From contig CAJXTB010000010.1 in assembly GCA_913061235.1 (NCBI GenBank), positions 1 to 64,000 of the forward strand: 64,000 bases of DNA, written 5' to 3'. Origin of the DNA: an uncultured Pseudomonadota bacterium (lineage in GTDB: Bacteria > Myxococcota_A > UBA796 > GCA-2862545). The first letter of the stretch is position 1. The number at the start of each line of letters is the position of its first letter. Positions 1 through 64,000 of the stretch are shown here, in pieces. Under the pieces are notes generated by a model. It saw nothing but the letters and a program-made list of their open reading frames with translations. It did not search any database and was not told where the DNA came from. Both the position numbers and the translations under genes were made by a program.

Positions 1-48
1 TCTACACCTCTCTATTCGTCGGCAGCGTCAGATGTGTATAAGAGACAG
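1..48 (+). other. Residual Illumina Nextera adapter
   Basis: This is synthetic sequence, not genome. Bases 1-7 match the end of the P5 oligo (TCTACAC), bases 8-15 (CTCTCTAT) match an i5 index that I recall as S502, bases 16-29 match the read-1 adapter (TCGTCGGCAGCGTC), and bases 30-48 are the 19-bp Tn5 mosaic end (AGATGTGTATAAGAGACAG). The order and spacing are exactly those of a Nextera library end. The natural sequence therefore starts at base 49 and the window opens at a contig end. Confidence 0.97.
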
Positions 49-49
49 C

Positions 50-100
50 AACGGCGGCGCTGGCGGTTCCGGGATCGTGATCATTCGGATCGAAATCTAG
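50..100 (+). CDS. 3' end of a glycine-rich protein gene (partial)
   Basis: Reading from base 50 directly after the adapter gives NGGAGGSGIVIIRIEI and then TAG at 98-100. The ending GG-x-GG-SG-(I/V)-VIIR is a common C-terminus of glycine-rich secreted or phage-tail-like proteins, so this is probably the last 16 codons of such a gene whose body lies off the contig. The call rests on a very short stretch. No terminator is evident downstream, and bases 101-242 hold nothing I can assign. Confidence 0.45.
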   Translation, partial: NGGAGGSGIVIIRIEI

Positions 101-242
101 GTCGGGTCTGGCCGTTGATGCACAACGTGTTCCCGGTCCACCACACAACGAACTCGGACCCTTGGACGACGGCGAAGGGGCCGCCGATGCGAGCGGTGGA
201 GGCCGGCGATGCGAGCGCTCGGTGGCGCGCGGCAGACCGGGC

Positions 243-1202
243 TTAGACCGCAGCCAGCAACTCGATCTGAGCGCGAGCCTGAGCCAGTCGCTTCGGGTCC
301 ATCATGAGACCATCGGCGAGCACGAAATGCAGGTCGTGCAGCCCGATAAATCCCAGCACGTGGCGTAGCCAAGGAGTTACGAAGTCGAGTTCGCCGCCCA
401 CGCGTGTGCCACCGGATGTGAGCACGATGGTGACAGGGCGGTCTGGGAGCAACCCGCGGGGCCCGTCGTCGGTGTACGCGAAGGTCTCACGGGCGCGCGC
501 TACCAGGTCGATCCAGGCTTTGAACGCGGCCGGTACACCGAAGTTGTAGATGGGCAGCGCCAACACGATGTGTTCCGCTGCGCGTAGCTCATCCATCAGC
601 GTCTCGGATGCCTGCGCTGCCCGTTGTTGGCTGGGCGTGCGTTCGTCGGCGGGGGTGTTGAACGCCTCGAGCATATCGGGATTCAGCAACGGCACGCCGT
701 CGGTGAGCTCACGACGCACGACGCGTCGTTCCGGCGATTGCCCGGCGAGCCGAGCCACCACCTCGTCGGCCAGCTTACGACTGACGGAGCCTTCATGGCG
801 GGCACTGGCGTCGATGCGCAGCAAGGGGCCGCTGACGTCGGCAGACGGTGGTAGTGGCGCAGTGGAGATGGCCTGCTGAAGGCGCACCGTGTCCAGTTTG
901 AGCGCTGGGCCGAGCCAGACGGCCTGGTCTCGGTGCTCTCGCAACACGTCATCGGTCAGAGGATGCACCATCAGGGAGAGATCACCACAGTGATGCTGAA
1001 GCCAGGCGAACAAGGTCCCCGCGTCGAGTAGGGTGAGCGTGACTTGGAACATCGGTGCCGGATGAAAAGCGACCGGCCTTTCGTGTAGGCCGCCGAGCTC
1101 AGCTTGGGGAAAGCGACCGGCGATGGCCTCGCGCAGAAGCATTGCCTGGTCGCGCAACGCGGGAGTGGGCCAGTAAACGTGCAGGTGGTAGCGGGTGGAC
1201 AT
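243..1202 (-). CDS. DOPA 4,5-dioxygenase-like / FMN-dependent NADH:quinone (azo)reductase fusion
   Basis: This is a 319-residue two-domain cytoplasmic enzyme. Residues 1 to about 110 match the small DOPA 4,5-dioxygenase family: HLHVYW near the start, then PVAFHPAPMFQV and LMVHPLTDD, which supply the conserved histidines. Residues from about 125 to the end match AzoR-type flavodoxin-fold reductases (LALPIYNFGVPAAFKAW, RARETFAYT, GPRGLLPDRP, LTSGG). A short proline-containing linker joins them with no frame break. The start is the ATG at 1200-1202; the open frame further upstream runs antisense through the regulator gene and is not used. The reductase could return quinones to catechols, which the dioxygenase would then cleave. 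That pairing is inference; each family assignment is firm. Confidence 0.88.
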   Translation of the reverse strand: MSTRYHLHVYWPTPALRDQAMLLREAIAGRFPQAELGGLHERPVAFHPAPMFQVTLTLLDAGTLFAWLQHHCGDLSLMVHPLTDDVLREHRDQAVWLGPALKLDTVRLQQAISTAPLPPSADVSGPLLRIDASARHEGSVSRKLADEVVARLAGQSPERRVVRRELTDGVPLLNPDMLEAFNTPADERTPSQQRAAQASETLMDELRAAEHIVLALPIYNFGVPAAFKAWIDLVARARETFAYTDDGPRGLLPDRPVTIVLTSGGTRVGGELDFVTPWLRHVLGFIGLHDLHFVLADGLMMDPKRLAQARAQIELLAAV

Positions 1203-1260
1203 GCGGAACTCCAGGGGGCTTGTTGGAACACCCGCTGTGTAGGCTCCTGCGTCAATCTTG

Positions 1261-1273
1261 ATAATAGAGTTAT
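1261..1273. promoter_or_regulatory. AT-rich palindrome in divergent intergenic region
   Basis: ATAA-N5-TTAT lies in the 106-bp space between the divergent fusion enzyme and LysR genes. It is notably AT-rich against GC-rich surroundings. LysR-type regulators commonly bind short imperfect palindromes at such positions, so this is a plausible operator, but nothing else in the sequence proves it. Confidence 0.3.
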
Positions 1274-1308
1274 GGGTTGATACATTGTCCCGAAAATCAG
1301 GATGATCG

Positions 1309-2193
1309 ATGCACACCGACTCAGTGACTCTCAAGGCCTTCGCCCGCGTGGCCCGCCTGGGCAGCTTCGCTGCGGCCGCACGGGAGCTGCGCCTCTCCAC
1401 CACCGCGGTCAGTCGGCGGGTGGCCTCCCTAGAAGAGCAGCTCGGCGCTCGCCTGCTGCATCGCAGTACACGACGCCTTAGCCTCACCCAGGCCGGTGAG
1501 GTGGCGCTCGGGCGCGTCGAGCGCGTGCTCGACGATCTGATGGAGCTAGAGGACGCCGTCGGGGGCTCTGCCGCCCCGTCTGGACACCTGCGCATCACGT
1601 CGGGTGTGTCGGTGGGCCTGTCGTTCCTGCACGGCCTGTTGCCTGCATTCCTGCGCGACCATGCCAACGTCACGGTCGAGGTGCTGGAGACCGACGAGCA
1701 CGTGGATCTCGTGGAGCGGCGCATCGACCTCGCCCTTCGCATCGGCGCGCTCACTGATTCAGGCTTGATTGCGCGCCGATTGGCAGCTGTCACCCACCGC
1801 GTCTGCGCAGCCCCAGCCTGGCTCGACGCGCGAGCACCCCTGGACGCGACATGCCTCGAAGCGCTCCCCCGCATCGTCGATACCAACCAACCCGGGACGT
1901 GGCGGCTCACCGGGCCCGACGATCAATCCGTCGAGCTACCCGCACATGGCCGATTGGCGGTCAATAGCGCCCACGGTGTCCGCGATGCCTGTCTGGCTGG
2001 CATGGGGTTGGCGATGCTGCCTAGCTTCGTGGTGGCCGCCGATCTGGAGCAGGGAACGCTCGTCGACGCGCTGCCCGGGTGGTTCGGACCAGAATTGGGA
2101 CTGTACGCTGTGGTGCTCGAGCGGAGGTGGATGTCGAGTGCGGTTCGGGCGCTGATGACCCACGTGCAGGGGGCGGCGCAGGAGGTCTTTTAG
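1309..2193 (+). CDS. LysR-type transcriptional regulator
   Basis: This 294-residue regulator has the LysR layout: an N-terminal winged helix-turn-helix at about residues 1-60 (FAAAARELRLSTTAVSRRV, LGARLLHRSTRRLSLT) and a C-terminal periplasmic-binding-protein-like effector domain (LRITSGVSVGLSFL, DLALRIG). It is transcribed away from the dioxygenase/azoreductase fusion gene, which is the usual arrangement for a LysR protein controlling its neighbour. The likely inducer would be a quinone or aromatic compound, inferred from the neighbour. It ends 21 bp from the convergent HMG-CoA synthase gene. Confidence 0.93.
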   Translation: MHTDSVTLKAFARVARLGSFAAAARELRLSTTAVSRRVASLEEQLGARLLHRSTRRLSLTQAGEVALGRVERVLDDLMELEDAVGGSAAPSGHLRITSGVSVGLSFLHGLLPAFLRDHANVTVEVLETDEHVDLVERRIDLALRIGALTDSGLIARRLAAVTHRVCAAPAWLDARAPLDATCLEALPRIVDTNQPGTWRLTGPDDQSVELPAHGRLAVNSAHGVRDACLAGMGLAMLPSFVVAADLEQGTLVDALPGWFGPELGLYAVVLERRWMSSAVRALMTHVQGAAQEVF

Positions 2194-2214
2194 GGGACGG
2201 CTGCTACTAGATGT

Positions 2215-3738
2215 CTAGGCCACCCAGGCGTACACGCGCTGACCTTCCTGGTCACCACCCTTCACCTCGCGCAAGACGAACTCCTTGGACGGACTCACCA
2301 CGCTGGTCTGTTGGGCACCGCGATGAAGGGTCTCGTATTGCTCTGCCGAGATGGGAGTGCGTTCCGCTAGACGACCAAACAGGTCGAACTGCGCTGTCAC
2401 CGCCTGCCATCCGGGCTGTACGACGCCCTCGAACACCTTCGCCTTGGCCCCGGACCCGTAGCCACAAAGGCCGATGCGAGCGCCGGCGAGGTCGTTGCCT
2501 TGGGACAAATCGGACTCGAGCGTGCTCATCAACGCCAGGAAGAGTGAGCCTGTGTATTGGTTGCCGACCAGACTGCTCGCGCGCTGGCCTCGCTCGATTT
2601 TATCGTCCACAAACGCTCGGTACTCGGCCGTCTTGGACACGCTGCGTCGGAATGCCTCGCGGTCGGCCTGATAGGCTTCCTCGTCGGCGTAGTCGTCCCG
2701 AGCCGGGGCGGGACCGACTTGTTCGGCGACGGGGGCCCAGTCTGCGCGGTGCTTGCGGTCGTGGTGGAAGATGTCCGGAAACATCCTCTTCCCTTGGAAC
2801 GCATACGGAAGATGGCACACGATGCGGCTCCACTGCTCTGTGAGCACGGGGTCGCTGGTGTTCATTCGGCCAGTGCGGAGCGATTCCTCACGAAAGTGTC
2901 CAAACGCCAGCTTGACGGCCTGCCGGTAGCACTGGTTCGAGAAGGCGCCGTCGAACAGTGGGGTGTCCTTGTGAACGGTGATGGTTTCGCCCTCGAATAG
3001 GCTGTCTTCGCCTTCCCGCAGCGCTTGCATCATGCGGTCCGTCAAGCCGTCTGGCAGCTCGGCGCCGGCCTTTGTCGCGAGGTGCAAGACATGTTCGAGC
3101 ATGTCCCGCACGGGCATCTTGCGGCGGGGCTTGAAGAAGTCGTGCACCGCGCGGGTGGAGACGCCGAACACAGGGCCGATGACCAGCAAGCGTGGGTCCT
3201 TGCGCACGATCATGGCGCCCGCGCCCGCGCCTTGGGTGTACTCTCCGGAACTATGCCGTTCGTACTTGGCGTTGTCAGAGAAGGCTACGATGCCAATTCG
3301 GTCCTCGTCGTCTGCGCGAGCCACCCAGTCGAGCGTGTTGTGGAGTGCGTCCACGGCCCCGATGCAGGCAAAAGTGAGGTCCACAGCATCGCAGCGCGAG
3401 AAACAAGCCGCGCCGTAGCGGTCTTGGTAGCGCTGAGTCAGCATGTCCAAGATGTAGGTGGCTGTGGGCTTGGCGCCATCCAGAGCGCTCTCGGTGCCTA
3501 GGTACAAGCGGCCAATGGTGCGTGGGTCGAGTTCATTGCGGTCGATGAGCCTGGCTACTGCATTGGCTGCCATGGTCGCGGGATCTTCATGCACGTCGGG
3601 CACGGCCATCGCCTCAAGACCCAGACCCTTGGAGAGCTTTGCGTAGCTGGCGCTACGAAGGTCCGCGAAATCCTGCATGGACAGGTATAGACGTGGCATA
3701 TGCACCGCGATGTCATCGATGCCGACCTGAATATCCAT
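2215..3738 (-). CDS. Hydroxymethylglutaryl-CoA synthase family protein
   Basis: This 507-residue thiolase-fold enzyme condenses acetyl-CoA with an acetoacetyl group to give HMG-CoA (mevalonate route), or performs a related beta-branching step. Visible family marks are GTES near residue 83 (catalytic Glu), nucleophile Cys125 in LTFACIGAVDAL, CHLPYAFQGKRMFPDIF with the catalytic His, and YGSGAKAKVFEG near the end. It is longer than most bacterial MvaS proteins (about 390 residues), with an extra charged stretch before the C-terminal domain. The start is the ATG at 3736-3738 with GGGAGA just upstream. There is no carrier-protein or polyketide neighbour, which favours isoprenoid or leucine-linked metabolism over a PKS role. 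The 258 bases upstream (3739-3996) hold no gene I can support. Confidence 0.9.
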   Translation of the reverse strand: MDIQVGIDDIAVHMPRLYLSMQDFADLRSASYAKLSKGLGLEAMAVPDVHEDPATMAANAVARLIDRNELDPRTIGRLYLGTESALDGAKPTATYILDMLTQRYQDRYGAACFSRCDAVDLTFACIGAVDALHNTLDWVARADDEDRIGIVAFSDNAKYERHSSGEYTQGAGAGAMIVRKDPRLLVIGPVFGVSTRAVHDFFKPRRKMPVRDMLEHVLHLATKAGAELPDGLTDRMMQALREGEDSLFEGETITVHKDTPLFDGAFSNQCYRQAVKLAFGHFREESLRTGRMNTSDPVLTEQWSRIVCHLPYAFQGKRMFPDIFHHDRKHRADWAPVAEQVGPAPARDDYADEEAYQADREAFRRSVSKTAEYRAFVDDKIERGQRASSLVGNQYTGSLFLALMSTLESDLSQGNDLAGARIGLCGYGSGAKAKVFEGVVQPGWQAVTAQFDLFGRLAERTPISAEQYETLHRGAQQTSVVSPSKEFVLREVKGGDQEGQRVYAWVA

Positions 3739-3996
3739 TGGTTCTCCCAAGGGTTAAGCGCCCTATCGGTATTCGCGGTCTGGAAGTGACGCCTCCTGTT
3801 GGATGTAGATTTCCGTCGGCGTTGGGGCGCGACCGCCTAGTCGCTTGGCACGAGTCCGCCCGTTGACGGGGCTTCGCAGGCAGTCTCGCGAGGTCCGAAC
3901 CACCTACACCCCAAGACATGAGCGGGGTCGCCAGTGGATTCGCGAAAGCCTCGTCGGTGGCGGGTCGGATGGGGTCGCCCGGGAGCGCCGTCGTCT

Positions 3997-4524
3997 TCAG
4001 ACGGTCGAGAACGTGGTCTTGACCTTGGGCGGCGCTTTGAGCGTCTGTTGAACGACGCAACACCGCTCAGATGCCATCTGAAGCTTTGCGACCAGTGCCG
4101 GAGGCGTGCCTTCTGCGACGGTAAACACCACATCGCAACTCATGGCCTGAAAGCCAACCGGTACGTTCGGGTCCATGGCCATCGCGCCTCGGACATCAGC
4201 GGTCGCGGTGACTCGGACTTCCAACGTGGTGAGCTTGACGCCCAACAGGTTGGCCACCATGCGAACCGCTGAGTCCTGGCAGGCCGCAAGGGCCGCGCAG
4301 AGCATGTCGCCAGGTGTGGGCGCTTCGTGGGGGCCACCCACGGCGGCATGGGTCCCGATCGGGACAACCACACCGCATCCATCCATGGGCTCGACCTCGG
4401 TGCGAAAGGGGTCATCGAGAGCCCCTCCACAGGTTCTTGCGTGGTCGGTCACGGTAGCCAGCTCAGGGGTATGCCTGTAGCGGGTCTTCAGAGGCTTCTG
4501 AGCCAAGTAGACGGTCCCTTCCAT
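3997..4524 (-). CDS. OsmC/Ohr-family protein
   Basis: This 175-residue protein resembles OsmC-type thiol peroxidases, which reduce organic hydroperoxides with a pair of redox cysteines. The central LCAALAACQDSAVRMVA helix is the typical OsmC helix carrying one cysteine, and SERCCVVQQTL near the C-terminus carries the second. The strand pattern LEVRVTATADV between them also fits. Family members that bind lipids or act on other substrates exist, so the exact substrate is open. The gene follows xseB on the same strand after a 91-bp gap and is probably transcribed on its own or as the tail of that unit. Confidence 0.85.
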   Translation of the reverse strand: MEGTVYLAQKPLKTRYRHTPELATVTDHARTCGGALDDPFRTEVEPMDGCGVVVPIGTHAAVGGPHEAPTPGDMLCAALAACQDSAVRMVANLLGVKLTTLEVRVTATADVRGAMAMDPNVPVGFQAMSCDVVFTVAEGTPPALVAKLQMASERCCVVQQTLKAPPKVKTTFSTV

Positions 4525-4615
4525 GACGTTCTCCCTGAATTATCGGGCCACGCGCGCACCGAAAATTCGCCTACATATGCGAGTAGTGCGAATCGGCAGT
4601 GCCTCGCGTTGGTCG

Positions 4616-4846
4616 CTACTCGTCGCCGAACGGCGACTCTTCAATGCCGGCACCACCCCGAGACAGCGCTGCTACGCGCTTCTCAGCAGCTTCAAGGTGC
4701 TCGTGACATGTCCGCGCGAGTGACACGCCTTCTTCGAACAAGGTCAGTGCCTTGTCCAACGGCACGCCGGCGCTCTCTAGCGAACGCACGCGTTCTTCTA
4801 GGGCGCCTAGGGCGTCTTCAAAACCAAGCTCGGGATGCTCACTCAT
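4616..4846 (-). CDS. xseB: Exodeoxyribonuclease VII small subunit
   Basis: This is a 76-residue protein of the XseB family, the small helical subunit that assembles on XseA to form the single-strand-specific exonuclease VII. The conserved core is present: FEDALGALEERVRSLESAGVPLDKALTLFEEG followed by the short coil that packs against XseA (quoted here in two families of blocks: FEDALGALEERV and PLDKALTLFEEG). The start is only 3 bp past the stop of the helicase-associated gene, so the two are surely cotranscribed and this unit groups DNA-repair functions. No xseA is in the window. Confidence 0.92.
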   Translation of the reverse strand: MSEHPELGFEDALGALEERVRSLESAGVPLDKALTLFEEGVSLARTCHEHLEAAEKRVAALSRGGAGIEESPFGDE

Positions 4847-4849
4847 TGC

Positions 4850-7162
4850 CTATTCCTCGTCTTGGATGCGCATGCGCTCAATGCGGTCGAGCAGGAAGCT
4901 ACGACGCTCGTTTTCATTGATATCTAGGCCCACAAGCACCGGGGTATCGGACTTGAATGCCATGCGCTGGGGCTGTACCAAGCACTCCATGCGCTGCCCG
5001 CCGCTGGTCAGGTAGACCATCTCCAGGTCGCGTTCCTTGCTCATGGCCTTCTCGATGAGCACACGGGCCTCTACGATAGTGACCGTCGGAATTTCTGCAG
5101 GTGCTTCGCCGCCAATCTTGACGACCTTGGCACCAGGAACCGGACGCAGCTTCTCGGGCTCAATGAGCGCCATGCTGCGTGCGACTGGGTCATTGAGCGC
5201 TTCACGCGCTTCGGCCACAATCTTGTGGAGGTTCTGCCTGGCTTCCTGCTGCTCCGGGTCTCCGGGGTAGCGGCGGGTTTCCTTGGCGGGGTCGAACTTG
5301 CTGTCCGCGAGCACGCCACGAATCTCGTCCAGACGGGCGGGGTCGACGGCGTAGGCACCGGGAGCAAAGCGATGAAGCAGGTATGGCTTGATGCGCTTGT
5401 TGCTCTCTAGTCGACGAATCTGCGACCGGTGAACAGTCATCAGGGTCAGCTCATGGAACTCGACGTCTCCGCGATGGCCAATCCAGCCCTTGAGGGTCTG
5501 CTCAACGTTCTCGGGTAGGCCAATCTGGCTGTTGTCGCGCAAGAACTGAAGGACGTCGTCCCGCTTCCAGCCAGCATCCAGCGCCTTTTCGACGACGGGC
5601 TGTGTGATCTTGTATGTGTTCGCACGGTCGCAACCGACCAGCTCGGCGAGCTCACCAATGCGGAACAACAACACCGGTGCGAGGCCGGCGGGTGCCATGA
5701 TCTCGAACGATGGCGTGAGGTAGAACTGCTGGAATCCGTCATTCTCGGGAGGCGAGAGCATGTGACGACCGCGGCTCGACAGGCGGTAGAACTTCTCTTG
5801 TCCCCACTGGCCCATCTCGAGCACGCCGGCACGGACCAACGGTGCGAAGCTAAACGAGTCACGCTCGTGGGTTCGGGAAGACGCGAAGGTCTGCCGCTCG
5901 AAGCGGTCACGCCAGTCTTCTCCGCGCTTCCAGCGACGGTATGTGGCCATGAGTGGACGCTCGGCGACCCAGCCTTCTGGCTCGTCTGCTGTCGTTGCGT
6001 GAATGGCCCACAGGACCCACTCTGCGAGGGGGAATCGCTTCTCCAACGCGCGGAACATGAGGTCGCGTTGGTCTTCTGGCTCGAGGGACAGCCACTCTTC
6101 CATGACTTCGCGGTTGAGCGAAAGCCACTCACCGCGCAGCTCGATCATGCTGTGCATCATCAAGAAGTCGAGGTGGAAGGCGAATAGCTCGCTCTCTGGT
6201 TCCCACAGTTGGCCGAAGAAGCCGTCCATCGCTTCTTGGTCGGAGCGGTAGATTTCCTGACGCTGAGTCAGACGGGGTGAGTGCTGGTCAATGTAGGTGG
6301 CCAGCGTGGTGATGCTGAAGTCCAACGGCGGACAGAACGGGCGCTCTTCAATGATGCGCATGTCGTCGTGCGTGAACAGCGGCAGGGCCATTTCTTCTTC
6401 GAGGTGCATGGCGATGGTGTCGACCAGCGGCTCCACGAGCATGTAGAAGAACTCGCCATCTGCCTCGTGCGTGGCCATCACGAGTCCGCGCTCGGCGAGA
6501 ATCGTCATGCTGCGCTTCCAGTCGCGCTCTTGGCCGCCGAACGACAGCCCGAGCTCACGGTGGAACTCGGATGCGTGGGCAATGCCGCCAGCCTGCAACA
6601 GAGCCGACAGTGCCTTGCGGTCGCGCTCGTGCAGGCTCTTGAGTAGCGAGCCCATGCGTGAGGTCTGGGCGATGGCACGGACAGCGAGCTGGACCATGCG
6701 CTCGCCATTCGGAACACGCTTGGGTTGTCCGCCGAGGCCCTTGTACAGGTTGGCCAGCAGCGAATCGGGCATGCGCGACACCCACTCGGTGACCGCCTTG
6801 GCTTCCGTGCGATTCAGACGACGCCGTCGTCCTCCGGCACTGCTTGGAGCGCTACGCTTGGACCGAGAAGACCGCTTGCGCTGTGGATTGCGACCCGTAC
6901 TGGGGACCGATGCGACCGGGCCGTCCATCTCGACAGCCTGACGACGTCCGCGCTTGCGAGGCTCGCCGTTGCTGTCTGCGCGGTCCGTGCGGTCCGTGCG
7001 GTCCGCGGAGCCTGCATTGGAGCCGGAGTTCGAGCGTGCGCCGTCTGGGGTAGCTCCGTATGCACCGTCTTCACCGCCGCCACGCCGTGGCCGCCGCCGC
7101 CGCCGCCGCTTGCGCTTTCCATCACCGTCACCGCTGTCGCCGTGGATCTCTTCGTCGCTCAT
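4850..7162 (-). CDS. XPB-helicase-associated protein with WYL-like C-terminus
   Basis: This 770-residue protein resembles the large helicase-associated proteins encoded beside bacterial XPB helicases (XPB/Ssl2 N-terminal-like family, as with Rv0862c in mycobacteria). The first 100 residues or so are low-complexity and strongly basic: a run of about a dozen Lys/Arg (KRKRRRRRRPRR), then Gly/Asp/Arg-rich sequence, probably a nucleic-acid-binding tail. The middle holds several winged-helix-like segments (for example LRDNSQIGLPENVEQTLKGW, typical of this family). The last 70 residues resemble a WYL fold (LEMVYLTSGGQRMECLVQP). It begins 45 bp after the XPB stop and ends 3 bp before xseB, so all three form one unit. 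It is likely a DNA-repair partner of the helicase; the exact role is not known. Confidence 0.8.
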   Translation of the reverse strand: MSDEEIHGDSGDGDGKRKRRRRRRPRRGGGEDGAYGATPDGARSNSGSNAGSADRTDRTDRADSNGEPRKRGRRQAVEMDGPVASVPSTGRNPQRKRSSRSKRSAPSSAGGRRRRLNRTEAKAVTEWVSRMPDSLLANLYKGLGGQPKRVPNGERMVQLAVRAIAQTSRMGSLLKSLHERDRKALSALLQAGGIAHASEFHRELGLSFGGQERDWKRSMTILAERGLVMATHEADGEFFYMLVEPLVDTIAMHLEEEMALPLFTHDDMRIIEERPFCPPLDFSITTLATYIDQHSPRLTQRQEIYRSDQEAMDGFFGQLWEPESELFAFHLDFLMMHSMIELRGEWLSLNREVMEEWLSLEPEDQRDLMFRALEKRFPLAEWVLWAIHATTADEPEGWVAERPLMATYRRWKRGEDWRDRFERQTFASSRTHERDSFSFAPLVRAGVLEMGQWGQEKFYRLSSRGRHMLSPPENDGFQQFYLTPSFEIMAPAGLAPVLLFRIGELAELVGCDRANTYKITQPVVEKALDAGWKRDDVLQFLRDNSQIGLPENVEQTLKGWIGHRGDVEFHELTLMTVHRSQIRRLESNKRIKPYLLHRFAPGAYAVDPARLDEIRGVLADSKFDPAKETRRYPGDPEQQEARQNLHKIVAEAREALNDPVARSMALIEPEKLRPVPGAKVVKIGGEAPAEIPTVTIVEARVLIEKAMSKERDLEMVYLTSGGQRMECLVQPQRMAFKSDTPVLVGLDINENERRSFLLDRIERMRIQDEE

Positions 7163-7207
7163 TCTGACTCCATCGGGCTCGTACAGACACCCGAATCCGT
7201 GGCGCAG

Positions 7208-8884
7208 CTATTTGGCTGCGCGCTCCTCGATGTTGTAGCGGTAGCCCTGCTCGGTGAGGAACAACTGTCGCTTGATAGCGAACTCCTGTTCCTTCGAATC
7301 GCCAGTAACTACGGTATAAAAATGGGCTTCGTCGTCCTTGGGACGGAGGATGCGACCCAATCTCTGGGCCTCCTCCTGTCGGGACCCGAATGACCCTGAC
7401 ACCTGAATAGCGACGTTTGCATCTGGCAAATCAATAGCGAAGTTGGCGACCTTACTGACGACCAACAACGTGTCTTCGCCGCTCCGAAACCGCCCAAAGA
7501 GCCTGTCGCGCTCGCGTTGTGGCGTTTTACCCGTGATCAGCGGAGCTTTTAGCTTCTTGGACAGCTCGATGAGCTGGTCAAGGTAGGTGCCGATAATGAG
7601 GATGTTGTCGTCTTTGTGACGCTCAACAAGATCAAGTGCGACGTCGATTTTCGCCGGGTTCTCGGATGCCAGTCGGAACTGAAGGGTCTTGTTGGACCGT
7701 TCGTACTTCTCCCTGGCTTTTCTCGAGAATGGGACACGGACTTCGTGACATCTGGCTTCAGCAACCCAGCCTGCCTTCTCCAAAACCTGCCAAGGCAGGT
7801 CGAAGCGCTTGGGGCCCACAAGGCTGAATACATCGCCCTCGCGGCCATCTTCACGAATCAGCGTTGCGGTCAATCCTAGGCGGCGACGGCCCTGAAGTTC
7901 TGCAGTGGCTCCGAACACAGGAGCAGGCAACAAGTGCACTTCGTCGTAGACGAGCAGTCCCCAGTTGTGGTCGCGGAACAGGTGCAGGTGCTCAAAGTCG
8001 GCGTCTTTGCTGCGACGCCAGGTCAGCACCTGGTAGGTGGCGACGGTGACGGGCCGAATCAGCTTTTCTTTGCCGGTGTACGAGCCCACTTCTTTTTCGG
8101 TGAGCGTGGTCTTGTCGATGATCTCGCGAACCCACTGGTTCACAGCACTCTGATTGTTGCAGAGGATCAACGTATGTTGTTGCACGGTCGCCATGGCGTT
8201 GAGTGCGACGATTGTCTTGCCGGCTCCACAAGGCAGAACCACCACTCCGTGCGAGCCAGCAGGGCTGCCGTCCATGTGCCAGCGCTCGACAGCGGTGTGT
8301 TGGTAGTCGCGCGGTGCGAACGCTCGGCCACCGAGGGTGGTCTCGCGAAGCTTGATAGGAAGCGGATTACCTTCGAGGAAACCGGCAATATCTTCAACGG
8401 GCCAGTTGACGAGCAGCATGCGCTGCTTGAACATTCCGCGCATGCCCGCTTCAATCTTCCAGCCCCGACGGCCGTCCCGTATGAGCAGCTCATCGGCGAC
8501 TGGAATCTTCAGTACGACCTTCTCAATGTAGGCCGTCTTGAACGTCACGCTGATGAAGTTTTCTGGGTCTTCATGAGGGTGAAGCTGGACAAGTCCGTAG
8601 CGGCTAATCGTATCATCGATGTTGGTGAGCACTTCGGCGGGAATGTCGAACTTGCTCATTCCGCGGAGGGTCTCCACAATCTCGTCACGGCCCATTCCGG
8701 AAGAAGCGGCGTTCCAGAGGGATAACGGGGTGATTTGATACGTGTGGAGCAGTTCTGGCGAGCTTTCAAGTTCTGCAAATTGTGCGAGAAAGTCACGAGA
8801 TTTATCGAAGTCCGGGTGGCGGGCTTCGAGAAGAACTTTACCATCACCCTGGACAATGACAGGGTTCGCTGGATTCATCTGCAT
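7208..8884 (-). CDS. XPB-type (SF2) DNA helicase
   Basis: This 558-residue helicase has bacterial XPB features: an N-terminal damage-recognition-like domain, Walker A LPCGAGKT near residue 218, the DEVH box in YDEVHLLPA near 313, motif III GLTAT, and motifs V-VI in IQVSGSFGSRQEEAQRLGR. XPB proteins unwind DNA with 3'-5' polarity in repair; in eukaryotes they belong to TFIIH. The start is the ATG at 8882-8884, with GGAA 6-9 bases upstream. A second ATG two codons later and an in-frame TTG two codons earlier are possible alternatives. It is the first gene of the XPB / partner / xseB unit. Confidence 0.92.
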   Translation of the reverse strand: MQMNPANPVIVQGDGKVLLEARHPDFDKSRDFLAQFAELESSPELLHTYQITPLSLWNAASSGMGRDEIVETLRGMSKFDIPAEVLTNIDDTISRYGLVQLHPHEDPENFISVTFKTAYIEKVVLKIPVADELLIRDGRRGWKIEAGMRGMFKQRMLLVNWPVEDIAGFLEGNPLPIKLRETTLGGRAFAPRDYQHTAVERWHMDGSPAGSHGVVVLPCGAGKTIVALNAMATVQQHTLILCNNQSAVNQWVREIIDKTTLTEKEVGSYTGKEKLIRPVTVATYQVLTWRRSKDADFEHLHLFRDHNWGLLVYDEVHLLPAPVFGATAELQGRRRLGLTATLIREDGREGDVFSLVGPKRFDLPWQVLEKAGWVAEARCHEVRVPFSRKAREKYERSNKTLQFRLASENPAKIDVALDLVERHKDDNILIIGTYLDQLIELSKKLKAPLITGKTPQRERDRLFGRFRSGEDTLLVVSKVANFAIDLPDANVAIQVSGSFGSRQEEAQRLGRILRPKDDEAHFYTVVTGDSKEQEFAIKRQLFLTEQGYRYNIEERAAK

Positions 8885-9203
8885 AGGCAAGTTCCATTGC
8901 TTAGCGACGACGCACCTCTGCCCGAGTTTGGGAAGGGGAACTGGAGATTGCGACGGACGGGTCCACGTCGGACCACAAGCCTGGGAGGCATCATCGTCGA
9001 AGCCATCACTGGACGGAGAGGAGTCGAATCGGCGACCGCACTGCGTCCTTCAAGGACGGCGACCGCGGGTAAATCGGGAGTGGCCAGGGCGAGAGCGCTG
9101 GTCCACCGACTGCTACGTACATTACGAACCAATCGCATGGTGTCAAGTCAACAAGTGGCCAACGCGGCGGGAGTGGGTGAGGAGTAGACGCTAGGAGCCG
9201 GTT
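8885..9203. other. Intergenic region without a supported gene
   Basis: These 319 bases separate the divergent XPB helicase and phosphotransferase genes and should hold both promoters. Small open frames here lack family signals and ribosome sites. There is a hairpin-capable GGTCC-N5-GGACC at about 8970 and a stretch at 9010-9115 with tRNA-like D- and T-loop words, but the stems do not close and no tRNA can be called. Confidence 0.6.
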
Positions 9204-11783
9204 GTGAACGACGTTGTTGCGCTTGCGGACATCACAGAAGCCCATCGCAGTTTCATTGGTGGAAAGGCCTGGCACCTCGGGCGGCTGGCTGCAGCTGGAC
9301 TGCCTGTGCCGGCTGGTGTGGTGGTCACGACCGGTGCGTTTTCGCAGGCTCTGGACGACTGGGGCTGGACGGAACGGGCGCAGTCCAGCGGAGAGTTGTT
9401 GGCGTTGGGCGAAGAGATTGCCGCTCTCGACTGCCCGAGTGCTCTGCTGCGTACACTCAACGCTGCGGTGTGTGGCATCCCGGGGCCCTTCGCTGTGCGG
9501 TCCTCAGCACTGGATGAAGATGGCGTACACAAGAGCTTCGCCGGCCAATATCGTACGGAACTTGGGGTGTCGGCGGCCGACCTTGGTGGCGCGCTCATGC
9601 GGTGTTGGGCTTCGCTGTACGGTGCGCAAGCCTTGGCCTATGGAGGAGATGACCTGCCCAAGCCAGGAGGCATGGCGGTTGTGGTTCAGCGCATGGTTCA
9701 GCCGCATGCCGCAGGGGTTCTGTTCACGGTGAATCCGTTGTCGGGCTCGTGGCGAGAGATGACGGTGGAAGCAGTGTACGGCCTGGCAGACCCGTTGGTC
9801 TCGGGAGAAGTCACCCCGCAGTGGTACTTGGTTCGACGGCCGCGTCGAGCGCCGCGTCCTGTTCAACGTCTGCTGTCTCGGGTTCGTCTTCAAGTGCTCC
9901 AGCAAGACCTTCCTCCCTTGACAACGCAGCTAGTCGGCGCTGGTAGTGGCGTGCGTACCGTGCCCGTTCCTCCGTCCCGTCAGTCTCGTCCTGCGCTGGA
10001 CCGGCGGGCGTTGTTCCGGGTGTGCCGGATGGGGCTCAAGGTGGAAGCGCTGTCGGGTGCTCCGCAAGACGTCGAGTGGGCCATCGATGCTGCTGGCACG
10101 GTGTTCTTGCTCCAGGCACGTCCCATCACTCGACAGGCAACACCTCACGTGCGCGACGACGTGCTGTGGACACGGCGGTTCATCGGTGAGCGGTGGCCCA
10201 TGCCGGCGACGCCCCTCGGATGGTCGCTCATGCGTCCGGTCCTTGAGCACTTCATCGCCTATCCGCGAACGCAACAGCGGTATTTGGGCGGTGGTCCGCC
10301 GTTGAAGCTGGTGAATAGCCGGCCGTATGTGAATGTGACCGCGTTTCGGCACCTGACTTTCAAGCTGCCTGGTGCGCCGCCTCCACGCTTTATGATGGAG
10401 TTGGTCCCGCCAGCAGAGGAGGCTGAGTGGCAGAGCCGGTTTGCAGGAATGCCGGATGTCTCGGTGTATCTGTCCTACCTGCGGGAGACCCTTGTTGAGG
10501 CCCGGTGGAGTCGGTTCGCCTTCAACCCTCTGACGAATCCGAGTGAGTGGGAGGCATTCGCGAAGCGTCTTCGCGATGTGCTGCCGGTGTGGAGTGAGCC
10601 GTGTGCAACGCCAGCGGCGGCGGTTGCCCGTGTGGTGGAACAACAGGCGTGGGTCACCGAATACGTCGGTATTCACCTGTGCAGTTTGTTGTTCGCAAAC
10701 CTGGCGTATCAACTGTTGGAGTCGTCGCTCACAGAGGCCTTGCCGGAGCGAGCGGCAGCCCTGATGACGGCCCTCGCGGTTTGTCCGCCGGGCAACCGAA
10801 CGCTCCAGACCAACGCGGCCTTGTGGACACTGGCGCAGCAGGCGACTCCGTCGCAACTACAGCGGTTGGCCGAAGGAAAGCTCCCACGGGGTCTCTTCCG
10901 GGACGCCTTGGACGCCTTCTTGGAGACGTATGGCCACCGGTCGATGGCCAGCTGGGAGTTGTTCACTCCTCGCTGGCGAGGGGAACCGTCACAGATGGCT
11001 CCGCTTCTTCAGGCGTTTTCAGGCAAAGAGATGGCCGAACCTCTGCAGCGGGCAGGAGAGCAGGACGTTGCTTTTGCCCGTGCGCTTAGCGAGGTGCTTG
11101 TGAACACAACGGGCGCGCAGCGGGGGCGACTGCATCAGCTCATTGATAGCACCCGGACCTACTTGTTGTTGCGAGAGAACCAGCGCTTTGACTTTGACCG
11201 GTTGCTGGCGGCGCAACAGCGAACGCTCCTAGACTTGGGCGCGGTGTTTGCGGACCGTGGTGCCCTGACCCAGGACCGGGACGTGTCCCTTTTGACGTGG
11301 GATGAGGTTCGTCGCCTAGCAGAAGGAACCATCGATTCCGCCGCTATTCGCGATGTTGTTGCGACACGAGCGGAACAACGTGAGCGGGACAGCGAGCAGA
11401 TGCCCCCCGTGTTTTTACAAGGGGACGATAGCGTTGGCGCGCCTGTGTCCGGGCCTCGACTGCAGGGGCTTGGCATCAGCGGGGGCCGCGCCACGGGACC
11501 GGTGGTCATCGTCCGGCACCCGTCGGAGGCGAGTCGAGTGCCTCAGGGCTCCATTCTCGTGGCTCATGCTGTCGATCCCGGCTGGACCCCGATTTTTGGT
11601 AAGGTCGCGGGCATTGTCTTGGAGCTGGGCTCTCGCTTGTCCCACGGCGCGGTCGTCGCACGGGAGTACGGGCTTCCGGCCGTCGTGAATCTAGACGGCA
11701 TCACGAGTGTGTTGACCGAGGGCCAGATTGTCACCGTAGACGGCACCCGCGGCATTGTGTGGACCCATGGAGCCGTCGACTGA
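9204..11783 (+). CDS. PEP-synthase-type phosphotransferase (rifampin phosphotransferase-like)
   Basis: This 859-residue protein has the three-part layout of the pyruvate-phosphate dikinase/rifampin phosphotransferase family and matches Rph length (about 865). The N-terminal ATP-grasp part carries FAVRSSALDEDGVHKSFAGQY and PQDVEWAID. The middle 400 residues are a less conserved substrate domain. The C-terminal swivelling phosphohistidine domain has SRLSHGAVVAREYGLP, with the catalytic His near residue 814. It transfers phosphate from ATP through this His to a substrate. Rifamycin is one possible substrate, but the variable middle domain prevents a firm choice. It starts at GTG 9204 with AGGAG a few bases upstream. 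It ends 2 bp from the convergent KAS III gene. Confidence 0.82.
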   Translation: MNDVVALADITEAHRSFIGGKAWHLGRLAAAGLPVPAGVVVTTGAFSQALDDWGWTERAQSSGELLALGEEIAALDCPSALLRTLNAAVCGIPGPFAVRSSALDEDGVHKSFAGQYRTELGVSAADLGGALMRCWASLYGAQALAYGGDDLPKPGGMAVVVQRMVQPHAAGVLFTVNPLSGSWREMTVEAVYGLADPLVSGEVTPQWYLVRRPRRAPRPVQRLLSRVRLQVLQQDLPPLTTQLVGAGSGVRTVPVPPSRQSRPALDRRALFRVCRMGLKVEALSGAPQDVEWAIDAAGTVFLLQARPITRQATPHVRDDVLWTRRFIGERWPMPATPLGWSLMRPVLEHFIAYPRTQQRYLGGGPPLKLVNSRPYVNVTAFRHLTFKLPGAPPPRFMMELVPPAEEAEWQSRFAGMPDVSVYLSYLRETLVEARWSRFAFNPLTNPSEWEAFAKRLRDVLPVWSEPCATPAAAVARVVEQQAWVTEYVGIHLCSLLFANLAYQLLESSLTEALPERAAALMTALAVCPPGNRTLQTNAALWTLAQQATPSQLQRLAEGKLPRGLFRDALDAFLETYGHRSMASWELFTPRWRGEPSQMAPLLQAFSGKEMAEPLQRAGEQDVAFARALSEVLVNTTGAQRGRLHQLIDSTRTYLLLRENQRFDFDRLLAAQQRTLLDLGAVFADRGALTQDRDVSLLTWDEVRRLAEGTIDSAAIRDVVATRAEQRERDSEQMPPVFLQGDDSVGAPVSGPRLQGLGISGGRATGPVVIVRHPSEASRVPQGSILVAHAVDPGWTPIFGKVAGIVLELGSRLSHGAVVAREYGLPAVVNLDGITSVLTEGQIVTVDGTRGIVWTHGAVD

Positions 11784-11785
11784 AG

Positions 11786-12925
11786 CTACCGAGCGGGTGG
11801 GTCGAGATTCCAGCGGTACAGTGTGGCGGCTTGGGTAAATCCGGCACCGGCGCCGTACATCAGCAGCAGGTCGCCCTTCTTGAGTCGGCCTGTCTCCCAC
11901 GCAATGCACACGTTGAGCGGCAGGCTTGCGACCACACAGTGACCGAACTTTTTGTAGTGGTCTTCGTAGGGGACCCACTTGCGCGGGTCTCCGAGTCCAA
12001 CCGCCTCGGCCAACGCCTGGCCGAACCAAGACGCGCTCTGCGGCAGGCAGATGAAGTCGACGTCTTCCACGTTGTAGCCGTGTAGGTCGAGAACCTCGTG
12101 GCAGGCTTCCTTGCACAGCGTTGCCGACCGAGCGCCCATGATGTGGGTGGCCTTTCGGTCGTCATTTGTGGCGTAAAAGCGACCTTTGTGAATGTCTGCC
12201 TGCCACCAAGGGACGTCCGGCTTTCCCTCCGGCAGCATGACGATGCCACGGTGGAGGTCTCCGCGTGAGCGCTGGATGTGGCCAATGTATCCGTGTCCTG
12301 GGTCCACTTTGCCGACAACACTGGCGACTGCGGCGTCTCCCACGTTGACCGAGCCTGGGTAGCCGTAGTCGGTGCACTTGGACATGGCGCCGGACACGCA
12401 GATGACCGAGTGCTTGTGTTCGCCGACCTGGGCCATTCGGGACGCGGTCATGATCATAGGCAAGTACGTCGCACACCCCGACGCCAAGGTGGCTGCAAAG
12501 GTCTCTTCGCGCAGCCCAAGCATGTGGTGGACCAAGCAGTGGTTTTGCGGCTCAATCTCGTCTGGCACGGTGGAGTAGCCGTAGTAGGCATCGATGTTGT
12601 CTTTGGCGATACCCGACCGTGCGATGGCCTGTTCTGCGGCTCCAGTCTCCATCTCGCTGGACAGCTCGTCTTCGCGCATCACTCGCCGCTCGTGGGCACC
12701 TCGAAACAGGTCGTGTGCCCACCGTGTCGTGCCGCGAGCGACTTCTGGGTCAACATCCGCGCGGCCGTCTCGAACCGCCTTGTCCACACCTGCCGTCACA
12801 TCCGCTTGTACGCGAGAGGTGTAGCGCTGGCGCCAGTCCTCGCCCCAGAACTCGTTGGTGCGAATGTGCTCGGGCACGTACTTAGCAATGCTCAAAAGGC
12901 CGAAGCCGATTGCGTCGGTGGACAT
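11786..12925 (-). CDS. KAS III (FabH)-like thiolase-fold enzyme with altered active site
   Basis: This 379-residue protein of the 3-oxoacyl-ACP synthase III family has its nucleophile at Cys151 (TLASGCATYL) and a C-terminal glycine-rich loop MYGAGAGFT. The other two FabH residues are changed: the PHQAN position reads PQSAS (His to Gln295), and the GNTSAAS position reads GHCVVAS (Asn to His329). KAS III relatives with replaced His/Asn often act as acyltransferases or condensing enzymes with other chemistry, so normal fatty-acid initiation is doubtful. The start is the ATG at 12923-12925, preceded by AGGGGG; in-frame codons further upstream lack a ribosome site. It stands alone, with no acyl carrier protein nearby. 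Confidence 0.82.
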   Translation of the reverse strand: MSTDAIGFGLLSIAKYVPEHIRTNEFWGEDWRQRYTSRVQADVTAGVDKAVRDGRADVDPEVARGTTRWAHDLFRGAHERRVMREDELSSEMETGAAEQAIARSGIAKDNIDAYYGYSTVPDEIEPQNHCLVHHMLGLREETFAATLASGCATYLPMIMTASRMAQVGEHKHSVICVSGAMSKCTDYGYPGSVNVGDAAVASVVGKVDPGHGYIGHIQRSRGDLHRGIVMLPEGKPDVPWWQADIHKGRFYATNDDRKATHIMGARSATLCKEACHEVLDLHGYNVEDVDFICLPQSASWFGQALAEAVGLGDPRKWVPYEDHYKKFGHCVVASLPLNVCIAWETGRLKKGDLLLMYGAGAGFTQAATLYRWNLDPPAR

Positions 12926-12950
12926 CACAACCCCCTGTGAGGCGCAAGGG

Positions 12951-12979
12951 TACCTGATGCTGCCAATGTGGCAAGTCAA
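12951..12979 (-). promoter_or_regulatory. Possible promoter with operator-like palindrome for the KAS III-like gene
   Basis: On the minus strand, TTGACT (12974-12979) is followed 17 bases later by CAGGTA at 12951-12956. The first is a good -35 match and the second a poor -10. The spacer contains the perfect palindrome TGCCA-ATG-TGGCA (12961-12973), placed where a repressor would block polymerase. The gene starts 26 bases downstream. Position and symmetry support a regulatory site; the weak -10 keeps confidence low. Confidence 0.35.
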
Positions 12980-13177
12980 ACTCGCAGCAGGGAGAGGATT
13001 GGCCTAGTTACGGCGTGTTGACCGCCATGTTGATGTCGAACCCGATGCTCTGGCACGCTCAGTTGTGCCGGAAAAATACCGAGGAGCACCGAGTTACAAC
13101 GTCATCAGTTGGCGACGGTCTCGAATGCACTGCAGTGCTGGTTTCTTCCATCAGCGACGTCGGCCACAGCTGCAGAC

Positions 13178-13465
13178 TTATTCGTCGTCAGGTTTGTCCG
13201 CGTCATCGTCCAACAGTGCCTGCTGTTGAAAGAGCGACAGGGTGGCGCCAGCGCCTTGCAGTGATGCCGGCTGGGGCGCTTTCCTTGCGCGTGCTCGGCT
13301 GCCCGTGTTCTTTGCCTTACGGCCTCGATTCCAGCGCACATGTTCGGGGACGTGGACTTCGCTTCCGTCTTCCAGCACACGCGTGTGGGCGGCGACCCTG
13401 TGCAGGCCCGCGACTTCGTTGACGCCGCCGAACAGGCCGCACTGAATTGGGGGGGAACGCTTCAT
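13178..13465 (-). CDS. Small hypothetical protein
   Basis: This is a 95-residue open frame with no family I recognise. It opens with KRSPPIQCGLFGGVN, contains HVPEHVRWNRGRKAKN, has a basic middle (RARARK) and ends in an acidic tail (LLDDDADKPDDE). The composition looks protein-like and the frame is the only reasonable one between the KAS III-like gene and uvrC. No clear ribosome site precedes the ATG at 13463-13465. If it is not a gene, the whole stretch 12926-13612 is empty. The 252 bases at 12926-13177 hold only the promoter region of the KAS III-like gene. Confidence 0.45.
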   Translation of the reverse strand: MKRSPPIQCGLFGGVNEVAGLHRVAAHTRVLEDGSEVHVPEHVRWNRGRKAKNTGSRARARKAPQPASLQGAGATLSLFQQQALLDDDADKPDDE

Positions 13466-13612
13466 GGGCGGATCTTAGCGTAGAATGGCGCGTCGTGCTC
13501 TGTGGTTTTGTTGGCCGTTGCGCGCCTTGAGAATGAAGTGTCGGAGCCTTGGGTGGCGTTCGATGCCCTTTGGGGATGGGTCAGACCCAGCGGCATCGAC
13601 GCTGGCGTCCCT

Positions 13613-15445
13613 CTACTCGGCGGGATGCAGCGCGCGGTAGATAGTCTCGGCCATGCCCGGCCCAATGCCCGGAACTGCGGCCAGGGTCTCGGTATCTGCC
13701 AGGGCAACGGCGGACGCCGAGCCTAGCGTGCTGAGCAACGCCTTTCGACGGGAAGGCCCAACGCCCTCAATGCCTTCGAGCACACTGGCGAGGGTCTCTT
13801 TGCGACGCACCTGACGGTGGTAGGTAATCGCGTGCTTGTGCACTTCGTCTCTGGCGTACTGGACCAAGCGGAGCGCAGGGTCGTGTGGAGGCAGCCGAAT
13901 GGGGTCCTTGATGTCGGGCAGCACGAGTCGGTCTGTAGAGGCGCGGTCGCCCTTCTTTCGGTCGGTGCGTGGCTTGCTGATGCCGATGATAGGCTGGTTG
14001 TGCACGCCAAGGTCGTGAAGAGCAGCCAGTGCTGCGGTGAGCTGGCCGCGTCCGCCGTCGACCACCAGCAGGTCGGGAAGCGGGGCTCCGGTGCCCTCGA
14101 GGGCGCGTCGGACACGTCGGGAGAGAATCTCGCGCATGGAGGCGTAGTCGTCGGCGCCTACGACCGTCTTGATGCGGTAGCGGCGGTACTCTGCGCGGTC
14201 CGGTAGGCCGTCAATGAGCACGGACATGGCTGCTACAGGCTGGTTTCCGGCGAGGTTGGAGTTGTCGAAACACTCGATGCGGCGCGGCAGGGTGGGCAGT
14301 TTGAGGATGTCTTGCAAGCTCTCCATGGCCGACTCTCGGCGAGCTCCTTCGTCATGTTCCCGCTCGAACCGTACCTTGGCGTTGGCCATTGCCATTTCCA
14401 CCATGCGCAGCTTGGAGCCGCGCTGAGGTGCGTACACTCGTACCTTTCGGCCTTGGCGTTCCGAGAGCACATCGGACAAGATGCCGGCGTCCTCCAGGTT
14501 CCACGGAATGAGGATTTCGGGCGGAATGCCGTCGTCGTAGGTCTGGTTGAGCAGGGAGCTGAACAGCTCAGCGTCGTCGCCGGTCAGGTTGTCGAACACC
14601 GTGCTGACGGGCTGACTGACGTGTCCTTCGCGCACTGGGACGATGGAGATGACGCCCTTGCGGCCTTCGCGGAACAGGCCCCACACGTCCCGGTTTGTGT
14701 CGCCGGCTTCCACTACGTTCTGCGTCTCTAGGGTCTTGTCGATGGACACCAACAGGTCACGCAGGCGGGCGGCTTCTTCGAACCGCTCTGATTCGGCCGC
14801 CGCCATCATGCGCGCTTTGAGGCGCTTCTTGAGTGGACCCGTCTTGCCGTCCAGGAACCACATCGCCTCTTCCACGAGCTTTCCGTACTCCTCACGGCTG
14901 ACCAGGTCTACGCAAGGGGCGGCACAGCGGCCCATTTGGTGAAGCAGGCAAGGGCGTGACCGGGAGCGAAGGACCGCGTCTGAACAGGTTCGTAGCGGGA
15001 AGTTTCGCTGAACGAACTCTAGGGTCTGCCGTGCTCGCGAGGCGGAGTGGTACGGGCCGAAGTACTTCGCTTTGTCGCGCCCGAACCGGCGAACGAGCTT
15101 GAACATGGGCCATGGGTCTTTGGGATTGATGCGCATTCGTAGGAAGGCGCTGTCGTCCCGCAGCTTGATGTTGTACTTGGGTCGGTGCTCCTTGATCAGC
15201 GTATTCTCAAGGAGAAGCGCCTCTTTTTCGCTGTCCACCACAATGACTTCGATGTCGTGGCTGCGCGCGACCAAGAACGGCACCATGAACCGCTCGTCCT
15301 GCCCCAGAATGTACTGGCGAACCCGGGACTTTAGGTTCTTCGCCTTCCCGATGTACAGCACCTTGCCCTTCTTGCTCTTGAAGAGGTAGACGCCGGGACC
15401 GCTGGGAAGGTCGAGGGACATGGGTTCGAGGATGGAGCGAGGCAT
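13613..15445 (-). CDS. uvrC: Excinuclease ABC subunit C
   Basis: UvrC makes the two incisions around a lesion after UvrA/UvrB recognition. The 610-residue length is normal. Domains in order are a GIY-YIG nuclease at the N-terminus (GVYLFKSKKGKVLYIGKAKN), a Cys-rich segment (CLLHQMGRCAAPC), a UVR motif that contacts UvrB, the RNase-H-like endonuclease (ECFDNSNLAG, LLVDGG-type LVVDGGRGQL) and a C-terminal helix-hairpin-helix pair (GIEGVGPSRRKALL, VPGIGPGMAETIY). The first ATG (15443-15445) gives MPRSILEP; an internal ATG eight codons later is an alternative. uvrB lies 20 kb away on the other strand, and uvrA is not in the window. Confidence 0.97.
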   Translation of the reverse strand: MPRSILEPMSLDLPSGPGVYLFKSKKGKVLYIGKAKNLKSRVRQYILGQDERFMVPFLVARSHDIEVIVVDSEKEALLLENTLIKEHRPKYNIKLRDDSAFLRMRINPKDPWPMFKLVRRFGRDKAKYFGPYHSASRARQTLEFVQRNFPLRTCSDAVLRSRSRPCLLHQMGRCAAPCVDLVSREEYGKLVEEAMWFLDGKTGPLKKRLKARMMAAAESERFEEAARLRDLLVSIDKTLETQNVVEAGDTNRDVWGLFREGRKGVISIVPVREGHVSQPVSTVFDNLTGDDAELFSSLLNQTYDDGIPPEILIPWNLEDAGILSDVLSERQGRKVRVYAPQRGSKLRMVEMAMANAKVRFEREHDEGARRESAMESLQDILKLPTLPRRIECFDNSNLAGNQPVAAMSVLIDGLPDRAEYRRYRIKTVVGADDYASMREILSRRVRRALEGTGAPLPDLLVVDGGRGQLTAALAALHDLGVHNQPIIGISKPRTDRKKGDRASTDRLVLPDIKDPIRLPPHDPALRLVQYARDEVHKHAITYHRQVRRKETLASVLEGIEGVGPSRRKALLSTLGSASAVALADTETLAAVPGIGPGMAETIYRALHPAE

Positions 15446-15517
15446 GGCGCGGCCCTATCCGTCTGCTGCACCAAGCTCTTGTCTGATATGTTCCAACCTT
15501 GCAGAAGGGGAGGTCCA

Positions 15518-16258
15518 ATGAGAATGTTGTTGTTGATGAGTCTGATGGTGTCGACCGCTACGGCCACCCCCGTCTCGTTTACCCACCAGGGACGGTACCT
15601 GGATGGCGCCGGTGTGCCGATCAACGGCGACTTCACGGTCACGTTCACCCTATGGGACTCCGCAGTCGACGGAAGCAGCGTGCACTCGGAGACGGAGACG
15701 TTGCCGGTTTCAGGTGGCTACTTGGCCCATCTGCTCGGGTCCGCAGGAGACCTGGACCATAGCGAGATTCCAACTACGGGCCTGTGGATTCAGGTGGAGA
15801 TTGGTGGCACGAACCTTGGACGACAGCCGGTAGGTATGGTCCCGTTGGCCGCGGTTGCGGCGTCCTCTTTGGCGGACGATTGCGCACCGGGCTGGGTCGA
15901 CATTGGTCCGACATGCGTGCAGGACACGGACAGCGCCGGCCGGACCTACGGCGACGCCATTAGCTACTGTTACGCCCAGAGCGCGCGTGTCTGCGACCAG
16001 CAAGACCACGTCGTCATCTGCAAGGAATCCGCTTCGTTGGGGCTGTCGTACGCCAACCAGCAGTGGTACTGGACGGGGGACCGTCACTGGGAGCGCTACG
16101 AGTCTGGCGTGACTTACCCAGCTCACGCGGTCGCTCGTCGCTACGGTGCCGGAGACAACGGCTGCTTCGACAACTACACGGGTGCTGGCAGCAATATGAA
16201 GGTCAGCTGGGACTACGGCAACAAGCTGTACCCAGTGTTTTGCTGTCGAGACCAGTAG
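15518..16258 (+). CDS. Secreted Cys-rich protein with tail-fibre/collagen-type N-terminal module
   Basis: This 246-residue exported protein begins at ATG 15518 with GGGGAGG upstream and a signal peptide (MRMLLLMSLMVSTATA). The first mature 110 residues are the module FTHQGRYLDGAGVPINGDF ... VSGGYLAHLLG ... VGMVPLAAVA, commonly found at the start of secreted collagen-like and tail-fibre-like proteins; the collagen-like protein at 58142-59641 starts the same way. The remainder has eight or more cysteines, pairs such as PTCVQDTDSAGRTYGD, and an ending of FCCRDQ, suggesting a disulfide-stabilised domain exposed outside the cell. Its specific function is unknown. It is divergent from uvrC. Confidence 0.75.
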   Translation: MRMLLLMSLMVSTATATPVSFTHQGRYLDGAGVPINGDFTVTFTLWDSAVDGSSVHSETETLPVSGGYLAHLLGSAGDLDHSEIPTTGLWIQVEIGGTNLGRQPVGMVPLAAVAASSLADDCAPGWVDIGPTCVQDTDSAGRTYGDAISYCYAQSARVCDQQDHVVICKESASLGLSYANQQWYWTGDRHWERYESGVTYPAHAVARRYGAGDNGCFDNYTGAGSNMKVSWDYGNKLYPVFCCRDQ

Positions 16259-16267
16259 GCAAGGTCG

Positions 16268-16942
16268 CTACGGAATGCCCTGAATCTGCGTGGTGAGGGT
16301 GCTCAACGACTGGTAGCCGGTGGTGTGCCAGCTCACGGTGCCGCTCGCGTCAATGGTGGTGTAGCTGTAGCGGGTGTTGCCCCAGTTGCTGAACCAGTCC
16401 CCGTCGTCGTCTGCGACGGCGTTGACTGTCAGTCCAAGACCCTGCTTGAAACGAACAATATCCGCAGAGTCTGGCGGGTTGAAGTTGTTGTCTTCGACCA
16501 CCACTATGACCACTTCTAGGTCCGCTGGAGCGTCGGAGCTGGCGGCCCACTCGTTGACGTCCTCAGCGAGGTTGTTGCAGGGAGGACACCACATCGCGTT
16601 GCCCATGACCAAGACGCGTGACCCTTCCAAGTCGGACAATGCAAAGTCGGCGTTGGTCTCGTCGGGAAGCACGAACTCTGGCGCACAGCTACCCGCGATG
16701 AGGGCGCAAACCTCGGTACTGTCGGTGTCTGCGTCATCGGTGTCCGCGTCCTCGGTGTCCGCGTCATCGGTGTCCGCGTCCTCGGTGTCCGCGTCCTCGG
16801 TGTCTGCGTCCTCGGTGTCTGCGTCCTCGGTGTCTGCGTCTTCCGGTGCCTCTGTGTCCACGCCATCGGTGTCCGACTCAGTGTCGTCGGTTGTAGATGT
16901 GCAACCGGCGCAAATCAGTAGTGCGAGTGTTGCGTAGCGCAT
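16268..16942 (-). CDS. Thioredoxin/TlpA-like lipoprotein with acidic repeat linker
   Basis: This 224-residue lipoprotein has a lipobox (LLICAGC) and a perfect GGAGG before the ATG at 16940-16942. After the lipidated Cys comes a run of about eight EDADT pentapeptides, a flexible, highly negative spacer. The C-terminal 130 residues are a TlpA/redoxin-type thioredoxin fold (FALSDLEGSRVLVMGNAMWC-type strand, active-site CPPC in WCPPCNN, then LEVVIVVVEDN). It probably reduces or makes disulfides in secreted proteins at the membrane surface. It is the last gene of a same-strand series of envelope genes. Confidence 0.88.
   Translation of the reverse strand: MRYATLALLICAGCTSTTDDTESDTDGVDTEAPEDADTEDADTEDADTEDADTEDADTDDADTEDADTDDADTDSTEVCALIAGSCAPEFVLPDETNADFALSDLEGSRVLVMGNAMWCPPCNNLAEDVNEWAASSDAPADLEVVIVVVEDNNFNPPDSADIVRFKQGLGLTVNAVADDDGDWFSNWGNTRYSYTTIDASGTVSWHTTGYQSLSTLTTQIQGIP
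16722..16845. repeat. 15-bp tandem repeat encoding EDADT linker
   Basis: About eight in-frame copies of a 15-bp unit (GTGTCCGCGTCCTCG and close variants) encode the acidic linker of the thioredoxin-like lipoprotein. Copies differ mainly at wobble positions and in E/D choice. The near-identity of units suggests recent expansion by slippage. It has no CRISPR features: it is coding, and the units directly abut. Confidence 0.9.
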
Positions 16943-17046
16943 GGGGAACCTCCGAGGACTCTGCGTATGACGGTGCGGCCTCTTGGTTTCTTTGAGGGTG
17001 CGATTCCTGGGCAGCGTCAATAGCCATTCCGACAGCGCCGAGCGGC

Positions 17047-19266
17047 CTACTCCAGCTCCAGCGTTCCCTCAAAGTGAACGTCTCCATACGAAAAATCGAT
17101 GGCGTCGTACACGCATGCTTGCAGGGACTCTGACGCGCCTTCAATGACGAGCTGGCCGATACCTTGGTCGTTGGTGAGGGTGACGTGCCGTCCGGCCAGG
17201 CTGACCAAGTCGTCGTCCCAGACCAGACATGGCGGCAGGTAGCGGTCGAGGTCGGGCGGTTCCCGTTGTGAGGGTTCGCTGGTGTCCCAGTGAATGTGGG
17301 GTGCGAAGGAGCGCTCGAAGACCAGGGGCTCGTAGACGGCCAGCCAGCCAGTTGCTGTTCTTCGCACGACCCAGTCTCGACTTGGGCTTCGGCCAAGCTC
17401 GGTGGGGTTTTGGGCTGCAATGCCGCCGTCGGAACCAATGTGGAAGGTCTGTAGGTCTGTCTGTGGCGCGGACTGCCCGCGAATGACCCGACGGGTAAGG
17501 CCGCCTACTGTGGCGAAGGCTGCGTGCATTTCACCAGGCAGAGCGTCGCGTACTACGCCGTCTTCCACCGCTTTCGGACGAGTATTGTAGCCGGAGTGAA
17601 GGAGGAAGTGGCCCGGTCCTGGCAGGTCAAGGGCACGCCCACCGGCGCTTCGTCCGGCTGGATACGGCGTTGGTGGGGTCCTGCCTGGCGGGTAGGAGTG
17701 GACCTGGCCATCCTGGCACAGCACGGTCGGAGTACCGTCGTCTCGCAGCCATTGTTGGACTTGGCCGTCGCATGCACGCCAGTCGCCAGTGGGGGAGAAC
17801 TCGCCGTTACGCCACTCGGACAAGACGCCGTCGACAACCGTCTCTAGCGTGCCTTCAGCGGTCTGATCGATGCGGTGTGTTGTAGCGAGCTGTACGATTT
17901 CGGGCGGGTTGCTGGTCACCAAGACCGACGGACCTTCGTCGATTGGGGTCAGCAAGAGCGCCTGTTGGTCGGGCAGGAAGACGCGAGAGATGGACTGCGT
18001 GCGCATTCTCTGTGGGGGGAACCATCGGATGACCTCGCTGTGCGTGCCATCTGCGTGGTGAAACTGGACCCAGGCCTCTTGGCGCATCTCAATTCGGTTC
18101 TGGCCGACGCACGCGAAGGTGCTGGGTTCGTCGCCCAGCTCCGCAGAGTGGCAATCGCGTCGGATGCTCGGGTCGCTTTGCCAGGTGTAGTCGCTGTTCA
18201 GAGAGAGCAGGTCACGTTGCTTATCGACGGAGACCCAAGGGTGTTCGCCCACCATGAAAACGCCCGAGAGCCAGTCGTCGGTCACCGCACTCGCCGGTTG
18301 TTCAAGGGTGGCCACCGGTGTGGGTTGGAGCCCGCAGCCCTGCCATCGGGAGATGTTTCCCTGGGGGTCGGCCAGCAGGGTCTGGGCGCCATCTGCAAAG
18401 ACGGTCGAGTAGGTCGAGGTCTGCAGACACTGCTCGATGGGCGCTGCCAAGGACCACTGAGACGGCGAGACGGTGTCCCCGGTTCGACGTGGATGGTGGG
18501 TGAGCAGCCAGTTTCCCTCCACCCAGCCTGCCGCCGTTGTCAGCATCTGTGTGTGCTCGGTGCTCGGCGGGAGCTGCTCGTGGAGGGTTCCGGTTTCTCC
18601 GTCAATGAGAATGGCCGTCTTTGCCCGTTCAACGGTTCCAAAGACCAGAGCGCTGCTCGCGTTTGGGGCTAGGGCAGACTCGTTTATGACCATCTGTGGA
18701 AGGACCGTCGTCCACAGTGTGGTGAGCGTTTCGTCCAGAAGCTCGACCGTGCCTTCTGCCGAGCGAGTACCGCTATGGACCACGAGAATTCGGTCACCGG
18801 CGTCTGAGATATCCGAGCGAAATCCGGGCAACAATCGCTGTGTGCTGGGGTACGGTCGCTCGCTCTTCACCTGGCCATCAGGTCCCCATATCGTGAGGAC
18901 TGTGGTCCCGTCCGTGGGGTGGGGCTGCGTGCCCACCACGTCACCACTCGCGGCCAGAGTCACCGCGGGATTCGGCTGTCCTGCAAGGAGCACAGGCGCA
19001 TCTCCTTGGGTGGAAGCGAGCCAGTGCTGCCCAACATTCGGGGTGTTGACGCCTGGAGCGCCAGTCGGGCCTCGAACCGTGCCCAGGACCCACTCACCAC
19101 GAGTCTGCACGTGCACGGTTTCGTACGCACTGAGGGACTCAACAGCTGACGCGATGGGGCTCGGTGGGCCAAGGTCAGCCGGAAAGGCGATTGTCGTCTG
19201 CGCGGGGGGCTGAGGTGGCAGGCTGACCTTAGGGGTGCATGCCATGGCGAAGATGAGAGTGAGCAC
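17047..19266 (-). CDS. Large lipoprotein, possible beta-propeller
   Basis: This is a 739-residue lipoprotein starting at GTG 19264-19266 with CGGAG upstream and a short signal ending in LIFAMAC. No family is recognised. The sequence shows many short strands with repeating patterns such as LTIWGPDGQV, AILIDGETGTL and LLADPQGNISRW, which resemble blades of PQQ/WD-type beta-propellers, and a few scattered cysteines. It would sit on the outer face or in the periplasm, perhaps as a binding or scaffold protein. It lies in a same-strand group with an amidohydrolase lipoprotein upstream and a thioredoxin-like lipoprotein downstream. Confidence 0.65.
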   Translation of the reverse strand: MLTLIFAMACTPKVSLPPQPPAQTTIAFPADLGPPSPIASAVESLSAYETVHVQTRGEWVLGTVRGPTGAPGVNTPNVGQHWLASTQGDAPVLLAGQPNPAVTLAASGDVVGTQPHPTDGTTVLTIWGPDGQVKSERPYPSTQRLLPGFRSDISDAGDRILVVHSGTRSAEGTVELLDETLTTLWTTVLPQMVINESALAPNASSALVFGTVERAKTAILIDGETGTLHEQLPPSTEHTQMLTTAAGWVEGNWLLTHHPRRTGDTVSPSQWSLAAPIEQCLQTSTYSTVFADGAQTLLADPQGNISRWQGCGLQPTPVATLEQPASAVTDDWLSGVFMVGEHPWVSVDKQRDLLSLNSDYTWQSDPSIRRDCHSAELGDEPSTFACVGQNRIEMRQEAWVQFHHADGTHSEVIRWFPPQRMRTQSISRVFLPDQQALLLTPIDEGPSVLVTSNPPEIVQLATTHRIDQTAEGTLETVVDGVLSEWRNGEFSPTGDWRACDGQVQQWLRDDGTPTVLCQDGQVHSYPPGRTPPTPYPAGRSAGGRALDLPGPGHFLLHSGYNTRPKAVEDGVVRDALPGEMHAAFATVGGLTRRVIRGQSAPQTDLQTFHIGSDGGIAAQNPTELGRSPSRDWVVRRTATGWLAVYEPLVFERSFAPHIHWDTSEPSQREPPDLDRYLPPCLVWDDDLVSLAGRHVTLTNDQGIGQLVIEGASESLQACVYDAIDFSYGDVHFEGTLELE

Positions 19267-19345
19267 GTGAACTCCGGGCGTCGATGACGTCTTTGACGTC
19301 GTACACGGCGTATGTCCACTGTCGTATTTGTCTTGTTGCCGGTTG

Positions 19346-20380
19346 CTAGTGGGTGACGAGCTGTCCGTTGAACCAGATCTGCGACGGTCGCGCCAGTGCC
19401 GTTACGTCCAACAGTGGGTCATCATCGAGCACGAGCAGGCTCGCGACCTTGCCTGCTTCAATGGTGCCGTGGTCATTGAATCCGAAGAGCATGGCCGGTG
19501 CTGAGGTTGCGGCAGTGAGGACCTCAGCGTTGGTCAGTCCGGCGTCTCTCATGGCCTGCAGCTCGCGCACATTGACGCCGGCGACGCGTTGATTTCCCAT
19601 GTCCGTCCCATATAGAACCGTGGCCCCGGCTTGGTGAAGCGCCAAGAGGTTGTCCCGAGTTGTGGGGCTGTTTCCGAAGGCGGCGAGGGACGAGATGACC
19701 GCGCGGTCAGACCAGTCGCTGATGGCGTCTCCCAGTGTGGTGATGGGGGTGTGGGCGAGGACATCGACACCCGCCGCCGCCGCAATGGCGGCCTCACTCT
19801 GGTCGACGGCATGACTGACGACCAAGATGTTCGCCGTATGCGCTCGCTCCACAATGGCGAGGAGAACCTCTGTTTGGTGGGACAGCCCCGAGGTGATGGG
19901 CGCTTTGATGACGCCGGCTCCGTTGGCGATGAGCGTGTCCACTGCCTGTTGTGCCTGTGCGATGGAGCTCACCTCCAGACCGTAGCCATTCGCTCCCCAA
20001 GAACGTGTTGGGTAGCCGCCTTCGGCTGTCACCATAGGGCCGGACCTGACCATGGGAAGTGTGGTGTCTACGTCTAGAAAGGCCATGGGAGATGCCAGGT
20101 CAACAACCGCTGCAAGACCACCAGCGGGCAGGTCGTCGGCAACGTCCCAGTACGCCAGGTGCACATGGGCATCAATGACGGAGGGGACGATGAACTGGCC
20201 TGAGACGTCAACAACTGCGTCCGCTGTCAGGCCAGCGCCCACCGCTGTGATGCGGCCGTCTTCGATGCGAACGTCGGTGATGCCGACGCCAACGACCGTG
20301 GCTCCGGTCAGGACCGTAGACCCAGCGACAGAGTCGGTGGTGCAGCCCAAGAGTACGAGTGACAGTCCGGCGAGTCGCAT
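19346..20380 (-). CDS. Amidohydrolase-family lipoprotein
   Basis: This 344-residue metal-dependent hydrolase is anchored as a lipoprotein (lipobox LVLLGC, start ATG 20378-20380). The amidohydrolase metal ligands are all visible: HxH in DAHVHLAYWD, a Lys in GVIKAPITSG, His in VVSHAVDQ and VLAHTP, and the Asp in LYGTDMGNQ. The flanking small beta-sandwich strands (VLTGATVVGVG, GKVASLLVLDDDPLLD) are typical of imidazolonepropionase- and prolidase-like members. The substrate is unknown; periplasmic members often cleave cyclic amides or dipeptides. In-frame codons before the chosen ATG do not encode a signal sequence and are not used. Confidence 0.9.
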   Translation of the reverse strand: MRLAGLSLVLLGCTTDSVAGSTVLTGATVVGVGITDVRIEDGRITAVGAGLTADAVVDVSGQFIVPSVIDAHVHLAYWDVADDLPAGGLAAVVDLASPMAFLDVDTTLPMVRSGPMVTAEGGYPTRSWGANGYGLEVSSIAQAQQAVDTLIANGAGVIKAPITSGLSHQTEVLLAIVERAHTANILVVSHAVDQSEAAIAAAAGVDVLAHTPITTLGDAISDWSDRAVISSLAAFGNSPTTRDNLLALHQAGATVLYGTDMGNQRVAGVNVRELQAMRDAGLTNAEVLTAATSAPAMLFGFNDHGTIEAGKVASLLVLDDDPLLDVTALARPSQIWFNGQLVTH

Positions 20381-20440
20381 TGAATGCCTCCTACATGCTG
20401 TACGAGAGCAGGAGGCACTTGGACTTGTCACACCCGCAAT

Positions 20441-22303
20441 TTATGCCGGCGTGCCGTAGGCGCGGTCGAAGAATCCGCTCATGGCGTTGACCAAGGCTGG
20501 GACGTCTGCGTGCTCGGGGACGGAGATGCGGCAGATCTGCACGCCACCGCGCTTCTGGGCCTCTTTGACCTCTGCGGACAGCGCTCCCTGAGTCGATTCC
20601 TCAGGGTTGATGACGTAGAACGGGTCGAGCTGGCCATTGCCGGTGGACTGGCCGTAGCTGACGCGGTTCTTGACGAGTCCTGGCGCTTGTTCGAGTAGCG
20701 ACGCAACGAACTCGTCCACCAGGTCTGGGTACGTGGTCGGTGCGGCGGGTAGGTAGAACGACAACACGCCGCTGTGTAGGCCCGCGTCGATCTGCGCCTG
20801 GGACATGGTGTACAGCGTGATGTTGTGGCCGCGCTTGGCCATCTGTTGGTGGAGCTGCTCGGCGAGTTCTTGGGTGTTCGCAGAGATGCGTGGCATGCGC
20901 GTGCGCAGGTCAGCGACCCCCTCCACAACAGCTCGGCGTTGGTACGGCTTGGCAAAGCTGTCCGCTTCCGTTCCGCGGGTCCGGGTTCCCTCAAGGATGC
21001 GCTGCGACAGCGGGTGTTCGCCGGCCATGACGAGTCCCAAGGTGGCTTTGCCGCGGGTGATGTACTTCGAGCCGCTCTTGACGATGAGGAACGGCCAGTC
21101 CTGCGCGAAGTCCAGCTCGAACAGCGGGTACAGCGGAGCCATAGTTGTGTCGACTAGGACGGGAATCTGGTGCCCCGTTCGGGCGTGGTACTCCTTCAAG
21201 CCGGCGACGAGGCTGGCGAAGTCGTGTAGCTGCAGCTCGGGGTTTGTCGGAGTCTCTACGAAGACCAAGGCTGGGCCGGACGAGTCGTTGAGCCGCGCAA
21301 TCACGTGATCGACGAACGTCTCTCCACCACCCATTACCGGAAGAGGACAGGCAGTGATGACGGCGTCGGCCGATAGAATATCGTGAATCAGCTGGCCGGT
21401 GCCACCGTACCCGTTCTCTGCGTAGAACAGATCGACCGGTTCTCCCGCCCCTACGATGTCCGCTGCGGCTCCGAAGATAGCGGCCTCAGCGGCGAGTCCG
21501 GTGCAGAAGGTTGCTGCTCCCTTGAACGGAGGCATGCTCGCTGCCAGTGCCTCGTTGCACTCCGCTTCGGTCGCTATTGGAAAGGTCGGAACGTCGAGTC
21601 CGACCAAGCGGCACAGCTCAGTCTTCGAGGTCACAGCAAGCAGTGCTGCGACAGTACGCTTGCGGATCAGCTGAATGGCCTTCGCGTCGAACCGGTCGCC
21701 CCTGCGGATGAGCAGGACGCCGCCATCTGTGACGGGACAACACACGGCGTCTGCAGACAGGTCTGCCAAGGGGGTGTCCTCGGGAGCTGTGTCGGTGACG
21801 AACAAGGTCAGCGTGCCGGGATCGTCCTCGGGGAGGGGACCCTGCCAGTCTTCGTGAAACGCGACCTGCCGAAGCTGAAAGGCAGCGCGGGTGTCGTCTG
21901 AGATGGGGAGCTGGCCGCGGCAGTACACGCGAGCCGGCAGTGTGCGCCCGATGACTTCCAGAGGGGTGAGGAAGGCCTTCGTGCGCGACGCGAACGACAC
22001 CACGCGGTCAGCGCCGGTCAAGGTCTGAAGGTACAGCTCGTAGATCGTAGAGAATGGGCTGCCGAGCCTGGCGTAGTCGTACGGAATTCCGCAGTCGTAC
22101 AGGGCGGTGGCAGCGTCGCTACCAGAGAGGATCTGCCGGGCTGCCGTGTGGAAGCGTTCGATAAAGTCGGCCTCGCCACAGAAGCGGGGAAGGTCGTACG
22201 TTGTAGCAGCGGGTTCCCAGTCGGCAGGCACTTTGCCGGGCTCTGAAAGCAGGCCCCTTAGTAGCAGGCGGAGGTCATCGAGAGAAAGGGGGAGATGATT
22301 CAT
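20441..22303 (-). CDS. Cys/Met-metabolism PLP-dependent enzyme, long form
   Basis: This 620-residue enzyme of the cystathionine gamma-synthase/lyase family uses PLP. The C-terminal 380 residues hold the family core: VFVETPTNPEL, VLVDTTMAPLYPL and the PLP lysine in IVKSGSKYITRG. An extra N-terminal part of about 230 residues (GIPYDYARLGSPFSTIYELY onward) makes it nearly twice the usual bacterial length and closer to the long fungal cystathionine gamma-synthase-like proteins. It may act in trans-sulfuration or in modifying another amino acid. The start is the ATG at 22301-22303, preceded by GAGGCGAG; the upstream frame has no ribosome site. Confidence 0.83.
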   Translation of the reverse strand: MNHLPLSLDDLRLLLRGLLSEPGKVPADWEPAATTYDLPRFCGEADFIERFHTAARQILSGSDAATALYDCGIPYDYARLGSPFSTIYELYLQTLTGADRVVSFASRTKAFLTPLEVIGRTLPARVYCRGQLPISDDTRAAFQLRQVAFHEDWQGPLPEDDPGTLTLFVTDTAPEDTPLADLSADAVCCPVTDGGVLLIRRGDRFDAKAIQLIRKRTVAALLAVTSKTELCRLVGLDVPTFPIATEAECNEALAASMPPFKGAATFCTGLAAEAAIFGAAADIVGAGEPVDLFYAENGYGGTGQLIHDILSADAVITACPLPVMGGGETFVDHVIARLNDSSGPALVFVETPTNPELQLHDFASLVAGLKEYHARTGHQIPVLVDTTMAPLYPLFELDFAQDWPFLIVKSGSKYITRGKATLGLVMAGEHPLSQRILEGTRTRGTEADSFAKPYQRRAVVEGVADLRTRMPRISANTQELAEQLHQQMAKRGHNITLYTMSQAQIDAGLHSGVLSFYLPAAPTTYPDLVDEFVASLLEQAPGLVKNRVSYGQSTGNGQLDPFYVINPEESTQGALSAEVKEAQKRGGVQICRISVPEHADVPALVNAMSGFFDRAYGTPA

Positions 22304-22598
22304 GCGACTCGCCTCGGTTCTGGGGCCATTGGGCACCGAGTGGCTTCAGTGCGCGCACGCTCTAACGACCATGCCCACCGCGTCCAGTAGGGTTGTCGCG
22401 AGCGCCCTGCGGCGATTGGCTCGGCAGACGCACGAGCGTGAGACTGGCACTGGACCAGCGTGTCGGCACCCCTTCCAGTGCGTAAGCGTCGCAAGTAGAC
22501 GTGTAGACGTAAACACCGGTTGTTGCGCGCCGCAGCGAGCGTTACGTGCGCCGGCCTTGTGAGGTCCCCAAATCCGGGCTTCGCGGGTCGGAGATCGC

Positions 22599-25589
22599 AT
22601 GAAGACCGTCGTATCAGCCATTGAGAAGGGCAAGTGTGCAGTTGCTGCAGGTGCCGCTGTGTTGCGGGACGGCAGCGTCATGGCAGAGCTCACTAAGCGC
22701 GCAAACATGCCGTCGATGGCCCTGTCTGGCCCGACTGTGTCGCCAGTTCAGGCCCTGTCCTTTGACGCGGTATTCCGCGCCACTGCAGTTGCCGGTGGTG
22801 TTGTGGTGATCGTTGACCCACAAGCGGCCGACATGCCTGGCGTTCAAAAGCTCGGTGATTTCATCCGCGATGGTCAACACAAGCCGACCATCGTTGTTGT
22901 GGCCCAGCAGTACAACGCATTCAGCTTCATGGGACCGCTGCGCGGACTCAAGGTCGAGCATCTCAAGGAACGCTACGCCAAGTTCTTCAAGAGCTTGCCC
23001 GATGCTCCTGAGCTCGAGCTTCCTGAAGGCCTCGATGCAGCCGTTGCTGAAAAGAAAGCCAAGAAGAAGAAGTCCGGTCCAGAAGCACCGCGCTTTGCCT
23101 TTGTGGGCCGTGATGAAGAAGTCGCTGCAATGGGCGAGCTTCTCACCTCTGGTGGCCCCATCGTGGTCAGCGGTGCACGCGGCATGGGTCGGACCCAGCT
23201 CGCTGAGCACGCGATTGCCGCGTCCGGCCTGACCCGTCTTCCCGATTACTCCATTGGCTGGGGCAACGGATTCGACGGTCTCGTCTCTCTGCTCGCCGAA
23301 GCCTGTGCCCAAGTCGGTGTCACCGGTCTGAAGGACGCAGTGATTGCCAAGGCGAAGCCGCTGGCCATCATCGAAGCCGCCATGGCTTCGCTCACTGAAG
23401 CGACCGCCCTCGAAGGCTCGGTTTTCATGATTCACGACCTGCAGGTTGCTGCCGGTCGCGCTGGCGACTTCTTCCGCAAGAGCCGCCTAGAGCTTCTGCT
23501 CCAAGCCTTGGTCAGCAACACCTACGGCCTGCGCATTGTGTTCATCTCGACCCATCAGCCGGTTCTGCACCGCGAGAGCGCTAACCAAGCCCTTCGTCGG
23601 GTGGAAGTGACGGGCCTCAAGGGACGTTTCCTCCGTGAGATCTTCGAAGCCTACAAGGCTCCTGAGTTCCCGCGTGAGCGTTTCGGACCGATGAACGACC
23701 GTATTCACGGCTCGCCTCTCGCGGCCCGTCTGTACGCCATTGCCGTGCGTGACCGTCAAGATGGCATCAAGCTCACCGAAGACATCAAGTTCTTGGCTGA
23801 GTCAGAGCCTGGTGAGACCAAGCGTCTGTCCAAGCACATCGAGCGTCGTCTCGAAAAGCTCGGTCCGGACGAACGCCGCGCCCTGGCCATCATCTGCCAC
23901 TTCCGCGTGCCTGTCGGTGGCGATGTCCTGTCGGACATGGACATCTCGCGCAAGGTTCGCACCCAGCTGTTGAGCTTGGGTCTGCTCGACATGGTCGGAA
24001 CGCTAGAGAACAAGAAGTACCGCGCTCACCCGCTGGTTCGTGCAGCTGTGCCCCGTCGCGCCGCTTCCGACTTTGACGTCTACAAGATCATTGCCCAGGT
24101 CATGGGCACCCGTGCCAACAAGGCCGAAGGCATCGAGAAGGTCGCGCTGGCTCATTGGTCCACTTGGGCCGCCGAGCTAGGCCGCGACAGCCGTGCCGCC
24201 TTCCGTAGCGACTACATCGATGACGACGCCTTCCTCGACTCGGTGACTGCACTTGTGCGTCGCAAAGAGCCGCGCGTTGACATGGCCGACAAGATGCTTC
24301 GCGCCGTGATCGAAAACAACCCGTCGAACAGTGACGCCCACTTGCTGCTCATTGAGCTGATGAGCCGCGGAAACGCGCCTAAGCAGATGATGGCAGACGG
24401 TATTGAAGCCGCTTTGGCACAGGCTCCGGTTCCCGAAGTCTTCCACGAAGCGACCACCTTCTGGCTCCGTCAGCGCGCCCGCGCCAAGGCTGTTGCTGTT
24501 CTCGAAGCCGGCGTTGCCGCCGTTCCGAACGACAGCCGCCTCAAGGCTCGTCTCGCATCGTTGTTGCTCCGCGAAGGACGTCGTCCAGAAGCCATTGACC
24601 TTCTGCGTACGGCAATGGAGCAGGACCCAATGCTGCCAGATGCCTACGGACTGCTTGGCATGGCCAAGTTGGACGAGGGCGTGGACGCCATTGGCGAAGC
24701 AGAAGAGCTCATTCGCGAAGCGGTACGCTTGGCTCCAGAAGACGAAGTTCAGGTCTCGCGCCTGGCGTCGTTGCTCATGGAGCGCGCTCGCATCTCCGAG
24801 CTCGACCAGCAGGCCGCTCTTTGGGACGAAGCTCACAAGCTGCTCGAAGACAGCATCAAGGGTGACAAGAAGTCCCCGCATGTCCTTCTTCTCCTGGCCC
24901 AGCTGGTTCGCGAGCGGAAGGGTGACCTTGAGCGTGCCCGTTGGTTCGTCAACCAGGCCAAGAAGCAGGTGGACCGCCGCAGCGACCGTCGTCACCGCAT
25001 TCGCCTGGAGATGGCCCGCATCGACCTGGCCGCTGGTGAGTTGGACACCGCAGAGAAGGCTCTACGCGAGCTGACCGAGCGTGACGGCGCCAACGCCGAA
25101 GTCTTCGCGACTCTCGCAGAGCTGCTCATCGCCCGCGAGCTCATGGTTCCGGCCCACGCCGAGTACATGCGCGCCCGTGAGCGCACGAGCAAGACCAGCA
25201 TCGCTCGCCTCGCCTACGAGACCGAGCTGACCCGCTTGGCCGCACTCATCGAAGCTCAGGCGCATGCCTTGGTCAACGGTCCCGTCGCTACGGACGCCGC
25301 ACCGACTGAGGAAGCTCCTGTTGTGGCGCGTGGAACCGTCATTCGCCGCCGTGCAGATGTCGAAGCCGAGCAGACCGCTGCTGCCGTTGTTGCAGCGGAT
25401 GTCCCCGCTGCAGAGCCTGCTGCGAACGTTGAGACGGTCGAAGCGGCCGCCGCAGACGTCGAAGTGGCCGCCGACAGTGTCGAGGTTGCTGTATCTGACG
25501 TTGAAGTCACGGCCTCCGAAGCCGAAGTGACCGTTGCACCGGTTGTCCCGGTTGTGAACAACGACAGCGAGAAGCACGCCTCTGAGTAG
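22599..25589 (+). CDS. STAND-like NTPase with TPR repeats and acidic tail
   Basis: This is a 996-residue multidomain protein. Residues 1-140 form a Rossmann-like unit (EKGKCAVAAGAAVLRDG, VVVIVDPQ, TIVVVAQQY) that resembles a SIR2-like domain whose glycine-rich GAG motif has decayed. A Lys-rich linker follows, then a STAND/AAA-type NTPase at about 170-480: entry motif FVGRDEEVAAM, P-loop GARGMGRT at about 191 with Arg in place of the catalytic Lys, and Walker B VFMIHD near 274. Residues 560-890 carry TPR-like repeats (AIDLLRTAMEQDPMLPDAYG and similar). The final 100 residues are Ala/Val/Glu repeats. ATPase activity looks doubtful, so a scaffold or sensing role is likely. A terminator follows. 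It could be a conflict-system relative, but no effector gene is adjacent. Confidence 0.7.
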   Translation: MKTVVSAIEKGKCAVAAGAAVLRDGSVMAELTKRANMPSMALSGPTVSPVQALSFDAVFRATAVAGGVVVIVDPQAADMPGVQKLGDFIRDGQHKPTIVVVAQQYNAFSFMGPLRGLKVEHLKERYAKFFKSLPDAPELELPEGLDAAVAEKKAKKKKSGPEAPRFAFVGRDEEVAAMGELLTSGGPIVVSGARGMGRTQLAEHAIAASGLTRLPDYSIGWGNGFDGLVSLLAEACAQVGVTGLKDAVIAKAKPLAIIEAAMASLTEATALEGSVFMIHDLQVAAGRAGDFFRKSRLELLLQALVSNTYGLRIVFISTHQPVLHRESANQALRRVEVTGLKGRFLREIFEAYKAPEFPRERFGPMNDRIHGSPLAARLYAIAVRDRQDGIKLTEDIKFLAESEPGETKRLSKHIERRLEKLGPDERRALAIICHFRVPVGGDVLSDMDISRKVRTQLLSLGLLDMVGTLENKKYRAHPLVRAAVPRRAASDFDVYKIIAQVMGTRANKAEGIEKVALAHWSTWAAELGRDSRAAFRSDYIDDDAFLDSVTALVRRKEPRVDMADKMLRAVIENNPSNSDAHLLLIELMSRGNAPKQMMADGIEAALAQAPVPEVFHEATTFWLRQRARAKAVAVLEAGVAAVPNDSRLKARLASLLLREGRRPEAIDLLRTAMEQDPMLPDAYGLLGMAKLDEGVDAIGEAEELIREAVRLAPEDEVQVSRLASLLMERARISELDQQAALWDEAHKLLEDSIKGDKKSPHVLLLLAQLVRERKGDLERARWFVNQAKKQVDRRSDRRHRIRLEMARIDLAAGELDTAEKALRELTERDGANAEVFATLAELLIARELMVPAHAEYMRARERTSKTSIARLAYETELTRLAALIEAQAHALVNGPVATDAAPTEEAPVVARGTVIRRRADVEAEQTAAAVVAADVPAAEPAANVETVEAAAADVEVAADSVEVAVSDVEVTASEAEVTVAPVVPVVNNDSEKHASE

Positions 25590-25597
25590 CGGAGTGT

Positions 25598-25631
25598 GAA
25601 TCGTGGGGTCGTCTAGGCGCCCCTACGATTC
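25598..25631. other. Imperfect hairpin after the STAND-like gene
   Basis: GAATCGTGGGG pairs with CCCCTACGATTC (one bulged T), an 11-bp stem with a loop of about 11 bases, beginning 9 bases after the stop codon. It has no U-run, so it may protect the mRNA 3' end or act with the terminator just downstream. Confidence 0.55.
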
Positions 25632-25651
25632 ATCCGTTGTTTGAGGTTTTG

Positions 25652-25678
25652 ACGGTCACCAGTGGTGGCCGTTTTTTT
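25652..25678 (+). terminator. Rho-independent terminator of the STAND-like gene
   Basis: ACGGTCACC-AGT-GGTGGCCGT forms a 9-bp stem (one T-G pair) with a 3-base loop, followed at once by seven T residues. It lies 63 bases past the stop of the STAND-like gene and before the CYTH-HD gene, so the two are separate transcription units. Confidence 0.9.
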
Positions 25679-25744
25679 GTGTGATGGTCTGCGAAACCTG
25701 ACAGCCGATGGCTGGATGTGATGGACTAGGACAGTGAGGACGCA

Positions 25745-26815
25745 ATGACCGACCAGCTGAAGTACGGACGAATCGAACGAGAACGTCGCTGGTTGCTGCG
25801 TGAGCTGCCGTCTGTGGAGTGGGATCGCAGTGTGGCGTGCGTCGACCGCTACGTCACCGGAACACGCCTGCGCCTTCGGCAGATGACCGAGGCCGACGGA
25901 AGCGTGGTGTACAAGCTAGCGCGCAAGCTTCCGCCTCAGTCACCGGGTGTCGGCGTCATGGGCAACCTGTACTTGGCTGCCAACGAGCACCAACTGTTGC
26001 TGGATCTCCCCGCTGCAGTGGTTCAAAAGCAGATGTACTTCACCGGCGACTGGCGGGTAGATGTCTACGGTGGGGCGCTCGATGGGCTGATCACCGCTGA
26101 GATCGAGTGTGACGATGCCGCGCGGTTAGCCGAGCTAGAGCCGTCATTTTCGGTGGTCCGCGACGTCACCGCAGATCCCAACTTCAGCGGCGCTGCGCTC
26201 GCCAAACGGGCTGCCCCGCCTCTTGAGGCGCTGACCAACGGCTGGCTCTCGGCAGTGGAGTTTACTGAGACCCGGCAGGCGCTCGCTGAGCTTCCTGACA
26301 CCGTGGAACATGCGGCGGCATGGATGGTCACACTGCATCGGCATCAGGCGGAACGACACGACGGTCGACCCTACCTGTCCCATCCGGCTGAAGTGGCCAT
26401 GCGTGTGGCCCAGTGGGGCGGGGACGATGCGCAGATTGCGGCGGCCCTCCTACACGATGCGCTGGAGGACCAAGCCGAACGGATGGCGCCAGAGGGTGAT
26501 GCTGCGGGGGTCCTTCAAGCGTACATGGGACCCGAGGTGCGTCGTCTCGTTCAGGCGCTGACCCATCCCAGCGGTGCCAAGGGATACTTGGCGTACATCC
26601 AGTCGCTACCGCCGCGTGCACTGGAGATTAAGGTTGCCGACTTGTCGACGAACGCCCTGCGTGTCGACCACGTCACCGACGACGCCCGACGCGACTACCT
26701 GACGCGAAAGTATGCATCCACCATGTGCTGGCTTGTCGGTCGGATGGACGGGCACCCCGCTCAGCCGTCGTTTCAAGCGGCTGTAGACCACACCTTCGGC
26801 GCCATCACTCGCTAG
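25745..26815 (+). CDS. CYTH triphosphate-tunnel domain fused to SpoT/MESH1-like HD hydrolase
   Basis: This is a 356-residue cytoplasmic fusion. Residues 1-155 are CYTH: Glu11 and Glu13 in RIERERRWLL, the basic set R41/R43/R45 in TRLRLRQ, VYKLARK, and Glu119/Glu121 in TAEIEC. These residues line the tunnel that binds triphosphates in thiamine triphosphatase, class IV cyclase and inorganic triphosphatases. Residues 185-340 are an HD hydrolase of the (p)ppGpp type: HRHQAERHDGRPYLSHP, ALLHDALED (HD at 237-238) and VADLSTN (Asp299, Asn303). Both active sites appear complete. It may hydrolyse a triphosphate-bearing nucleotide or alarmone; the joint substrate is unknown. Its 3' end overlaps the convergent UPF0045 gene by 11 bp. 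Confidence 0.85.
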   Translation: MTDQLKYGRIERERRWLLRELPSVEWDRSVACVDRYVTGTRLRLRQMTEADGSVVYKLARKLPPQSPGVGVMGNLYLAANEHQLLLDLPAAVVQKQMYFTGDWRVDVYGGALDGLITAEIECDDAARLAELEPSFSVVRDVTADPNFSGAALAKRAAPPLEALTNGWLSAVEFTETRQALAELPDTVEHAAAWMVTLHRHQAERHDGRPYLSHPAEVAMRVAQWGGDDAQIAAALLHDALEDQAERMAPEGDAAGVLQAYMGPEVRRLVQALTHPSGAKGYLAYIQSLPPRALEIKVADLSTNALRVDHVTDDARRDYLTRKYASTMCWLVGRMDGHPAQPSFQAAVDHTFGAITR

Positions 26816-27110
26816 CGAGTCGTCGGTTCACACTGTCGATCTTGTCTTGGGCGGACTGAGTCTTGTCCGTGCGTGTGCCGACCTTGAGAGTGCTGTGAAC
26901 GCGTGGTGCGCCCATGGCATGGACCTGGGTGTGGCACTGCTTTACGGCTGCCATGACCGCGTCCCACTCGCCTTCGATGGTTGTTCCATACGCGTGCATA
27001 GCATGGGTCAACTTGGCTTCTTTCAGTACACGTTGGCACGCGGCGACGTATTTCCCAACGGACGTACCCACTCCAATCGGAATCACACATAGGTCTACGA
27101 TGACGTGCAC
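26805..27110 (-). CDS. UPF0045 thiamine-binding-type protein
   Basis: This is a 101-residue protein of the MTH1187/YkoF-like family, small ferredoxin-fold proteins that bind thiamine or its pyrimidine moiety. Family features are VIVDLCVIPIGVGTSVGKYV, YGTTIEGEWDAVMAAVKQCH and a basic HSTLKVGTRTDK. The start is GTG 27108-27110 with GGAGG five bases upstream; the ATG inside that region is out of frame. It is convergent with the CYTH-HD gene and overlaps its last 11 bases. Because CYTH enzymes include thiamine triphosphatase, a shared link to thiamine phosphates is possible but unproven. Confidence 0.87.
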   Translation of the reverse strand: MHVIVDLCVIPIGVGTSVGKYVAACQRVLKEAKLTHAMHAYGTTIEGEWDAVMAAVKQCHTQVHAMGAPRVHSTLKVGTRTDKTQSAQDKIDSVNRRLASE

Positions 27111-27203
27111 ACATACCTCCAAGCGCTATGCCTGTAGCGCGTCTGCACGTAGCTCTACAGTACTGCGGATTTGGAGCGATGAGACGCTGATTGGAGAGGG
27201 TTC

Positions 27204-28664
27204 ATGTGGAGTGTTTTGCTCGCTTTCGCATCTGCGCAAGGCATCGAAGTCCGTGTAGATGAGCAGGTCGAGGTGGTCTCGATTGTTAGCTATCTAGCTA
27301 TGATTCCTCCTTACGATACCGTGCCGGGCTCGTCGTACGCTCAAGACATGCAGGCCCATTTTGACAAGCACAGCGACCATGAGGCCGTCCGCCAAATGCG
27401 TCGTGCGTTTCGTCGTTCAGGGGTGTCATACGACGCCAACATGTCTTTCGCGGTGCACCTGACTCCGCAGTTCACGATGGTGGACGACCTGTCCTTGCTG
27501 GAGACCCGGTGGGACGACCGACTTGCCCGTCGCGTCGCAGAACCGCTCAAGGCGTTTGTGGAAGACGCGAACTTTGATGAGTTCTGGCAAGACCATGAAG
27601 ACGACCGTCGCGCAGCACAGGACCAGTACCAGGTGGTCGTTCGTCGCGCGGACCTCCAGACCTGGTTTGCGGGTCAGTTTCCAGCGCGTAAAATGGCGCT
27701 ACATCCTGGTATGTTGGTGTGGCCCAACAACTATGGCGTGTCGCTAGCGGGAGAGGATGGCAGCCCGGTGATGTCGCCCGTTGTTCAGGTCAGCCTCACC
27801 CCAGATGACGCGGACACGAGCGTAGAGATGCTTCTCGTTCACGAGTTTGCGCATGGGTACATCAATCCGCTGTTCGATGCTCAGGAAGACGCGTGGTTGC
27901 CGCAGGCGCGTCGCCAGTTCCGTCCGGTAAAGTCGCAGATGCGTGGTCAAGCCTACACCTCCGCAAACACCTATGCGCATGAGACCGGGGTTCGGGCGAT
28001 GGAGGTCTTATACGCCCTGGACCAGAGGGGTCCTACAGCGGCTTGCGACACCGCGCGGCGGCATGCCGACCTGGGATTTCACGCAGTGGTACCGGTGAGC
28101 GTTGCGCTCGACACCGCCCGTCAGAATGGGCCCCTGGCCGGGATGGTTTCAGAGCTAGGTCTCGCGTTTGACCTGGCTAGTGCTCCTCCGGCGCGGCCCA
28201 TCAACGATGTGCTGCGCGAGGCGCTCTCCGGGACGTTGGTCGCTCGGCAAGACGGCCCGCTCGGCCGGTATGTCGGCTCGATTGCGGAGCAGTTCTTCAT
28301 TCCCTCAGGCGCGTCACTCGTGGAACCGAGCAGGTTGGATGCGCTACCGGAGACAGCGGCTGTGGTCTACGGAACACCAGAGAGCATTCCGGGTCTGTCT
28401 GACCTGTTGATTGCAAACGGCTGGGCGGTTGGAACGGACCGAATTGTTGGAGCCGGTGGCATTGATGTGCAGGCAAGCGCGCTGATTGTGGCGCTGGAGC
28501 GTGAGGGTTTGCCGCCTATCGTCGCCTATGTGGCTGCGGACGAGCTGGACCTCATCGGCATCAATAGCGTGTTTCACGGCCCGACTTCGTACGTGGTCGC
28601 TGATCGCACGGATGACGGTTGGGTACCTGTGGAAGCGGCGGCCAGCTGGCCGGAGTGTTGGTAG
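27204..28664 (+). CDS. DUF4932-type secreted metallopeptidase-like protein
   Basis: This is a 486-residue exported protein with a short N-terminal hydrophobic segment (WSVLLAFASAQG). The key feature is HEFAHGYINPLFD, a HExxH zinc-binding motif at about residue 213 as in gluzincin metallopeptidases, and the surrounding layout (EVRVDEQVEVVSIV near the start) fits DUF4932 proteins, which are predicted metallopeptidases. A downstream acidic ligand may be in YAHETGVRAME. It is single, flanked by the convergent SDR gene 3 bp downstream. A substrate cannot be predicted. Confidence 0.78.
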   Translation: MWSVLLAFASAQGIEVRVDEQVEVVSIVSYLAMIPPYDTVPGSSYAQDMQAHFDKHSDHEAVRQMRRAFRRSGVSYDANMSFAVHLTPQFTMVDDLSLLETRWDDRLARRVAEPLKAFVEDANFDEFWQDHEDDRRAAQDQYQVVVRRADLQTWFAGQFPARKMALHPGMLVWPNNYGVSLAGEDGSPVMSPVVQVSLTPDDADTSVEMLLVHEFAHGYINPLFDAQEDAWLPQARRQFRPVKSQMRGQAYTSANTYAHETGVRAMEVLYALDQRGPTAACDTARRHADLGFHAVVPVSVALDTARQNGPLAGMVSELGLAFDLASAPPARPINDVLREALSGTLVARQDGPLGRYVGSIAEQFFIPSGASLVEPSRLDALPETAAVVYGTPESIPGLSDLLIANGWAVGTDRIVGAGGIDVQASALIVALEREGLPPIVAYVAADELDLIGINSVFHGPTSYVVADRTDDGWVPVEAAASWPECW

Positions 28665-28667
28665 CGT

Positions 28668-29444
28668 TCATTCGCTAGGTGGCGGCTCTTTGAGCTGTGG
28701 GGCCATCTTGTCCATCAGGATGAGCAACAGCGGCTGAAGCCAGCGCATCAGACTGAACATGCGTGGCCTGACCAGTCGTCGTCGTCGCTTGGTGATGGCG
28801 GTGACAATGTCACGGGCCAGGTCATCGGCCTCTAGCATTGGCTGATTGCGGAGCATTGCGGTCATCTTGTAGTGCTGGATGCCCACGTCCATCATGGGGG
28901 TCTTCACAACCCCCGGGTACACGGTGAGAACGTGAATCCCGGTGTTCTTCAGCTCGCTGGCCAAGGCTTCGGTCGCGGATGCGATGCCCGCTTTGGACGC
29001 GTTGTACCAGGTCATACCGGGTGTGGGTGCAATCGCTGCCATGCTCGAGATGGTGACGATGTGTCCTGTCTTGCGTGCGCGCATGCTGGGGAGCACGCCG
29101 TGAATGAGTCGTAGGGGCACAGTCAGGTTGACCACCAGCGAGCGCTCTGCGGCGTCGAGGTCTACCGCGTCGGTGTGGCCGATGACCTGAGCACCGGCGT
29201 TGTTGATGAGCACATCAACGGGACCGTGCGCCTCGATGGCTGTGGCCAGCAAGGGAGTGACGTTGTCGGGGTTCGACAGGTCTGCCGGGGCCACACAGGT
29301 GGGGGCGGACAGGTCATCGGCAATGGCCTGGAGCTGGGCTTCGCGACGTGCAACCAAGGTCAAGCGTGCGCCGGGAATGGTGGCCATACGCCGTGCCAAC
29401 GCTTCGCCGATGCCTGATGAAGCGCCTGTGATGAGGATGTGCAT
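28668..29444 (-). CDS. Short-chain dehydrogenase/reductase (SDR)
   Basis: This 258-residue NAD(P)-dependent oxidoreductase has the Rossmann glycine motif ITGASSGIGEA at residues 5-14, VLINNAG, and the catalytic Ser/Tyr/Lys set in TISSMAAIAPTPGMTWYNASK. The C-terminus ends with a basic and hydrophobic stretch (KRRRRLVRPRMF, LMRWLQPLLLILM) that may lie on the membrane, as in SDRs acting on lipids or retinoid-like substrates. The start is ATG 29442-29444; a longer frame upstream lacks the glycine motif position expected for the family. The substrate is unknown. Confidence 0.93.
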   Translation of the reverse strand: MHILITGASSGIGEALARRMATIPGARLTLVARREAQLQAIADDLSAPTCVAPADLSNPDNVTPLLATAIEAHGPVDVLINNAGAQVIGHTDAVDLDAAERSLVVNLTVPLRLIHGVLPSMRARKTGHIVTISSMAAIAPTPGMTWYNASKAGIASATEALASELKNTGIHVLTVYPGVVKTPMMDVGIQHYKMTAMLRNQPMLEADDLARDIVTAITKRRRRLVRPRMFSLMRWLQPLLLILMDKMAPQLKEPPPSE

Positions 29445-29502
29445 GCAGGGGTCGCCCTCCGATGCTGCCATTGTCGTACAGATCGAAGAACGGCGTGCGG
29501 TC

Positions 29503-30060
29503 CTACTCGGCGATGGCCCACTCGTCGGCGTCATCGCGCTCGTAGACTTGGTCGTCGAGCAGGGCGGGGAAGGTGACCTCGTCTACGATTTCGTCGTCGG
29601 CGTTGATCAAGGTGACCGTCTCACCGTCGCCAGACAGCTTGAAGTCGGCGTGAAGGGGACCGTCGACTGCGTCGTCGTCACACCAGACGCGAATTGTGGC
29701 AGTGGGGGCCAAGATGGTGTCGTCTGGGAAGACCCACGGCACCTCGTCTGGGTAGCCGTCCGTCAGGCTCCAGCCGGTCAGGTCTGCGCTGTTGTCGCCG
29801 CGGTTGGTCAGCTCAATCCAGTCGTCGAAGTCGCCGTTCTCGTCTACGTCACCGGTCGCGTTCCTGGCAAGTAGGGCGGTCAGGACGACGTCCGCGAGGG
29901 GGTCGACCTCAGTTCCGGCGTCGGTGTCGGTTCCGAGGTCGGTGTCGGTCCCGACGTCGGACGTATCGGTGTCGGTTCCGAGGTCGTCGGTATCATCGAC
30001 GGAATCATCGCATGCGGACACTGCAATCAAGGTCAATGCGTACAGGGCAAGGCGGGTCAT
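29503..30060 (-). CDS. Lamin-tail-domain lipoprotein
   Basis: This is a 185-residue lipoprotein (lipobox AVSAC). A linker rich in Asp and Thr (DTDTSDVGTDTDLGTDTD) precedes a lamin tail domain: VVLTALLARN, DDWIELTNRGDN, LTGWSLTDG, GPLHADFKLSGDGETV. Bacterial lamin-tail domains are small immunoglobulin-like folds found on secreted and surface proteins, often next to enzymes or binding modules. Here it is alone, so it is probably a surface display or adhesion protein. It precedes the MopE-type lipoprotein on the same strand with a gap of 72 bp to it. Confidence 0.86.
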   Translation of the reverse strand: MTRLALYALTLIAVSACDDSVDDTDDLGTDTDTSDVGTDTDLGTDTDAGTEVDPLADVVLTALLARNATGDVDENGDFDDWIELTNRGDNSADLTGWSLTDGYPDEVPWVFPDDTILAPTATIRVWCDDDAVDGPLHADFKLSGDGETVTLINADDEIVDEVTFPALLDDQVYERDDADEWAIAE

Positions 30061-30132
30061 TGGGACTCCACTGTGAGTTCGTGTGCTCGGAGTAGGTATG
30101 ACGGGATGTGTGACGGATTTCGTGAGGAGCCG

Positions 30133-31383
30133 TCAGTCCTGGTCCCAGCGGATGGCGAGGGTCGAGAACTCGAGGCCGGTGCCGTCGGCGTTGCCTGCGA
30201 AGGTCTCTGGCCACAGCAGGGCTGCGATGCCGTCTTCACCGTCGAAGACTCGGTACACGGTGCGCCGGGTAGTGCCGCCCGAACCAATGTTTGCGCTGAC
30301 GTAGTACTCGCCGCGAACGGTGTCGATGTCGAAGCTTCCAAAGCGCCATTCGTTGGTGAAACCGCCCGGTCCTACCCCGTTGGAGTCGAGCCAGGGACCG
30401 CGCAGGACCATGGCGTTTTGGGCGTCGTTGTAGCGGAAGATGCCGCGGGTCTGTGCGCGAGTATCGGCCTCGAATGTGGTACCGAGGGCGTACACACGAC
30501 CCTGCTCATCGCTCCGTGCAGCGTCCCATTCGGCGGGTGGGGCCATGGGGTTGACGGCGGTTGGAATGCGAATGTCCAGGCCGTCTTCGGCGGTCCACAG
30601 GGCGAAGCTTCCGAAGGCACCGAACAAGGCAACGGCCTCATCTGTTGCGCGGACCGTTAGTGCGACTGGGCAGATCTCCGTGCCATCCACGTCGTCATTG
30701 CAGGGCCAGTCGGCCACAATGTCCCACTCGCCATCGGGCTGTACAGCGATGAGCTGGTTGGCGGTTGTGATGTACACAACGCCATCGCGCGTGCGTCCGG
30801 TTCCAAAGAATCCAAGAGGCTCGCGGGGACCGGGCCACTCTTCGTCTTCGAGGAAGTCGGTCATGACGGTCGCGCCACCGTCTGCAGTCACGCTGTTTAG
30901 GGTTCCAGCGCGCTCGTCGAGGACCAACCAGCGGTCTTCACCGGGGACTTCGACGGGGGTTGTGGCGCCGACCATATTGCTGAGCGGCGTTGCGTTGCCG
31001 ATGTCACCCAGGACGTCCACACTGCGCAGACGGGCCAGGGGTGGGTCGTCTCCGGGGCGGACTTCAATGACCATGAACCGGTCTAGGCTCTCGTCGATTC
31101 TGCCGTCACAGTCGTTGTCTTTGTCGTCGTTGGCGCGCTCTTCCCATGCTGGGTTGACGAAGACGTCCGTGTCGTCGCAGTCGCCGTTTTCAATGGTCCA
31201 CCCATCGCGGTCGTCATCTGTGCCGGTGAGCGCGGTGTCGCTGTCCGTGTCGTCGGTGTCTGGGTCGTCCGTCCCGACTTCGGTGTCGGTGTCTGGATCT
31301 CCGGTCTCAATGGGGGGATCCCCAGGACAGGCGACGAGAACGAGTGAGGTGAGAAGGCAGGCAGTCAGGACCAACGGGCGCAT
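30133..31383 (-). CDS. MopE-motif lipoprotein
   Basis: This is a 416-residue lipoprotein (lipobox VLVAC; GGAGA before the ATG). An acidic D/T linker is followed by a MopE-type metal/Ca-binding repeat: DDRDGWTIENGDCDD and NDDKDNDCDGRIDE with two conserved cysteines. Such repeats are abundant in myxobacterial secreted proteins and in MopE of methanotrophs. The remaining 300 residues look like a beta-rich, possibly propeller-like domain (VYITTANQLIAVQPDGEW, FRYNDAQ). It is a probable envelope binding protein, function unknown, in the lipoprotein run 29503-32121. Confidence 0.8.
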   Translation of the reverse strand: MRPLVLTACLLTSLVLVACPGDPPIETGDPDTDTEVGTDDPDTDDTDSDTALTGTDDDRDGWTIENGDCDDTDVFVNPAWEERANDDKDNDCDGRIDESLDRFMVIEVRPGDDPPLARLRSVDVLGDIGNATPLSNMVGATTPVEVPGEDRWLVLDERAGTLNSVTADGGATVMTDFLEDEEWPGPREPLGFFGTGRTRDGVVYITTANQLIAVQPDGEWDIVADWPCNDDVDGTEICPVALTVRATDEAVALFGAFGSFALWTAEDGLDIRIPTAVNPMAPPAEWDAARSDEQGRVYALGTTFEADTRAQTRGIFRYNDAQNAMVLRGPWLDSNGVGPGGFTNEWRFGSFDIDTVRGEYYVSANIGSGGTTRRTVYRVFDGEDGIAALLWPETFAGNADGTGLEFSTLAIRWDQD

Positions 31384-31458
31384 CAGGTCTCCAGTAGGGC
31401 GACTGTACCCTGTGCATGGGAGGTGTCGCTTGTGTGTGACCGGGTTCGACGACTCTGA

Positions 31459-32121
31459 TCACTCAGCGAGCTGCAACTCAACAACAATGTCGACGGTAAT
31501 CTCGCCGTCCCAGACGTCCGGCCCGCTCGACTCGCCAATGTGACGCGAGACAAGGAACGATCGGTCGGCGATGCGTTCTGGGCATGGGCAGGTCACCGCT
31601 CCGTCGTCTTGCGAGCAATCTAGGCCATCAACACCGTCTGTTTCGCTTGTTCCAACGGTCATCCATGTGGTTCCAGGCAACACCTCATCGACCTCGAAAG
31701 TAATGGTGCCGTCTGCTCCGCAGGTGCGCACCCCCGGCTCGTCTACTGGAACAAGATCGGCTTCGAAGTCGGCTAGCCACTCCCGTCCAGTGCTGTTGCC
31801 GGTGCGTCGCCACTCGAAGTCCTGGCCTTCGATAAGGATGGAAAGCCCGCTGTCGTCGGTGGTTGCGAACAAGACTCGGCTGGGTCCGAAGAATTGATCG
31901 GAGCTGCGCGCCCAGGTGATGACGTCTCCTTGGTCGTTGGTGCTCGCCCAAGCAGAGCTGTCCCACGGGCCGGTGACTTCTGGCGCAATGGAGGCGTTGG
32001 CGGCTGGGCTGCTGCCGTCCATGAGGCGCACGCGGAACTCGGCATTAATGATGGGGCTACACGCGACCATTATAGACAGGAATCCCGTGACAATCGCGAG
32101 TGAACCCAGGGTCTTGACCAT
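31459..32121 (-). CDS. Hypothetical lipoprotein
   Basis: This 220-residue protein has a lipoprotein signal (lipobox IMVAC) and no family I recognise. The mature part looks like a small beta-sandwich: EFRVRLMDGSSPAANASI at the start resembles a carboxypeptidase-regulatory-like (transthyretin-like) strand pattern, and cysteines cluster in LDCSQDDGAVTCPCPE. It is the first gene of the same-strand lipoprotein run 32121-29503; gaps of about 70 bp make cotranscription possible. Confidence 0.7.
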   Translation of the reverse strand: MVKTLGSLAIVTGFLSIMVACSPIINAEFRVRLMDGSSPAANASIAPEVTGPWDSSAWASTNDQGDVITWARSSDQFFGPSRVLFATTDDSGLSILIEGQDFEWRRTGNSTGREWLADFEADLVPVDEPGVRTCGADGTITFEVDEVLPGTTWMTVGTSETDGVDGLDCSQDDGAVTCPCPERIADRSFLVSRHIGESSGPDVWDGEITVDIVVELQLAE

Positions 32122-32326
32122 GATGTGTTCCGGTTTGAGGAGAGTTCGCAGACTCCCAATGTAGTCGTTGATCGAGGGGACCGACGGGTGGCAGTCAGTG
32201 GTTGTAAGCGAGTGCTTGAAGCGTCTGTGGGACCGGCCCAGTGAATTGGGGGCTGTTGCCTGGCGTCAGACCCTTCACTATTCTGTGGGACTGTCCGACC
32301 GGACGGTTGGACCGACGGGGTGACCG

Positions 32327-33772
32327 ATGTTGCTTGAGACGATTCTGAACTCGGGAACTTACGGACTCCTGGAGCTCGTGTTCGGTCTAGCCACGGCATT
32401 GATTGGTGCTGCCGTTGTGTGGTTTGCACTGTCTCGTCGGCGCCTTCTTGGCATCTCTGCGTTTCCCTCCGCATTGACGGTCTTGCTCACGGCGATGGGT
32501 GCATTTTGGTTCAACTGGGACATTGTCAACTACCTGACGCTTCGAGCCGTCCCAGAGCATCGCCAGTCGCTCATCGCAGCGCACATCTCAGTGGGCTTCG
32601 GCATGGCCTGTGTGATTGGGTTGACCATTGCAGCCTACGGGTTGTTCGTGTTGGTGGCCGTTCATGTCTCGCCGGACCAGAGTGATGAGGATCCGGTGGA
32701 CACCTTGCCGCTGGTCGCCGGAGGAGTGTTGGCGTCGGTGCTCTTGGGGGTCTTTGGCGCCTGGTTTGCCGCAGCAGTCACTCTCCTGGCCACGCTGACG
32801 TTGTTGCGTCTTCGCTCGCTGTCACCAGAGGCCTCGTGGATGGGAGCGGTGGCGGTGGCCGCAATCGGAATGGGGCTCGGCGGCGTTCACAACGCAATGG
32901 ATATGGCGATTGGGTTTCGCGCGGTTGCCGAGGCCAGTGTGGAGATGAAAGCCGTCATTATGGCGAATCATGTGGCTGGGCTTACGGGCGTCTGGGCGTC
33001 GGTTGCGGGTGTGGTGGCGATTGTTCCGGCTGCCGTCATTCTGGCCCGCCGTGGCTTGAAGATGGGTATCATCGGAAGTGGGTTGGCAATCCTTGTCATG
33101 GCAGGTGCGACCATCCTTGTGGAGGCGTCGGTCACAACGCCAATGGTTCGTATGATGAGTTCGTTTGCTCCTGATGGCAGGCTCATCGCTGAGGTGGACG
33201 ACCAGCTCCTGCTGCCCAGGGTCTCGGATGCTGCGAGGCCGCCCGTCGATGTGCTGCGTGTCCGAGCGCTGAGGTCCGATCTGTTGGTGAGTGAGGGGCA
33301 GTACGGCGTTGGTTTTTCGCTTCGTGATTGGACAGCGAACGGGTCCACCGTGGCCGAGCAACATCTCGACTTTGGCGTGATGCCAAGCCTATCTACGGCG
33401 ATAGTCGACGAAGCGGTTCATCTTGAGCGCAGGGGCGTGGAAGGGGTGCCGGTCGTTGTGTGGGCAGATGCGGCGTCCCCGTGGAGCCTGTTGGGGCCGG
33501 TCGTGACCACCGTGTCGCGCGTTCCTGAGACGTCGATTCACGTTGCGGTTGTTGTGGCCGAGTCGCACCAGGGCGTTGTGACCTTGGTGACGACAACACA
33601 GCCTGCCACCCAGCCGTTCTCGACCTCTCCCACGACGAACGCTGTGTTGCTGCCGGACCCGTCGACCACACTCGATGAGCTGGTCCAGGCCCTGTCGATT
33701 GCCGGTGTTCGCGTGTCTGTCCCCGCTGAGACCATGCCGGCGGTCGAGCCTGAAGGGACCGAAGCGGACTGA
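32327..33772 (+). CDS. Membrane protein with extracytoplasmic C-terminal domain
   Basis: This is a 481-residue protein. The first 270 residues contain about seven membrane helices (for example LVFGLATALIGAAVVWFAL, GGVLASVLLGVFGAWF, VAGVVAIVPAAVILA). The last 200 residues are soluble and include VPVVVWADAASPWSLLG and IHVAVVVAESHQGVV, patterns reminiscent of ExbD/TolR periplasmic domains, then a Pro/Thr-rich end. No family is certain. If the hint is right, it could be a proton-driven energy-coupling component, but the usual single-helix ExbD layout is absent. It is followed on the same strand by a lipoprotein gene after 54 bp. Confidence 0.65.
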   Translation: MLLETILNSGTYGLLELVFGLATALIGAAVVWFALSRRRLLGISAFPSALTVLLTAMGAFWFNWDIVNYLTLRAVPEHRQSLIAAHISVGFGMACVIGLTIAAYGLFVLVAVHVSPDQSDEDPVDTLPLVAGGVLASVLLGVFGAWFAAAVTLLATLTLLRLRSLSPEASWMGAVAVAAIGMGLGGVHNAMDMAIGFRAVAEASVEMKAVIMANHVAGLTGVWASVAGVVAIVPAAVILARRGLKMGIIGSGLAILVMAGATILVEASVTTPMVRMMSSFAPDGRLIAEVDDQLLLPRVSDAARPPVDVLRVRALRSDLLVSEGQYGVGFSLRDWTANGSTVAEQHLDFGVMPSLSTAIVDEAVHLERRGVEGVPVVVWADAASPWSLLGPVVTTVSRVPETSIHVAVVVAESHQGVVTLVTTTQPATQPFSTSPTTNAVLLPDPSTTLDELVQALSIAGVRVSVPAETMPAVEPEGTEAD

Positions 33773-33826
33773 CGAGGCGTCGCACTGGGACTCGGCACGA
33801 TACGCCGGTGGACCCTTGGAGACGTC

Positions 33827-34501
33827 ATGCTTTGCATTCTCATGAGCCTCATTGGCTGCTACGTGCCGCCAGCTGTAGAGGCTGAGACGTCGTACATCAG
33901 CGACCCTTGTGGTGCGCTGAGCAAGCAAATCACGTTGCGTTCGACACCCGACACCGTGGTGAGCCTGAACCGCGGTGAGGACATGATTGCGGAGTACCGG
34001 ACGGACGCAGAGGGCCAGGTCACGACGCTGTGGGCATCTACCTCTCTGGACGGTGTGGAGGCGTGGGTCGGACGTCCGAACAACCACAGTACGGCAGTGC
34101 TGTCGGACCCGGCGCCAGCCTTGGAGCCCGTGTGGCGTGAGGGAGGCGTAGGCCACATGCGTTGTGTGGGGCTGCCCGGTGGTTGTACGGTCGCTGTGGA
34201 CGGAACGGACCTGGTGTTGACCCAGTCCGAAGGGGCGCGACTACGTCTGGATGGGCGCGACGGTGTGGCGTCTGCAGATGGTCAGACGTCGCGCGTTGAG
34301 CTGTCTCAGCGTCAGGTCAGTCAACAGCTTGTAGGCGGCGAAGACGGTGTTGACCGGTGTCTGCATGCGACGATTGCGAATGTGGAAGTCCACGCTGGTA
34401 ATGTTGTGGCCCGTGGAGAGGTCTGGCTGAGTGCAGCGCAGGCGATTGTCGTGTCAGAGGCTGTGGTTGAGCGAGACCCTGAAATCGTGCATGAGCGGTA
34501 G
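33827..34501 (+). CDS. Hypothetical lipoprotein
   Basis: This is a 224-residue lipoprotein: a very short signal MLCILMSLIGC, GGAGA before the ATG. No recognised domain is present; four cysteines (DPCGALSK, MRCVGLPGGC, DRCLHA) could form disulfides in a beta-rich fold. It follows the membrane protein gene at 54 bp and probably shares its transcript, so the two may work together at the envelope. It is convergent with, and ends 2 bp from, a tandem pair of small lipoproteins. Confidence 0.68.
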   Translation: MLCILMSLIGCYVPPAVEAETSYISDPCGALSKQITLRSTPDTVVSLNRGEDMIAEYRTDAEGQVTTLWASTSLDGVEAWVGRPNNHSTAVLSDPAPALEPVWREGGVGHMRCVGLPGGCTVAVDGTDLVLTQSEGARLRLDGRDGVASADGQTSRVELSQRQVSQQLVGGEDGVDRCLHATIANVEVHAGNVVARGEVWLSAAQAIVVSEAVVERDPEIVHER

Positions 34502-34503
34502 CG

Positions 34504-34917
34504 TCACTCTGGCGTAGGCTCGCCAATCCAAAACACCTGGATCCTGGCATCTGACTGCCCACTGAGGTCGGTTGCCTCCACCCGAATCTCGACAGGTCCT
34601 GGGGTGTTTGGGGTGTGCCAATCAAAGCGGACCTTCCACAGGTCGTCCGGCACCACAGGGTCGTAGTCGTCACCGTCTCCGCCAACGAACAAGTGTGCGT
34701 AGAGCGTTCTGGGTTGATCGTAGACGTCCAAGACGAAGGCTTCGATCACCACGTCCGCGTCTGGAGGGATGACGTCCTCAACGCTGGGCGACACAATCGT
34801 TACGGATGGCGGCCCATCTCGGAAGCAAAGTGTGTTTTGGTCCCCGCACTCTCGAAACGGCTGACACGCGGACAGGACAAGCACACCAGCGAGCGCGAGC
34901 AGTCTGTAGGGTGACAT
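34504..34917 (-). CDS. Small lipoprotein, tandem paralogue A
   Basis: This is a 137-residue lipoprotein (lipobox VLSAC) with a single beta-sandwich-like domain: VTIVSPSVEDVIPPDADVV, FDWHTPNTPGPVEIRV, ARIQVFWIG. It closely resembles the next upstream gene over about 90 residues (shared TPxTPGPV and V-x-FW), so the pair arose by tandem duplication. The fold looks like an immunoglobulin- or cadherin-like domain. The start is ATG 34915-34917; further upstream codons do not encode a signal. No function is known. Confidence 0.7.
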   Translation of the reverse strand: MSPYRLLALAGVLVLSACQPFRECGDQNTLCFRDGPPSVTIVSPSVEDVIPPDADVVIEAFVLDVYDQPRTLYAHLFVGGDGDDYDPVVPDDLWKVRFDWHTPNTPGPVEIRVEATDLSGQSDARIQVFWIGEPTPE

Positions 34918-34945
34918 GCTGTTGGCTGCGGACGTTGTCCGTTGT

Positions 34946-35320
34946 CTATTGGACCCAGAACGATTCAACGTGGACTCCGCTTGCGGTTGATTCGTCTGTG
35001 ATGACTAGCATGATGTCGACGGGGCCTGGTGTGGATGGAGTGCGCCAGTCGAAGGTCACCAAGCCGGTTTCGTCGGGCACCGACTCATCCAAGAGAACGT
35101 CGTCCATAAACAGAGATGCGGACAGATTTACTGCGTAGTCATCAAGGTCGATGGCAAGGGCCTCGATGACCAGGTCGATGTTTGCTGGAACGCGCCCGTA
35201 GTCGGGGGTGGGGGCCAACAGCTCGATGGTTGGTGCCACGTTGCGACCCGGCCCAAGATGCACCTGCGTGCATGCGGTCGCGGCGAGCACCATGGTGGCA
35301 AGTGCAGGGTGCGTTTTCAT
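34946..35320 (-). CDS. Small lipoprotein, tandem paralogue B
   Basis: This is a 124-residue lipoprotein (lipobox LAATAC; start ATG 35318-35320 with GGAGG upstream). It is a tandem paralogue of the neighbouring gene: [36 protein letters not shown] and VHVESFWV align along its length. The spacing of 28 bp to the downstream copy suggests one transcript. It lies back-to-back with uvrB, with 113 bp of shared upstream sequence. The role is unknown. Confidence 0.7.
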
Positions 35321-35433
35321 GGGCCGGCCTCCGAGGTGCTCCCGTGCACCGTACATCAACTTGTCTCGTAGGCGGACAACGGTTGACCGCTTGGGAATCG
35401 CGGTCGAGATACGCGCGGGGACCGGAGGCAGTC

Positions 35434-37494
35434 ATGGCACAAGGGCCCATCAATACGCAGACCGCGAGGCCGCGCGCGAGCACGCCATTTCAGCTGGTCA
35501 GCAAGCACACACCGACCGGCGACCAGCCCAATGCCATCAAGGCCATCGTCAAGAACCTGAACGCGGGTGAGCGTCACCAAACGCTGCTCGGCATCACCGG
35601 TTCGGGCAAGACCTTCACCATGGCCAACGTCATTGAGCAGGTGAATCGGCCTACGCTGATCTTGGTGCCGAACAAGACACTCGCGGCCCAGCTGTATGGC
35701 GAGATGCGGTCGCTCTTTCCGCACAACGCGGTCAAGTATTTCGTCAGCTACTACGACTACTACCAGCCAGAAGCGTATGTGGCGTCGTCAGACACCTACA
35801 TTGAGAAAGACTCAATGGTGAACGAGCAGATCGACCGTCTGCGCCATGACGCTACGCGCTGTCTTCTCGAGCGCAATGACGTCATCATTGTGGCCAGTGT
35901 GTCCTGTATCTACGGCCTAGGAAGCCCGGAAGCGTACGAAGGCATGCTTTTGTACTTGGAGAAGGGCAGCGAGGTCAGCCGGCAAGACATCCTGCGCAAG
36001 CTCGTTGAGATTCAGTACGAACGCAACGAACAGGACTTTCACCGCGGAACCTTCCGTGCACGCGGAGACGTCATCGACATCTTCCCGGCCTACGAAGATG
36101 ATGTCGCCATTCGAATTGAGTTGTTCGGTGATGAAGTCGACGCGCTGTACAGCTTCGACCCCCTGCGTGGAACTCGGCTCGATGACCTCGATAAGATCGC
36201 TGTGTATGCGGCTTCTCACTACGTCACCCCAAAGTCCAAGCTGGAGCGAGCGGTCGAGTCCATCAAGGCTGAGCTTGCTGAGGTCCTGCCGCAGATGACG
36301 GCTGACGGCAGGCTTCTCGAAGCCCAGCGTCTAGAGCAGCGCACCATGTTTGACCTGGAGATGATTCAGGAGCTGGGCCGGTGCAAGGGCATTGAGAACT
36401 ACAGCCGTCACTTGTCGGGCCGTGCACCTGGCGAGCCGCCTCCCACGCTGCTCGAGTACTTCCCGGACAACTGGCTGCTCATTGCAGACGAGAGTCACGT
36501 CGGGATTCCGCAGGTGGGCGGTATGTTTAAGGGAGACCGCGCTCGCAAGGAGAACCTGGTCGGTCATGGATTCCGCTTGCCCAGTGCAATCGACAACCGT
36601 CCGTTGATGTTCGAAGAGTTCGAGTCCATGGTCAAGCAGGCCGTCTATGTGTCGGCCACGCCGGGCAACTACGAGCTTGAGCACTCTGAAGACCGGCTTG
36701 TTGAGCAGATCATCCGGCCAACGGGCCTGCTAGACCCCGTTGTTGAAGTGCGGTCCGCCAAGACCCAGGTGGATGATGTGCTGGAGCAGATTCGCCAGAC
36801 GGTCGACAAGGGGGAGCGGGTTCTGGTCACGGTGCTCACCAAGCGAATGGCCCAGGAACTGACTGACTACTACCAAGAGCTTGGCGTTCGGTGCCGCTAC
36901 CTGCACAGCGATATTGACACCATTGAGCGCATGGAAATTCTGCGTGACCTGCGTGCCGGTGAGTTCGATGTGCTCGTGGGCATCAACCTTCTACGGGAAG
37001 GGCTGGACCTGCCGGAAGTCTCGTTGGTCTGCATCCTAGACGCGGACAAAGAGGGCTTCCTCCGCAACCAGCGCTCGCTTATTCAGACGATTGGTCGCGC
37101 TGCGCGAAACGTAAACGGCAAGGCGATTCTGTACGCGGACCGCACCACCGACAGCATGCAGTACGCACTGGACGAGACCGAGCGACGGCGCAAGATTCAG
37201 ACCGCGTACAACGAAGAGCACGGCATCACGCCCACCACCATCTACCGAGCCATTGACAGTCCGCTCGCGGAGCTTGTGAGCGGTGACTACGTCGAGGCCC
37301 GCAGGGAAGACCGCAAGCCGACCGATAAGGGTGCGAATATTGAAGAGATGGACCCTCGGAACATTGCCAAGAAGGTCGTTGGACTCCGCAAGGACATGCG
37401 CAAGGCCGCACAGAAGCTAGACTTTGAGCGTGCAGCGGAGCTGCGCGACCGGATTCGCTCCCTTGAGGAGTGGGCGCTGGAACTTCGTTCCTAG
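35434..37494 (+). CDS. uvrB: Excinuclease ABC subunit B
   Basis: UvrB is the damage-verifying ATPase of nucleotide excision repair. The 686-residue protein shows Walker A GITGSGKT, the beta-hairpin region [36 protein letters not shown], the helicase motifs [14 protein letters not shown] and [24 protein letters not shown], and a C-terminal UVR motif ([16 protein letters not shown]) for UvrC contact. The start is ATG 35434 with GGAGG six bases upstream; the open frame continues upstream but overlaps the divergent lipoprotein and is not conserved. It is transcribed alone. Confidence 0.98.
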
Positions 37495-37619
37495 CCGAAT
37501 GAATACGGGGCCGTTCCGCTCCGTCAACCGGGGCCCGCAACACCCGATGTTTGATTGGTGTGGGGTGTCAGTCCTTTGATTGGAAGGCACTTTGGGCACA
37601 CACTTTCGTTGGAGACACT

Positions 37620-39128
37620 ATGCGCACTTTTCTATCGTCCTTGATTCCTTTGGCCCTGCTGTTCACCGTAGACGTGAATGTACAGACCCAGACCGTTGGC
37701 TTCTCAGAAGCCCAAGCGGCGGATTTTACGGGTCGCATCAAGCGGATCAAGATTCGCCGCCGCCGCACCGGAAGCTACTTCCAGGTGGTGACTGACTCGC
37801 CTTCGGGTCCAGGCAGCGTAGCATCGTCCGTTCAGGTGTCGCTTGAGGCCTTAGAAGGCGCGGCTCCTGCTGGACTTACCTCGGATCTGGCGGAGAGCAT
37901 TCGCGATGATGTTCGCCACGGCTTTGCGGTTCCAGAGGGTGTGGGACTACGCGAGCTGATGGTGGTTGTCACTACGTCGGAAGCGTCTACGGAGCTGGCA
38001 TTGGAAGAGCTGTTGGCCGGTGCCGAGGAAGGCGGTTTTGGGCCGGACATCGCAGTGAACGGTGCTGAAGCTGTGGTCCGTGCGCGTGAGACGGTGGATG
38101 CAGACGGGCTTGTAGGCCTGGACGTACGGGTACTGTCCCGGAGAGGCGCATCGCTTGAGACCTTGGAAGAGGTTGTGCTGAAGTCCTTCGAAGACCCAAC
38201 CTACTTCTTGGACGCACAGGAGCAATCCACAGTCCGCACCTATGAAGTCGCGATTGACGAGAACCCAGATGACCCACTGTTTGGTTCCTACGCCGCTCAG
38301 GCCATCTGGCGTGATGCCAATGGCGCAGTTGTTGATGAGACCCAGTTTGTACTCGACGAGGGGGCGGCGTCAGAAGGGCCTCGTGTAGAGCGTGTTGCCC
38401 TGCGTGCGTCGTCTCGCGGAACCGTTCTTGTGACCCGGGTGAGCACGCCGGATGCGTCGCCTGTGTTGCTTGAGGCATCGGTGACCGAGGCAGACGGAAG
38501 CACCATTATCTCCATGGCAGACGAGGCGCCACAATGGACGGAACGGCAGTTCACAGCGCCAGAATTTGGGTTCGAAGAAGACCCGACGGGCTCCTCGTAT
38601 CTCGCTCAGATGACCGCCGTTGATGCAGAAGGCAACCCGATTGGACAGCAGTTTGAGGTCGAGCTTTTTGCCGAGCAACCCGATGAAAATGGCGAGATCA
38701 ACACTACGTTATTCGCCGATGACCAAGCACAGATTGCGCTGATTCCAGGTGGAGAAGAGGGCTCGTGGCAGGTGTTCATCCGTACTGTCGAAGACGCGCC
38801 AGCCAATGGCTACAACGTCATCTTTGAAGAGCCCTTTGAAGGCCCCGCACCGCTGGAGACTGAGATCAACTCGGAGCTAAGCCGGGTCTGGCGTCAGTTC
38901 CGCCAGCGCGACAGCACACCTGCAGAGGGTGATGCCGTGCGTCAGGTGTCGGTGACGGTGAATCCTGACTCGGAAGCGCCGGCTTCAGCGAGCGGATTGG
39001 AAGCGGAAGGTGCGCTGATGAGCTCGGGCCGGAGTGTGGAAGACATCGACGGCTTCTTGGCGTCTTTGTCGACAGGTCGGACGCGAAAGACCATTCGCGC
39101 CAAGAAGACCCGTCAGGTGCGTCGCTAG
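37620..39128 (+). CDS. Secreted hypothetical protein
   Basis: This is a 502-residue protein with a signal peptide-like start (MRTFLSSLIPLALLFTV) preceded by TTGGAG. No family is recognised. After a basic stretch (RIKRIKIRRRRTG) the body is acidic and beta-rich (VLLEASVTEADGSTIISM, IALIPGGEEGSWQVFIR), and the tail is basic (TIRAKKTRQVRR). The opposite charges at the two ends and the middle are unusual. The next gene's ATG follows its TAG with no gap, so this secreted protein and the methyltransferase are translated from the same mRNA. Confidence 0.62.
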   Translation: MRTFLSSLIPLALLFTVDVNVQTQTVGFSEAQAADFTGRIKRIKIRRRRTGSYFQVVTDSPSGPGSVASSVQVSLEALEGAAPAGLTSDLAESIRDDVRHGFAVPEGVGLRELMVVVTTSEASTELALEELLAGAEEGGFGPDIAVNGAEAVVRARETVDADGLVGLDVRVLSRRGASLETLEEVVLKSFEDPTYFLDAQEQSTVRTYEVAIDENPDDPLFGSYAAQAIWRDANGAVVDETQFVLDEGAASEGPRVERVALRASSRGTVLVTRVSTPDASPVLLEASVTEADGSTIISMADEAPQWTERQFTAPEFGFEEDPTGSSYLAQMTAVDAEGNPIGQQFEVELFAEQPDENGEINTTLFADDQAQIALIPGGEEGSWQVFIRTVEDAPANGYNVIFEEPFEGPAPLETEINSELSRVWRQFRQRDSTPAEGDAVRQVSVTVNPDSEAPASASGLEAEGALMSSGRSVEDIDGFLASLSTGRTRKTIRAKKTRQVRR

Positions 39129-39968
39129 ATGAACGACCTCCAGCGCATTGCAGAGAATCGCGCGTTGTGGGACTCGCTCGTAGACTCCCACGTTCACAGC
39201 GAGTTCTACGATGTTCGAGGCTTCCTACAGGGGACCGACCTACTGTCTGCGCTGGAGGGTGACACCCTGGGAGATGTGGCCGGCAAGAGCCTGCTGCACC
39301 TGATGTGTCACTTTGGTCTCGACACCTTGGCCCTTGCGCGTCGGGGGGCTCGCGTCACCGGTCTCGACTTCTCTCCCGAAGCCGTGCGTGTTGCAAGTGC
39401 CCTGGCCGAACGTGAGGGACTCGACGCCACCTTTGTCTGCGCAGATGTCGTGGACGCGGCAGCTGCGCTGAACGGCCAGACGTTCGACGTCGTCTTCTCC
39501 TCATGGGGGGTGACTGTGTGGTTGGCGGACCTGGCTGCGTGGGCAACGTCTGTGGCCCAGTGTCTGCGTCCTGGAGGGCGCTTTCACCTGTTGGAAGTGC
39601 ATCCCATTGCCTGGACCTTGCTCGACCCAGAAGACGCTGACCGTGTGTGCAACGGTCCCGTTCAAGACTACGAGACGGACGGCGTGACGCTGTCGCAGGA
39701 CATTGACGGTTCGTACGCCGGAGATGTGGACTCGAAGGGCCGGCAGCACCTGTGGCATCACGGTGTTGGGCGCATTGTCAGTGCGTTGCTTGCGGCCGGA
39801 CTGCAGGTAGAGAGGCTGGTGGAGAGGCCTGTAGTGACCACCCAGGTGCTTCCGAGCTTGGTTGAGCGACCGGATGGGTTGTGGACGTGGCCGGAGGGGG
39901 CGCCTGTGTTGCCGCTGTCGTACGAGGTTGTGGTTCGGAAAGCCCGAGCGGCCTCGGTTCCGGCGTAG
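39129..39968 (+). CDS. SAM-dependent methyltransferase (class I)
   Basis: This 279-residue cytoplasmic enzyme has a class I Rossmann methyltransferase fold: motif I LLHLMCHFGLDTLALARRG, motif II VTGLDFSPEAVRVA, VCADVVDA, and DVVFSSWGVTVWL. The N-terminal NRALWDSLVDSHVHSEFYD is common in methyltransferases acting on small molecules. The start codon directly abuts the stop of the secreted-protein gene (zero-base gap), which implies translational coupling. The substrate cannot be deduced. Confidence 0.9.
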   Translation: MNDLQRIAENRALWDSLVDSHVHSEFYDVRGFLQGTDLLSALEGDTLGDVAGKSLLHLMCHFGLDTLALARRGARVTGLDFSPEAVRVASALAEREGLDATFVCADVVDAAAALNGQTFDVVFSSWGVTVWLADLAAWATSVAQCLRPGGRFHLLEVHPIAWTLLDPEDADRVCNGPVQDYETDGVTLSQDIDGSYAGDVDSKGRQHLWHHGVGRIVSALLAAGLQVERLVERPVVTTQVLPSLVERPDGLWTWPEGAPVLPLSYEVVVRKARAASVPA

Positions 39969-40061
39969 ACAGGTAGAGATGGCTGGTTGTCAGCGACCTG
40001 TACGACGGGATGGCTCCGTATCAGCCCCTCAGGAGCGCCCGCCTCCCTGCCGATTGACCGA

Positions 40062-40090
40062 GTGACCGACCACTTAAAGCGATGTAAGAT
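40062..40090 (+). promoter_or_regulatory. Putative promoter of infA
   Basis: GTGACC (40062-40067) and TAAGAT (40085-40090) each match 4 of 6 bases of the sigma-70 consensus, with a 17-base spacer and a suitable distance (about 80 bases) to the infA TTG start. Both elements are visible by eye only; no other promoter-like pair stands out in this intergenic stretch. Confidence 0.4.
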
Positions 40091-40168
40091 CGATGCTCTA
40101 GTTGTCGGAGCCATGGTGATGAGCTTATGGGGGCGTCCGTCCTACTTCGGACATACTTGAGGGTACCT

Positions 40169-40387
40169 TTGGCTGCTGACGATCTGATTGAAATTGAAGG
40201 TGTCGTGAAGGAAGTTTTTGCCGGTGGCAACTTCCTCGTTGAGACTGAAGCGGGCACTGACGTGCACGCCCACTTGGCGGGCAAGCTCCGTCGTTACCGC
40301 ATCCGCGTAGTGCTGGGAGACGCCGTTACTGTCGCTGTTTCTCCGTACGACCTGTCGCGCGGACGCATTGTCTTCCGCCACAAGTAG
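40169..40387 (+). CDS. infA: Translation initiation factor IF-1
   Basis: IF-1 binds the ribosomal A-site region and assists IF-2/IF-3 in initiation. The OB-fold protein matches IF-1: DLIEIEGVVKEVFAGGNFLV, LAGKLRRYRIRVVLGD, YDLSRGRIVFRHK. The start is taken as TTG 40169-40171 because it gives exactly 72 residues, the standard IF-1 length, and GAGGG lies just upstream; the longer frame from ATG 40127 would add 14 unconserved residues. It is followed 5 bp later by the SUI1-type gene in one operon. Confidence 0.94.
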   Translation: MAADDLIEIEGVVKEVFAGGNFLVETEAGTDVHAHLAGKLRRYRIRVVLGDAVTVAVSPYDLSRGRIVFRHK

Positions 40388-40392
40388 GCGGA

Positions 40393-40725
40393 ATGGCTAG
40401 TTTTGCGGACCTGCTGAAGGCGAAAGGCTTTGCCGCGTCTCCCGAGTCGGAGACCGTCGAAGTCCCTGTGCCCGTAGCTGCGGAGGAACTGTCCTTCGCT
40501 GCCAAGGTCGTGGTTCGCTACACCAAGAAGGGTCGCGGCGGAAAGGCTGTGACGCTGGTACAGGGCGTTGAGTCCGGCGCCGACGGCCTGCTGGCCAAGC
40601 TCAAGAAAGAGCTGGGTGTTGGCGCACGCCGTGACGATGACGAGCTCGTCATCCAGGGCAACCAAGTCGAACGTGTAGCGCGGTGGCTGGAGAGCCAGGG
40701 CGTGAAGAAAGTCGTTCGCTCGTAG
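40393..40725 (+). CDS. yciH: SUI1/eIF1-like translation factor (YciH family)
   Basis: This is a 110-residue member of the SUI1 family, bacterial relatives of eIF1 that check start-codon/initiator-tRNA pairing. The core is YTKKGRGGKAVTLVQGVE, LLAKLKKELGVGA and the final LVIQGNQVERVARWLESQG. An N-terminal 35-residue extension (FADLLKAKGFAASPESE) resembles the variable tail seen in bacterial copies. It starts 5 bp after infA stops, so IF-1 and the eIF1-like factor are coexpressed, supporting a role in initiation fidelity. Confidence 0.92.
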   Translation: MASFADLLKAKGFAASPESETVEVPVPVAAEELSFAAKVVVRYTKKGRGGKAVTLVQGVESGADGLLAKLKKELGVGARRDDDELVIQGNQVERVARWLESQGVKKVVRS

Positions 40726-40731
40726 GTCCGT

Positions 40732-41079
40732 TCACAAAGCCCATGACCACATGCGTGACAGCACAGTCACCGCAAGTAGGCTCATGGTGGGCAGAACGAC
40801 TGTCAGCGTGAACCATATGGCTCCCAACGCGACCTGCCGCCGTTCGTACCGGCTCCAGTCGTAGGTGAGCACACCGGTGACGCCGGGTAGGAACACGCCT
40901 GTGACTGCCATGAAGACCAGGCTGGGTCCGACGATGGTCGGCACAATCCAGAACTTCCCGCCCCAGATGACGACAATGGCGAGTAGTGAGATGCCCGCAC
41001 CGATTGAGCCGATGATGAACGGCCAAATACAGTGGTCGTGAATCCACGCTGGTGTGTGGTCGTCGCTGACTCCGAACAT
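40732..41079 (-). CDS. Small integral membrane protein
   Basis: This is a 115-residue hydrophobic protein with about three membrane helices (FIIGSIGAGISLLAIVVIWG, IVPTIVGPSLVFMAVTG, ALGAIWFTLTVVLPTMSLLAV) and no recognised family. It begins with a polar MFGVSDDHTPAWIHDH in which several His and Asp residues could bind metal, though that is only a suggestion. It lies on the opposite strand, convergent with the SUI1 gene 6 bp away. The start is ATG 41077-41079. Confidence 0.6.
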   Translation of the reverse strand: MFGVSDDHTPAWIHDHCIWPFIIGSIGAGISLLAIVVIWGGKFWIVPTIVGPSLVFMAVTGVFLPGVTGVLTYDWSRYERRQVALGAIWFTLTVVLPTMSLLAVTVLSRMWSWAL

Positions 41080-41145
41080 GTCTTCACTCCGGGCTGCGAG
41101 CGAAGGCTACCACCCGAAGCACCAAACTATCGGCGTTGACGCCCG

Positions 41146-41649
41146 CTACTGGAGTCCGCTTGTGGGTGCGGTGCGGGTGTACGGAATCGTGAACGTCATT
41201 GGCGTAGTCATCTGTGGGCTTGCCACGGCTACCGTCAGGTCGAAGGCATCGTCCCCGTGGAAGGTGTAGGTGGTCTTGCGTGTGCCAGAGTCGCTGACCC
41301 AGTCAATGTCCAGAGCGCTGTCGCGAATGCGTACCGTACTGGTCACCTGGCGGTCGCCTGAGGTGAAGGCGCCTTGGCTGTTGTCATTGAGACGGATGAT
41401 GGCGTCTTTCGCGTCGCACTTCACACCGGTGTGCGTGGCACTGTTGAAGAACTTCAGCGTGCCACAGGCATTGGCTTGGTCTTCGATGCGTCCGCGAGCA
41501 ATGCCGCGGATGGCCCAGTTGAACTGCATGGAGGCGTCTTGAATCGCTGTGGTCAGGCGTGCGTCGACCTCGGCCTGCGTGATGGACGGCTGAAAGGTCC
41601 CGTCAATGGGTGGGGCGGCGAATGCTAGAGCAGCGAATAGTGCGATCAT
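41146..41649 (-). CDS. Secreted hypothetical protein
   Basis: This is a 167-residue exported protein, signal peptide MIALFAALAFAA, GGAGGACC before the ATG. The mature region has a short helix-rich N-terminus (TQAEVDARLTTAIQDASMQFNW) and beta-strand patterns (VTSTVRIRDSALDIDWVSD, TTYTFHGDDAFDLTVAV), and two cysteines (ANACGTL, GVKCDAKD). No family is recognised. It stands alone between the small membrane protein and MATE genes. Confidence 0.62.
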   Translation of the reverse strand: MIALFAALAFAAPPIDGTFQPSITQAEVDARLTTAIQDASMQFNWAIRGIARGRIEDQANACGTLKFFNSATHTGVKCDAKDAIIRLNDNSQGAFTSGDRQVTSTVRIRDSALDIDWVSDSGTRKTTYTFHGDDAFDLTVAVASPQMTTPMTFTIPYTRTAPTSGLQ

Positions 41650-41715
41650 GATGGGGTCCTCCGAAGGCCAACACGTATAGAACAAATCAGCGTCCCTGCG
41701 TGGAACGAGTTTGTC

Positions 41716-43080
41716 TTAGACCGTTGTTCCGGTGACTGCCCAGCGCTCACGCCGGTATTCAATGACTGCCCAGATCAGCTTTGCGACGAAGGTCAGTGGG
41801 AATGCGGCCCACACTCCCCAGGTTCCGAGTCCGAGCGGAAAGCCCAGAATGAACGACGCTGGAATCTGGATAAGCAGCGTAGTACCCGCATTGATTCGCA
41901 GGCTAGTACCGGTGCTCCCGCTCCCTTGGAAGAGTCCGACGAAGGCGACGTACATGCCGGCAATGGGGATGCCGAAGCCCAGCAGTCGCATCCACTGTAC
42001 GGAGTAGGCGTGTACCGGACTGGACGGCGACACGTCGAACAAGCCCACGATTGCGGATGCTTCAAGCACGATGGGCAATGCAAGGACTGCCATGATGGCG
42101 CTCGACAACACCACGCTGATGCGCAGCGCCTTCTTGGCCTCGTCGACGTCGCCGCGACCCAGCGCGTTGCCAACGATGGAGCCGGTCGCTTGGCTGATAG
42201 ACATTCCTGGAACGAACGCGAGCCCTTGAACGCGCAGACCGATGCCGTGGGCAGCGACTGCGGCTTGGTCGATACGTCCAAGCATGCCCACCATTGCGAG
42301 CAATGCGGCATTCAGAATAACCATGTCGAGAGCGGCTGGAGCCCCGACACGAGCGAGTTCAGTGGCCAAGGTGCGGTCGGGCCAAGCCAACGCCAGCCGT
42401 GCGCGAATACCGGGCACAACACCGCGTGCGAGAAGTACGAACATCAACCCCGCCGCAATGGCCTGCGAGGCGACGGTGCCAATGGCTGCACCCTGTAGGC
42501 CGAGGGCCGGAAATCCCCAGCTTCCCAAGATCAGCGCGGTATTGAACAGGACGTTTAGGGCGTTCATGACAACCGCGACCATGAAGGCCATGCGGGTATT
42601 CCCGACGCCCCTAAGCGTGGCTGCGAACAAGATGTTCAGGTAGTTGAACACGGTGCCCACGAGCACAGGACGTAGGTAGGCGAGTGCGGATGTTGCAGAG
42701 GCGTCGTCCGCACCGAGTGCGCGCAGCAATGTTGGACCGAGCAGATTGCCAACCACTGCGATGACAATGCCAAGACCCACGGTGAACTGGGTGGACTGTT
42801 GGAGGATGTGGTCGACACGCTTGCTGTCACCGGCACCGTGGGCTCGTGCGATGAACGCCACGGTGCCAACGGTCAGCCCAATCATGGCGACCATCAGCAG
42901 GAATACGATGTTCGTCGCGTAGCCCATGCCGGTCAGCGCGGTCTCGGCATCTGGAACACGCCCCACCATCATGGTGTCGACCAACAGCGAGAGCACCTGC
43001 AAGACGTTGAGCCCGATGATTGGCCACGACAGGTTGAAGATTCGCCGGGTCAGGCTGGTTGTTGGGGCGGGCTGCGACAT
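41716..43080 (-). CDS. MATE-family multidrug/toxin efflux transporter
   Basis: This 454-residue membrane protein has the usual 12 helices arranged as two repeats. MATE motifs are visible: SWPIIGLNVLQVLSLLVDTMMVG in helix 1-2, YLRPVLVGTVFNYLN, TLRGVGNTRMAF, GLRVQGLAFVPGMSISQATG and the second-half repeat FVGLFQGSGSTGT. It exports cationic drugs or metabolites in exchange for Na+ or H+. The start is ATG 43078-43080. No regulator is adjacent. Confidence 0.94.
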   Translation of the reverse strand: MSQPAPTTSLTRRIFNLSWPIIGLNVLQVLSLLVDTMMVGRVPDAETALTGMGYATNIVFLLMVAMIGLTVGTVAFIARAHGAGDSKRVDHILQQSTQFTVGLGIVIAVVGNLLGPTLLRALGADDASATSALAYLRPVLVGTVFNYLNILFAATLRGVGNTRMAFMVAVVMNALNVLFNTALILGSWGFPALGLQGAAIGTVASQAIAAGLMFVLLARGVVPGIRARLALAWPDRTLATELARVGAPAALDMVILNAALLAMVGMLGRIDQAAVAAHGIGLRVQGLAFVPGMSISQATGSIVGNALGRGDVDEAKKALRISVVLSSAIMAVLALPIVLEASAIVGLFDVSPSSPVHAYSVQWMRLLGFGIPIAGMYVAFVGLFQGSGSTGTSLRINAGTTLLIQIPASFILGFPLGLGTWGVWAAFPLTFVAKLIWAVIEYRRERWAVTGTTV

Positions 43081-43133
43081 CAGCGCTCATACCCCGGAGT
43101 ATCGCTAGCGTTCGTCACAAACGCCCGAGATTG

Positions 43134-44381
43134 CTACCGCTCAACCGACGGGTCTGCGACGTGGCCGGTGAACAGCAGCGTTCCCGTCGCACGGTCGCGT
43201 ACAGCAAACCAGAAGGGTTCGTCTGCGTGGAAAACGACGACGGGGGGTGGCTCCATGGCGCTTGTTGCTCGCATGACAATGCCGGTTGCAGCGGCAGCTT
43301 CGGTACCGGTCTCGTCCACGAGAATGAACGCCTTGTGAATGGCGTCACTGACCTGCAGGCCTTCGCTCGCACTGATGCCCGAGAAGTCGGCTCTCCGGCT
43401 GAAAGCGTCCGTCACACCGAGTGCCCCGAGTGGCGTCACAAGCGAGTCGTAGGTGGCGTTGAGCTCAAACTTCGGCAAGGCGAGGTCGACCATTCCTTGC
43501 CGTGCCGCGCCGACCCATGCGTCGATGGACTGTGGCGTCATGCTCGCTTCAAGCTCGGGCAGCGTCTGCCCCTTTGGGAGGACGACCAAGAAGTCCGCAG
43601 TACCGCCCTTGTACGGCAACATCACCATGCGAGCGACGTCGCTCTCGGCGTAGGCCATGGAGCGCTCCGTGTGCATGGTCGGCACGTTGACGGTTGCGCC
43701 TGCTCCCGTGGTGAACGTCTTGTCCTCGGTCTTTTCGGCGTCGAAGGCGACGGCCCAGTCGGCCTTAAAGTAGACCGCGTTGGTCAGTACCATGCGGGTC
43801 TCGGAGGTCACCGAACCCTGAGGTAGAAGGTCGACAATGCGGTCGTTGGTGTTGTCTTCAACCCAGGTGTTGATGGTCTCGCGCGAGGTCTCCGCGTCTC
43901 CGGCAAAGTTCAGCATGGTTGCCTGTGCCCCGTACTGGTCACGGGTCATGGCCAAGTAGCTGTCGAGCACGGACAAGCCGCTGTCTACCCACACACGGTT
44001 TGCGACGGCCAGCGTGAGCGGTGCGTCATTCCCTTGGTCATTCCACGTCTTCACCATGCCGCCGAGGGTCGCATGTGCGGTGTCGGGGTTCTGGTTGAGG
44101 AAGGCGTACAGCTGGTCTGCGGTCTGCCCATTCGCTCCTGCGGCGAGCATGGCGAAAGCCACCGAGATGCTGGCTGGGGAGAACACCTCGTTCTTCTCAG
44201 GGTTGGTGAACAGCTGCTGCTGGAGCGCCAGGCCCGTTGCATTGATGCTTTCGGTGGGGGTGTCGGCGGGAGGCGGCGTAGCGATGGGGAGCTCCGGATC
44301 AGAGGGCGTGGCTGGCGTCTCCGGTTCAATGACCTTTCCGGAACAGGCGGCGAGCAGCAAGAGGGGTGCGATAGTGCGCAT
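43134..44381 (-). CDS. Serpin lipoprotein (copy 1)
   Basis: This 415-residue serine-protease inhibitor is anchored as a lipoprotein (lipobox LLLLAAC; start ATG 44379-44381). After a Pro-rich linker comes a full serpin fold: NEVFSPASISVAFAMLAAGANG, NAVYFKADWAVAFD, and the hinge GTEAAAATGIVMRATSAM. Small residues in the hinge mark an inhibitory serpin. Counting from the usual P17 Glu places P1-P1' near Thr-Ser, while an Arg is at P3. The C-terminus FWFAVRDRATGTLLFTGHVADP is typical. It is a tandem duplicate of the next gene, which lies 21 bp upstream in the same direction. It is likely to protect surface proteins from proteases, including those of prey or its own. Confidence 0.93.
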   Translation of the reverse strand: MRTIAPLLLLAACSGKVIEPETPATPSDPELPIATPPPADTPTESINATGLALQQQLFTNPEKNEVFSPASISVAFAMLAAGANGQTADQLYAFLNQNPDTAHATLGGMVKTWNDQGNDAPLTLAVANRVWVDSGLSVLDSYLAMTRDQYGAQATMLNFAGDAETSRETINTWVEDNTNDRIVDLLPQGSVTSETRMVLTNAVYFKADWAVAFDAEKTEDKTFTTGAGATVNVPTMHTERSMAYAESDVARMVMLPYKGGTADFLVVLPKGQTLPELEASMTPQSIDAWVGAARQGMVDLALPKFELNATYDSLVTPLGALGVTDAFSRRADFSGISASEGLQVSDAIHKAFILVDETGTEAAAATGIVMRATSAMEPPPVVVFHADEPFWFAVRDRATGTLLFTGHVADPSVER

Positions 44382-44401
44382 GGGGGCTCCAAGAGTGTAG
44401 G

Positions 44402-45676
44402 TCATTGCGTAGACTTTGACGGGTCAGCGACGTGGCCCGTGAACAGTAGGGTGCCCGTTGTTCGGTCGCGCACAGCGAACCAGAAGGGCTGGTCGACGTG
44501 AAACGGGGTGGCCTGCGGGGGCATGCTGAGCCCGCGCATCACGATGGCGGTGGCCGCGGCGGCTTCGGTGCCGGTCTCGTCGACCAGGATGAACGCTTTG
44601 TGAATGGCGTCGCTGACGTAGAGGCCTTCGTTCGGGGAGATACCCGAGAAGTCTGCCTGGGAGCTGAAGGCATCTGTCACGCCCAAGAAGCCGAGCGGAG
44701 CCGCTAGGGAGTCGTAGCTGGCGTCCAGAGTGAACTTTGGTAGGGCGAGGTCCACACTAGTTGGATGTGCAGCGTGCACCCAACCGTCAATGAGCTCCGG
44801 TGTCATCGCGTTTTCGAGTGCTGAGAGGGTCTGGTCCTTGGGCAACACGACCAAGAAGTCGGCGGTTCCGCCCTTGTACGGCAGCATCACCATTCGCGCG
44901 TTGTCGGTCTCAGCGTAGGCCATAGACTGCTGCGCGTGCATGGTGGGCACCTGGACCGTCTCGCTGAGGCCCGTGGTGAACGGCTTGTCTTCGGTCTTGT
45001 CGACGTCGAACGCAACGTCCCAGTCTGCCTTGAAGTACACTGCATTGGTCAGGACCAACAGTGTGTCCGATGTGACGGAACCTTGTGGGATAAGGTCCAC
45101 AATGCGGTCGTTGGTGTTCTCTTCGACCCACGAGTTGATGGTCTCGCGAGACGCCTCTGCGGAACCACGGAAGTCGAGTGTGCTCGCCTCTGCACCATAT
45201 TGGTCGCGGGTCGTGGCCAGGTAGCTGTCCAGGACCGACAGACCGCCATCCATCCATACGCGGTTGGCGACGGCGAGGGTCAGTGGCGCTTCATTACCCT
45301 GGTCGTTCCATGTCTTCACCATGCCGCCGAGCGTGTCGTGAGCAGTAGCTGGGTCCTGGTTTAGGAAGGTGTACAGCTGGTCGGCAGTCTGTCCCTTAGC
45401 GCCGGCTGCGAGCATGGCGAACGCGATGGAGATGCTCGCCGGGGAGAACACCTCGTTGCGCGCGGGGTTCGTGAACAGCTGCTTCTGAAGGGCGATTCCG
45501 GTGGCATTGATGCTTCCGGTCGGCGCGGCTGCGGCAGGTGGCGTTGCCGCATCAGGGGTCGCGGCAGCGGTCGGGGTCGGTGTGACCTCGGGGACCTGAG
45601 GAGCCGCGGGGGGCTCGGACTCAACGACCTTGCCGGAACAGGCAGCGAGCAGCAAAAGTGGGGCGATGTAGCGCAT
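44402..45676 (-). CDS. Serpin lipoprotein (copy 2)
   Basis: This is a 424-residue lipoprotein serpin (lipobox LLLLAAC; start ATG 45674-45676). It shares the full serpin core with copy 1 (NEVFSPASISIAFAMLAAG, NAVYFKADWDVAFD, HKAFILVDETGTEAAAA) but its reactive loop differs: TAIVMRGLSMPPQ places P1-P1' near Leu-Ser, with the same Arg at P3. The Ala-rich hinge again indicates inhibition. A longer Pro/Ala/Thr linker joins the membrane anchor. Divergence of the loops within an otherwise similar pair implies different target proteases. Confidence 0.93.
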   Translation of the reverse strand: MRYIAPLLLLAACSGKVVESEPPAAPQVPEVTPTPTAAATPDAATPPAAAAPTGSINATGIALQKQLFTNPARNEVFSPASISIAFAMLAAGAKGQTADQLYTFLNQDPATAHDTLGGMVKTWNDQGNEAPLTLAVANRVWMDGGLSVLDSYLATTRDQYGAEASTLDFRGSAEASRETINSWVEENTNDRIVDLIPQGSVTSDTLLVLTNAVYFKADWDVAFDVDKTEDKPFTTGLSETVQVPTMHAQQSMAYAETDNARMVMLPYKGGTADFLVVLPKDQTLSALENAMTPELIDGWVHAAHPTSVDLALPKFTLDASYDSLAAPLGFLGVTDAFSSQADFSGISPNEGLYVSDAIHKAFILVDETGTEAAAATAIVMRGLSMPPQATPFHVDQPFWFAVRDRTTGTLLFTGHVADPSKSTQ

Positions 45677-45721
45677 GGGGGCTCCGTGTTGTGCCCTCGT
45701 AACGCTGATCACGCCCACGGC

Positions 45722-46204
45722 TTACACGGTCTTGCGAGGCCCGATACGCCAGAGCGCTGTCGCGGTGGTAACGAGCGTTCCACTTGCATCTTTGATCTCA
45801 CCGACCACTTTGTAGTCCATGGTCTCGCTGGTCGAAGGCGGGTTGCAGTGGCACTCGGCCGTGAGCGTTCCGCGTGCCTTCTTGTGGTACTGCATCTCAA
45901 TGCCGGACAGGATTCCCCGCGCGTCTTCGGGCAGGCTGGCCATCATGGCGAGCCCAGTAGCGAGCTCACCGAGGTTGGCGAGGGCAATGGCATGTACGCA
46001 GTTGAGATGGTTGCGGACGTGCTTGCGGTCCTTCAGCTCCACCTTGGCGTAGCCGGGACGAAGCTCAAGCGTCTTGGCCCCAATGGTCCCGGTGTACGGG
46101 GCCATCCGGCCAACCATCACAGTGAACAGCTTCTTGCCGCCCGGAATCTTGCTCAAGCGGTCCCACGAGCTGCGAACGCGCTCACCAACGGATTGTTTGG
46201 CCAT
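45722..46204 (-). CDS. DUF4442/hotdog-fold thioesterase-like protein
   Basis: This is a 160-residue protein of the hotdog fold, close to DUF4442 and PaaI-like thioesterases: VMVGRMAPYTGTIGAKTLELRPGYAK, HLNCVHAIALANLGELATGLAM and AECHCNPPS at the core. These enzymes hydrolyse acyl-CoA thioesters or act in lipid metabolism. The start is ATG 46202-46204. It lies between the serpin pair and the trypsin-like protease, all on the same strand; the reason for the grouping is unclear. A second hotdog protein is at 47513. Confidence 0.84.
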   Translation of the reverse strand: MAKQSVGERVRSSWDRLSKIPGGKKLFTVMVGRMAPYTGTIGAKTLELRPGYAKVELKDRKHVRNHLNCVHAIALANLGELATGLAMMASLPEDARGILSGIEMQYHKKARGTLTAECHCNPPSTSETMDYKVVGEIKDASGTLVTTATALWRIGPRKTV

Positions 46205-46232
46205 GATGCCCTCCAAGGAGGGCCGTCTAACC

Positions 46233-47387
46233 CTATGAGCGACGGCGACGCAGGAACAAGCCACCAAGGCCGAGCAACCACAGCGCGTTGGCAGGATTGG
46301 CGCCTGCCGAGCAGCCACAGCCGAGGAAGCCGCTGCGCTCCGTGATCTCAACGTCGATCTCGGCACTCACGCTCTGAAGCGGGAAGCCGGTGGTGTCTGT
46401 GACGGTGACCCAGAACTCATCGGCGCCAAGGTAGTCGGCGTCCGCGGTGTACGTGACTTCGCCGTTGTCAGCGAGGCTCACGGTGCCGTGCTCTGGCGCC
46501 TGTAGGATGGTGTAGGTGAAGTCGCTATCTTCTTCATCTGAGATGTTGAGGCTGACCTTCTCGGTCTTGCCCTGGGGCACAACAATCTCTGTGACGTTGG
46601 CGCTCGGAGGCTGGTTGCAGGTGACCATGGGGATTTCGATGCCGGTCTCGTCTTCCATCCAATCCACGAATGCGTCTGGACGGACCCAGATGGCGCCGTT
46701 GCGGCAGCCCTGGGGACCACGCGAGGTCACGCCGATCAGGTAGTCGCCGAGCTCGGTGAGCAGGTACAAGGGGCCACCGCTGTCGCCTGAGCAGGCATCG
46801 ACACCGTCGCCACCAGCGTACAGCTCACTACCCACCGGGACGTTGGGGTTGCAGCCAAGGCGCGCGTCATCACAGTCATCGTCGTAGATAGACGTGATGC
46901 CTTCCATGAGGGTGGTGTTGAACTGCTCGTTTGGCGTGGTCAGGCCGTAGCCAACGATAGACACTGGAGCGCCGTTCTCCAGGTACTCGTCCAAGATGCA
47001 GCCGTCGCCAATGGCGCGGGGAGTCACGCCAACGACGTCTTCTTCGAGAACCAACAGGGCAATGTCTGCGCGTGGATGACGAATGACTTCGTCCACTTGA
47101 ACGATGATGCTCTCGCTCTGCCACCAGTTGGTCTCGTCCAAGATGACGTCTGTTGCGCGCCCATTGCCGATGTACTGCGGGTCTACGCAGTGATCCGCGG
47201 TCACTACAAGGTTGGGGGCGATGAGCGTGCCCGTACAGGAGACGAACTGGCTGTTGAGCACGATGCCTGCTGCGTCCGGCCATGCTCCATCAGGGGCTTC
47301 GGAACCGCCCACGACGCGGTTCGAGCCGCCCTCCTGAGCAAGAGCGGTGGACGAGATGAGAATGGCGGTAAGGGCGATGATGCGCAT
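46233..47387 (-). CDS. Trypsin-like serine protease with MYXO-CTERM tail
   Basis: This is a 384-residue exported S1-family protease. It has a signal peptide (MRIIALTAILISSTALA) and then RVVGGSEAPDG, where cleavage would activate it. The catalytic triad is His66 (TADHC), Asp108 (ADIALL) and Ser203 (GDSGGP). Asp at the start of DACSGDSGG sits at the S1 pocket position, as in trypsin, so cleavage after Arg or Lys is expected. Following it is an Ig/cadherin-like strand domain, and the last residues (FLGCGCSAGANPANALWLLG, then RRRR) form a MYXO-CTERM sorting tail that targets the cell surface in Myxococcota. Serpin genes lie close downstream. Confidence 0.95.
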   Translation of the reverse strand: MRIIALTAILISSTALAQEGGSNRVVGGSEAPDGAWPDAAGIVLNSQFVSCTGTLIAPNLVVTADHCVDPQYIGNGRATDVILDETNWWQSESIIVQVDEVIRHPRADIALLVLEEDVVGVTPRAIGDGCILDEYLENGAPVSIVGYGLTTPNEQFNTTLMEGITSIYDDDCDDARLGCNPNVPVGSELYAGGDGVDACSGDSGGPLYLLTELGDYLIGVTSRGPQGCRNGAIWVRPDAFVDWMEDETGIEIPMVTCNQPPSANVTEIVVPQGKTEKVSLNISDEEDSDFTYTILQAPEHGTVSLADNGEVTYTADADYLGADEFWVTVTDTTGFPLQSVSAEIDVEITERSGFLGCGCSAGANPANALWLLGLGGLFLRRRRS

Positions 47388-47459
47388 CGGGTTGTCTCCA
47401 GCAGGCCTCATCCATGCGCTATCCACAGGCATTCCGCCATCAAGATAGTGTCAGACTCC

Positions 47460-47486
47460 CACCCTGTGACCAAACGTGGCAGGGTG
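47460..47486. promoter_or_regulatory. Inverted repeat in divergent protease/hotdog intergenic
   Basis: CACCCTG and CAGGGTG are exact reverse complements separated by 13 bases in the 125-bp gap between the protease and the second hotdog gene. The spacing would fit two turns of the helix for a dimeric regulator, or a weak hairpin. No clear promoter elements can be matched to it. Confidence 0.3.
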
Positions 47487-47512
47487 CGGGTACGACGCAC
47501 CGGGGATTGTTC

Positions 47513-47929
47513 ATGTCGCACGCTGACCTAGAAGCCGCATTGCATGCGGTGCCCTTTCTGGCCCCCCTTGGTGTGAGTGTCTCTGAAGCGGCTGCAGGGC
47601 GGGTTGTACTGCGGATCCCAGCCGACAAGCGCACGCGCGACTTCGAGGGACACGTGGCCAGTGGGGCGCTGTTTGTAGTGGGAGAGCTCGCGGCGACATT
47701 GGCCGTGGCGAGTCATCCGCACCTTCAAGGGCGTGCGGTGCGTCGCAAACATGCCGAAATCACCTACGAGACAACCACCACCCGCCCGCTTCTGGTTACC
47801 GCTGCGGTGACGACCCTTCCAGACCTGTCGTTCGATGAGCCGGAGGTCTGCGTGTCTGCCCAGTTGATGGACCGCGACAACCTTGTCGCCACGGTCACAG
47901 CGAAGTTTGTCGTCCCCATCATTCGCTAG
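47513..47929 (+). CDS. Hotdog-fold thioesterase-like protein (second copy)
   Basis: This is a 138-residue hotdog protein related to PaaI/DUF4442 proteins: LAPLGVSVSEAAAGRVVLRIPAD, HVASGALFVVGELAATLAV and VCVSAQLMDRDNLVATVTA. It differs from the protein at 45722-46204 but falls in the same broad family. The start is ATG 47513-47515. It stops 13 bp before the ferritin-like gene on the same strand, so it may be cotranscribed with it. The substrate is unknown. Confidence 0.8.
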   Translation: MSHADLEAALHAVPFLAPLGVSVSEAAAGRVVLRIPADKRTRDFEGHVASGALFVVGELAATLAVASHPHLQGRAVRRKHAEITYETTTTRPLLVTAAVTTLPDLSFDEPEVCVSAQLMDRDNLVATVTAKFVVPIIR

Positions 47930-47942
47930 CTTGGAGACTCCC

Positions 47943-48407
47943 GTGGCTGAAATGAATACTGAACGTGTCCTCGAAATACTGAACAAAATCCTGGAATATG
48001 AGCTTGCCGGTGTGGTCCGATACACCCACTACTCGCTGATGGTCTTCGGCTACAACCGCATTCCAATCGTTAGCTGGTTGCGTAGCCAGGCAGATGAGAG
48101 CCTGCTCCATGCCAACCAAGCCGGTGAGCTGGTGACCCACTTCGGCGGTCACCCGTCGTTGGGAATTGGCCCGCTGCTCGAGACGGAAAAGCATGACATT
48201 GGCGACATCATGGCCGAGTCCCTTCAGCACGAGCGCTCTACGCTCAACCTGTACAAGGAACTGCTGGTTGAGGTGGAAGGCAAGTCGGTGATGCTCGAAG
48301 AGTACGCCCGTACGTTGATTCAGGAAGAGGAAATGCACCTGGGTGAGGTCGACAAGATGATGCGTAAGCCGGGAACTACCAGGGCTGTCCGCGACGACGT
48401 CGTCTAG
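47943..48407 (+). CDS. Bacterioferritin-like diiron protein
   Basis: This is a 154-residue four-helix ferritin-like protein that stores or detoxifies iron. Helix A carries Glu20 (ILEYELAG), helix B the QADESLLHANQ segment, and helices C and D supply ESLQHERS and QEEEMHLGEV with the second E-x2-H pair. In helix B the Glu and His are spaced E-x3-H rather than the E-x2-H of classical Bfr; this fits a side branch of bacterioferritins with GGHPSLGIGPLLET. The start is GTG 47943 with GGAGA upstream (ATG nine bases later is an alternative). Confidence 0.87.
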   Translation: MAEMNTERVLEILNKILEYELAGVVRYTHYSLMVFGYNRIPIVSWLRSQADESLLHANQAGELVTHFGGHPSLGIGPLLETEKHDIGDIMAESLQHERSTLNLYKELLVEVEGKSVMLEEYARTLIQEEEMHLGEVDKMMRKPGTTRAVRDDVV

Positions 48408-48424
48408 TACATCGGTTGCTTTTG

Positions 48425-48471
48425 AACAGACCGTCCCTCGATTGCATTCGTAATCGAAACGGTCTGTTTTT
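48425..48471 (+). terminator. Rho-independent terminator after the ferritin-like gene
   Basis: AACAGACCGT pairs with ACGGTCTGTT (10 bp), and the loop holds an inner 6-bp stem TCGATT/AATCGA. A run of T residues follows the outer stem. It starts 18 bases after the ferritin-like stop and ends transcription before the YghU-like gene. Confidence 0.93.
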
Positions 48472-48536
48472 GATTGTGGGAGTAACGACCGGGCATGCTG
48501 TGACTACTGGTGGGTCCCGAATACTTGGAGACCGCC

Positions 48537-49406
48537 ATGTCTGATGCCGAAACGACCTACACCCCGCCGAAAATCTGGACCTGGGACAAAGGAAGCGGCG
48601 GTAAGTTCGCCAACATCAACCGTCCTGTCTCTGGCCCTACCCACGACATGGACCGTCCGGTTGGCAAGCATCCGTTTCAGCTGTACTCGCTGGCGACACC
48701 GAACGGCGTGAAAGCCACGGTGATGTTCGAAGAGCTGTTGGAGCGCGGCCACACGGGTGCAGAGTACGACGCCTGGCTCATCAACATCCAAGAGGGTGGC
48801 CAGTTCTCAAGCGGCTTTGTTGAGGTCAATCCGAACTCGAAGATTCCAGCGCTCATGGATGAGAGTGGTGAGACCCCCGTTCGCCTGTTTGAGTCTGGCG
48901 CGATTCTGGTCCACTTGGCCGAGAAGTTTGGTGAGTTCTTACCCACTGATCCGGCCAAGCGAGCAGAGACCATGGCGTGGCTGTTCTGGCAGATGGGCAG
49001 CGCTCCGTATCTGGGCGGTGGCTTCGGTCACTTCTACGCCTACGCCCCCGAGAAGTTCGAGTACCCCATCAACCGCTTCGCCATGGAAGCCAAGCGCCAG
49101 CTGGACGTTCTCGACAAGCGATTGGCCGACAACGAGTACCTCGCCGGCGACGAGTACACGACCGCGGATATCGCGGTTTGGCCCTGGTACGGCGTGCTTG
49201 CGATGGGCAAGATCTACGACTCCGCCGAGTTCCTACAGGTCCACACCTACACGAACGTGGTGCGCTGGGCCGAGCAGATTGCCAAGCGTCCTGCAGTGAT
49301 TCGCGGGCGCAAGGTGAACTGTGCGTGGGGACCTCCCGAAGACCAGCTACATGAGCGGCATGACGCGAGTGATTTTGAGACGAAGACGCAGGACAAGATT
49401 GGCTGA
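48537..49406 (+). CDS. yghU: YghU-type glutathione S-transferase-like disulfide reductase
   Basis: This 289-residue glutathione-dependent enzyme of the YghU/YfcG branch reduces disulfides and peroxides. The N-terminal thioredoxin-like domain has FQLYSLATPNGVKATVMFEE and NPNSKIPALMDE, and the helical C-terminal domain has FWQMGSAPYLGGGFGHFYAYAP, EYLAGDEYTTADIAVWPWYG. The extra N-terminal stretch TYTPPKIWTWDKGSGGKFANI is characteristic of YghU. The start is ATG 48537 with TTGGAGA upstream. It is a single gene after a strong terminator. Confidence 0.93.
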   Translation: MSDAETTYTPPKIWTWDKGSGGKFANINRPVSGPTHDMDRPVGKHPFQLYSLATPNGVKATVMFEELLERGHTGAEYDAWLINIQEGGQFSSGFVEVNPNSKIPALMDESGETPVRLFESGAILVHLAEKFGEFLPTDPAKRAETMAWLFWQMGSAPYLGGGFGHFYAYAPEKFEYPINRFAMEAKRQLDVLDKRLADNEYLAGDEYTTADIAVWPWYGVLAMGKIYDSAEFLQVHTYTNVVRWAEQIAKRPAVIRGRKVNCAWGPPEDQLHERHDASDFETKTQDKIG

Positions 49407-49459
49407 TTCTAGGTTCGGCAACTCGTCAGTCGTTGGATTCTGCTACATCGGGCGCTTGA

Positions 49460-50197
49460 CTACCGTCCCGCCGACGGGCCAATCACGTCCGTCTCAAGAA
49501 CGGTCAACGCGCACGGTAGCGGCGGTGCATTGAGCGCCTGTGCGAGAGGCACGGCGTCGTCCCAATCGGACATAGATATCTGAACGACACCTTCCGTAAT
49601 CGCCTCTTGCACATGTGGAGCGCTGACGACTTCGTCATCGACGATGATGGCGACTTGTTGGCCGACTTGGCTGGAAGTCAGAACGGCAAAAGCGTCGGCA
49701 CCCGCTGGAGTGAGTGTGACCATGACCACTGGGCCGTAGTCGGTGTGCTCGGCATGAGCGCCAGCGACGGTGTCCGGACCGAGCTCGGAGGGGTCGGAGA
49801 CGAGCACGTGAGTACCTGGGTCTTGCTCGGATGTAAGCCATCGGCCGCTGGCTCCGGGGCTGCCGACCTGCGTGCGGAGGACACGGGCGAACTCAACTTG
49901 GTTGGGCGCCAGTAAGCCGTTAGCACCGTCTGAATCGACGAATTCGCCTTGGACTACAAGATAGACCCGCTGTTGGTCTACGCTGGCCACTCCGTTGAGG
50001 TCGGCAGCCGAAGCGATGCGCTGCTCGAGCACACGGTGAACGTCGTCGATCGGGCAGCCAGGCTCGCCGGCCAAGACGAAGCTCAATCCACCATGCTCGT
50101 CGAGCATCTCATCGAAGGTCGGTCCACCACAGGCGAGTGATGTGAGAGCAACGAAGACGATTGAGGCGCCAAGAATCCGAGTGAGCGGTTGAGTCAT
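49460..50197 (-). CDS. Lipoprotein with SecD P1-head-like domain
   Basis: This is a 245-residue lipoprotein (lipobox LTSLAC). Its second half resembles the P1 head/base of SecD (SecDF), the periplasmic part that pulls translocating protein: VVMVTLTPAGADAFAVLTSS, VGQQVAIIVDDEVVSAPHV, and AVPLAQALNAPPLPCALTV. There are no membrane helices, so it lacks the proton channel of SecDF. It may be a chaperone or a regulator of protein export at the membrane, or an evolved binding protein. The gene precedes the Cys-rich lipoprotein 8 bp downstream of that gene's stop on the same strand. Confidence 0.75.
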   Translation of the reverse strand: MTQPLTRILGASIVFVALTSLACGGPTFDEMLDEHGGLSFVLAGEPGCPIDDVHRVLEQRIASAADLNGVASVDQQRVYLVVQGEFVDSDGANGLLAPNQVEFARVLRTQVGSPGASGRWLTSEQDPGTHVLVSDPSELGPDTVAGAHAEHTDYGPVVMVTLTPAGADAFAVLTSSQVGQQVAIIVDDEVVSAPHVQEAITEGVVQISMSDWDDAVPLAQALNAPPLPCALTVLETDVIGPSAGR

Positions 50198-50204
50198 TGG
50201 ATTC

Positions 50205-51092
50205 CTACGGCGCTGAGACGCCGATGCGAGCGTTTTGAGGGGCTGTCATTGGGAAGCTGTAGCTGGCACTGACACTGCGGCTGACGGTGTTGCAGCCACT
50301 CGACCGTCCCGAGCTTGTGCTCGTAAATGGATTGTCTCGGAAGTCTTTGAACTCAAATGGGGTGAACATCGCGCGTCCGCCGACGGCCGAGAACACGGCT
50401 CCTTGTGGACCGAGGTCGAACTGTTGGAAGTCGACGACGTCACCGGCTGTCCAGCTCAATAGGCAGCCGACGTCTGTCCGAATCTGACCGTCAATACTCC
50501 GTAGCAGGGCGCGGTCCACATACACATGTTCGATGGCAAGCTCGCCAGTGAAGGCGCAGGTGCTGGTTGCGCCGTTGACGGTGTGGTTGCGCAGCACACC
50601 CGCGATGCCGGGCATGTACACGCTGTGGCTGGAGCTCAACGTCTGGTAGACCTCCTGTCCGCAGGTCTCGGTGTAGTTGTACAGGTAGATGTCGCGGTCT
50701 GGTGTGGCGGTGACCTCGGTGAACTGGACTTCGCGCACTGCGCAGCCAAGACCCCAGCAGTCGTCGTCCGCGCAGTCGGTGAGGCCGTCGTTGTCGTTGT
50801 CCACGCTGTCGTCGCACGTGATCTCCACACAGTTGCCGTCTACAATGCACTCAGGGTCTTCGCAGTTCTGCAGACCATCTCCGTCCTCGTCTCCGGGGGA
50901 GTCACACACTTCTTCGCAGGCATCACTCCAGCAATCGCTGTCGTCGCAGCCCTCCACGCCGTCTGTGTCCTCGTCTCCGTCTTCGTCGCAGATCTCAACA
51001 AGCTCGCCGAAGCGGTTGATGTTCTCGGGTTCTTTGTTGGTACACGCGAGTAGGCCGGTCGTGAGCAGACACAGGTGGAGTGAAGTGCGCAT
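50205..51092 (-). CDS. Cys-rich acidic-repeat lipoprotein
   Basis: This is a 295-residue lipoprotein (lipobox LLAC). The N-terminal part carries Cys-rich Ca-binding type repeats (CDEDGDEDTDGVEGCDDSDC, DEDGDGLQNCEDPEC, DNDNDGLTDCADDDC) common in myxobacterial surface proteins. The remainder is a beta-rich domain with further cysteines. Its ATG (51090-51092) shares one base with the TGA of the fumarase gene, so it is translationally coupled to it; the pairing is unexpected. Its likely role is calcium-stabilised surface display. Confidence 0.8.
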   Translation of the reverse strand: MRTSLHLCLLTTGLLACTNKEPENINRFGELVEICDEDGDEDTDGVEGCDDSDCWSDACEEVCDSPGDEDGDGLQNCEDPECIVDGNCVEITCDDSVDNDNDGLTDCADDDCWGLGCAVREVQFTEVTATPDRDIYLYNYTETCGQEVYQTLSSSHSVYMPGIAGVLRNHTVNGATSTCAFTGELAIEHVYVDRALLRSIDGQIRTDVGCLLSWTAGDVVDFQQFDLGPQGAVFSAVGGRAMFTPFEFKDFRDNPFTSTSSGRSSGCNTVSRSVSASYSFPMTAPQNARIGVSAP

Positions 51093-52696
51093 CAAAGCTG
51101 CTTGAAGAAGTCGTTGCCCTTGTCATCCACCAGGATGAACGCGGGGAAGTTCTCCACTTCAATCTTCCAAACGGCTTCCATGCCAAGCTCTGGGTAGTCG
51201 AGGACTTCGACCTTCTTGATGCTGTCTTGGGCGAGAATTGCCGCGGGTCCACCGATACTTCCTAGGTAGAACCCCCCATGCTTCTTGCAGGCGTTGGTGA
51301 CCATGTCGCCGCGGTTGCCCTTGGCGAGCATCACTAGGGAACCCCCGGCTGCTTGGAAAGCGTCGACGTACGAGTCCATGCGCTGCGCGGTCGTGGGTCC
51401 GAATGAACCGGACGGAAGGCCATCTGGCTTCTTTGCAGGGCCGGCGTAGTAGATCGGGTGATTCTTGATGTACTCGGGTAGGCCCTCACCGTTCTCCAGG
51501 CGCTCCAGCAGCTTGGCGTGAACGATGTCGCGTCCCACAATGACGGTGCCGGTCAGGCTGACACGCGTCGTCACCGGATGCTTCGACAGCTCGGCGCGAA
51601 TGGCGTCCATTGGCTGGTTCAGATCGATGTGAACTGATGTGTCTTGCTCGGTCTCCGCTTCGATGAGCAGGCGCTCTGGATGGTGTTCCATCTCTTCAAG
51701 CCACACGCCGTCCCGGTCAATGCGGGCCTTGATGTTGCGGTCGGCTGAGCACGACACGCCCATGCCGACTGGGCAGCTCGCACCGTGGCGCGGCAGGCGG
51801 ATGATTCGCACATCATGAGCGAAGTACTTTCCGCCGAACTGGGCACCAATGCCAGTCTTCCAGGCTGCCTTCAGCATCTTCTGTTCCAGCTCAACGTCTC
51901 GAAAGGCGCGCCCCCCCTCAGAGCCGGTGGTGGGCAGGTTGTCGTAGTACTTGGCGCTGGCCAGCTTCACGGTCTTGAGGCACGACTCGGCGCTGGTTCC
52001 GCCAATGACGAAGGCCACATGGTACGGCGGGCAGGCTGCGGTGCCGAGGGTCTTCATCTTCTCGACCAGGAAGGCTTCGAGGGACTCGGGGTTGAGCAGC
52101 GCCTTGGTCTCTTGGAACATGTAGGTCTTGTTGGCCGAGCCGCCGCCCTTGGCCATGAACAGGAAGTTGTACGCCATGCCGCCGGTGGACAGAATGTCGA
52201 TCTGCGCTGGCAGGTTGTTCCGGGTGTTCTTCTCTTCGTACATGGTCAGCGGAGCGACCTGGCTGTAGCGCAGATTGTTCTCTTGGTAGGTGTGCCAGAT
52301 GCCGTGGGACAGGGCGTCATCGTCGTGGTCGCCGGTGAAGACCTGCTGTCCTTTCTTGCCGAGCACAATGGCCGTTCCGGTGTCTTGGCAGATGGGTAGG
52401 ACGCCGTTGGCTGCAATGACGCTGTTCTTGAGCAGGGTGCGTGCGACGAAGCGGTCGTTGTCGGTGGCTTCGGGGTCGGACAACACCTTGGCGACGGACT
52501 CCTGGTGGCTCGCACGTAGGTAGAACGATGTCTCCTTCATGGCGGTCCGGGCGAGCTGGGTGAGCACCGAAGGCTCGACGACCAGGAACTCTCGGCCGTT
52601 CCACGTCTCTACGGTCACGCCGTCTTTGCCAAGGAACCGGTAGCGGGTGTCGTCGGTGCCTTGCTGGAATGTCTTCTCGAAAGTGTAGTCGGCCAT
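51092..52696 (-). CDS. fumA: Class I fumarate hydratase (iron-sulfur)
   Basis: This 534-residue [4Fe-4S] enzyme interconverts fumarate and malate in the TCA cycle. Cluster cysteines are visible: Cys103 in [27 protein letters not shown] and [14 protein letters not shown]. The N-terminal alpha domain and C-terminal beta domain ([39 protein letters not shown]) are both present, as in E. coli FumA, at similar length (548). Its stop codon overlaps the start of the Cys-rich lipoprotein by one base. It is divergent from the RND efflux operon, with a palindrome between them. Confidence 0.96.
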
Positions 52697-52734
52697 GGGT
52701 CCTCCAGATGACCGGTCTTTACCGCACTGGGTTG

Positions 52735-52756
52735 ATCGATGCTCACCGGCATCGAT
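52735..52756. promoter_or_regulatory. Perfect inverted repeat between fumarase and efflux operon
   Basis: ATCGATGC-TCACCG-GCATCGAT has 8-bp arms with a 6-base centre and lies 38 bases from the fumarase start and 57 from the efflux operon start. A symmetric site of this length is a typical operator for a dimeric repressor (TetR, MarR or similar), but no regulator gene lies beside it. Confidence 0.5.
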
Positions 52757-52813
52757 GTACTGATGTGTACCGCTTCGCGTGGCGGTCGCTAGGGTCGGAT
52801 AAGCGCCGCCGCT

Positions 52814-53836
52814 ATGTGGTTCTTCCTATTCATTGTTGGCTGTTCTACCCCCGACGAAACTCCGTCTTCGGGCCCTCCACCCGCCGCAGTTGCTGTGGCC
52901 CGCGTGCGGGAGGGCCAGCTGTCAGAAGATTGGACGCTGCCAGCTGAGGTGCGCGCTCTTGAGCGTGCCGAGCTTGCGTCCGGTGCGTCGGGGGCTGTGG
53001 TTCGGGTGACCGTTCGGGAGGGCGACACCGTTGCCGCGGGCGTGCTCTTGGTCGAGGTGGACTCTGACTTGGCGGCTGCCCAGGTCTCTGTTGCGCGCGC
53101 GGAAGCACGACGCTTTCAGGCGGATCTGGCCCAGGCTGAGCGGACTCTTGCGCGGTTGATGCGCGTGGGCTCGTCGGTGCTCGCAGTCTCCGAGATTGAG
53201 CAGGCCGAGACCCTTGTGGCCACGCTGCGAGCGGGTAGCGACGGCGCTACTGCTCAGGCTCGTCTGGCAGAAGCGCAGCTTGCCCGTCATAGGGTCACGT
53301 CTCCGTTTCCAGGGATTATCGCTGAGCGCCATGTGGATACCGGCGACTGGGTGACCCCGGGGACGCGCGTTCTTGATGTGGTTCGAACCGACTCTCTGGA
53401 CCTTCGCGTAGACGCTCCGGTGGAGCTGGCACAGCGCGTGTCGGTGGGGGACTCCGTGCGCCTGGGAACCAGCGGCTTGGGTGTGGTGGTCGGTGTGGTT
53501 CCAGCCCTGGACCCCGTCAGTCGCACCGCTCCCATTCGCGTGTCCCCGAGCGGTGACGTGTCGGGCCTGATTCCTGGAAGCACGATTGATGTCGTGTTTG
53601 ACGTTGCTGTCTCAGGCGGTGTGATTGTGCCGCGCGATGCTGTGGTTCAGGGCGCCGTGGATACCCGGGTGTTTCGCGTGTCAGATGACTCTGCGGAGCC
53701 CGTCGTTGTGCAGGTCTTGGCCACCACCGCCACGGAAGCCTTGGTGAGTGCAGAGGGTCTGCACGCTGGAGACGCGCTGGTTGTGCGCGGCAATGAACGC
53801 CTTCGCCCCGGCCAACGCGTGATGGTCGCGCCATGA
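52814..53836 (+). CDS. RND efflux periplasmic adaptor (membrane fusion protein)
   Basis: This is a 340-residue adaptor of a tripartite RND pump: lipoprotein start (FLFIVGC), lipoyl/barrel-sandwich half-motifs ([22 protein letters not shown] and [16 protein letters not shown]), a coiled-coil hairpin between them ([19 protein letters not shown]) and C-terminal beta-barrel strands. It links the inner-membrane pump to the outer-membrane channel. Its stop overlaps the next gene's ATG (ATGA, 4 bases), so the operon is translationally coupled. It is the first gene of the efflux operon. Confidence 0.95.
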
Positions 53837-56800
53837 TCAAGCTTGCGATTGAGCGTCCTGTCGGCGTACTGGTCGGTGTTGTCATGGTCGTGCTGTTTGG
53901 GCTGCTGTCCCTGCGCGGCGTGCCCATTCAGCTCACTCCAGACATTGAAGTTCCTACGCTGACGGTGCAGACCAACTGGCCAGGAGCGGCTCCAGTTGAG
54001 GTCGAGCGCGAGCTGCTGGTGCCTCAGGAAGAGGTGCTCAAGGGCATTCAGGGTCTTGAGAAGATGACGGCGGAAGCCCGTCAAGACCGCGGTACGCTGA
54101 CGCTTGAGCTGGCAGTGGGGACCGACTTGGACGAAGCCCTCGTTCGCGTCTCCAACCGCTTGGTCCAGGTTCCTCGCTACCCGGAAGCAGCGGACCAACC
54201 CATTGTGTCCACGTCCGATGCTGCAGGGCCCCCGCTCGCTGTTGTGCTGTTGCGGGCCAAAGATGGCAGCGCTGTCAGTGGCTATCGAACGTGGTTTCAG
54301 AACGAGGGTCTGCCTAGGCTCGAACGTATTCCGGGCGTGGCGAATATCGACTTCTTCGGGGGACGGGACACCGAGATTCACGTCTCCTTTGACCCGGATG
54401 CACTGGCGGCACGGGGCATTCCTATTGGAACCCTGGCAGAGGCGATTCGTGCCGAGCTGACCGACGTTTCGGGTGGCGACATCACCCTGGGCAAGCGTAG
54501 TTTCGTAGTGCGTACGATTGCCGCACCGCAGGAACTCAGCGAGCTGGAGAACGTGGTCATTCGCACGGGCCTCCAGGGCCAGCCGATTCGCATTGGGGAT
54601 GTCGCGACGGTTGGTGAAGGGCTGCGCAAGCGTAGTGCGTACGTCTTTGCCAACGACCAAGAAGCCATTGCGCTTTTGTTTCGTCGTGAAGCCGGCAGCA
54701 ATGTGTTGGAAGTAACCGAGCAAATTCTCGCTGAGGTGGCTTCCGTTCAGACCGAGATGCTCGACCCGCTTGGTCTTGAGCTGTACGTCGCAAACGACCA
54801 GAGCGGCTACATCTATGAGGCCCTTGCGTTGGTGCGAACAAATCTGCTTTTAGGTGGGTTTTTGGCCGTTCTGGTGCTGCTGTTCTTCCTGCGCAATGTG
54901 CGCGCGAGCGCAGTGGTAGCCATTGCGATTCCGGTCAGCATAATTGGCACGATGCTCGGAATGAGCTTGCTGGGTCGAACCATCAATATCGTCTCCCTCG
55001 CTGGCATGGCCTTTGCGGTTGGAATGGTGGTGGACAACGCAATTGTTGTGATGGAAGCCATTGATGCGTGTCGGGCGACGTCGAAGAATATTGCCGAGGC
55101 CGCTCTCGCCGGTGCCCGTGAGGTGTGGGGTGCGCTCGTGGCCTCCACGCTGACCACGGTCGCCGTATTTGTCCCGATTATTTTGTGGCAAGACACCGTT
55201 GGGGAGCTTTTGAGAGACGTTGCTGTGGCGGTGTGCTGCGCTGTCGTCATCTCGCTCGCCGTCTCGGTACTTGTGATTCCGAGCTTCGCCGCACAGATTG
55301 TGAAGGACGATGGCGACGTCACAGCAGAGCCTTCGGCAACAGCGAAGCGTATCGGCCGCGTTGCCGCTTGGTGTGCCGCCAGCCTTCCCCGAGCGGCGAT
55401 GTTGTCTGCGACGGTGGTCTTGGTCACTGGGGGATTGGCCTTCTGGCTGACTCCACCCATGGAGTACTTGCCCACAGGAAACCGGAACCTGCTGTTCGGA
55501 ATTTTGGTTCCACCGCCGGGCTATTCGGTCGATGAGACCATTGAAGTGGGGCAGGCTTTTCAGACCGAGATTGCGTCACATGTTGGCGTAGAGGTCGACG
55601 GCATTCCAGCGATTGGACGGTCGTTCTTTGTGGCGCGTCCCGGGCAGGCGTTCATGGGAGGCTCTGCCGAAGACCCCGAGCGAATCGGCGACTTGGTGAG
55701 CTACTACCGTGGACAACAACGGGGCATTCCCGGTGTGTTCGGTGTGGCGTCGCAGGCCAGCCTGTTCGGTCGTGGTGTGGGCTCGAGTCGCGCGGTGGAT
55801 GTTCAGCTGTCGGGGTCGGACTTGAGCGAGCTGGTTGGCGCCGGTGGACAGCTGATGGGACTGTTGAAAGAGGCCATGCCCAATGCCCAGATTCGCCCCA
55901 TTCCATCGCTGGATTTGGGAGCGCCTGAGCTTCAGGTGCGCCCGCGTCGTGCGGACAGCGCTCGCCAGGGAATGTCGGGGGCCAGCCTGGGTGCGGCAGT
56001 AGATGCGTTGGTCGATGGCCGAATCATTGGCGAGCTCGGACGGGATGGTCAGCCCAACCTTCGGGTCGTTCTGACCGCGGAAAATGGGGGTGTTCAGAAT
56101 CCGACACAGCTGCTCTCAGCGATGGTCGCGACACCTCGCGGAGACGTCCTTCCTGTGGGTGCCTTGGCCGAGCTGGTTGAGACGGTGGGCCCCACAACGA
56201 TTCAGCGGATTGAGCGCAGTCGGGCCATCACTCTCCAGGTCAGTCCACCGGATGACATGGCGCTAGAGACTGCCATGCAGCTCATCCGTGAGGACGTCAT
56301 TCCCGCGGGGGAGCTGCCGTCGACCGTTCAGGTCACTCTGGCTGGAACCGCGGATGACCTGACCGTTGCCAAGTCCAAGTTCCTTCAGGTGTTGCTGCTG
56401 GCGGTGGTGATTAGCTTCCTGCTCATGGCGGCGTTGTTTGAGGACTTCTTGGCCCCACTCGTGATCTTGGTCACAGTACCCATGGCTGCGGCTGGCGGAA
56501 TGATGGCACTTCGAGCGGTTGATACCTTTCTGCGTCCACAACCGCTCGACATGATGACGGCGGTAGGCTTCATCTTGCTCATAGGTGTGGTGGTGAACAA
56601 CGCCATCTTGGTGGTCGACGGTGCACTCACTCGGCTGCGCGATGGGCTGGATCTGGAGTCCGCTGTGCAAGGGGCCGTCCGTCGTCGGGTACGTCCGATT
56701 CTGATGAGCGCGCTGACCTCGCTTGCAGGCCTGTTGCCGCTGGTGTTGATGCCTGGCTCGGGCAGTGAGCTGTACCGAGGTGTGGGTGCGGTGGTTCTCG

Positions 56801-56886
56801 GTGGACTGGCTCTGGCGACCTTCCTCACGCTGTTCGTCGTTCCGGCGCTCTTTACGGTTGTCTGGCGTGTCTCGGGGCGTGCCTGA
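53833..56886 (+). CDS. RND efflux pump permease (HAE1 type)
   Basis: This is a 1017-residue inner-membrane permease with 12 helices and two large periplasmic loops. The RND signature appears in AGMAFAVGMVVDNAIVVMEAID; the usual Asp pair in helix 4 reads VDN here, so only one of the two Asp residues is retained. VTVPMAAAGGMMALRAVD and GFILLIGVVVNNAILVVDG appear in the second repeat. It uses proton flow to export hydrophobic compounds. It starts inside the adaptor stop codon and overlaps the outer-membrane channel gene by one base. Confidence 0.95.
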   Translation: MIKLAIERPVGVLVGVVMVVLFGLLSLRGVPIQLTPDIEVPTLTVQTNWPGAAPVEVERELLVPQEEVLKGIQGLEKMTAEARQDRGTLTLELAVGTDLDEALVRVSNRLVQVPRYPEAADQPIVSTSDAAGPPLAVVLLRAKDGSAVSGYRTWFQNEGLPRLERIPGVANIDFFGGRDTEIHVSFDPDALAARGIPIGTLAEAIRAELTDVSGGDITLGKRSFVVRTIAAPQELSELENVVIRTGLQGQPIRIGDVATVGEGLRKRSAYVFANDQEAIALLFRREAGSNVLEVTEQILAEVASVQTEMLDPLGLELYVANDQSGYIYEALALVRTNLLLGGFLAVLVLLFFLRNVRASAVVAIAIPVSIIGTMLGMSLLGRTINIVSLAGMAFAVGMVVDNAIVVMEAIDACRATSKNIAEAALAGAREVWGALVASTLTTVAVFVPIILWQDTVGELLRDVAVAVCCAVVISLAVSVLVIPSFAAQIVKDDGDVTAEPSATAKRIGRVAAWCAASLPRAAMLSATVVLVTGGLAFWLTPPMEYLPTGNRNLLFGILVPPPGYSVDETIEVGQAFQTEIASHVGVEVDGIPAIGRSFFVARPGQAFMGGSAEDPERIGDLVSYYRGQQRGIPGVFGVASQASLFGRGVGSSRAVDVQLSGSDLSELVGAGGQLMGLLKEAMPNAQIRPIPSLDLGAPELQVRPRRADSARQGMSGASLGAAVDALVDGRIIGELGRDGQPNLRVVLTAENGGVQNPTQLLSAMVATPRGDVLPVGALAELVETVGPTTIQRIERSRAITLQVSPPDDMALETAMQLIREDVIPAGELPSTVQVTLAGTADDLTVAKSKFLQVLLLAVVISFLLMAALFEDFLAPLVILVTVPMAAAGGMMALRAVDTFLRPQPLDMMTAVGFILLIGVVVNNAILVVDGALTRLRDGLDLESAVQGAVRRRVRPILMSALTSLAGLLPLVLMPGSGSELYRGVGAVVLGGLALATFLTLFVVPALFTVVWRVSGRA

Positions 56887-58076
56887 TGTGGTGGTTGTTG
56901 GCAGCATTGGCCTTTGGGGTCGACCTCGACTCGGCGCGTGAACAGGCAGTGGCTCGGGCGATTGCGGTCGAGCAGGCCCAGGCGGATGTGGACCGGGCGG
57001 AGGGCACGTTCTGGGTCGCACGTAGCGGTGCTCTGCCTACGGTGGAGCTGTTCGCGTCTGCGAGCACGGGTGCAGGACTGACCTCGTTTGGGTTTGACCG
57101 ACCTGTTCGTACGCAGGCAGCTTTGGGGGCGACGGGTCGCTGGACGTTGGTGGCGCCCGCGTCATGGGCGAGTGGAACGGCTGCGCGTCACAGCCTGAAG
57201 GGCCAGCGCGCAATGCTCGACTGGAGTCGTGTGACCGCGCGGCGCGAGGCCACGATTGCGGTCGCTGAGTTGTGGGCAGCACAGGAGATTGCCGCGTCTC
57301 TAGAGGCGTCTGTTGGGGACGCAGAGCGGGCCATGGCCGCGGTCCAGAGCCGTGTAGACAATGGGCTGCGTCCTCCTGCTGAGGCCGCTCGTAGTCAGGC
57401 GACGACTGCGTCCCTTCGAGCACGCTCCATCCAAGCGAACGGAGAAGTCGCTGCCGCGTGTGCAGGGCTGTACGCGTTGCTGCGATTAGACGTCGTGCAG
57501 ACCTGCTCGGTGGTGTCGCCGGCGTGGGATGCGCCGCGCGAGGAAGAGGGACGACACCCGGCTCTGATTGCGGCGGATGAGGCGTTGGCAGCGGCTCAGG
57601 CGGCACGTACGGCGGCTGTGTATGACCGGTTGCCCACCGTGAGCGTCACCGGAACGGCTGGCGACTACTTCGCTGGCGACCGGAATGGATTCGGATGGTC
57701 TGCTGGAGCAGAAGCGCGCGTGCCGTTGGTGTCGGGTGGTTCTGGCGTGGGCGACAATGCTGTGGCGGTTGCTGTGCGGGAGCGCGCCCGACTCGCTCTA
57801 GAAGACGAAGAGCGACGCCTGACTGCTGCACGTGTGGCCGCATTGGCTCGCTATGAAGCAGCGGATGCTAGCGTGACGGCCCTACAAAGCTCGGTGACGG
57901 CAGCGGATGCGGCCCTTCGGTTGGTCGATGCGCGCTACTCTGAAGGGCTTGAGTCGCTGGATGTTTGGCTCGGCGCCCGCCGTGAGCGAGATGACGCGCG
58001 TGTTGCACTGGCCCAGGGGCAGGCTGCGACATTGGTGGCTTTGGCTGAACTTGAGAGCGTCAACGGCGTCTGGTGA
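56886..58076 (+). CDS. TolC-family outer-membrane efflux channel
   Basis: This is a 396-residue outer-membrane efflux protein: the start overlaps the permease stop (TGATG). Typical features are a signal-like start ([21 protein letters not shown]), long amphipathic helices in two repeats ([21 protein letters not shown] and [21 protein letters not shown]) and beta-strand parts ([31 protein letters not shown]). It forms the exit duct for the RND pump. It closes the three-gene operon. Confidence 0.93.
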
Positions 58077-58085
58077 CGGATCGAA

Positions 58086-58117
58086 GTGCATGTAATGCAC
58101 GTACTTTGCGGTACAAT
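58086..58117 (+). promoter_or_regulatory. Palindrome plus -10 element before the collagen-like gene
   Basis: GTGCAT-GTA-ATGCAC (58086-58100) is a perfect 15-bp palindrome lying just after the efflux operon stop. TACAAT at 58112-58117 is a good -10, about 25 bases before the collagen-like gene ATG, and the palindrome covers its -35 position, which has no good consensus. This looks like an activator- or repressor-controlled promoter rather than readthrough from the efflux operon. Confidence 0.5.
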
Positions 58118-58141
58118 GGCGGCATGTTCGAGGGGGACGTC

Positions 58142-59641
58142 ATGGTACGGCTATCATCAGTGTTGTTGAGTTGTCTTTTTGCCCAAGTGGCCACTGCCGG
58201 TGTTCCCATCTTGGTGCCCTCGCAAGGCCGCATAGTGGATGCTGCTGGTGGCGGAATCAACGGCGAACGTGACCTGGAGTTCAGCCTGCATACGTCGGCC
58301 AACGGTGGAACTGAGGTCTGGAGTGAGGTGCAGATTGTCTCGCTTGCTCAGGGCTACTACGGCGTTCAGCTCGGTCTGAACGAGCGACTGGATGTAGACC
58401 TCTTTGCGTCGGCGGGCGAGCTGTACTTGGGTGTCGCTGTTGACGGTCGCCCGCTCGAACCGCGTACGCCGCTGGGCTCGGTGCCCTATTCCATGGTGTC
58501 TTCCGTCTCGTTGTCGCTGGCGGAAGGTGCAGATGTCGATGCCGGATCGGTTGCGATTGATGGGACAACCGTCATCAACGCGAATGGCCAGTGGATTGGT
58601 GACCCCACCAATCTTGTGGGACCTCGTGGCCCATCGGGCGCCTCTGGACCAGCGGGACCTCAGGGTCCAACAGGGCTGACCGGAAGCCAAGGTGCACGCG
58701 GCGAGACCGGCCCACGCGGAGACGGCGGTCCGACGGGTCCACAGGGGCCAACCGGCGCTCAAGGACCGCGCGGCGTCACCGGACCCCAGGGTCCGACGGG
58801 TCCTCAGGGGCTAACAGGCTCACGTGGCGAGCAAGGAGAGGACGGCGACCAAGGTGTTGCCGGTCCTGCAGGTGCGCGCGGTGCGACGGGCTCGCGGGGT
58901 CCGACCGGAGCTGCGGGTGCGACAGGTTCGCGTGGGCCGACTGGACCCGCAGGTTCAGATGGGGATGATGGCGCCACGGGTGCTCGTGGAGCCACAGGCG
59001 CAACTGGAGCTGCAGGTGCGCCAGGTGCTCGCGGCGCGACGGGTGCGACAGGTTCGCGCGGTCCGACTGGCCCTGCGGGTGCGACAGGGGCGACTGGAGC
59101 CGCAGGCGCCCGCGGTGTGGCCGGTGAGGACGGAGACGATGGGGCTACGGGTGCTCGTGGAGCTACAGGCTCTCGTGGACCTACCGGTGCTACGGGTTCG
59201 CAAGGGGCAACGGGCTCTCGTGGGCCTCAAGGCTCTACCGGGCCTCAAGGGTCTACGGGTTCGCAGGGGCCATCGGGACCCACTGGTCCGCAGGGAGCCA
59301 CCGGCTCTCGTGGAGCGGCGGGTGCTACTGGCGCCCGCGGTGCGACAGGCTCCAGAGGTGCCACGGGTGCCACGGGTGCACAGGGACCCGCTGGGTTGCC
59401 TACGTTCAACCTGACCCGTCGCTCGGGTGCAGTCCGGACGAATAGCTACACTACCGTGAACTGTGCCTCCGGCGAGGTTGCGATTTCTTGCGGCACCTTC
59501 AAGGTCAACGCGGGCGATGAAGACTCGATGGGCTGCTACGTTCAATCGAACTTGAGCGGATGCTACTTTTATCACGATGAGAGCGGCGGTACGGACAACA
59601 GCCTTCAAGCCCACTGCATGTGCTTGGACGTCACGCCGTAG
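58142..59641 (+). CDS. Secreted collagen-like (Gly-X-Y) protein
   Basis: This is a 499-residue exported protein. A signal peptide ([18 protein letters not shown]) is followed by a 130-residue module ([32 protein letters not shown]) also present in the protein at 15518. About 86 Gly-X-Y triplets then form a collagen-like triple-helical rod rich in GPTG, GATG and GARG. The last 75 residues are a Cys-containing cap ([27 protein letters not shown]) that may register the trimer. GGGGGAC precedes the ATG at 58142. It is a surface fibre or adhesin, by analogy with other bacterial collagen-like proteins. Confidence 0.9.
58619..59400 (+). repeat. Collagen-like Gly-X-Y repeat tract
   Basis: About 780 bases of 9-bp periodicity encode roughly 86 uninterrupted Gly-X-Y triplets. 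Subrepeats such as GGTGCGACAGG recur with higher similarity in places, showing local duplication. Thr, Ala, Arg and Pro dominate the X/Y positions. Bacterial collagens use Thr and charged residues in place of hydroxyproline, which fits. Confidence 0.95.
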
Positions 59642-59744
59642 CGGTTCAGGCTCGGTGGTGAGCGTTGACGCCGCCGTCGGTTCGAGCGCTCGCCCGTTGT
59701 ACGACGTCGGCTACCTCAAGACTGTACTGGCCACTTGTGGGGCG

Positions 59745-60548
59745 CTACGGAATCTCGACTTGGACGACATCGTAGAAGGTGTAGCCAATGTCAGTGTCGA
59801 ATCCTTCAATCGTCATGTACCAAGTTCCAGCAGCAATATTGGGTAGGTCCGGTATGCTCAGCTCTACGCCACCCGTAAGCGTTGGTGCGGTCAGGTAGGT
59901 GACCGTTGAACGCCAGCATTCTGCGTCCGTGTACAGACGAATTCGCTGGATACTACCCGAGAAGTTGGGTGTGACCTGGATCTCCAGGTCCACAACATCG
60001 GTCACGCTGTTCACAGTGATTCGGTTGGTAGCGGGTGGGAGTTCGGCAATGACCGGTGCTGTGACCGCCACATCGGTTCGTCCCGAGAAATCGAATCCGT
60101 AGCTCCAGTCCTGTGCGGACCAATCCCCGTTGTCGAAGAAGAGGAAGGTGTCGAGCTCTCCGTCAACGAAGCTGAGATTGTTGAAGTACGTGGTACTGCG
60201 CTGGCGCTGGCCCTGTGCATTGTCCACGGCGAACCCGAGAAGGATGAAGTCTTCTGCGTTTCGCCAGTCGCCCCACAGCTCGTCGCTGCAGCCGCTGCCG
60301 TAGAACACTAGGTCCTCGAACGGGCCGACATCCATTCCGATGCCGTTGTCTGTGTCGGCCTCGGTGTCCGCATCAGTGTCGGTGTCTGCATCGGAGTCGC
60401 TGTCGGCCTCGGAGTCACTGTCGGACTCCGAGTCGCTGTCCGCTTCGGTGCCGACGTCACTGCCAGTGTCGACATCGGTGTCGGTGTCATCGGCTGGACA
60501 GCCGACCAGTAGTACAAGGGCGAGGGGGAGGGATGCCGAAAGGCGCAT
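59745..60548 (-). CDS. Hypothetical lipoprotein with acidic D/S/T linker
   Basis: This is a 267-residue lipoprotein (lipobox LLVGC). Residues 20-70 are a low-complexity linker of Asp with Ser, Thr and Glu (SDSESDSDSEADSDSDAD). The following 190-residue domain is beta-rich (FYGSGCSDELWGDW, YFNNLSFVDGELDTFLFF, IQRIRLYTDAECW), perhaps a jelly-roll like a CBM or PPC-type domain (final GTWYMTIEGFDTD). It has the same architecture as other repeat-linker lipoproteins in the window. Function unknown. Confidence 0.75.
   Translation of the reverse strand: MRLSASLPLALVLLVGCPADDTDTDVDTGSDVGTEADSDSESDSDSEADSDSDADTDTDADTEADTDNGIGMDVGPFEDLVFYGSGCSDELWGDWRNAEDFILLGFAVDNAQGQRQRSTTYFNNLSFVDGELDTFLFFDNGDWSAQDWSYGFDFSGRTDVAVTAPVIAELPPATNRITVNSVTDVVDLEIQVTPNFSGSIQRIRLYTDAECWRSTVTYLTAPTLTGGVELSIPDLPNIAAGTWYMTIEGFDTDIGYTFYDVVQVEIP
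60345..60480. repeat. D/S/T-coding low-complexity repeat
   Basis: Short degenerate direct repeats (units of GTCGGA/GTCGCT/GTCTGC-type hexamers on the coding strand's complement) encode the acidic linker of the lipoprotein at 59745-60548. They are less regular than the 15-bp array at 16722. Confidence 0.8.
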
Positions 60549-60634
60549 GTCATCATCCTGGGTTGGGTGACCTCAACAAGTCAGGCGGATTTCTCATCCC
60601 TGCGCGCCCACATTTTTGCCCCCATATCGTTTCG

Positions 60635-62059
60635 CTACGCTGCGAGGCGTTCGCTGAACAAAGCATCTACGACGGGTCGCAGGCTGGTCTCGACAACAGC
60701 GCGGTGCGTCGCTCGCTTGTCCGCTAGAGCGGGCAGACCCATGCTTGGCAGCGAAGCTCCAGCTGATGCGAGGTCACCCGTGGCGGCTTCAGCGAGGGCC
60801 TCGTTCAGCAACGCATGTGCGGCTGGCCGCAGGCTCGGATGGGCCTCGAGTAGCCAGGTCAGTGTGCTCCACGCGAGCTGTGCATGGCGAAGCTCGTCGT
60901 CCGCAATGGTCTTCAGGGTGCGACGCGTCTGTAGGTCCGTGCACTGCTCGGCTGCAAGAAGGGCTTCTGCCACTCCGAGCGTCTCCCGAATGCACGCCTC
61001 CTCGATGAGGTCCTTCAGCACGGCTTCAGGCGAGGTGTCTAGGGTTAGGCCAGACAGGTCCAATGGGCCGGGTCCAAGCGCACGACCTGCGAAGCGACTA
61101 GCAAGGGCGAATGTCTGTTCTGCGTGACGAATCTCGTCCAGGGCCGCTTCAGAGGTGCGACGAACCAGCTCGGCGGGAGCGCCGAGGGCCATGAGCTGTA
61201 GGCTCACGCGGTTGAAGCTGGCGACGCTCGCGTGTTCCATGGCGGCAATGCCCGCCCAGTGTGCAGCGAGAGTCTGTGCGTGTTGGGAGGATGCATCGCT
61301 GGAGTCGACGTGGTCACACCAACTGTCCGTGTGGGCGATGCCTGCCATCTGGTTCGTGCCGTCTACGCGAAGGGGTCGACCGACAGCGCAGTCTTGGAAG
61401 CGCAGCTCAAACTCACCGGTCCAGCCAACGCTGCACTCCATGAGGCCGAACTCACCCTGCTCATCAATGCGGCAGTCGTCATCTGCGGTGCGGCAGGCCA
61501 GGGCCCCCCACAAGCTGCAGCCGTCGAAGTGCACACCCACGCCACACTCGCCGCTCGCGCAGTCAACGCCGGTGTTGCAGGAGGCGGGGACACACTGTGC
61601 GTCCATCCAGTCTTCGCTTCCAATCTCGACAAGGCAGGCTTGGTCTTCACCGCAGTCGGCATCCGTCGTACACAGATTGCTGTTGTTGATGATGGCGGGT
61701 GCGGCAGCCATGCGGTTGATGGACCCATCTGCGCACTCGACGAGGCCGTTGCAGTTGCCTTCGTAGTTCAACAACCACACAGGCTGCACGCATCCGCCGA
61801 CGACCTGTGGAAGTGGGTCGCCACAGCTCAATTCTCCGGTCGTGGTGTCGGAGTCGGTATCTGCGTCCGTGTCGGAATCGGTATCTGCGTCCGTGTCGGA
61901 ATCGGTATCTGCGTCCGTGTCGGAATCGGTGTCTGCGTCGGTATCTGTGCTTGTGTCGGTGTCCGGCTCGCTGTCTACGTCTGTGTCGAGCAAGGTTCCC
62001 TGGTCACACCCAACGGCGGTCAAGAGGGCAGCTAAGATTACGGTGGATGGTGTGCGCAT
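60635..62059 (-). CDS. Lipoprotein with repeat linker, Cys-rich and ferritin-like domains
   Basis: This is a 474-residue lipoprotein (lipobox TAVGC; GGAG before the ATG). A tandem linker of about four DTDADTDS units is followed by a Cys-rich domain (ECADG, NLCTTDADCGEDQACL, DDDCRIDE), then a helical ferritin-like domain with diiron ligands: MEHASVASFNR, DEIRHAEQTFA, EEACIRETLG and DDELRHAQLAW. The pattern of two E and two E-x2-H motifs is complete. A surface-attached ferritin-like enzyme is unusual; possible activities are oxidase, peroxidase or iron binding. Confidence 0.88.
   Translation of the reverse strand: MRTPSTVILAALLTAVGCDQGTLLDTDVDSEPDTDTSTDTDADTDSDTDADTDSDTDADTDSDTDADTDSDTTTGELSCGDPLPQVVGGCVQPVWLLNYEGNCNGLVECADGSINRMAAAPAIINNSNLCTTDADCGEDQACLVEIGSEDWMDAQCVPASCNTGVDCASGECGVGVHFDGCSLWGALACRTADDDCRIDEQGEFGLMECSVGWTGEFELRFQDCAVGRPLRVDGTNQMAGIAHTDSWCDHVDSSDASSQHAQTLAAHWAGIAAMEHASVASFNRVSLQLMALGAPAELVRRTSEAALDEIRHAEQTFALASRFAGRALGPGPLDLSGLTLDTSPEAVLKDLIEEACIRETLGVAEALLAAEQCTDLQTRRTLKTIADDELRHAQLAWSTLTWLLEAHPSLRPAAHALLNEALAEAATGDLASAGASLPSMGLPALADKRATHRAVVETSLRPVVDALFSERLAA
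61845..61970. repeat. 24-bp tandem repeat encoding DTDADTDS linker
   Basis: Four near-identical units of about 24 bp encode the DTDADTDS linker of the ferritin-like lipoprotein. The unit length differs from the 15-bp array at 16722, so the arrays expanded independently. Confidence 0.9.
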
Positions 62060-62246
62060 GTCGAACTCCTACAGTGCCCGGACGCCCCTTATACACGGCA
62101 GTGGACGGTTGGCGCAGCGCCGAGTTTGTACGGGCTGACCTCGGCCAGCAAAAGACGCAGCCCGTCTCAAGTTAGTGACACGGTCGCTGAGCGTGGCCTT
62201 GTCGGCTGCTGAGCCCGCATGGCGTATGCTGCGGTATGGAGGCGGA

Positions 62247-62780
62247 ATGGACTGCGTAGACGGGCATGGGCCCATGTTGGAGCGGCGTGTGGCTGGGCAG
62301 GTCGTTGACCACTGTGCCGAGTGTCGGGGCACGTGGCTTGACCCGGGTGAGCTTTGGCGGGCGCTTGCACGTCCAGTCAGCGACGAGGAAAACCTGCGTC
62401 GCAACTTGGTCTTTGAAGGCCTGAACATGGCCCGGAACTGCCCGCGCTGCACCACCCCTCTGTCCAATGCGACGGTCGGCACGATTGTGGTGAGTGCGTG
62501 TATGGACTGCACTGGACTGTGGCTCGATGAGACAGCTGCTACCCGCCTAAAGACGTACAGTCCGCCCCTCCCGGCCGCCGCACTTCCTCCGCCTCCGTCG
62601 TCTCGGCCAGATCCCTACGACGACGGCCCGAACGCACGTCCTATGACCGTTCATGGTGCAGGACTGGGCCAGACGGAGGGGTACATCGAGGATGCCGCCC
62701 GCGCAGTACTCGTGGCCGACGTTGCGGTGTCGCTCGTCGACGTTCTGTTCGCTGTCGTGCGGGGAGTCGTGCCCGACTAG
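62247..62780 (+). CDS. Protein with duplicated zinc-ribbon (TFIIB-type) motifs
   Basis: This is a 177-residue protein starting at ATG 62247 with GGAGG upstream. Two zf-TFIIB-like units are present: MDCVDGHGPMLERR with CAECRGTWLDPGEL, and CPRCTTPLSNATV with CMDCTGLWLDE. The first unit has Cys-x8-spaced and CxxC ligands, the second two CxxC pairs. A Pro/Ser-rich linker and a C-terminal hydrophobic segment (AVSLVDVLFAVVRGVV) follow. Such proteins are widespread in bacteria, but their role is not known. Confidence 0.83.
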   Translation: MDCVDGHGPMLERRVAGQVVDHCAECRGTWLDPGELWRALARPVSDEENLRRNLVFEGLNMARNCPRCTTPLSNATVGTIVVSACMDCTGLWLDETAATRLKTYSPPLPAAALPPPPSSRPDPYDDGPNARPMTVHGAGLGQTEGYIEDAARAVLVADVAVSLVDVLFAVVRGVVPD

Positions 62781-62843
62781 CGTCGACTCACCAACCTCTC
62801 CGACTGCTGGCGCGCCGCCGACCCTTGGTGTTGGCTTTGACCG

Positions 62844-63215
62844 TTACCCGTCGAAGTTGTCGAACGCGCAGTCAAGGGCCACCGAGTACAGGTCGGAGCA
62901 TGCCTCCCCCGTCAGGATTGGGTAGCCCAGGCCGGCGGTGTCGCACTGATAGTCTTCTGCCGGTTGTTGGTAGCGGCAGGTATTCCACGCGAGATTCTCG
63001 GCTTGGCATGGGTCTTCTTCTAGGCACTGAATGTCGCAGTCTTCATCCGTGACGGCGCGGTCGCAGGCCAGCTCGGTGTTCACCCCAATGAAGAAGTCGC
63101 AGCGGGTGTCGCACTGGGCTTGGGTGTTGAACGTCTCGACGGGTTCGCCACAGCCCGCGAGCACGGCAGTCGCGAGGGCTAGCAAGGGGGCGAGGCGGGT
63201 CAGTTGGATGGTCAT
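62844..63215 (-). CDS. Cys-rich lipoprotein
   Basis: This is a 123-residue lipoprotein (lipobox VLAGC; start ATG 63213-63215). The mature part has ten cysteines in a regular pattern (QCDTRCDFFIG, ACDRAVTDEDCDIQC, DPCQAENLAWNTC), indicating a disulfide-knit helical domain. No family is recognised. It is divergent from the M1 aminopeptidase-like gene. Confidence 0.7.
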   Translation of the reverse strand: MTIQLTRLAPLLALATAVLAGCGEPVETFNTQAQCDTRCDFFIGVNTELACDRAVTDEDCDIQCLEEDPCQAENLAWNTCRYQQPAEDYQCDTAGLGYPILTGEACSDLYSVALDCAFDNFDG

Positions 63216-63381
63216 GGACGGCTCCGGGGGGCTGGGCTGGACACGTTGATTGTACGCGTGGACAGTGTACTCTAAGGATGCGGCTGACCCCTGTTTCACG
63301 CTGTTTCAGCAGCGAGGCGTACGGTGTGTGAGGCCCTTGCTGTGGACCCAGACTAGGGGGGATGTCTACCGAAGGAACTCC

Positions 63382-64000
63382 ATGCGCATCGACCCCCACA
63401 GCTACGCCGACCTCGACCAAGGCACGACCCGACATGTAGAGCTTGAGTGGGTCGTGGATATGGAAGCGCGAAGACTGACGGGTGTGGCCACTCTCACTCT
63501 CCACGCCGCCGGAACAGGGCCGCTCGATCTGGACTCGAGCGACCTGCACATTGAGTCTGTCGAAGATGACGTGGGCCCTGTCCAGTGGACGTCCGACGTG
63601 TCTGACGACATTGTTGGCACGCGTCTGCGCGTACACCGGGAGCGTCCAACAGACACGCTGCGCATTCGCTACCACACGGGTGATGCGTCGGGATTGATGT
63701 GGCTTGAGGCTGCCCAGACCTCTGGGACAACCCCGTTTGTGTTGTCGCAATGTCAGCCCATCCAAGCGCGCTCTTTGGCTCCGCTACAGGACACGCCACG
63801 CGCGCGCATGACCTACAGCGCCACACTCACCGTCCCACCTAGTTTGACGGCTGTGATGTCGGCCGCTCCGGGCGTCGTCCAGGCAGATGGCCGGGTGCGC
63901 TTTGAGATGCCGCAGCCGATTCCACCGTACCTGCTGGCTCTCGCCGTTGGTGAGCTTGACTCCCGCGACCTTGGACCTCGCACACGAGTCTTCGCAGAGC
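63382..64000 (+). CDS. M1-family aminopeptidase, leukotriene-A4-hydrolase-like (5' part)
   Basis: The first 206 residues of a gene that runs past the window end. The N-terminal saddle domain of M1 peptidases is clear: LEWVVDMEARRLTGVATLTL, SGLMWLEAAQTSGTTPFVLS, SQCQPIQARSLAPLQDTP, and MSAAPGVVQADG with IPPYLLALAVGELDSRDLGP. The SQCQ-x-RS-x-P-x-QDTP string is typical of LTA4 hydrolase-like members, which are zinc aminopeptidases. The zinc-binding HExxH lies beyond the window. The start is ATG 63382 with GAAGGA upstream; there is no signal peptide, so it is probably cytoplasmic. Confidence 0.92.
   Translation, partial: MRIDPHSYADLDQGTTRHVELEWVVDMEARRLTGVATLTLHAAGTGPLDLDSSDLHIESVEDDVGPVQWTSDVSDDIVGTRLRVHRERPTDTLRIRYHTGDASGLMWLEAAQTSGTTPFVLSQCQPIQARSLAPLQDTPRARMTYSATLTVPPSLTAVMSAAPGVVQADGRVRFEMPQPIPPYLLALAVGELDSRDLGPRTRVFAE

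Follow-up and report, generated by a model that had tools for sequence, protein, structure and literature searches.

This locus raises the question of whether a small ring-cleaving dioxygenase and a quinone reductase are really joined in a single polypeptide and, if so, whether the two enzymes serve a common function. It lies within a window of 64,000 nucleotides, the whole stretch of DNA that was analysed. On the minus strand, positions 243 to 1202 contain a single uninterrupted frame of 319 amino acids, which starts with ATG at 1202 and terminates with TAA at 243-245. In the six-frame listing, the mechanical ORF reaches further upstream to a GTG at 1910. This extension is antisense to the adjacent LysR gene, and homology of the fused protein starts at ATG 1202. 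Pfam analysis revealed a PF08883 domain (residues 5-105), followed by a linker of 21 residues and an AzoR-type reductase domain (residues 127-312). A frameshift between the domains, which had been named as an objection to the fusion, was looked for and is absent, as is any stop codon in the joining frame. The initial annotation, which had read the locus as a DOPA 4,5-dioxygenase-like domain fused in one frame to an AzoR-type reductase under a LysR regulator, was confirmed with regard to the single frame, both domains and the adjoining regulator gene. The gene fusion is real and has so far been detected in one genome. The features of the locus are as follows.

243..1202, minus strand: fused gene with a PF08883 dioxygenase domain and an AzoR-type FMN reductase domain (single open frame, two Pfam domains)
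888..1190, minus strand: DOPA 4,5-dioxygenase family domain, residues 5-105 (Pfam PF08883, alignment, AlphaFold2 model, Foldseek)
825..887, minus strand: linker, residues 106-126, VRLQQAISTAPLPPSADVSGP, rich in Pro, Ser and Ala (low model confidence)
267..824, minus strand: AzoR-type FMN-dependent NADH:quinone/azo reductase domain, residues 127-312 (Pfam, PDB matches, alignment, model)
1203..1308, no strand: intergenic region between the divergent genes; two TTGATA repeats at a distance of 19 bp, two weak matches of the sigma-70 type
1309..2193, plus strand: LysR-type regulator of 294 aa, divergent from the fused gene (HTH_1 and LysR_substrate, Pfam)

The N-terminal half belongs to the family DOPA_dioxygen (PF08883; E 5.6e-23, 81.6 bits compared to a gathering score of 25). 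In an alignment of 16 PF08883 proteins, it retains all invariant residues (H6, H8, G37, Q53, L68, H80, H90, W96 and G98). H47 is kept as well, while the surrounding GPH motif, which is common in PF08883 proteins but is not part of the definition of the profile, reads AFH; a relative at locus L003 has GPY at this position. Due to the replacement of the near-invariant G-P before H47 by A-F, the pocket may be different. The AlphaFold2 model of this half reached a pLDDT of 94, and the best Foldseek matches were the putative dioxygenases 2peb (TM 0.93), 2p8i and 2nyh, with TM values ranging from 0.84 to 0.93. The fold and the conserved histidines are thus shared with the small DOPA 4,5-dioxygenases of PF08883 (GdDODA, 2nyh, 2p8i and 2peb). 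What separates the window protein from them is its fusion to a reductase and the AFH in place of GPH, since the others are stand-alone small proteins, GdDODA being a dimer.

The C-terminal half matched Flavodoxin_2 (PF02525) over residues 127-312 (E 1.3e-43, 149.5 bits, cut-off 27). Its top NCBIfam matches were FMN-dependent NADH-azoreductases, all scoring below the curated cut-offs, and solved AzoR chains in the PDB matched it with E 1e-31. The FMN-site motifs PIYNFGVP and SGGT are kept in the alignment, and the half was modelled at a pLDDT of about 90. It aligns over nearly the whole domain of the AzoR family (PDB 1v4b, 4c0w, 4ese). However, its relatives of known structure occur as stand-alone proteins with a length of about 200-237 aa, while the window protein has the PF08883 domain in addition at its N-terminus. 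Both halves were aligned separately; a mixed alignment misplaced the short dioxygenases. In the model of the full-length protein, whose alignment held reductase relatives only, residues 80-122 had pLDDT values below 50, and for this reason the model does not fix how the two domains are positioned to each other. A search of the source assembly with the fused protein as query, at the sensitivity of that query, detected no second copy of either half.

To put the fusion into context, separate genes for the two proteins are instructive. Adjacent AzoR and PF08883 (DODA) genes were found at seven other loci, in three gene contexts.

L003, L006, L012, L015, L028: SDR-AzoR-DODA beside a divergent TetR-type gene (Glaciecola, Colwellia (three), Moritella)
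L076: LysR gene diverging from DoxX-AzoR-DODA (gammaproteobacterial MAG)
L087: AzoR-DODA with a 4-base overlap (genome of the same phylum as the window)

The gene families of the TetR-associated cluster were checked by Pfam for L006. No description of this cluster of Colwellia, Moritella and Glaciecola was found. In Pseudoalteromonas (L073), the dioxygenase gene is located at the opposite side of the TetR gene. Both domains of the window protein are homologous to the products of these pairs (about 44-50% and 26-39% identity), and the L076 pair, like the fused gene, has a LysR gene beside it. By contrast, the pairs consist of two genes of which AzoR comes first in every case, while in the window a single chain begins with the dioxygenase. 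Because of this order, a simple loss of a stop codon between ancestral neighbours does not account for the fusion. Two separate genes with the stop restored, which had been considered as evidence against a fusion, were not found; the separate genes detected have the opposite order. Of 30 PF08883 genes in a sample of Pseudomonadota, not one adjoins an AzoR gene, so the pairing appears to be confined to certain lineages.

The fused gene probably combines in one protein a known pair of enzymes for quinone detoxification. The quinone-sensing repressors of B. subtilis and S. aureus regulate AzoR-type quinone reductases jointly with ring-cleavage dioxygenases, both of which aid resistance; the Bacillus/Staphylococcus quinone regulons combine AzoR1/AzoR2 with such dioxygenases, and catE-SACOL0409-azoR1 of S. 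aureus are induced together (PMC6798810). The regulons of YodB/CatR/MhqR in B. subtilis and QsrR/MhqR in S. aureus thus contain the same pair of activities as predicted for the window protein, directed at quinone and catechol detoxification (PMC6798810). They differ from the window in that the genes are separate and under MarR-type regulators, instead of one gene beside a LysR gene. Their dioxygenases CatE, MhqA, MhqE and MhqO are not known to belong to PF08883. In Paenibacillus, the azoreductase gene mhqP sits with the extradiol dioxygenase gene mhqO, and the recombinant azoreductase demethylated a lignin fragment (PMC12673573). From the latter activity it is evident that AzoR proteins may catalyse other reactions as well.

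Both domains are complete in one frame, and the seven loci with separate neighbours as well as the published pairing of AzoR with ring-cleavage dioxygenases support a role in quinone and catechol metabolism. It is fairly likely that a quinone is reduced and the ring of the ortho-dihydroxy product subsequently opened. The C-terminal AzoR half would use NAD(P)H and FMN for converting a quinone (or an azo or quinone-imine compound) to a hydroquinone or catechol, while the N-terminal half would open the ortho-dihydroxy ring by means of O2 and a metal bound by the conserved histidines. By this means, a redox-cycling, thiol-reactive quinone would yield a ring-opened product that is not re-oxidisable to quinone. 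The fused gene is probably induced by the divergently encoded LysR protein upon sensing of the aromatic. That one chain acts as a bifunctional enzyme sequentially on the same aromatic, consuming the unstable hydroquinone or catechol before it enters redox-cycling, is possible but more doubtful. What is new is the domain arrangement, for which no precedent was found; both enzyme families are known, and their co-operation is not without precedent. Against the detoxification reading, the ORFs above the length cut-off in the first 20 kb of the window include no gene of aromatic catabolism.

The fusion is a strong hint of two enzymes working together. It would tie the small PF08883 dioxygenases, whose role is obscure in most bacteria, to quinone detoxification, and it directs attention to the separate AzoR-PF08883 pairs in Colwellia, Moritella and others as relatives open to testing. 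If functional, the fused protein might also be used directly as a catalyst of two successive steps.

The substrate originally suggested for the dioxygenase needs to be qualified. The idea that the reductase and the dioxygenase share a role in quinone and catechol detoxification gained support from the neighbouring genes and from the published regulons, but plain catechol is a doubtful substrate since GdDODA, a characterised bacterial PF08883 enzyme, is a homodimer that opens L-DOPA as preferred substrate and has a Km for catechol about three orders of magnitude higher (PMC6426604). The strong preference of GdDODA is also in line with the main rival explanation, according to which the fusion is real but its domains act independently on different substrates, e.g. 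AzoR on quinones or azo compounds and PF08883 on a DOPA-like catechol, the fusion ensuring co-expression only. The lack of an adjacent AzoR gene at most of the PF08883 genes sampled and the low model confidence of the linker would fit this explanation, too. Independent action is nevertheless rather unlikely in view of the adjacency of AzoR and PF08883 genes in three gene contexts and of the published quinone regulons, in which both activities are paired (PMC6798810).

An assembly artefact joining two separate genes, as had been cautioned, would here lie near a contig end and is very unlikely. It might be suspected as the fusion occurs in one genome only and the contig opens with an untrimmed Nextera transposase adapter (first 48-49 bases), about 800 bp from the domain junction. 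However, the 19-base core of the adapter occurs 26 times in the assembly, at contig ends wherever its position could be judged and never at the junction. The recurrence at contig ends and the distance to the junction identify the adapter as an untrimmed remnant and not as a sign of a break. Moreover, frame, codon-position GC and codon usage are continuous across the junction: codon-position GC is coding-like in both halves, the codon usage of both resembles that of neighbouring genes, and the two off frames contain 7 and 8 stops. A random join would seldom be in-frame, on the same strand and unite genes that are neighbours elsewhere. It is equally improbable that two products arise from the gene, namely a free reductase initiated internally in addition to the full fusion. 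The linker contains no ATG; there are an in-frame GTG at residue 106 and a TTG at residue 127, just past the linker, but neither is preceded by a clear ribosome-binding site, and because the dioxygenase frame has no stop codon, the fusion would be made in any case. Finally, a pigment or natural-product enzyme of the betalamic acid or muscaflavin type that has a dedicated reductase, as might be imagined from the conversion of L-DOPA to betalamic acid by characterised PF08883 enzymes (PMC6426604), is extremely improbable given that no tyrosinase, DOPA-forming or other biosynthetic gene adjoins among the genes read and that the LysR-AzoR setting better matches a stress response.

The LysR gene and the fused gene are divergently oriented and separated by a gap of 106 bp (1203-1308), a region in which two promoter-like matches were found compared to 0.3 expected. 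The matches are weak and do not demonstrate a function; the region is a possible LysR operator/promoter. The window LysR is roughly 30-38% identical to LysR proteins encoded beside AzoR genes elsewhere. LysR-AzoR pairs are common: of 127 stretches retrieved (some of them duplicates), 47 have a LysR gene within 1.5 kb of AzoR. For this reason, the window resembles the common divergent LysR-AzoR pair, whose reductase gene appears to have been extended in frame by a dioxygenase at the 5' end. A DoxX gene was present within 1.5 kb of AzoR in seven of the same 127 stretches (duplicates included). At L076, L116, L117, L119, L162, L169 and L172, a DoxX-family gene directly precedes AzoR, mostly beside a LysR gene. 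In B. subtilis, DoxX and a dioxygenase are paired as CatD-CatE, which the recurrent DoxX-AzoR unit seems to resemble.

The initial annotation did not consider the architecture a standard one, and the fusion was indeed found in no other genome by sampled or partial searches. These covered 71 genomes of the source class, 377 of the source phylum and over 1,000 Pseudomonadota. No second fusion was detected in 345 genomes of the Colwellia order, among the best 30 loci inspected after searching 398 Pseudomonadota with the dioxygenase half, in 369 genomes from one gammaproteobacterial class, to which a strict cut-off was applied, or among 84,980 species genomes scanned on the basis of patterns. None of 72,556 plasmids had a single region matching 80% of the query. 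Open-access papers on a DOPA dioxygenase-azoreductase fusion were not found. Five candidates (L092, L102, L129, L136, L147), in which a PF08883 gene is surrounded by a long open frame, were rejected as fusions; their extra length seems to be a noncoding high-GC frame or sequence of a neighbouring gene, and an AzoR domain was not detected in it. As the searches were sampled or pattern-limited, the fusion may occur elsewhere. A single genome cannot demonstrate that the fused form is under selection. The source genome is the only one among the 71 of its class with a clear match to the fused gene, a hint that the gene was acquired from outside its class. Neither tree points to a donor lineage: the window sequence falls inside no well-supported group when the AzoR half is considered, and its position in the dioxygenase tree is likewise outside any well-supported group.

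Some other features of the window were recorded. A divergent HMG-CoA synthase-like protein scoring below the NCBIfam cut-offs is encoded at 2215-3750, and 8 kb from this ORF, a protein resembling ketoacyl-synthase III by eye is encoded at 11786-12979. The region 4850-8890 contains a protein with Helicase_C_3 and WYL Pfam matches, adjoining a helicase-like ORF (7208-8890) that appears XPB-like by eye. An ORF at 16268-17020 comprises an acidic repeat of the (DTEDA)n type, followed by a region that by eye is thioredoxin/redoxin-like.

Follow-up and report, generated by a model that had tools for sequence, protein, structure and literature searches.

The fusion gene and its surroundings

The window (the whole 64,000-nucleotide stretch of DNA that was analyzed) carries a gene whose product joins an N-terminal CYTH, or triphosphate tunnel, domain to a C-terminal HD domain (Table 1). 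Its reading frame begins with ATG, with an AGGA element at 25737–25740, four bases 5′ of the start, and its codon-position GC content resembles that of the adjoining genes, with the same signature on either side of the domain junction (0.70/0.45/0.73 vs 0.74/0.48/0.70). Because this signature is equal on both sides and neighbor-like, the fusion is apparently a single coding frame with no frame-shift artifact; the CYTH–HD fusion gene is real.

Table 1. Features of the locus, with positions counted along the window
Feature	Position	Strand	Basis
CYTH–HD fusion gene, 356 aa	25745..26815	+	open frame, AGGA ribosome-binding site, uniform codon-position GC
CYTH / triphosphate tunnel domain, residues about 9–160	25769..26224	+	subfamily profile, AlphaFold2 model, residue mapping
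CYTH-domain residues mapped: E11, E13, R15, Y36, R43, R45, K95, M97, D106, E119, E121			
Small-alarmone-hydrolase-like HD domain, residues about 187–335	26303..26749	+	PF13328, AlphaFold2 model, residue mapping
HD-domain residues mapped: Y210, H213, H237, D238, E241, D242, D299, N303			
Terminator-like hairpin and T run, behind upstream TPR gene	25651..25673	+	consensus scan only
UPF0045 / MTH1187-type thiamine-binding-family gene, GTG start	26805..27110	−	PF01910, TIGR00106; start set by homologues

Directly 5′ of the fusion gene, positions 22599–25589 encode a protein of 996 aa that contains several TPR repeats and matches AAA_16 weakly. The terminator-like hairpin behind it weakly suggests that the fusion gene is transcribed separately (one such element was found in the scanned stretch vs 1.1 expected by chance). 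At the other end, the UPF0045 gene (PF01910, 119.9 bits, E 4.5e-35; TIGR00106, 124.9 bits, E 1.5e-36; both over cut-off) lies tail to tail with the fusion gene, and the 11 bp overlap described in an earlier note on this DNA was confirmed at 26805–26815. A 12-bp perfect palindrome at this overlap (CTCGCTAGCGAG, 26808–26819) contains the fusion gene's stop codon. Since the two genes are convergent, UPF0045 is not co-transcribed with the fusion; its start lies 93 bp from that of a divergent gene encoding a DUF4932 protein (PF16286, 27204–28664), so that its promoter region would be common with the latter and not with the fusion. A PADLOC search returned nothing.

Fold and residues of the two halves

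The two halves were folded separately (MAFFT had put CYTH rows onto the HD region), and both AlphaFold2 predictions drew on alignments of canonical CYTH and HD sequences. The HD half is recognized by Pfam as HD_4 (PF13328, 45.1 bits vs a cut-off of 27.2), and its sequence matches in the PDB are RSH proteins, small alarmone hydrolases (SAHs) and MESH1. Its model (pLDDT 83.2) superimposes by VIA-align on MESH1 (Z 20.6), RelH (19.5) and the P. aeruginosa SAH (19.3), and scores far lower against other HD hydrolases (YpgQ, Z 11.4; YfbR, Z 8.5). The metal ligands H213, H237, D238 and D299 and the catalytic E241–D242 pair are all present, each invariant in 53/53 aligned sequences, and N303 is present as well. 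Placement of the Arg–Lys pair of the α2/α3 loop (R44–K45 in RelSeq numbering) depends on the alignment: MAFFT pairs E203–R204 with it, and a gapless reading against long RSHs makes R204 the R44 equivalent, with His in place of K45 (R204–H205). R44 of this loop is essential in RelSeq (PMC13299517), and the doubtful retention of the pair counts against the reading favored below. Taken from sequence and model, the assignment of the HD half as an alarmone hydrolase is likely.

The CYTH half draws no Pfam or NCBIfam call at E up to 1. A PDB search with a subfamily profile that includes the fusion protein retrieves tripolyphosphatase NE1496 at E 7e-12, and the model of this half (pLDDT 84.8) has the eight-stranded tunnel fold, aligning with NE1496 over 136 residues (VIA-align Z 15.2, rmsd 2.6), with other TTMs at Z 10–12 and with mouse and human thiamine triphosphatases at Z 6–8. 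We mapped its residues through an alignment of 61 CYTH sequences, using NE1496 numbering for comparison: E11, E13, Y36, R43, R45, K95, D106, E119 and E121 correspond to NE1496 E4, E6, Y28, R39, R41, K85, D101, E114 and E116, and the counterpart of K52 is a Lys (K57 or K61). The metal-binding ExE of the C-terminal strand (E119, E121) is conserved in 61/61 sequences. Two positions diverge. The hallmark ExExK reads ExExR (E11, E13, R15; NE1496 K8 becomes R15), a change shared by every subfamily relative whose sequence spans the motif (four of four), and the equivalent of NE1496 R87 is Met97, a position that holds Arg in 60 of the 61 aligned sequences and Met in no other row.

Since the sequence departs from a strict ExExK definition, our claim is one of homology and a common fold, the motif being divergent, and not of canonical CYTH membership; by profile and model, the CYTH half belongs to a divergent tunnel subfamily overlooked by Pfam. 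The tunnel probably binds triphosphate, judging from the residues retained, and turnover may be slow; ExExR together with Met97 makes a weakened tunnel likely, and no R87 mutant of NE1496 was found in the literature searched. A class IV adenylyl cyclase (CyaB) was considered and rejected: these enzymes are defined by HFxxxxExExK (PMC8233210), and the residues before E11 (MTDQLKYGRI) lack the HF. Thiamine triphosphatases are in turn defined by WxRxR (PMC8233210), which reads RLRLR in the fusion, with Arg41 at the position of the stacking Trp. The earlier note had placed a CYTH domain and a (p)ppGpp-hydrolase-type HD domain in one protein, and HD_4, the NE1496 profile match and both models bear this out, the models supporting the folds and the alignments the key residues; it had also called both sets of residues intact, which holds for the metal ligands and ED pair of the HD half and is too strong for the tunnel, given ExExR and Met97.

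Occurrence of the fusion and of its parts

The fusion occurs in one of 379 genomes sampled from the same phylum, namely this one, and no further copy was found in 187 relatives, in the phage collection or in viral contigs; the plasmid collection contained no place covering 80% of the fusion protein, and a scan of genome contigs with peptide patterns that catch close relatives only returned one long RSH and no fusion. Both halves occur as stand-alone proteins in relatives. Stand-alone members of the CYTH subfamily come from five further genomes of the phylum (G014, G068, G273, G282 and G296). Its closest member, at 54%, lies on the minus strand at about 4493–4860 of G014:C93 (L064); no frame there encodes the N-terminal strand that bears ExEx, and by its sequence this CYTH is a truncated or decaying copy.

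The nearest stand-alone relative of the HD half is a 232-aa protein from the same order (L004, 44%). HD homologues on Rhodococcus and Prescottella plasmids are each encoded by a gene that overlaps one for a RelA_SpoT-like protein, which speaks for the alarmone reading of the HD half, the RelA_SpoT matches being weak (E 9e-4 and 3e-4, below the Pfam cut-off). At both plasmid loci (L070, 4124–5351; L071, 2995–4228) the small HD hydrolase gene overlaps its RelA_SpoT-similar partner by 8 bp, an arrangement that, as far as sequence goes, resembles a plasmid-borne actinobacterial pair of hydrolase and synthetase with a toxin–antitoxin-like layout.

The genome that carries the fusion also encodes a long RSH (720-aa frame), a small alarmone synthetase (227-aa frame) and PPK1, so that alarmones and polyphosphate are likely made and substrates for both halves are plausible. 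The small synthetase (G000:C7:261314–261640) has no HD or CYTH gene in the 3.3 kb examined around it.

UPF0045 genes are present in 9 of 58 relatives, with neighbors that vary between genomes, and none is present in G014, the genome with the closest CYTH. The examined surroundings of eight UPF0045 genes in relatives contained no CYTH or HD gene, nor was UPF0045 seen near CYTH relatives at the loci examined. The earlier note had proposed looking at the neighbors of CYTH–HD fusions; UPF0045 stood beside CYTH or HD in no relative locus examined, and we judge it to be an unrelated convergent neighbor outside the system.

Functional readings and comparison with known systems

We favor, at a probability of about one half, a two-domain phosphohydrolase in which the HD half cleaves 3′-phosphorylated nucleotides and the tunnel acts as a weakened triphosphatase or as a ligand sensor. 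Such a protein would have come from fusion of two families that otherwise stand alone. The metal of the HD family is Mn2+, and in the HD half it would be bound by H213, H237, D238 and D299, with E241 and D242 used to remove nucleotide 3′-phosphates. The substrate would most likely be (p)ppGpp/(p)ppApp, or possibly NADPH or another 3′-phosphonucleotide, as with MESH1 and promiscuous bacterial SAHs; NADPH is also cleaved by MESH1-type enzymes (PMC9765508). The N-terminal tunnel would bind a linear triphosphate (PPPi or a 5′-triphosphate end) with Mg2+/Mn2+; as it has ExExR and lacks an Arg at the R87 position, it would likely either cleave tripolyphosphate weakly or sense a ligand on behalf of the HD half. 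We judge the HD half to be the main catalyst and the tunnel its triphosphate-binding partner; the substrates, the weakness of the tunnel and any coupling of the halves are what we infer. Regulation of the HD half by the tunnel would make the protein a direct physical link from triphosphate levels to alarmone removal and assign a role to an ExExR CYTH subfamily that is unannotated and missed by Pfam. A stronger version, in which a tunnel without turnover senses tripolyphosphate or pppN and switches the attached alarmone hydrolase, is rather unlikely; if true, one protein would connect the stringent response with phosphate status.

The retained glutamates (E11, E13, E119, E121) and basic residues (R43, R45, K95), NE1496 as nearest structure and the prevalence of ExExR among the subfamily relatives covering the motif would also suit two independent, fully active enzymes, an ordinary tripolyphosphatase and an ordinary small alarmone hydrolase that would both remove phosphate compounds during stress without allosteric coupling. 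We regard this reading as possible but doubtful, as it meets a Met where 60 of 61 CYTH sequences have Arg, and halves acting separately would amount to a minor two-in-one clean-up enzyme. The same Met97, together with ExExR, the silence of Pfam and the lost ExEx strand of the G014 relative, could instead mark the CYTH half as a decaying passenger or a purely structural element beside an HD half that works alone; with all other tunnel residues kept and a normal codon-position signature, this is quite improbable. Marginally less credible still is a two-ended pppGpp degrader, whose tunnel would trim the 5′-triphosphate in the manner of GppA and whose HD half would remove the 3′-pyrophosphate of the same molecule: the domain logic, the RSH and small synthetase in the genome and the known fusions of CYTH domains to exopolyphosphatases of the GppA family (PMC8233210) speak for it, but characterized bacterial TTMs prefer PPPi, and YgiF leaves GTP and ATP uncleaved (PMC3440374). 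The suggestion in the earlier note that the fusion and the UPF0045 protein form a module for breaking down thiamine triphosphate or adenosine thiamine triphosphate, drawn from adjacency in one genome and from family names, is very unlikely, given Arg41 for the ThTPase Trp, Z 6–8 against mouse and human ThTPase vs 15 against NE1496, the convergent orientation, a neighborhood not common to relatives and a G014 genome without UPF0045. The other suggestion of the note, a link between alarmone and triphosphate turnover, is possible.

Returning to the two-domain phosphohydrolase, its architecture is known in kind: PMC8233210 cites fusions of CYTH to HD hydrolases as already described and credits them to Iyer & Aravind (2002), and as represented by that citation they likewise hold a CYTH domain and an HD hydrolase in one polypeptide, so that this type of fusion has a precedent there and is not in itself a new idea. 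The present protein is set apart by its ExExR subfamily, its SAH-like HD domain and the Arg-to-Met change; our literature search found no paper combining CYTH or TTM with alarmone function. Compared with NE1496/NeuTTM (PDB 3typ, 2fbl), the fusion shares the tunnel fold, the conserved residues from E4 to E116 listed above and a Lys for K52, and differs in K8 (R15), in R87 (M97) and in its attached HD domain, at about 25% identity. With MESH1 and bacterial SAHs (PDB 3nr1, 5vxa, 7qoc, 6yvc) it has in common the HD fold (Z 19–21), the metal ligands, the ED pair and the Asn, whereas its α2/α3-loop R–K pair is not clearly kept and a CYTH domain is attached (20–26% identity). Mouse and human thiamine triphosphatases (PDB 5a64, 5a65, 3bhd, 3tvl) have the same CYTH superfamily fold at the lower Z scores given above, and, unlike them, the fusion lacks the Trp of WxRxR. 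Like YgiF, finally, it couples a CYTH tripolyphosphatase domain to a C-terminal helical partner, which in YgiF is a CHAD domain and here is an HD hydrolase.
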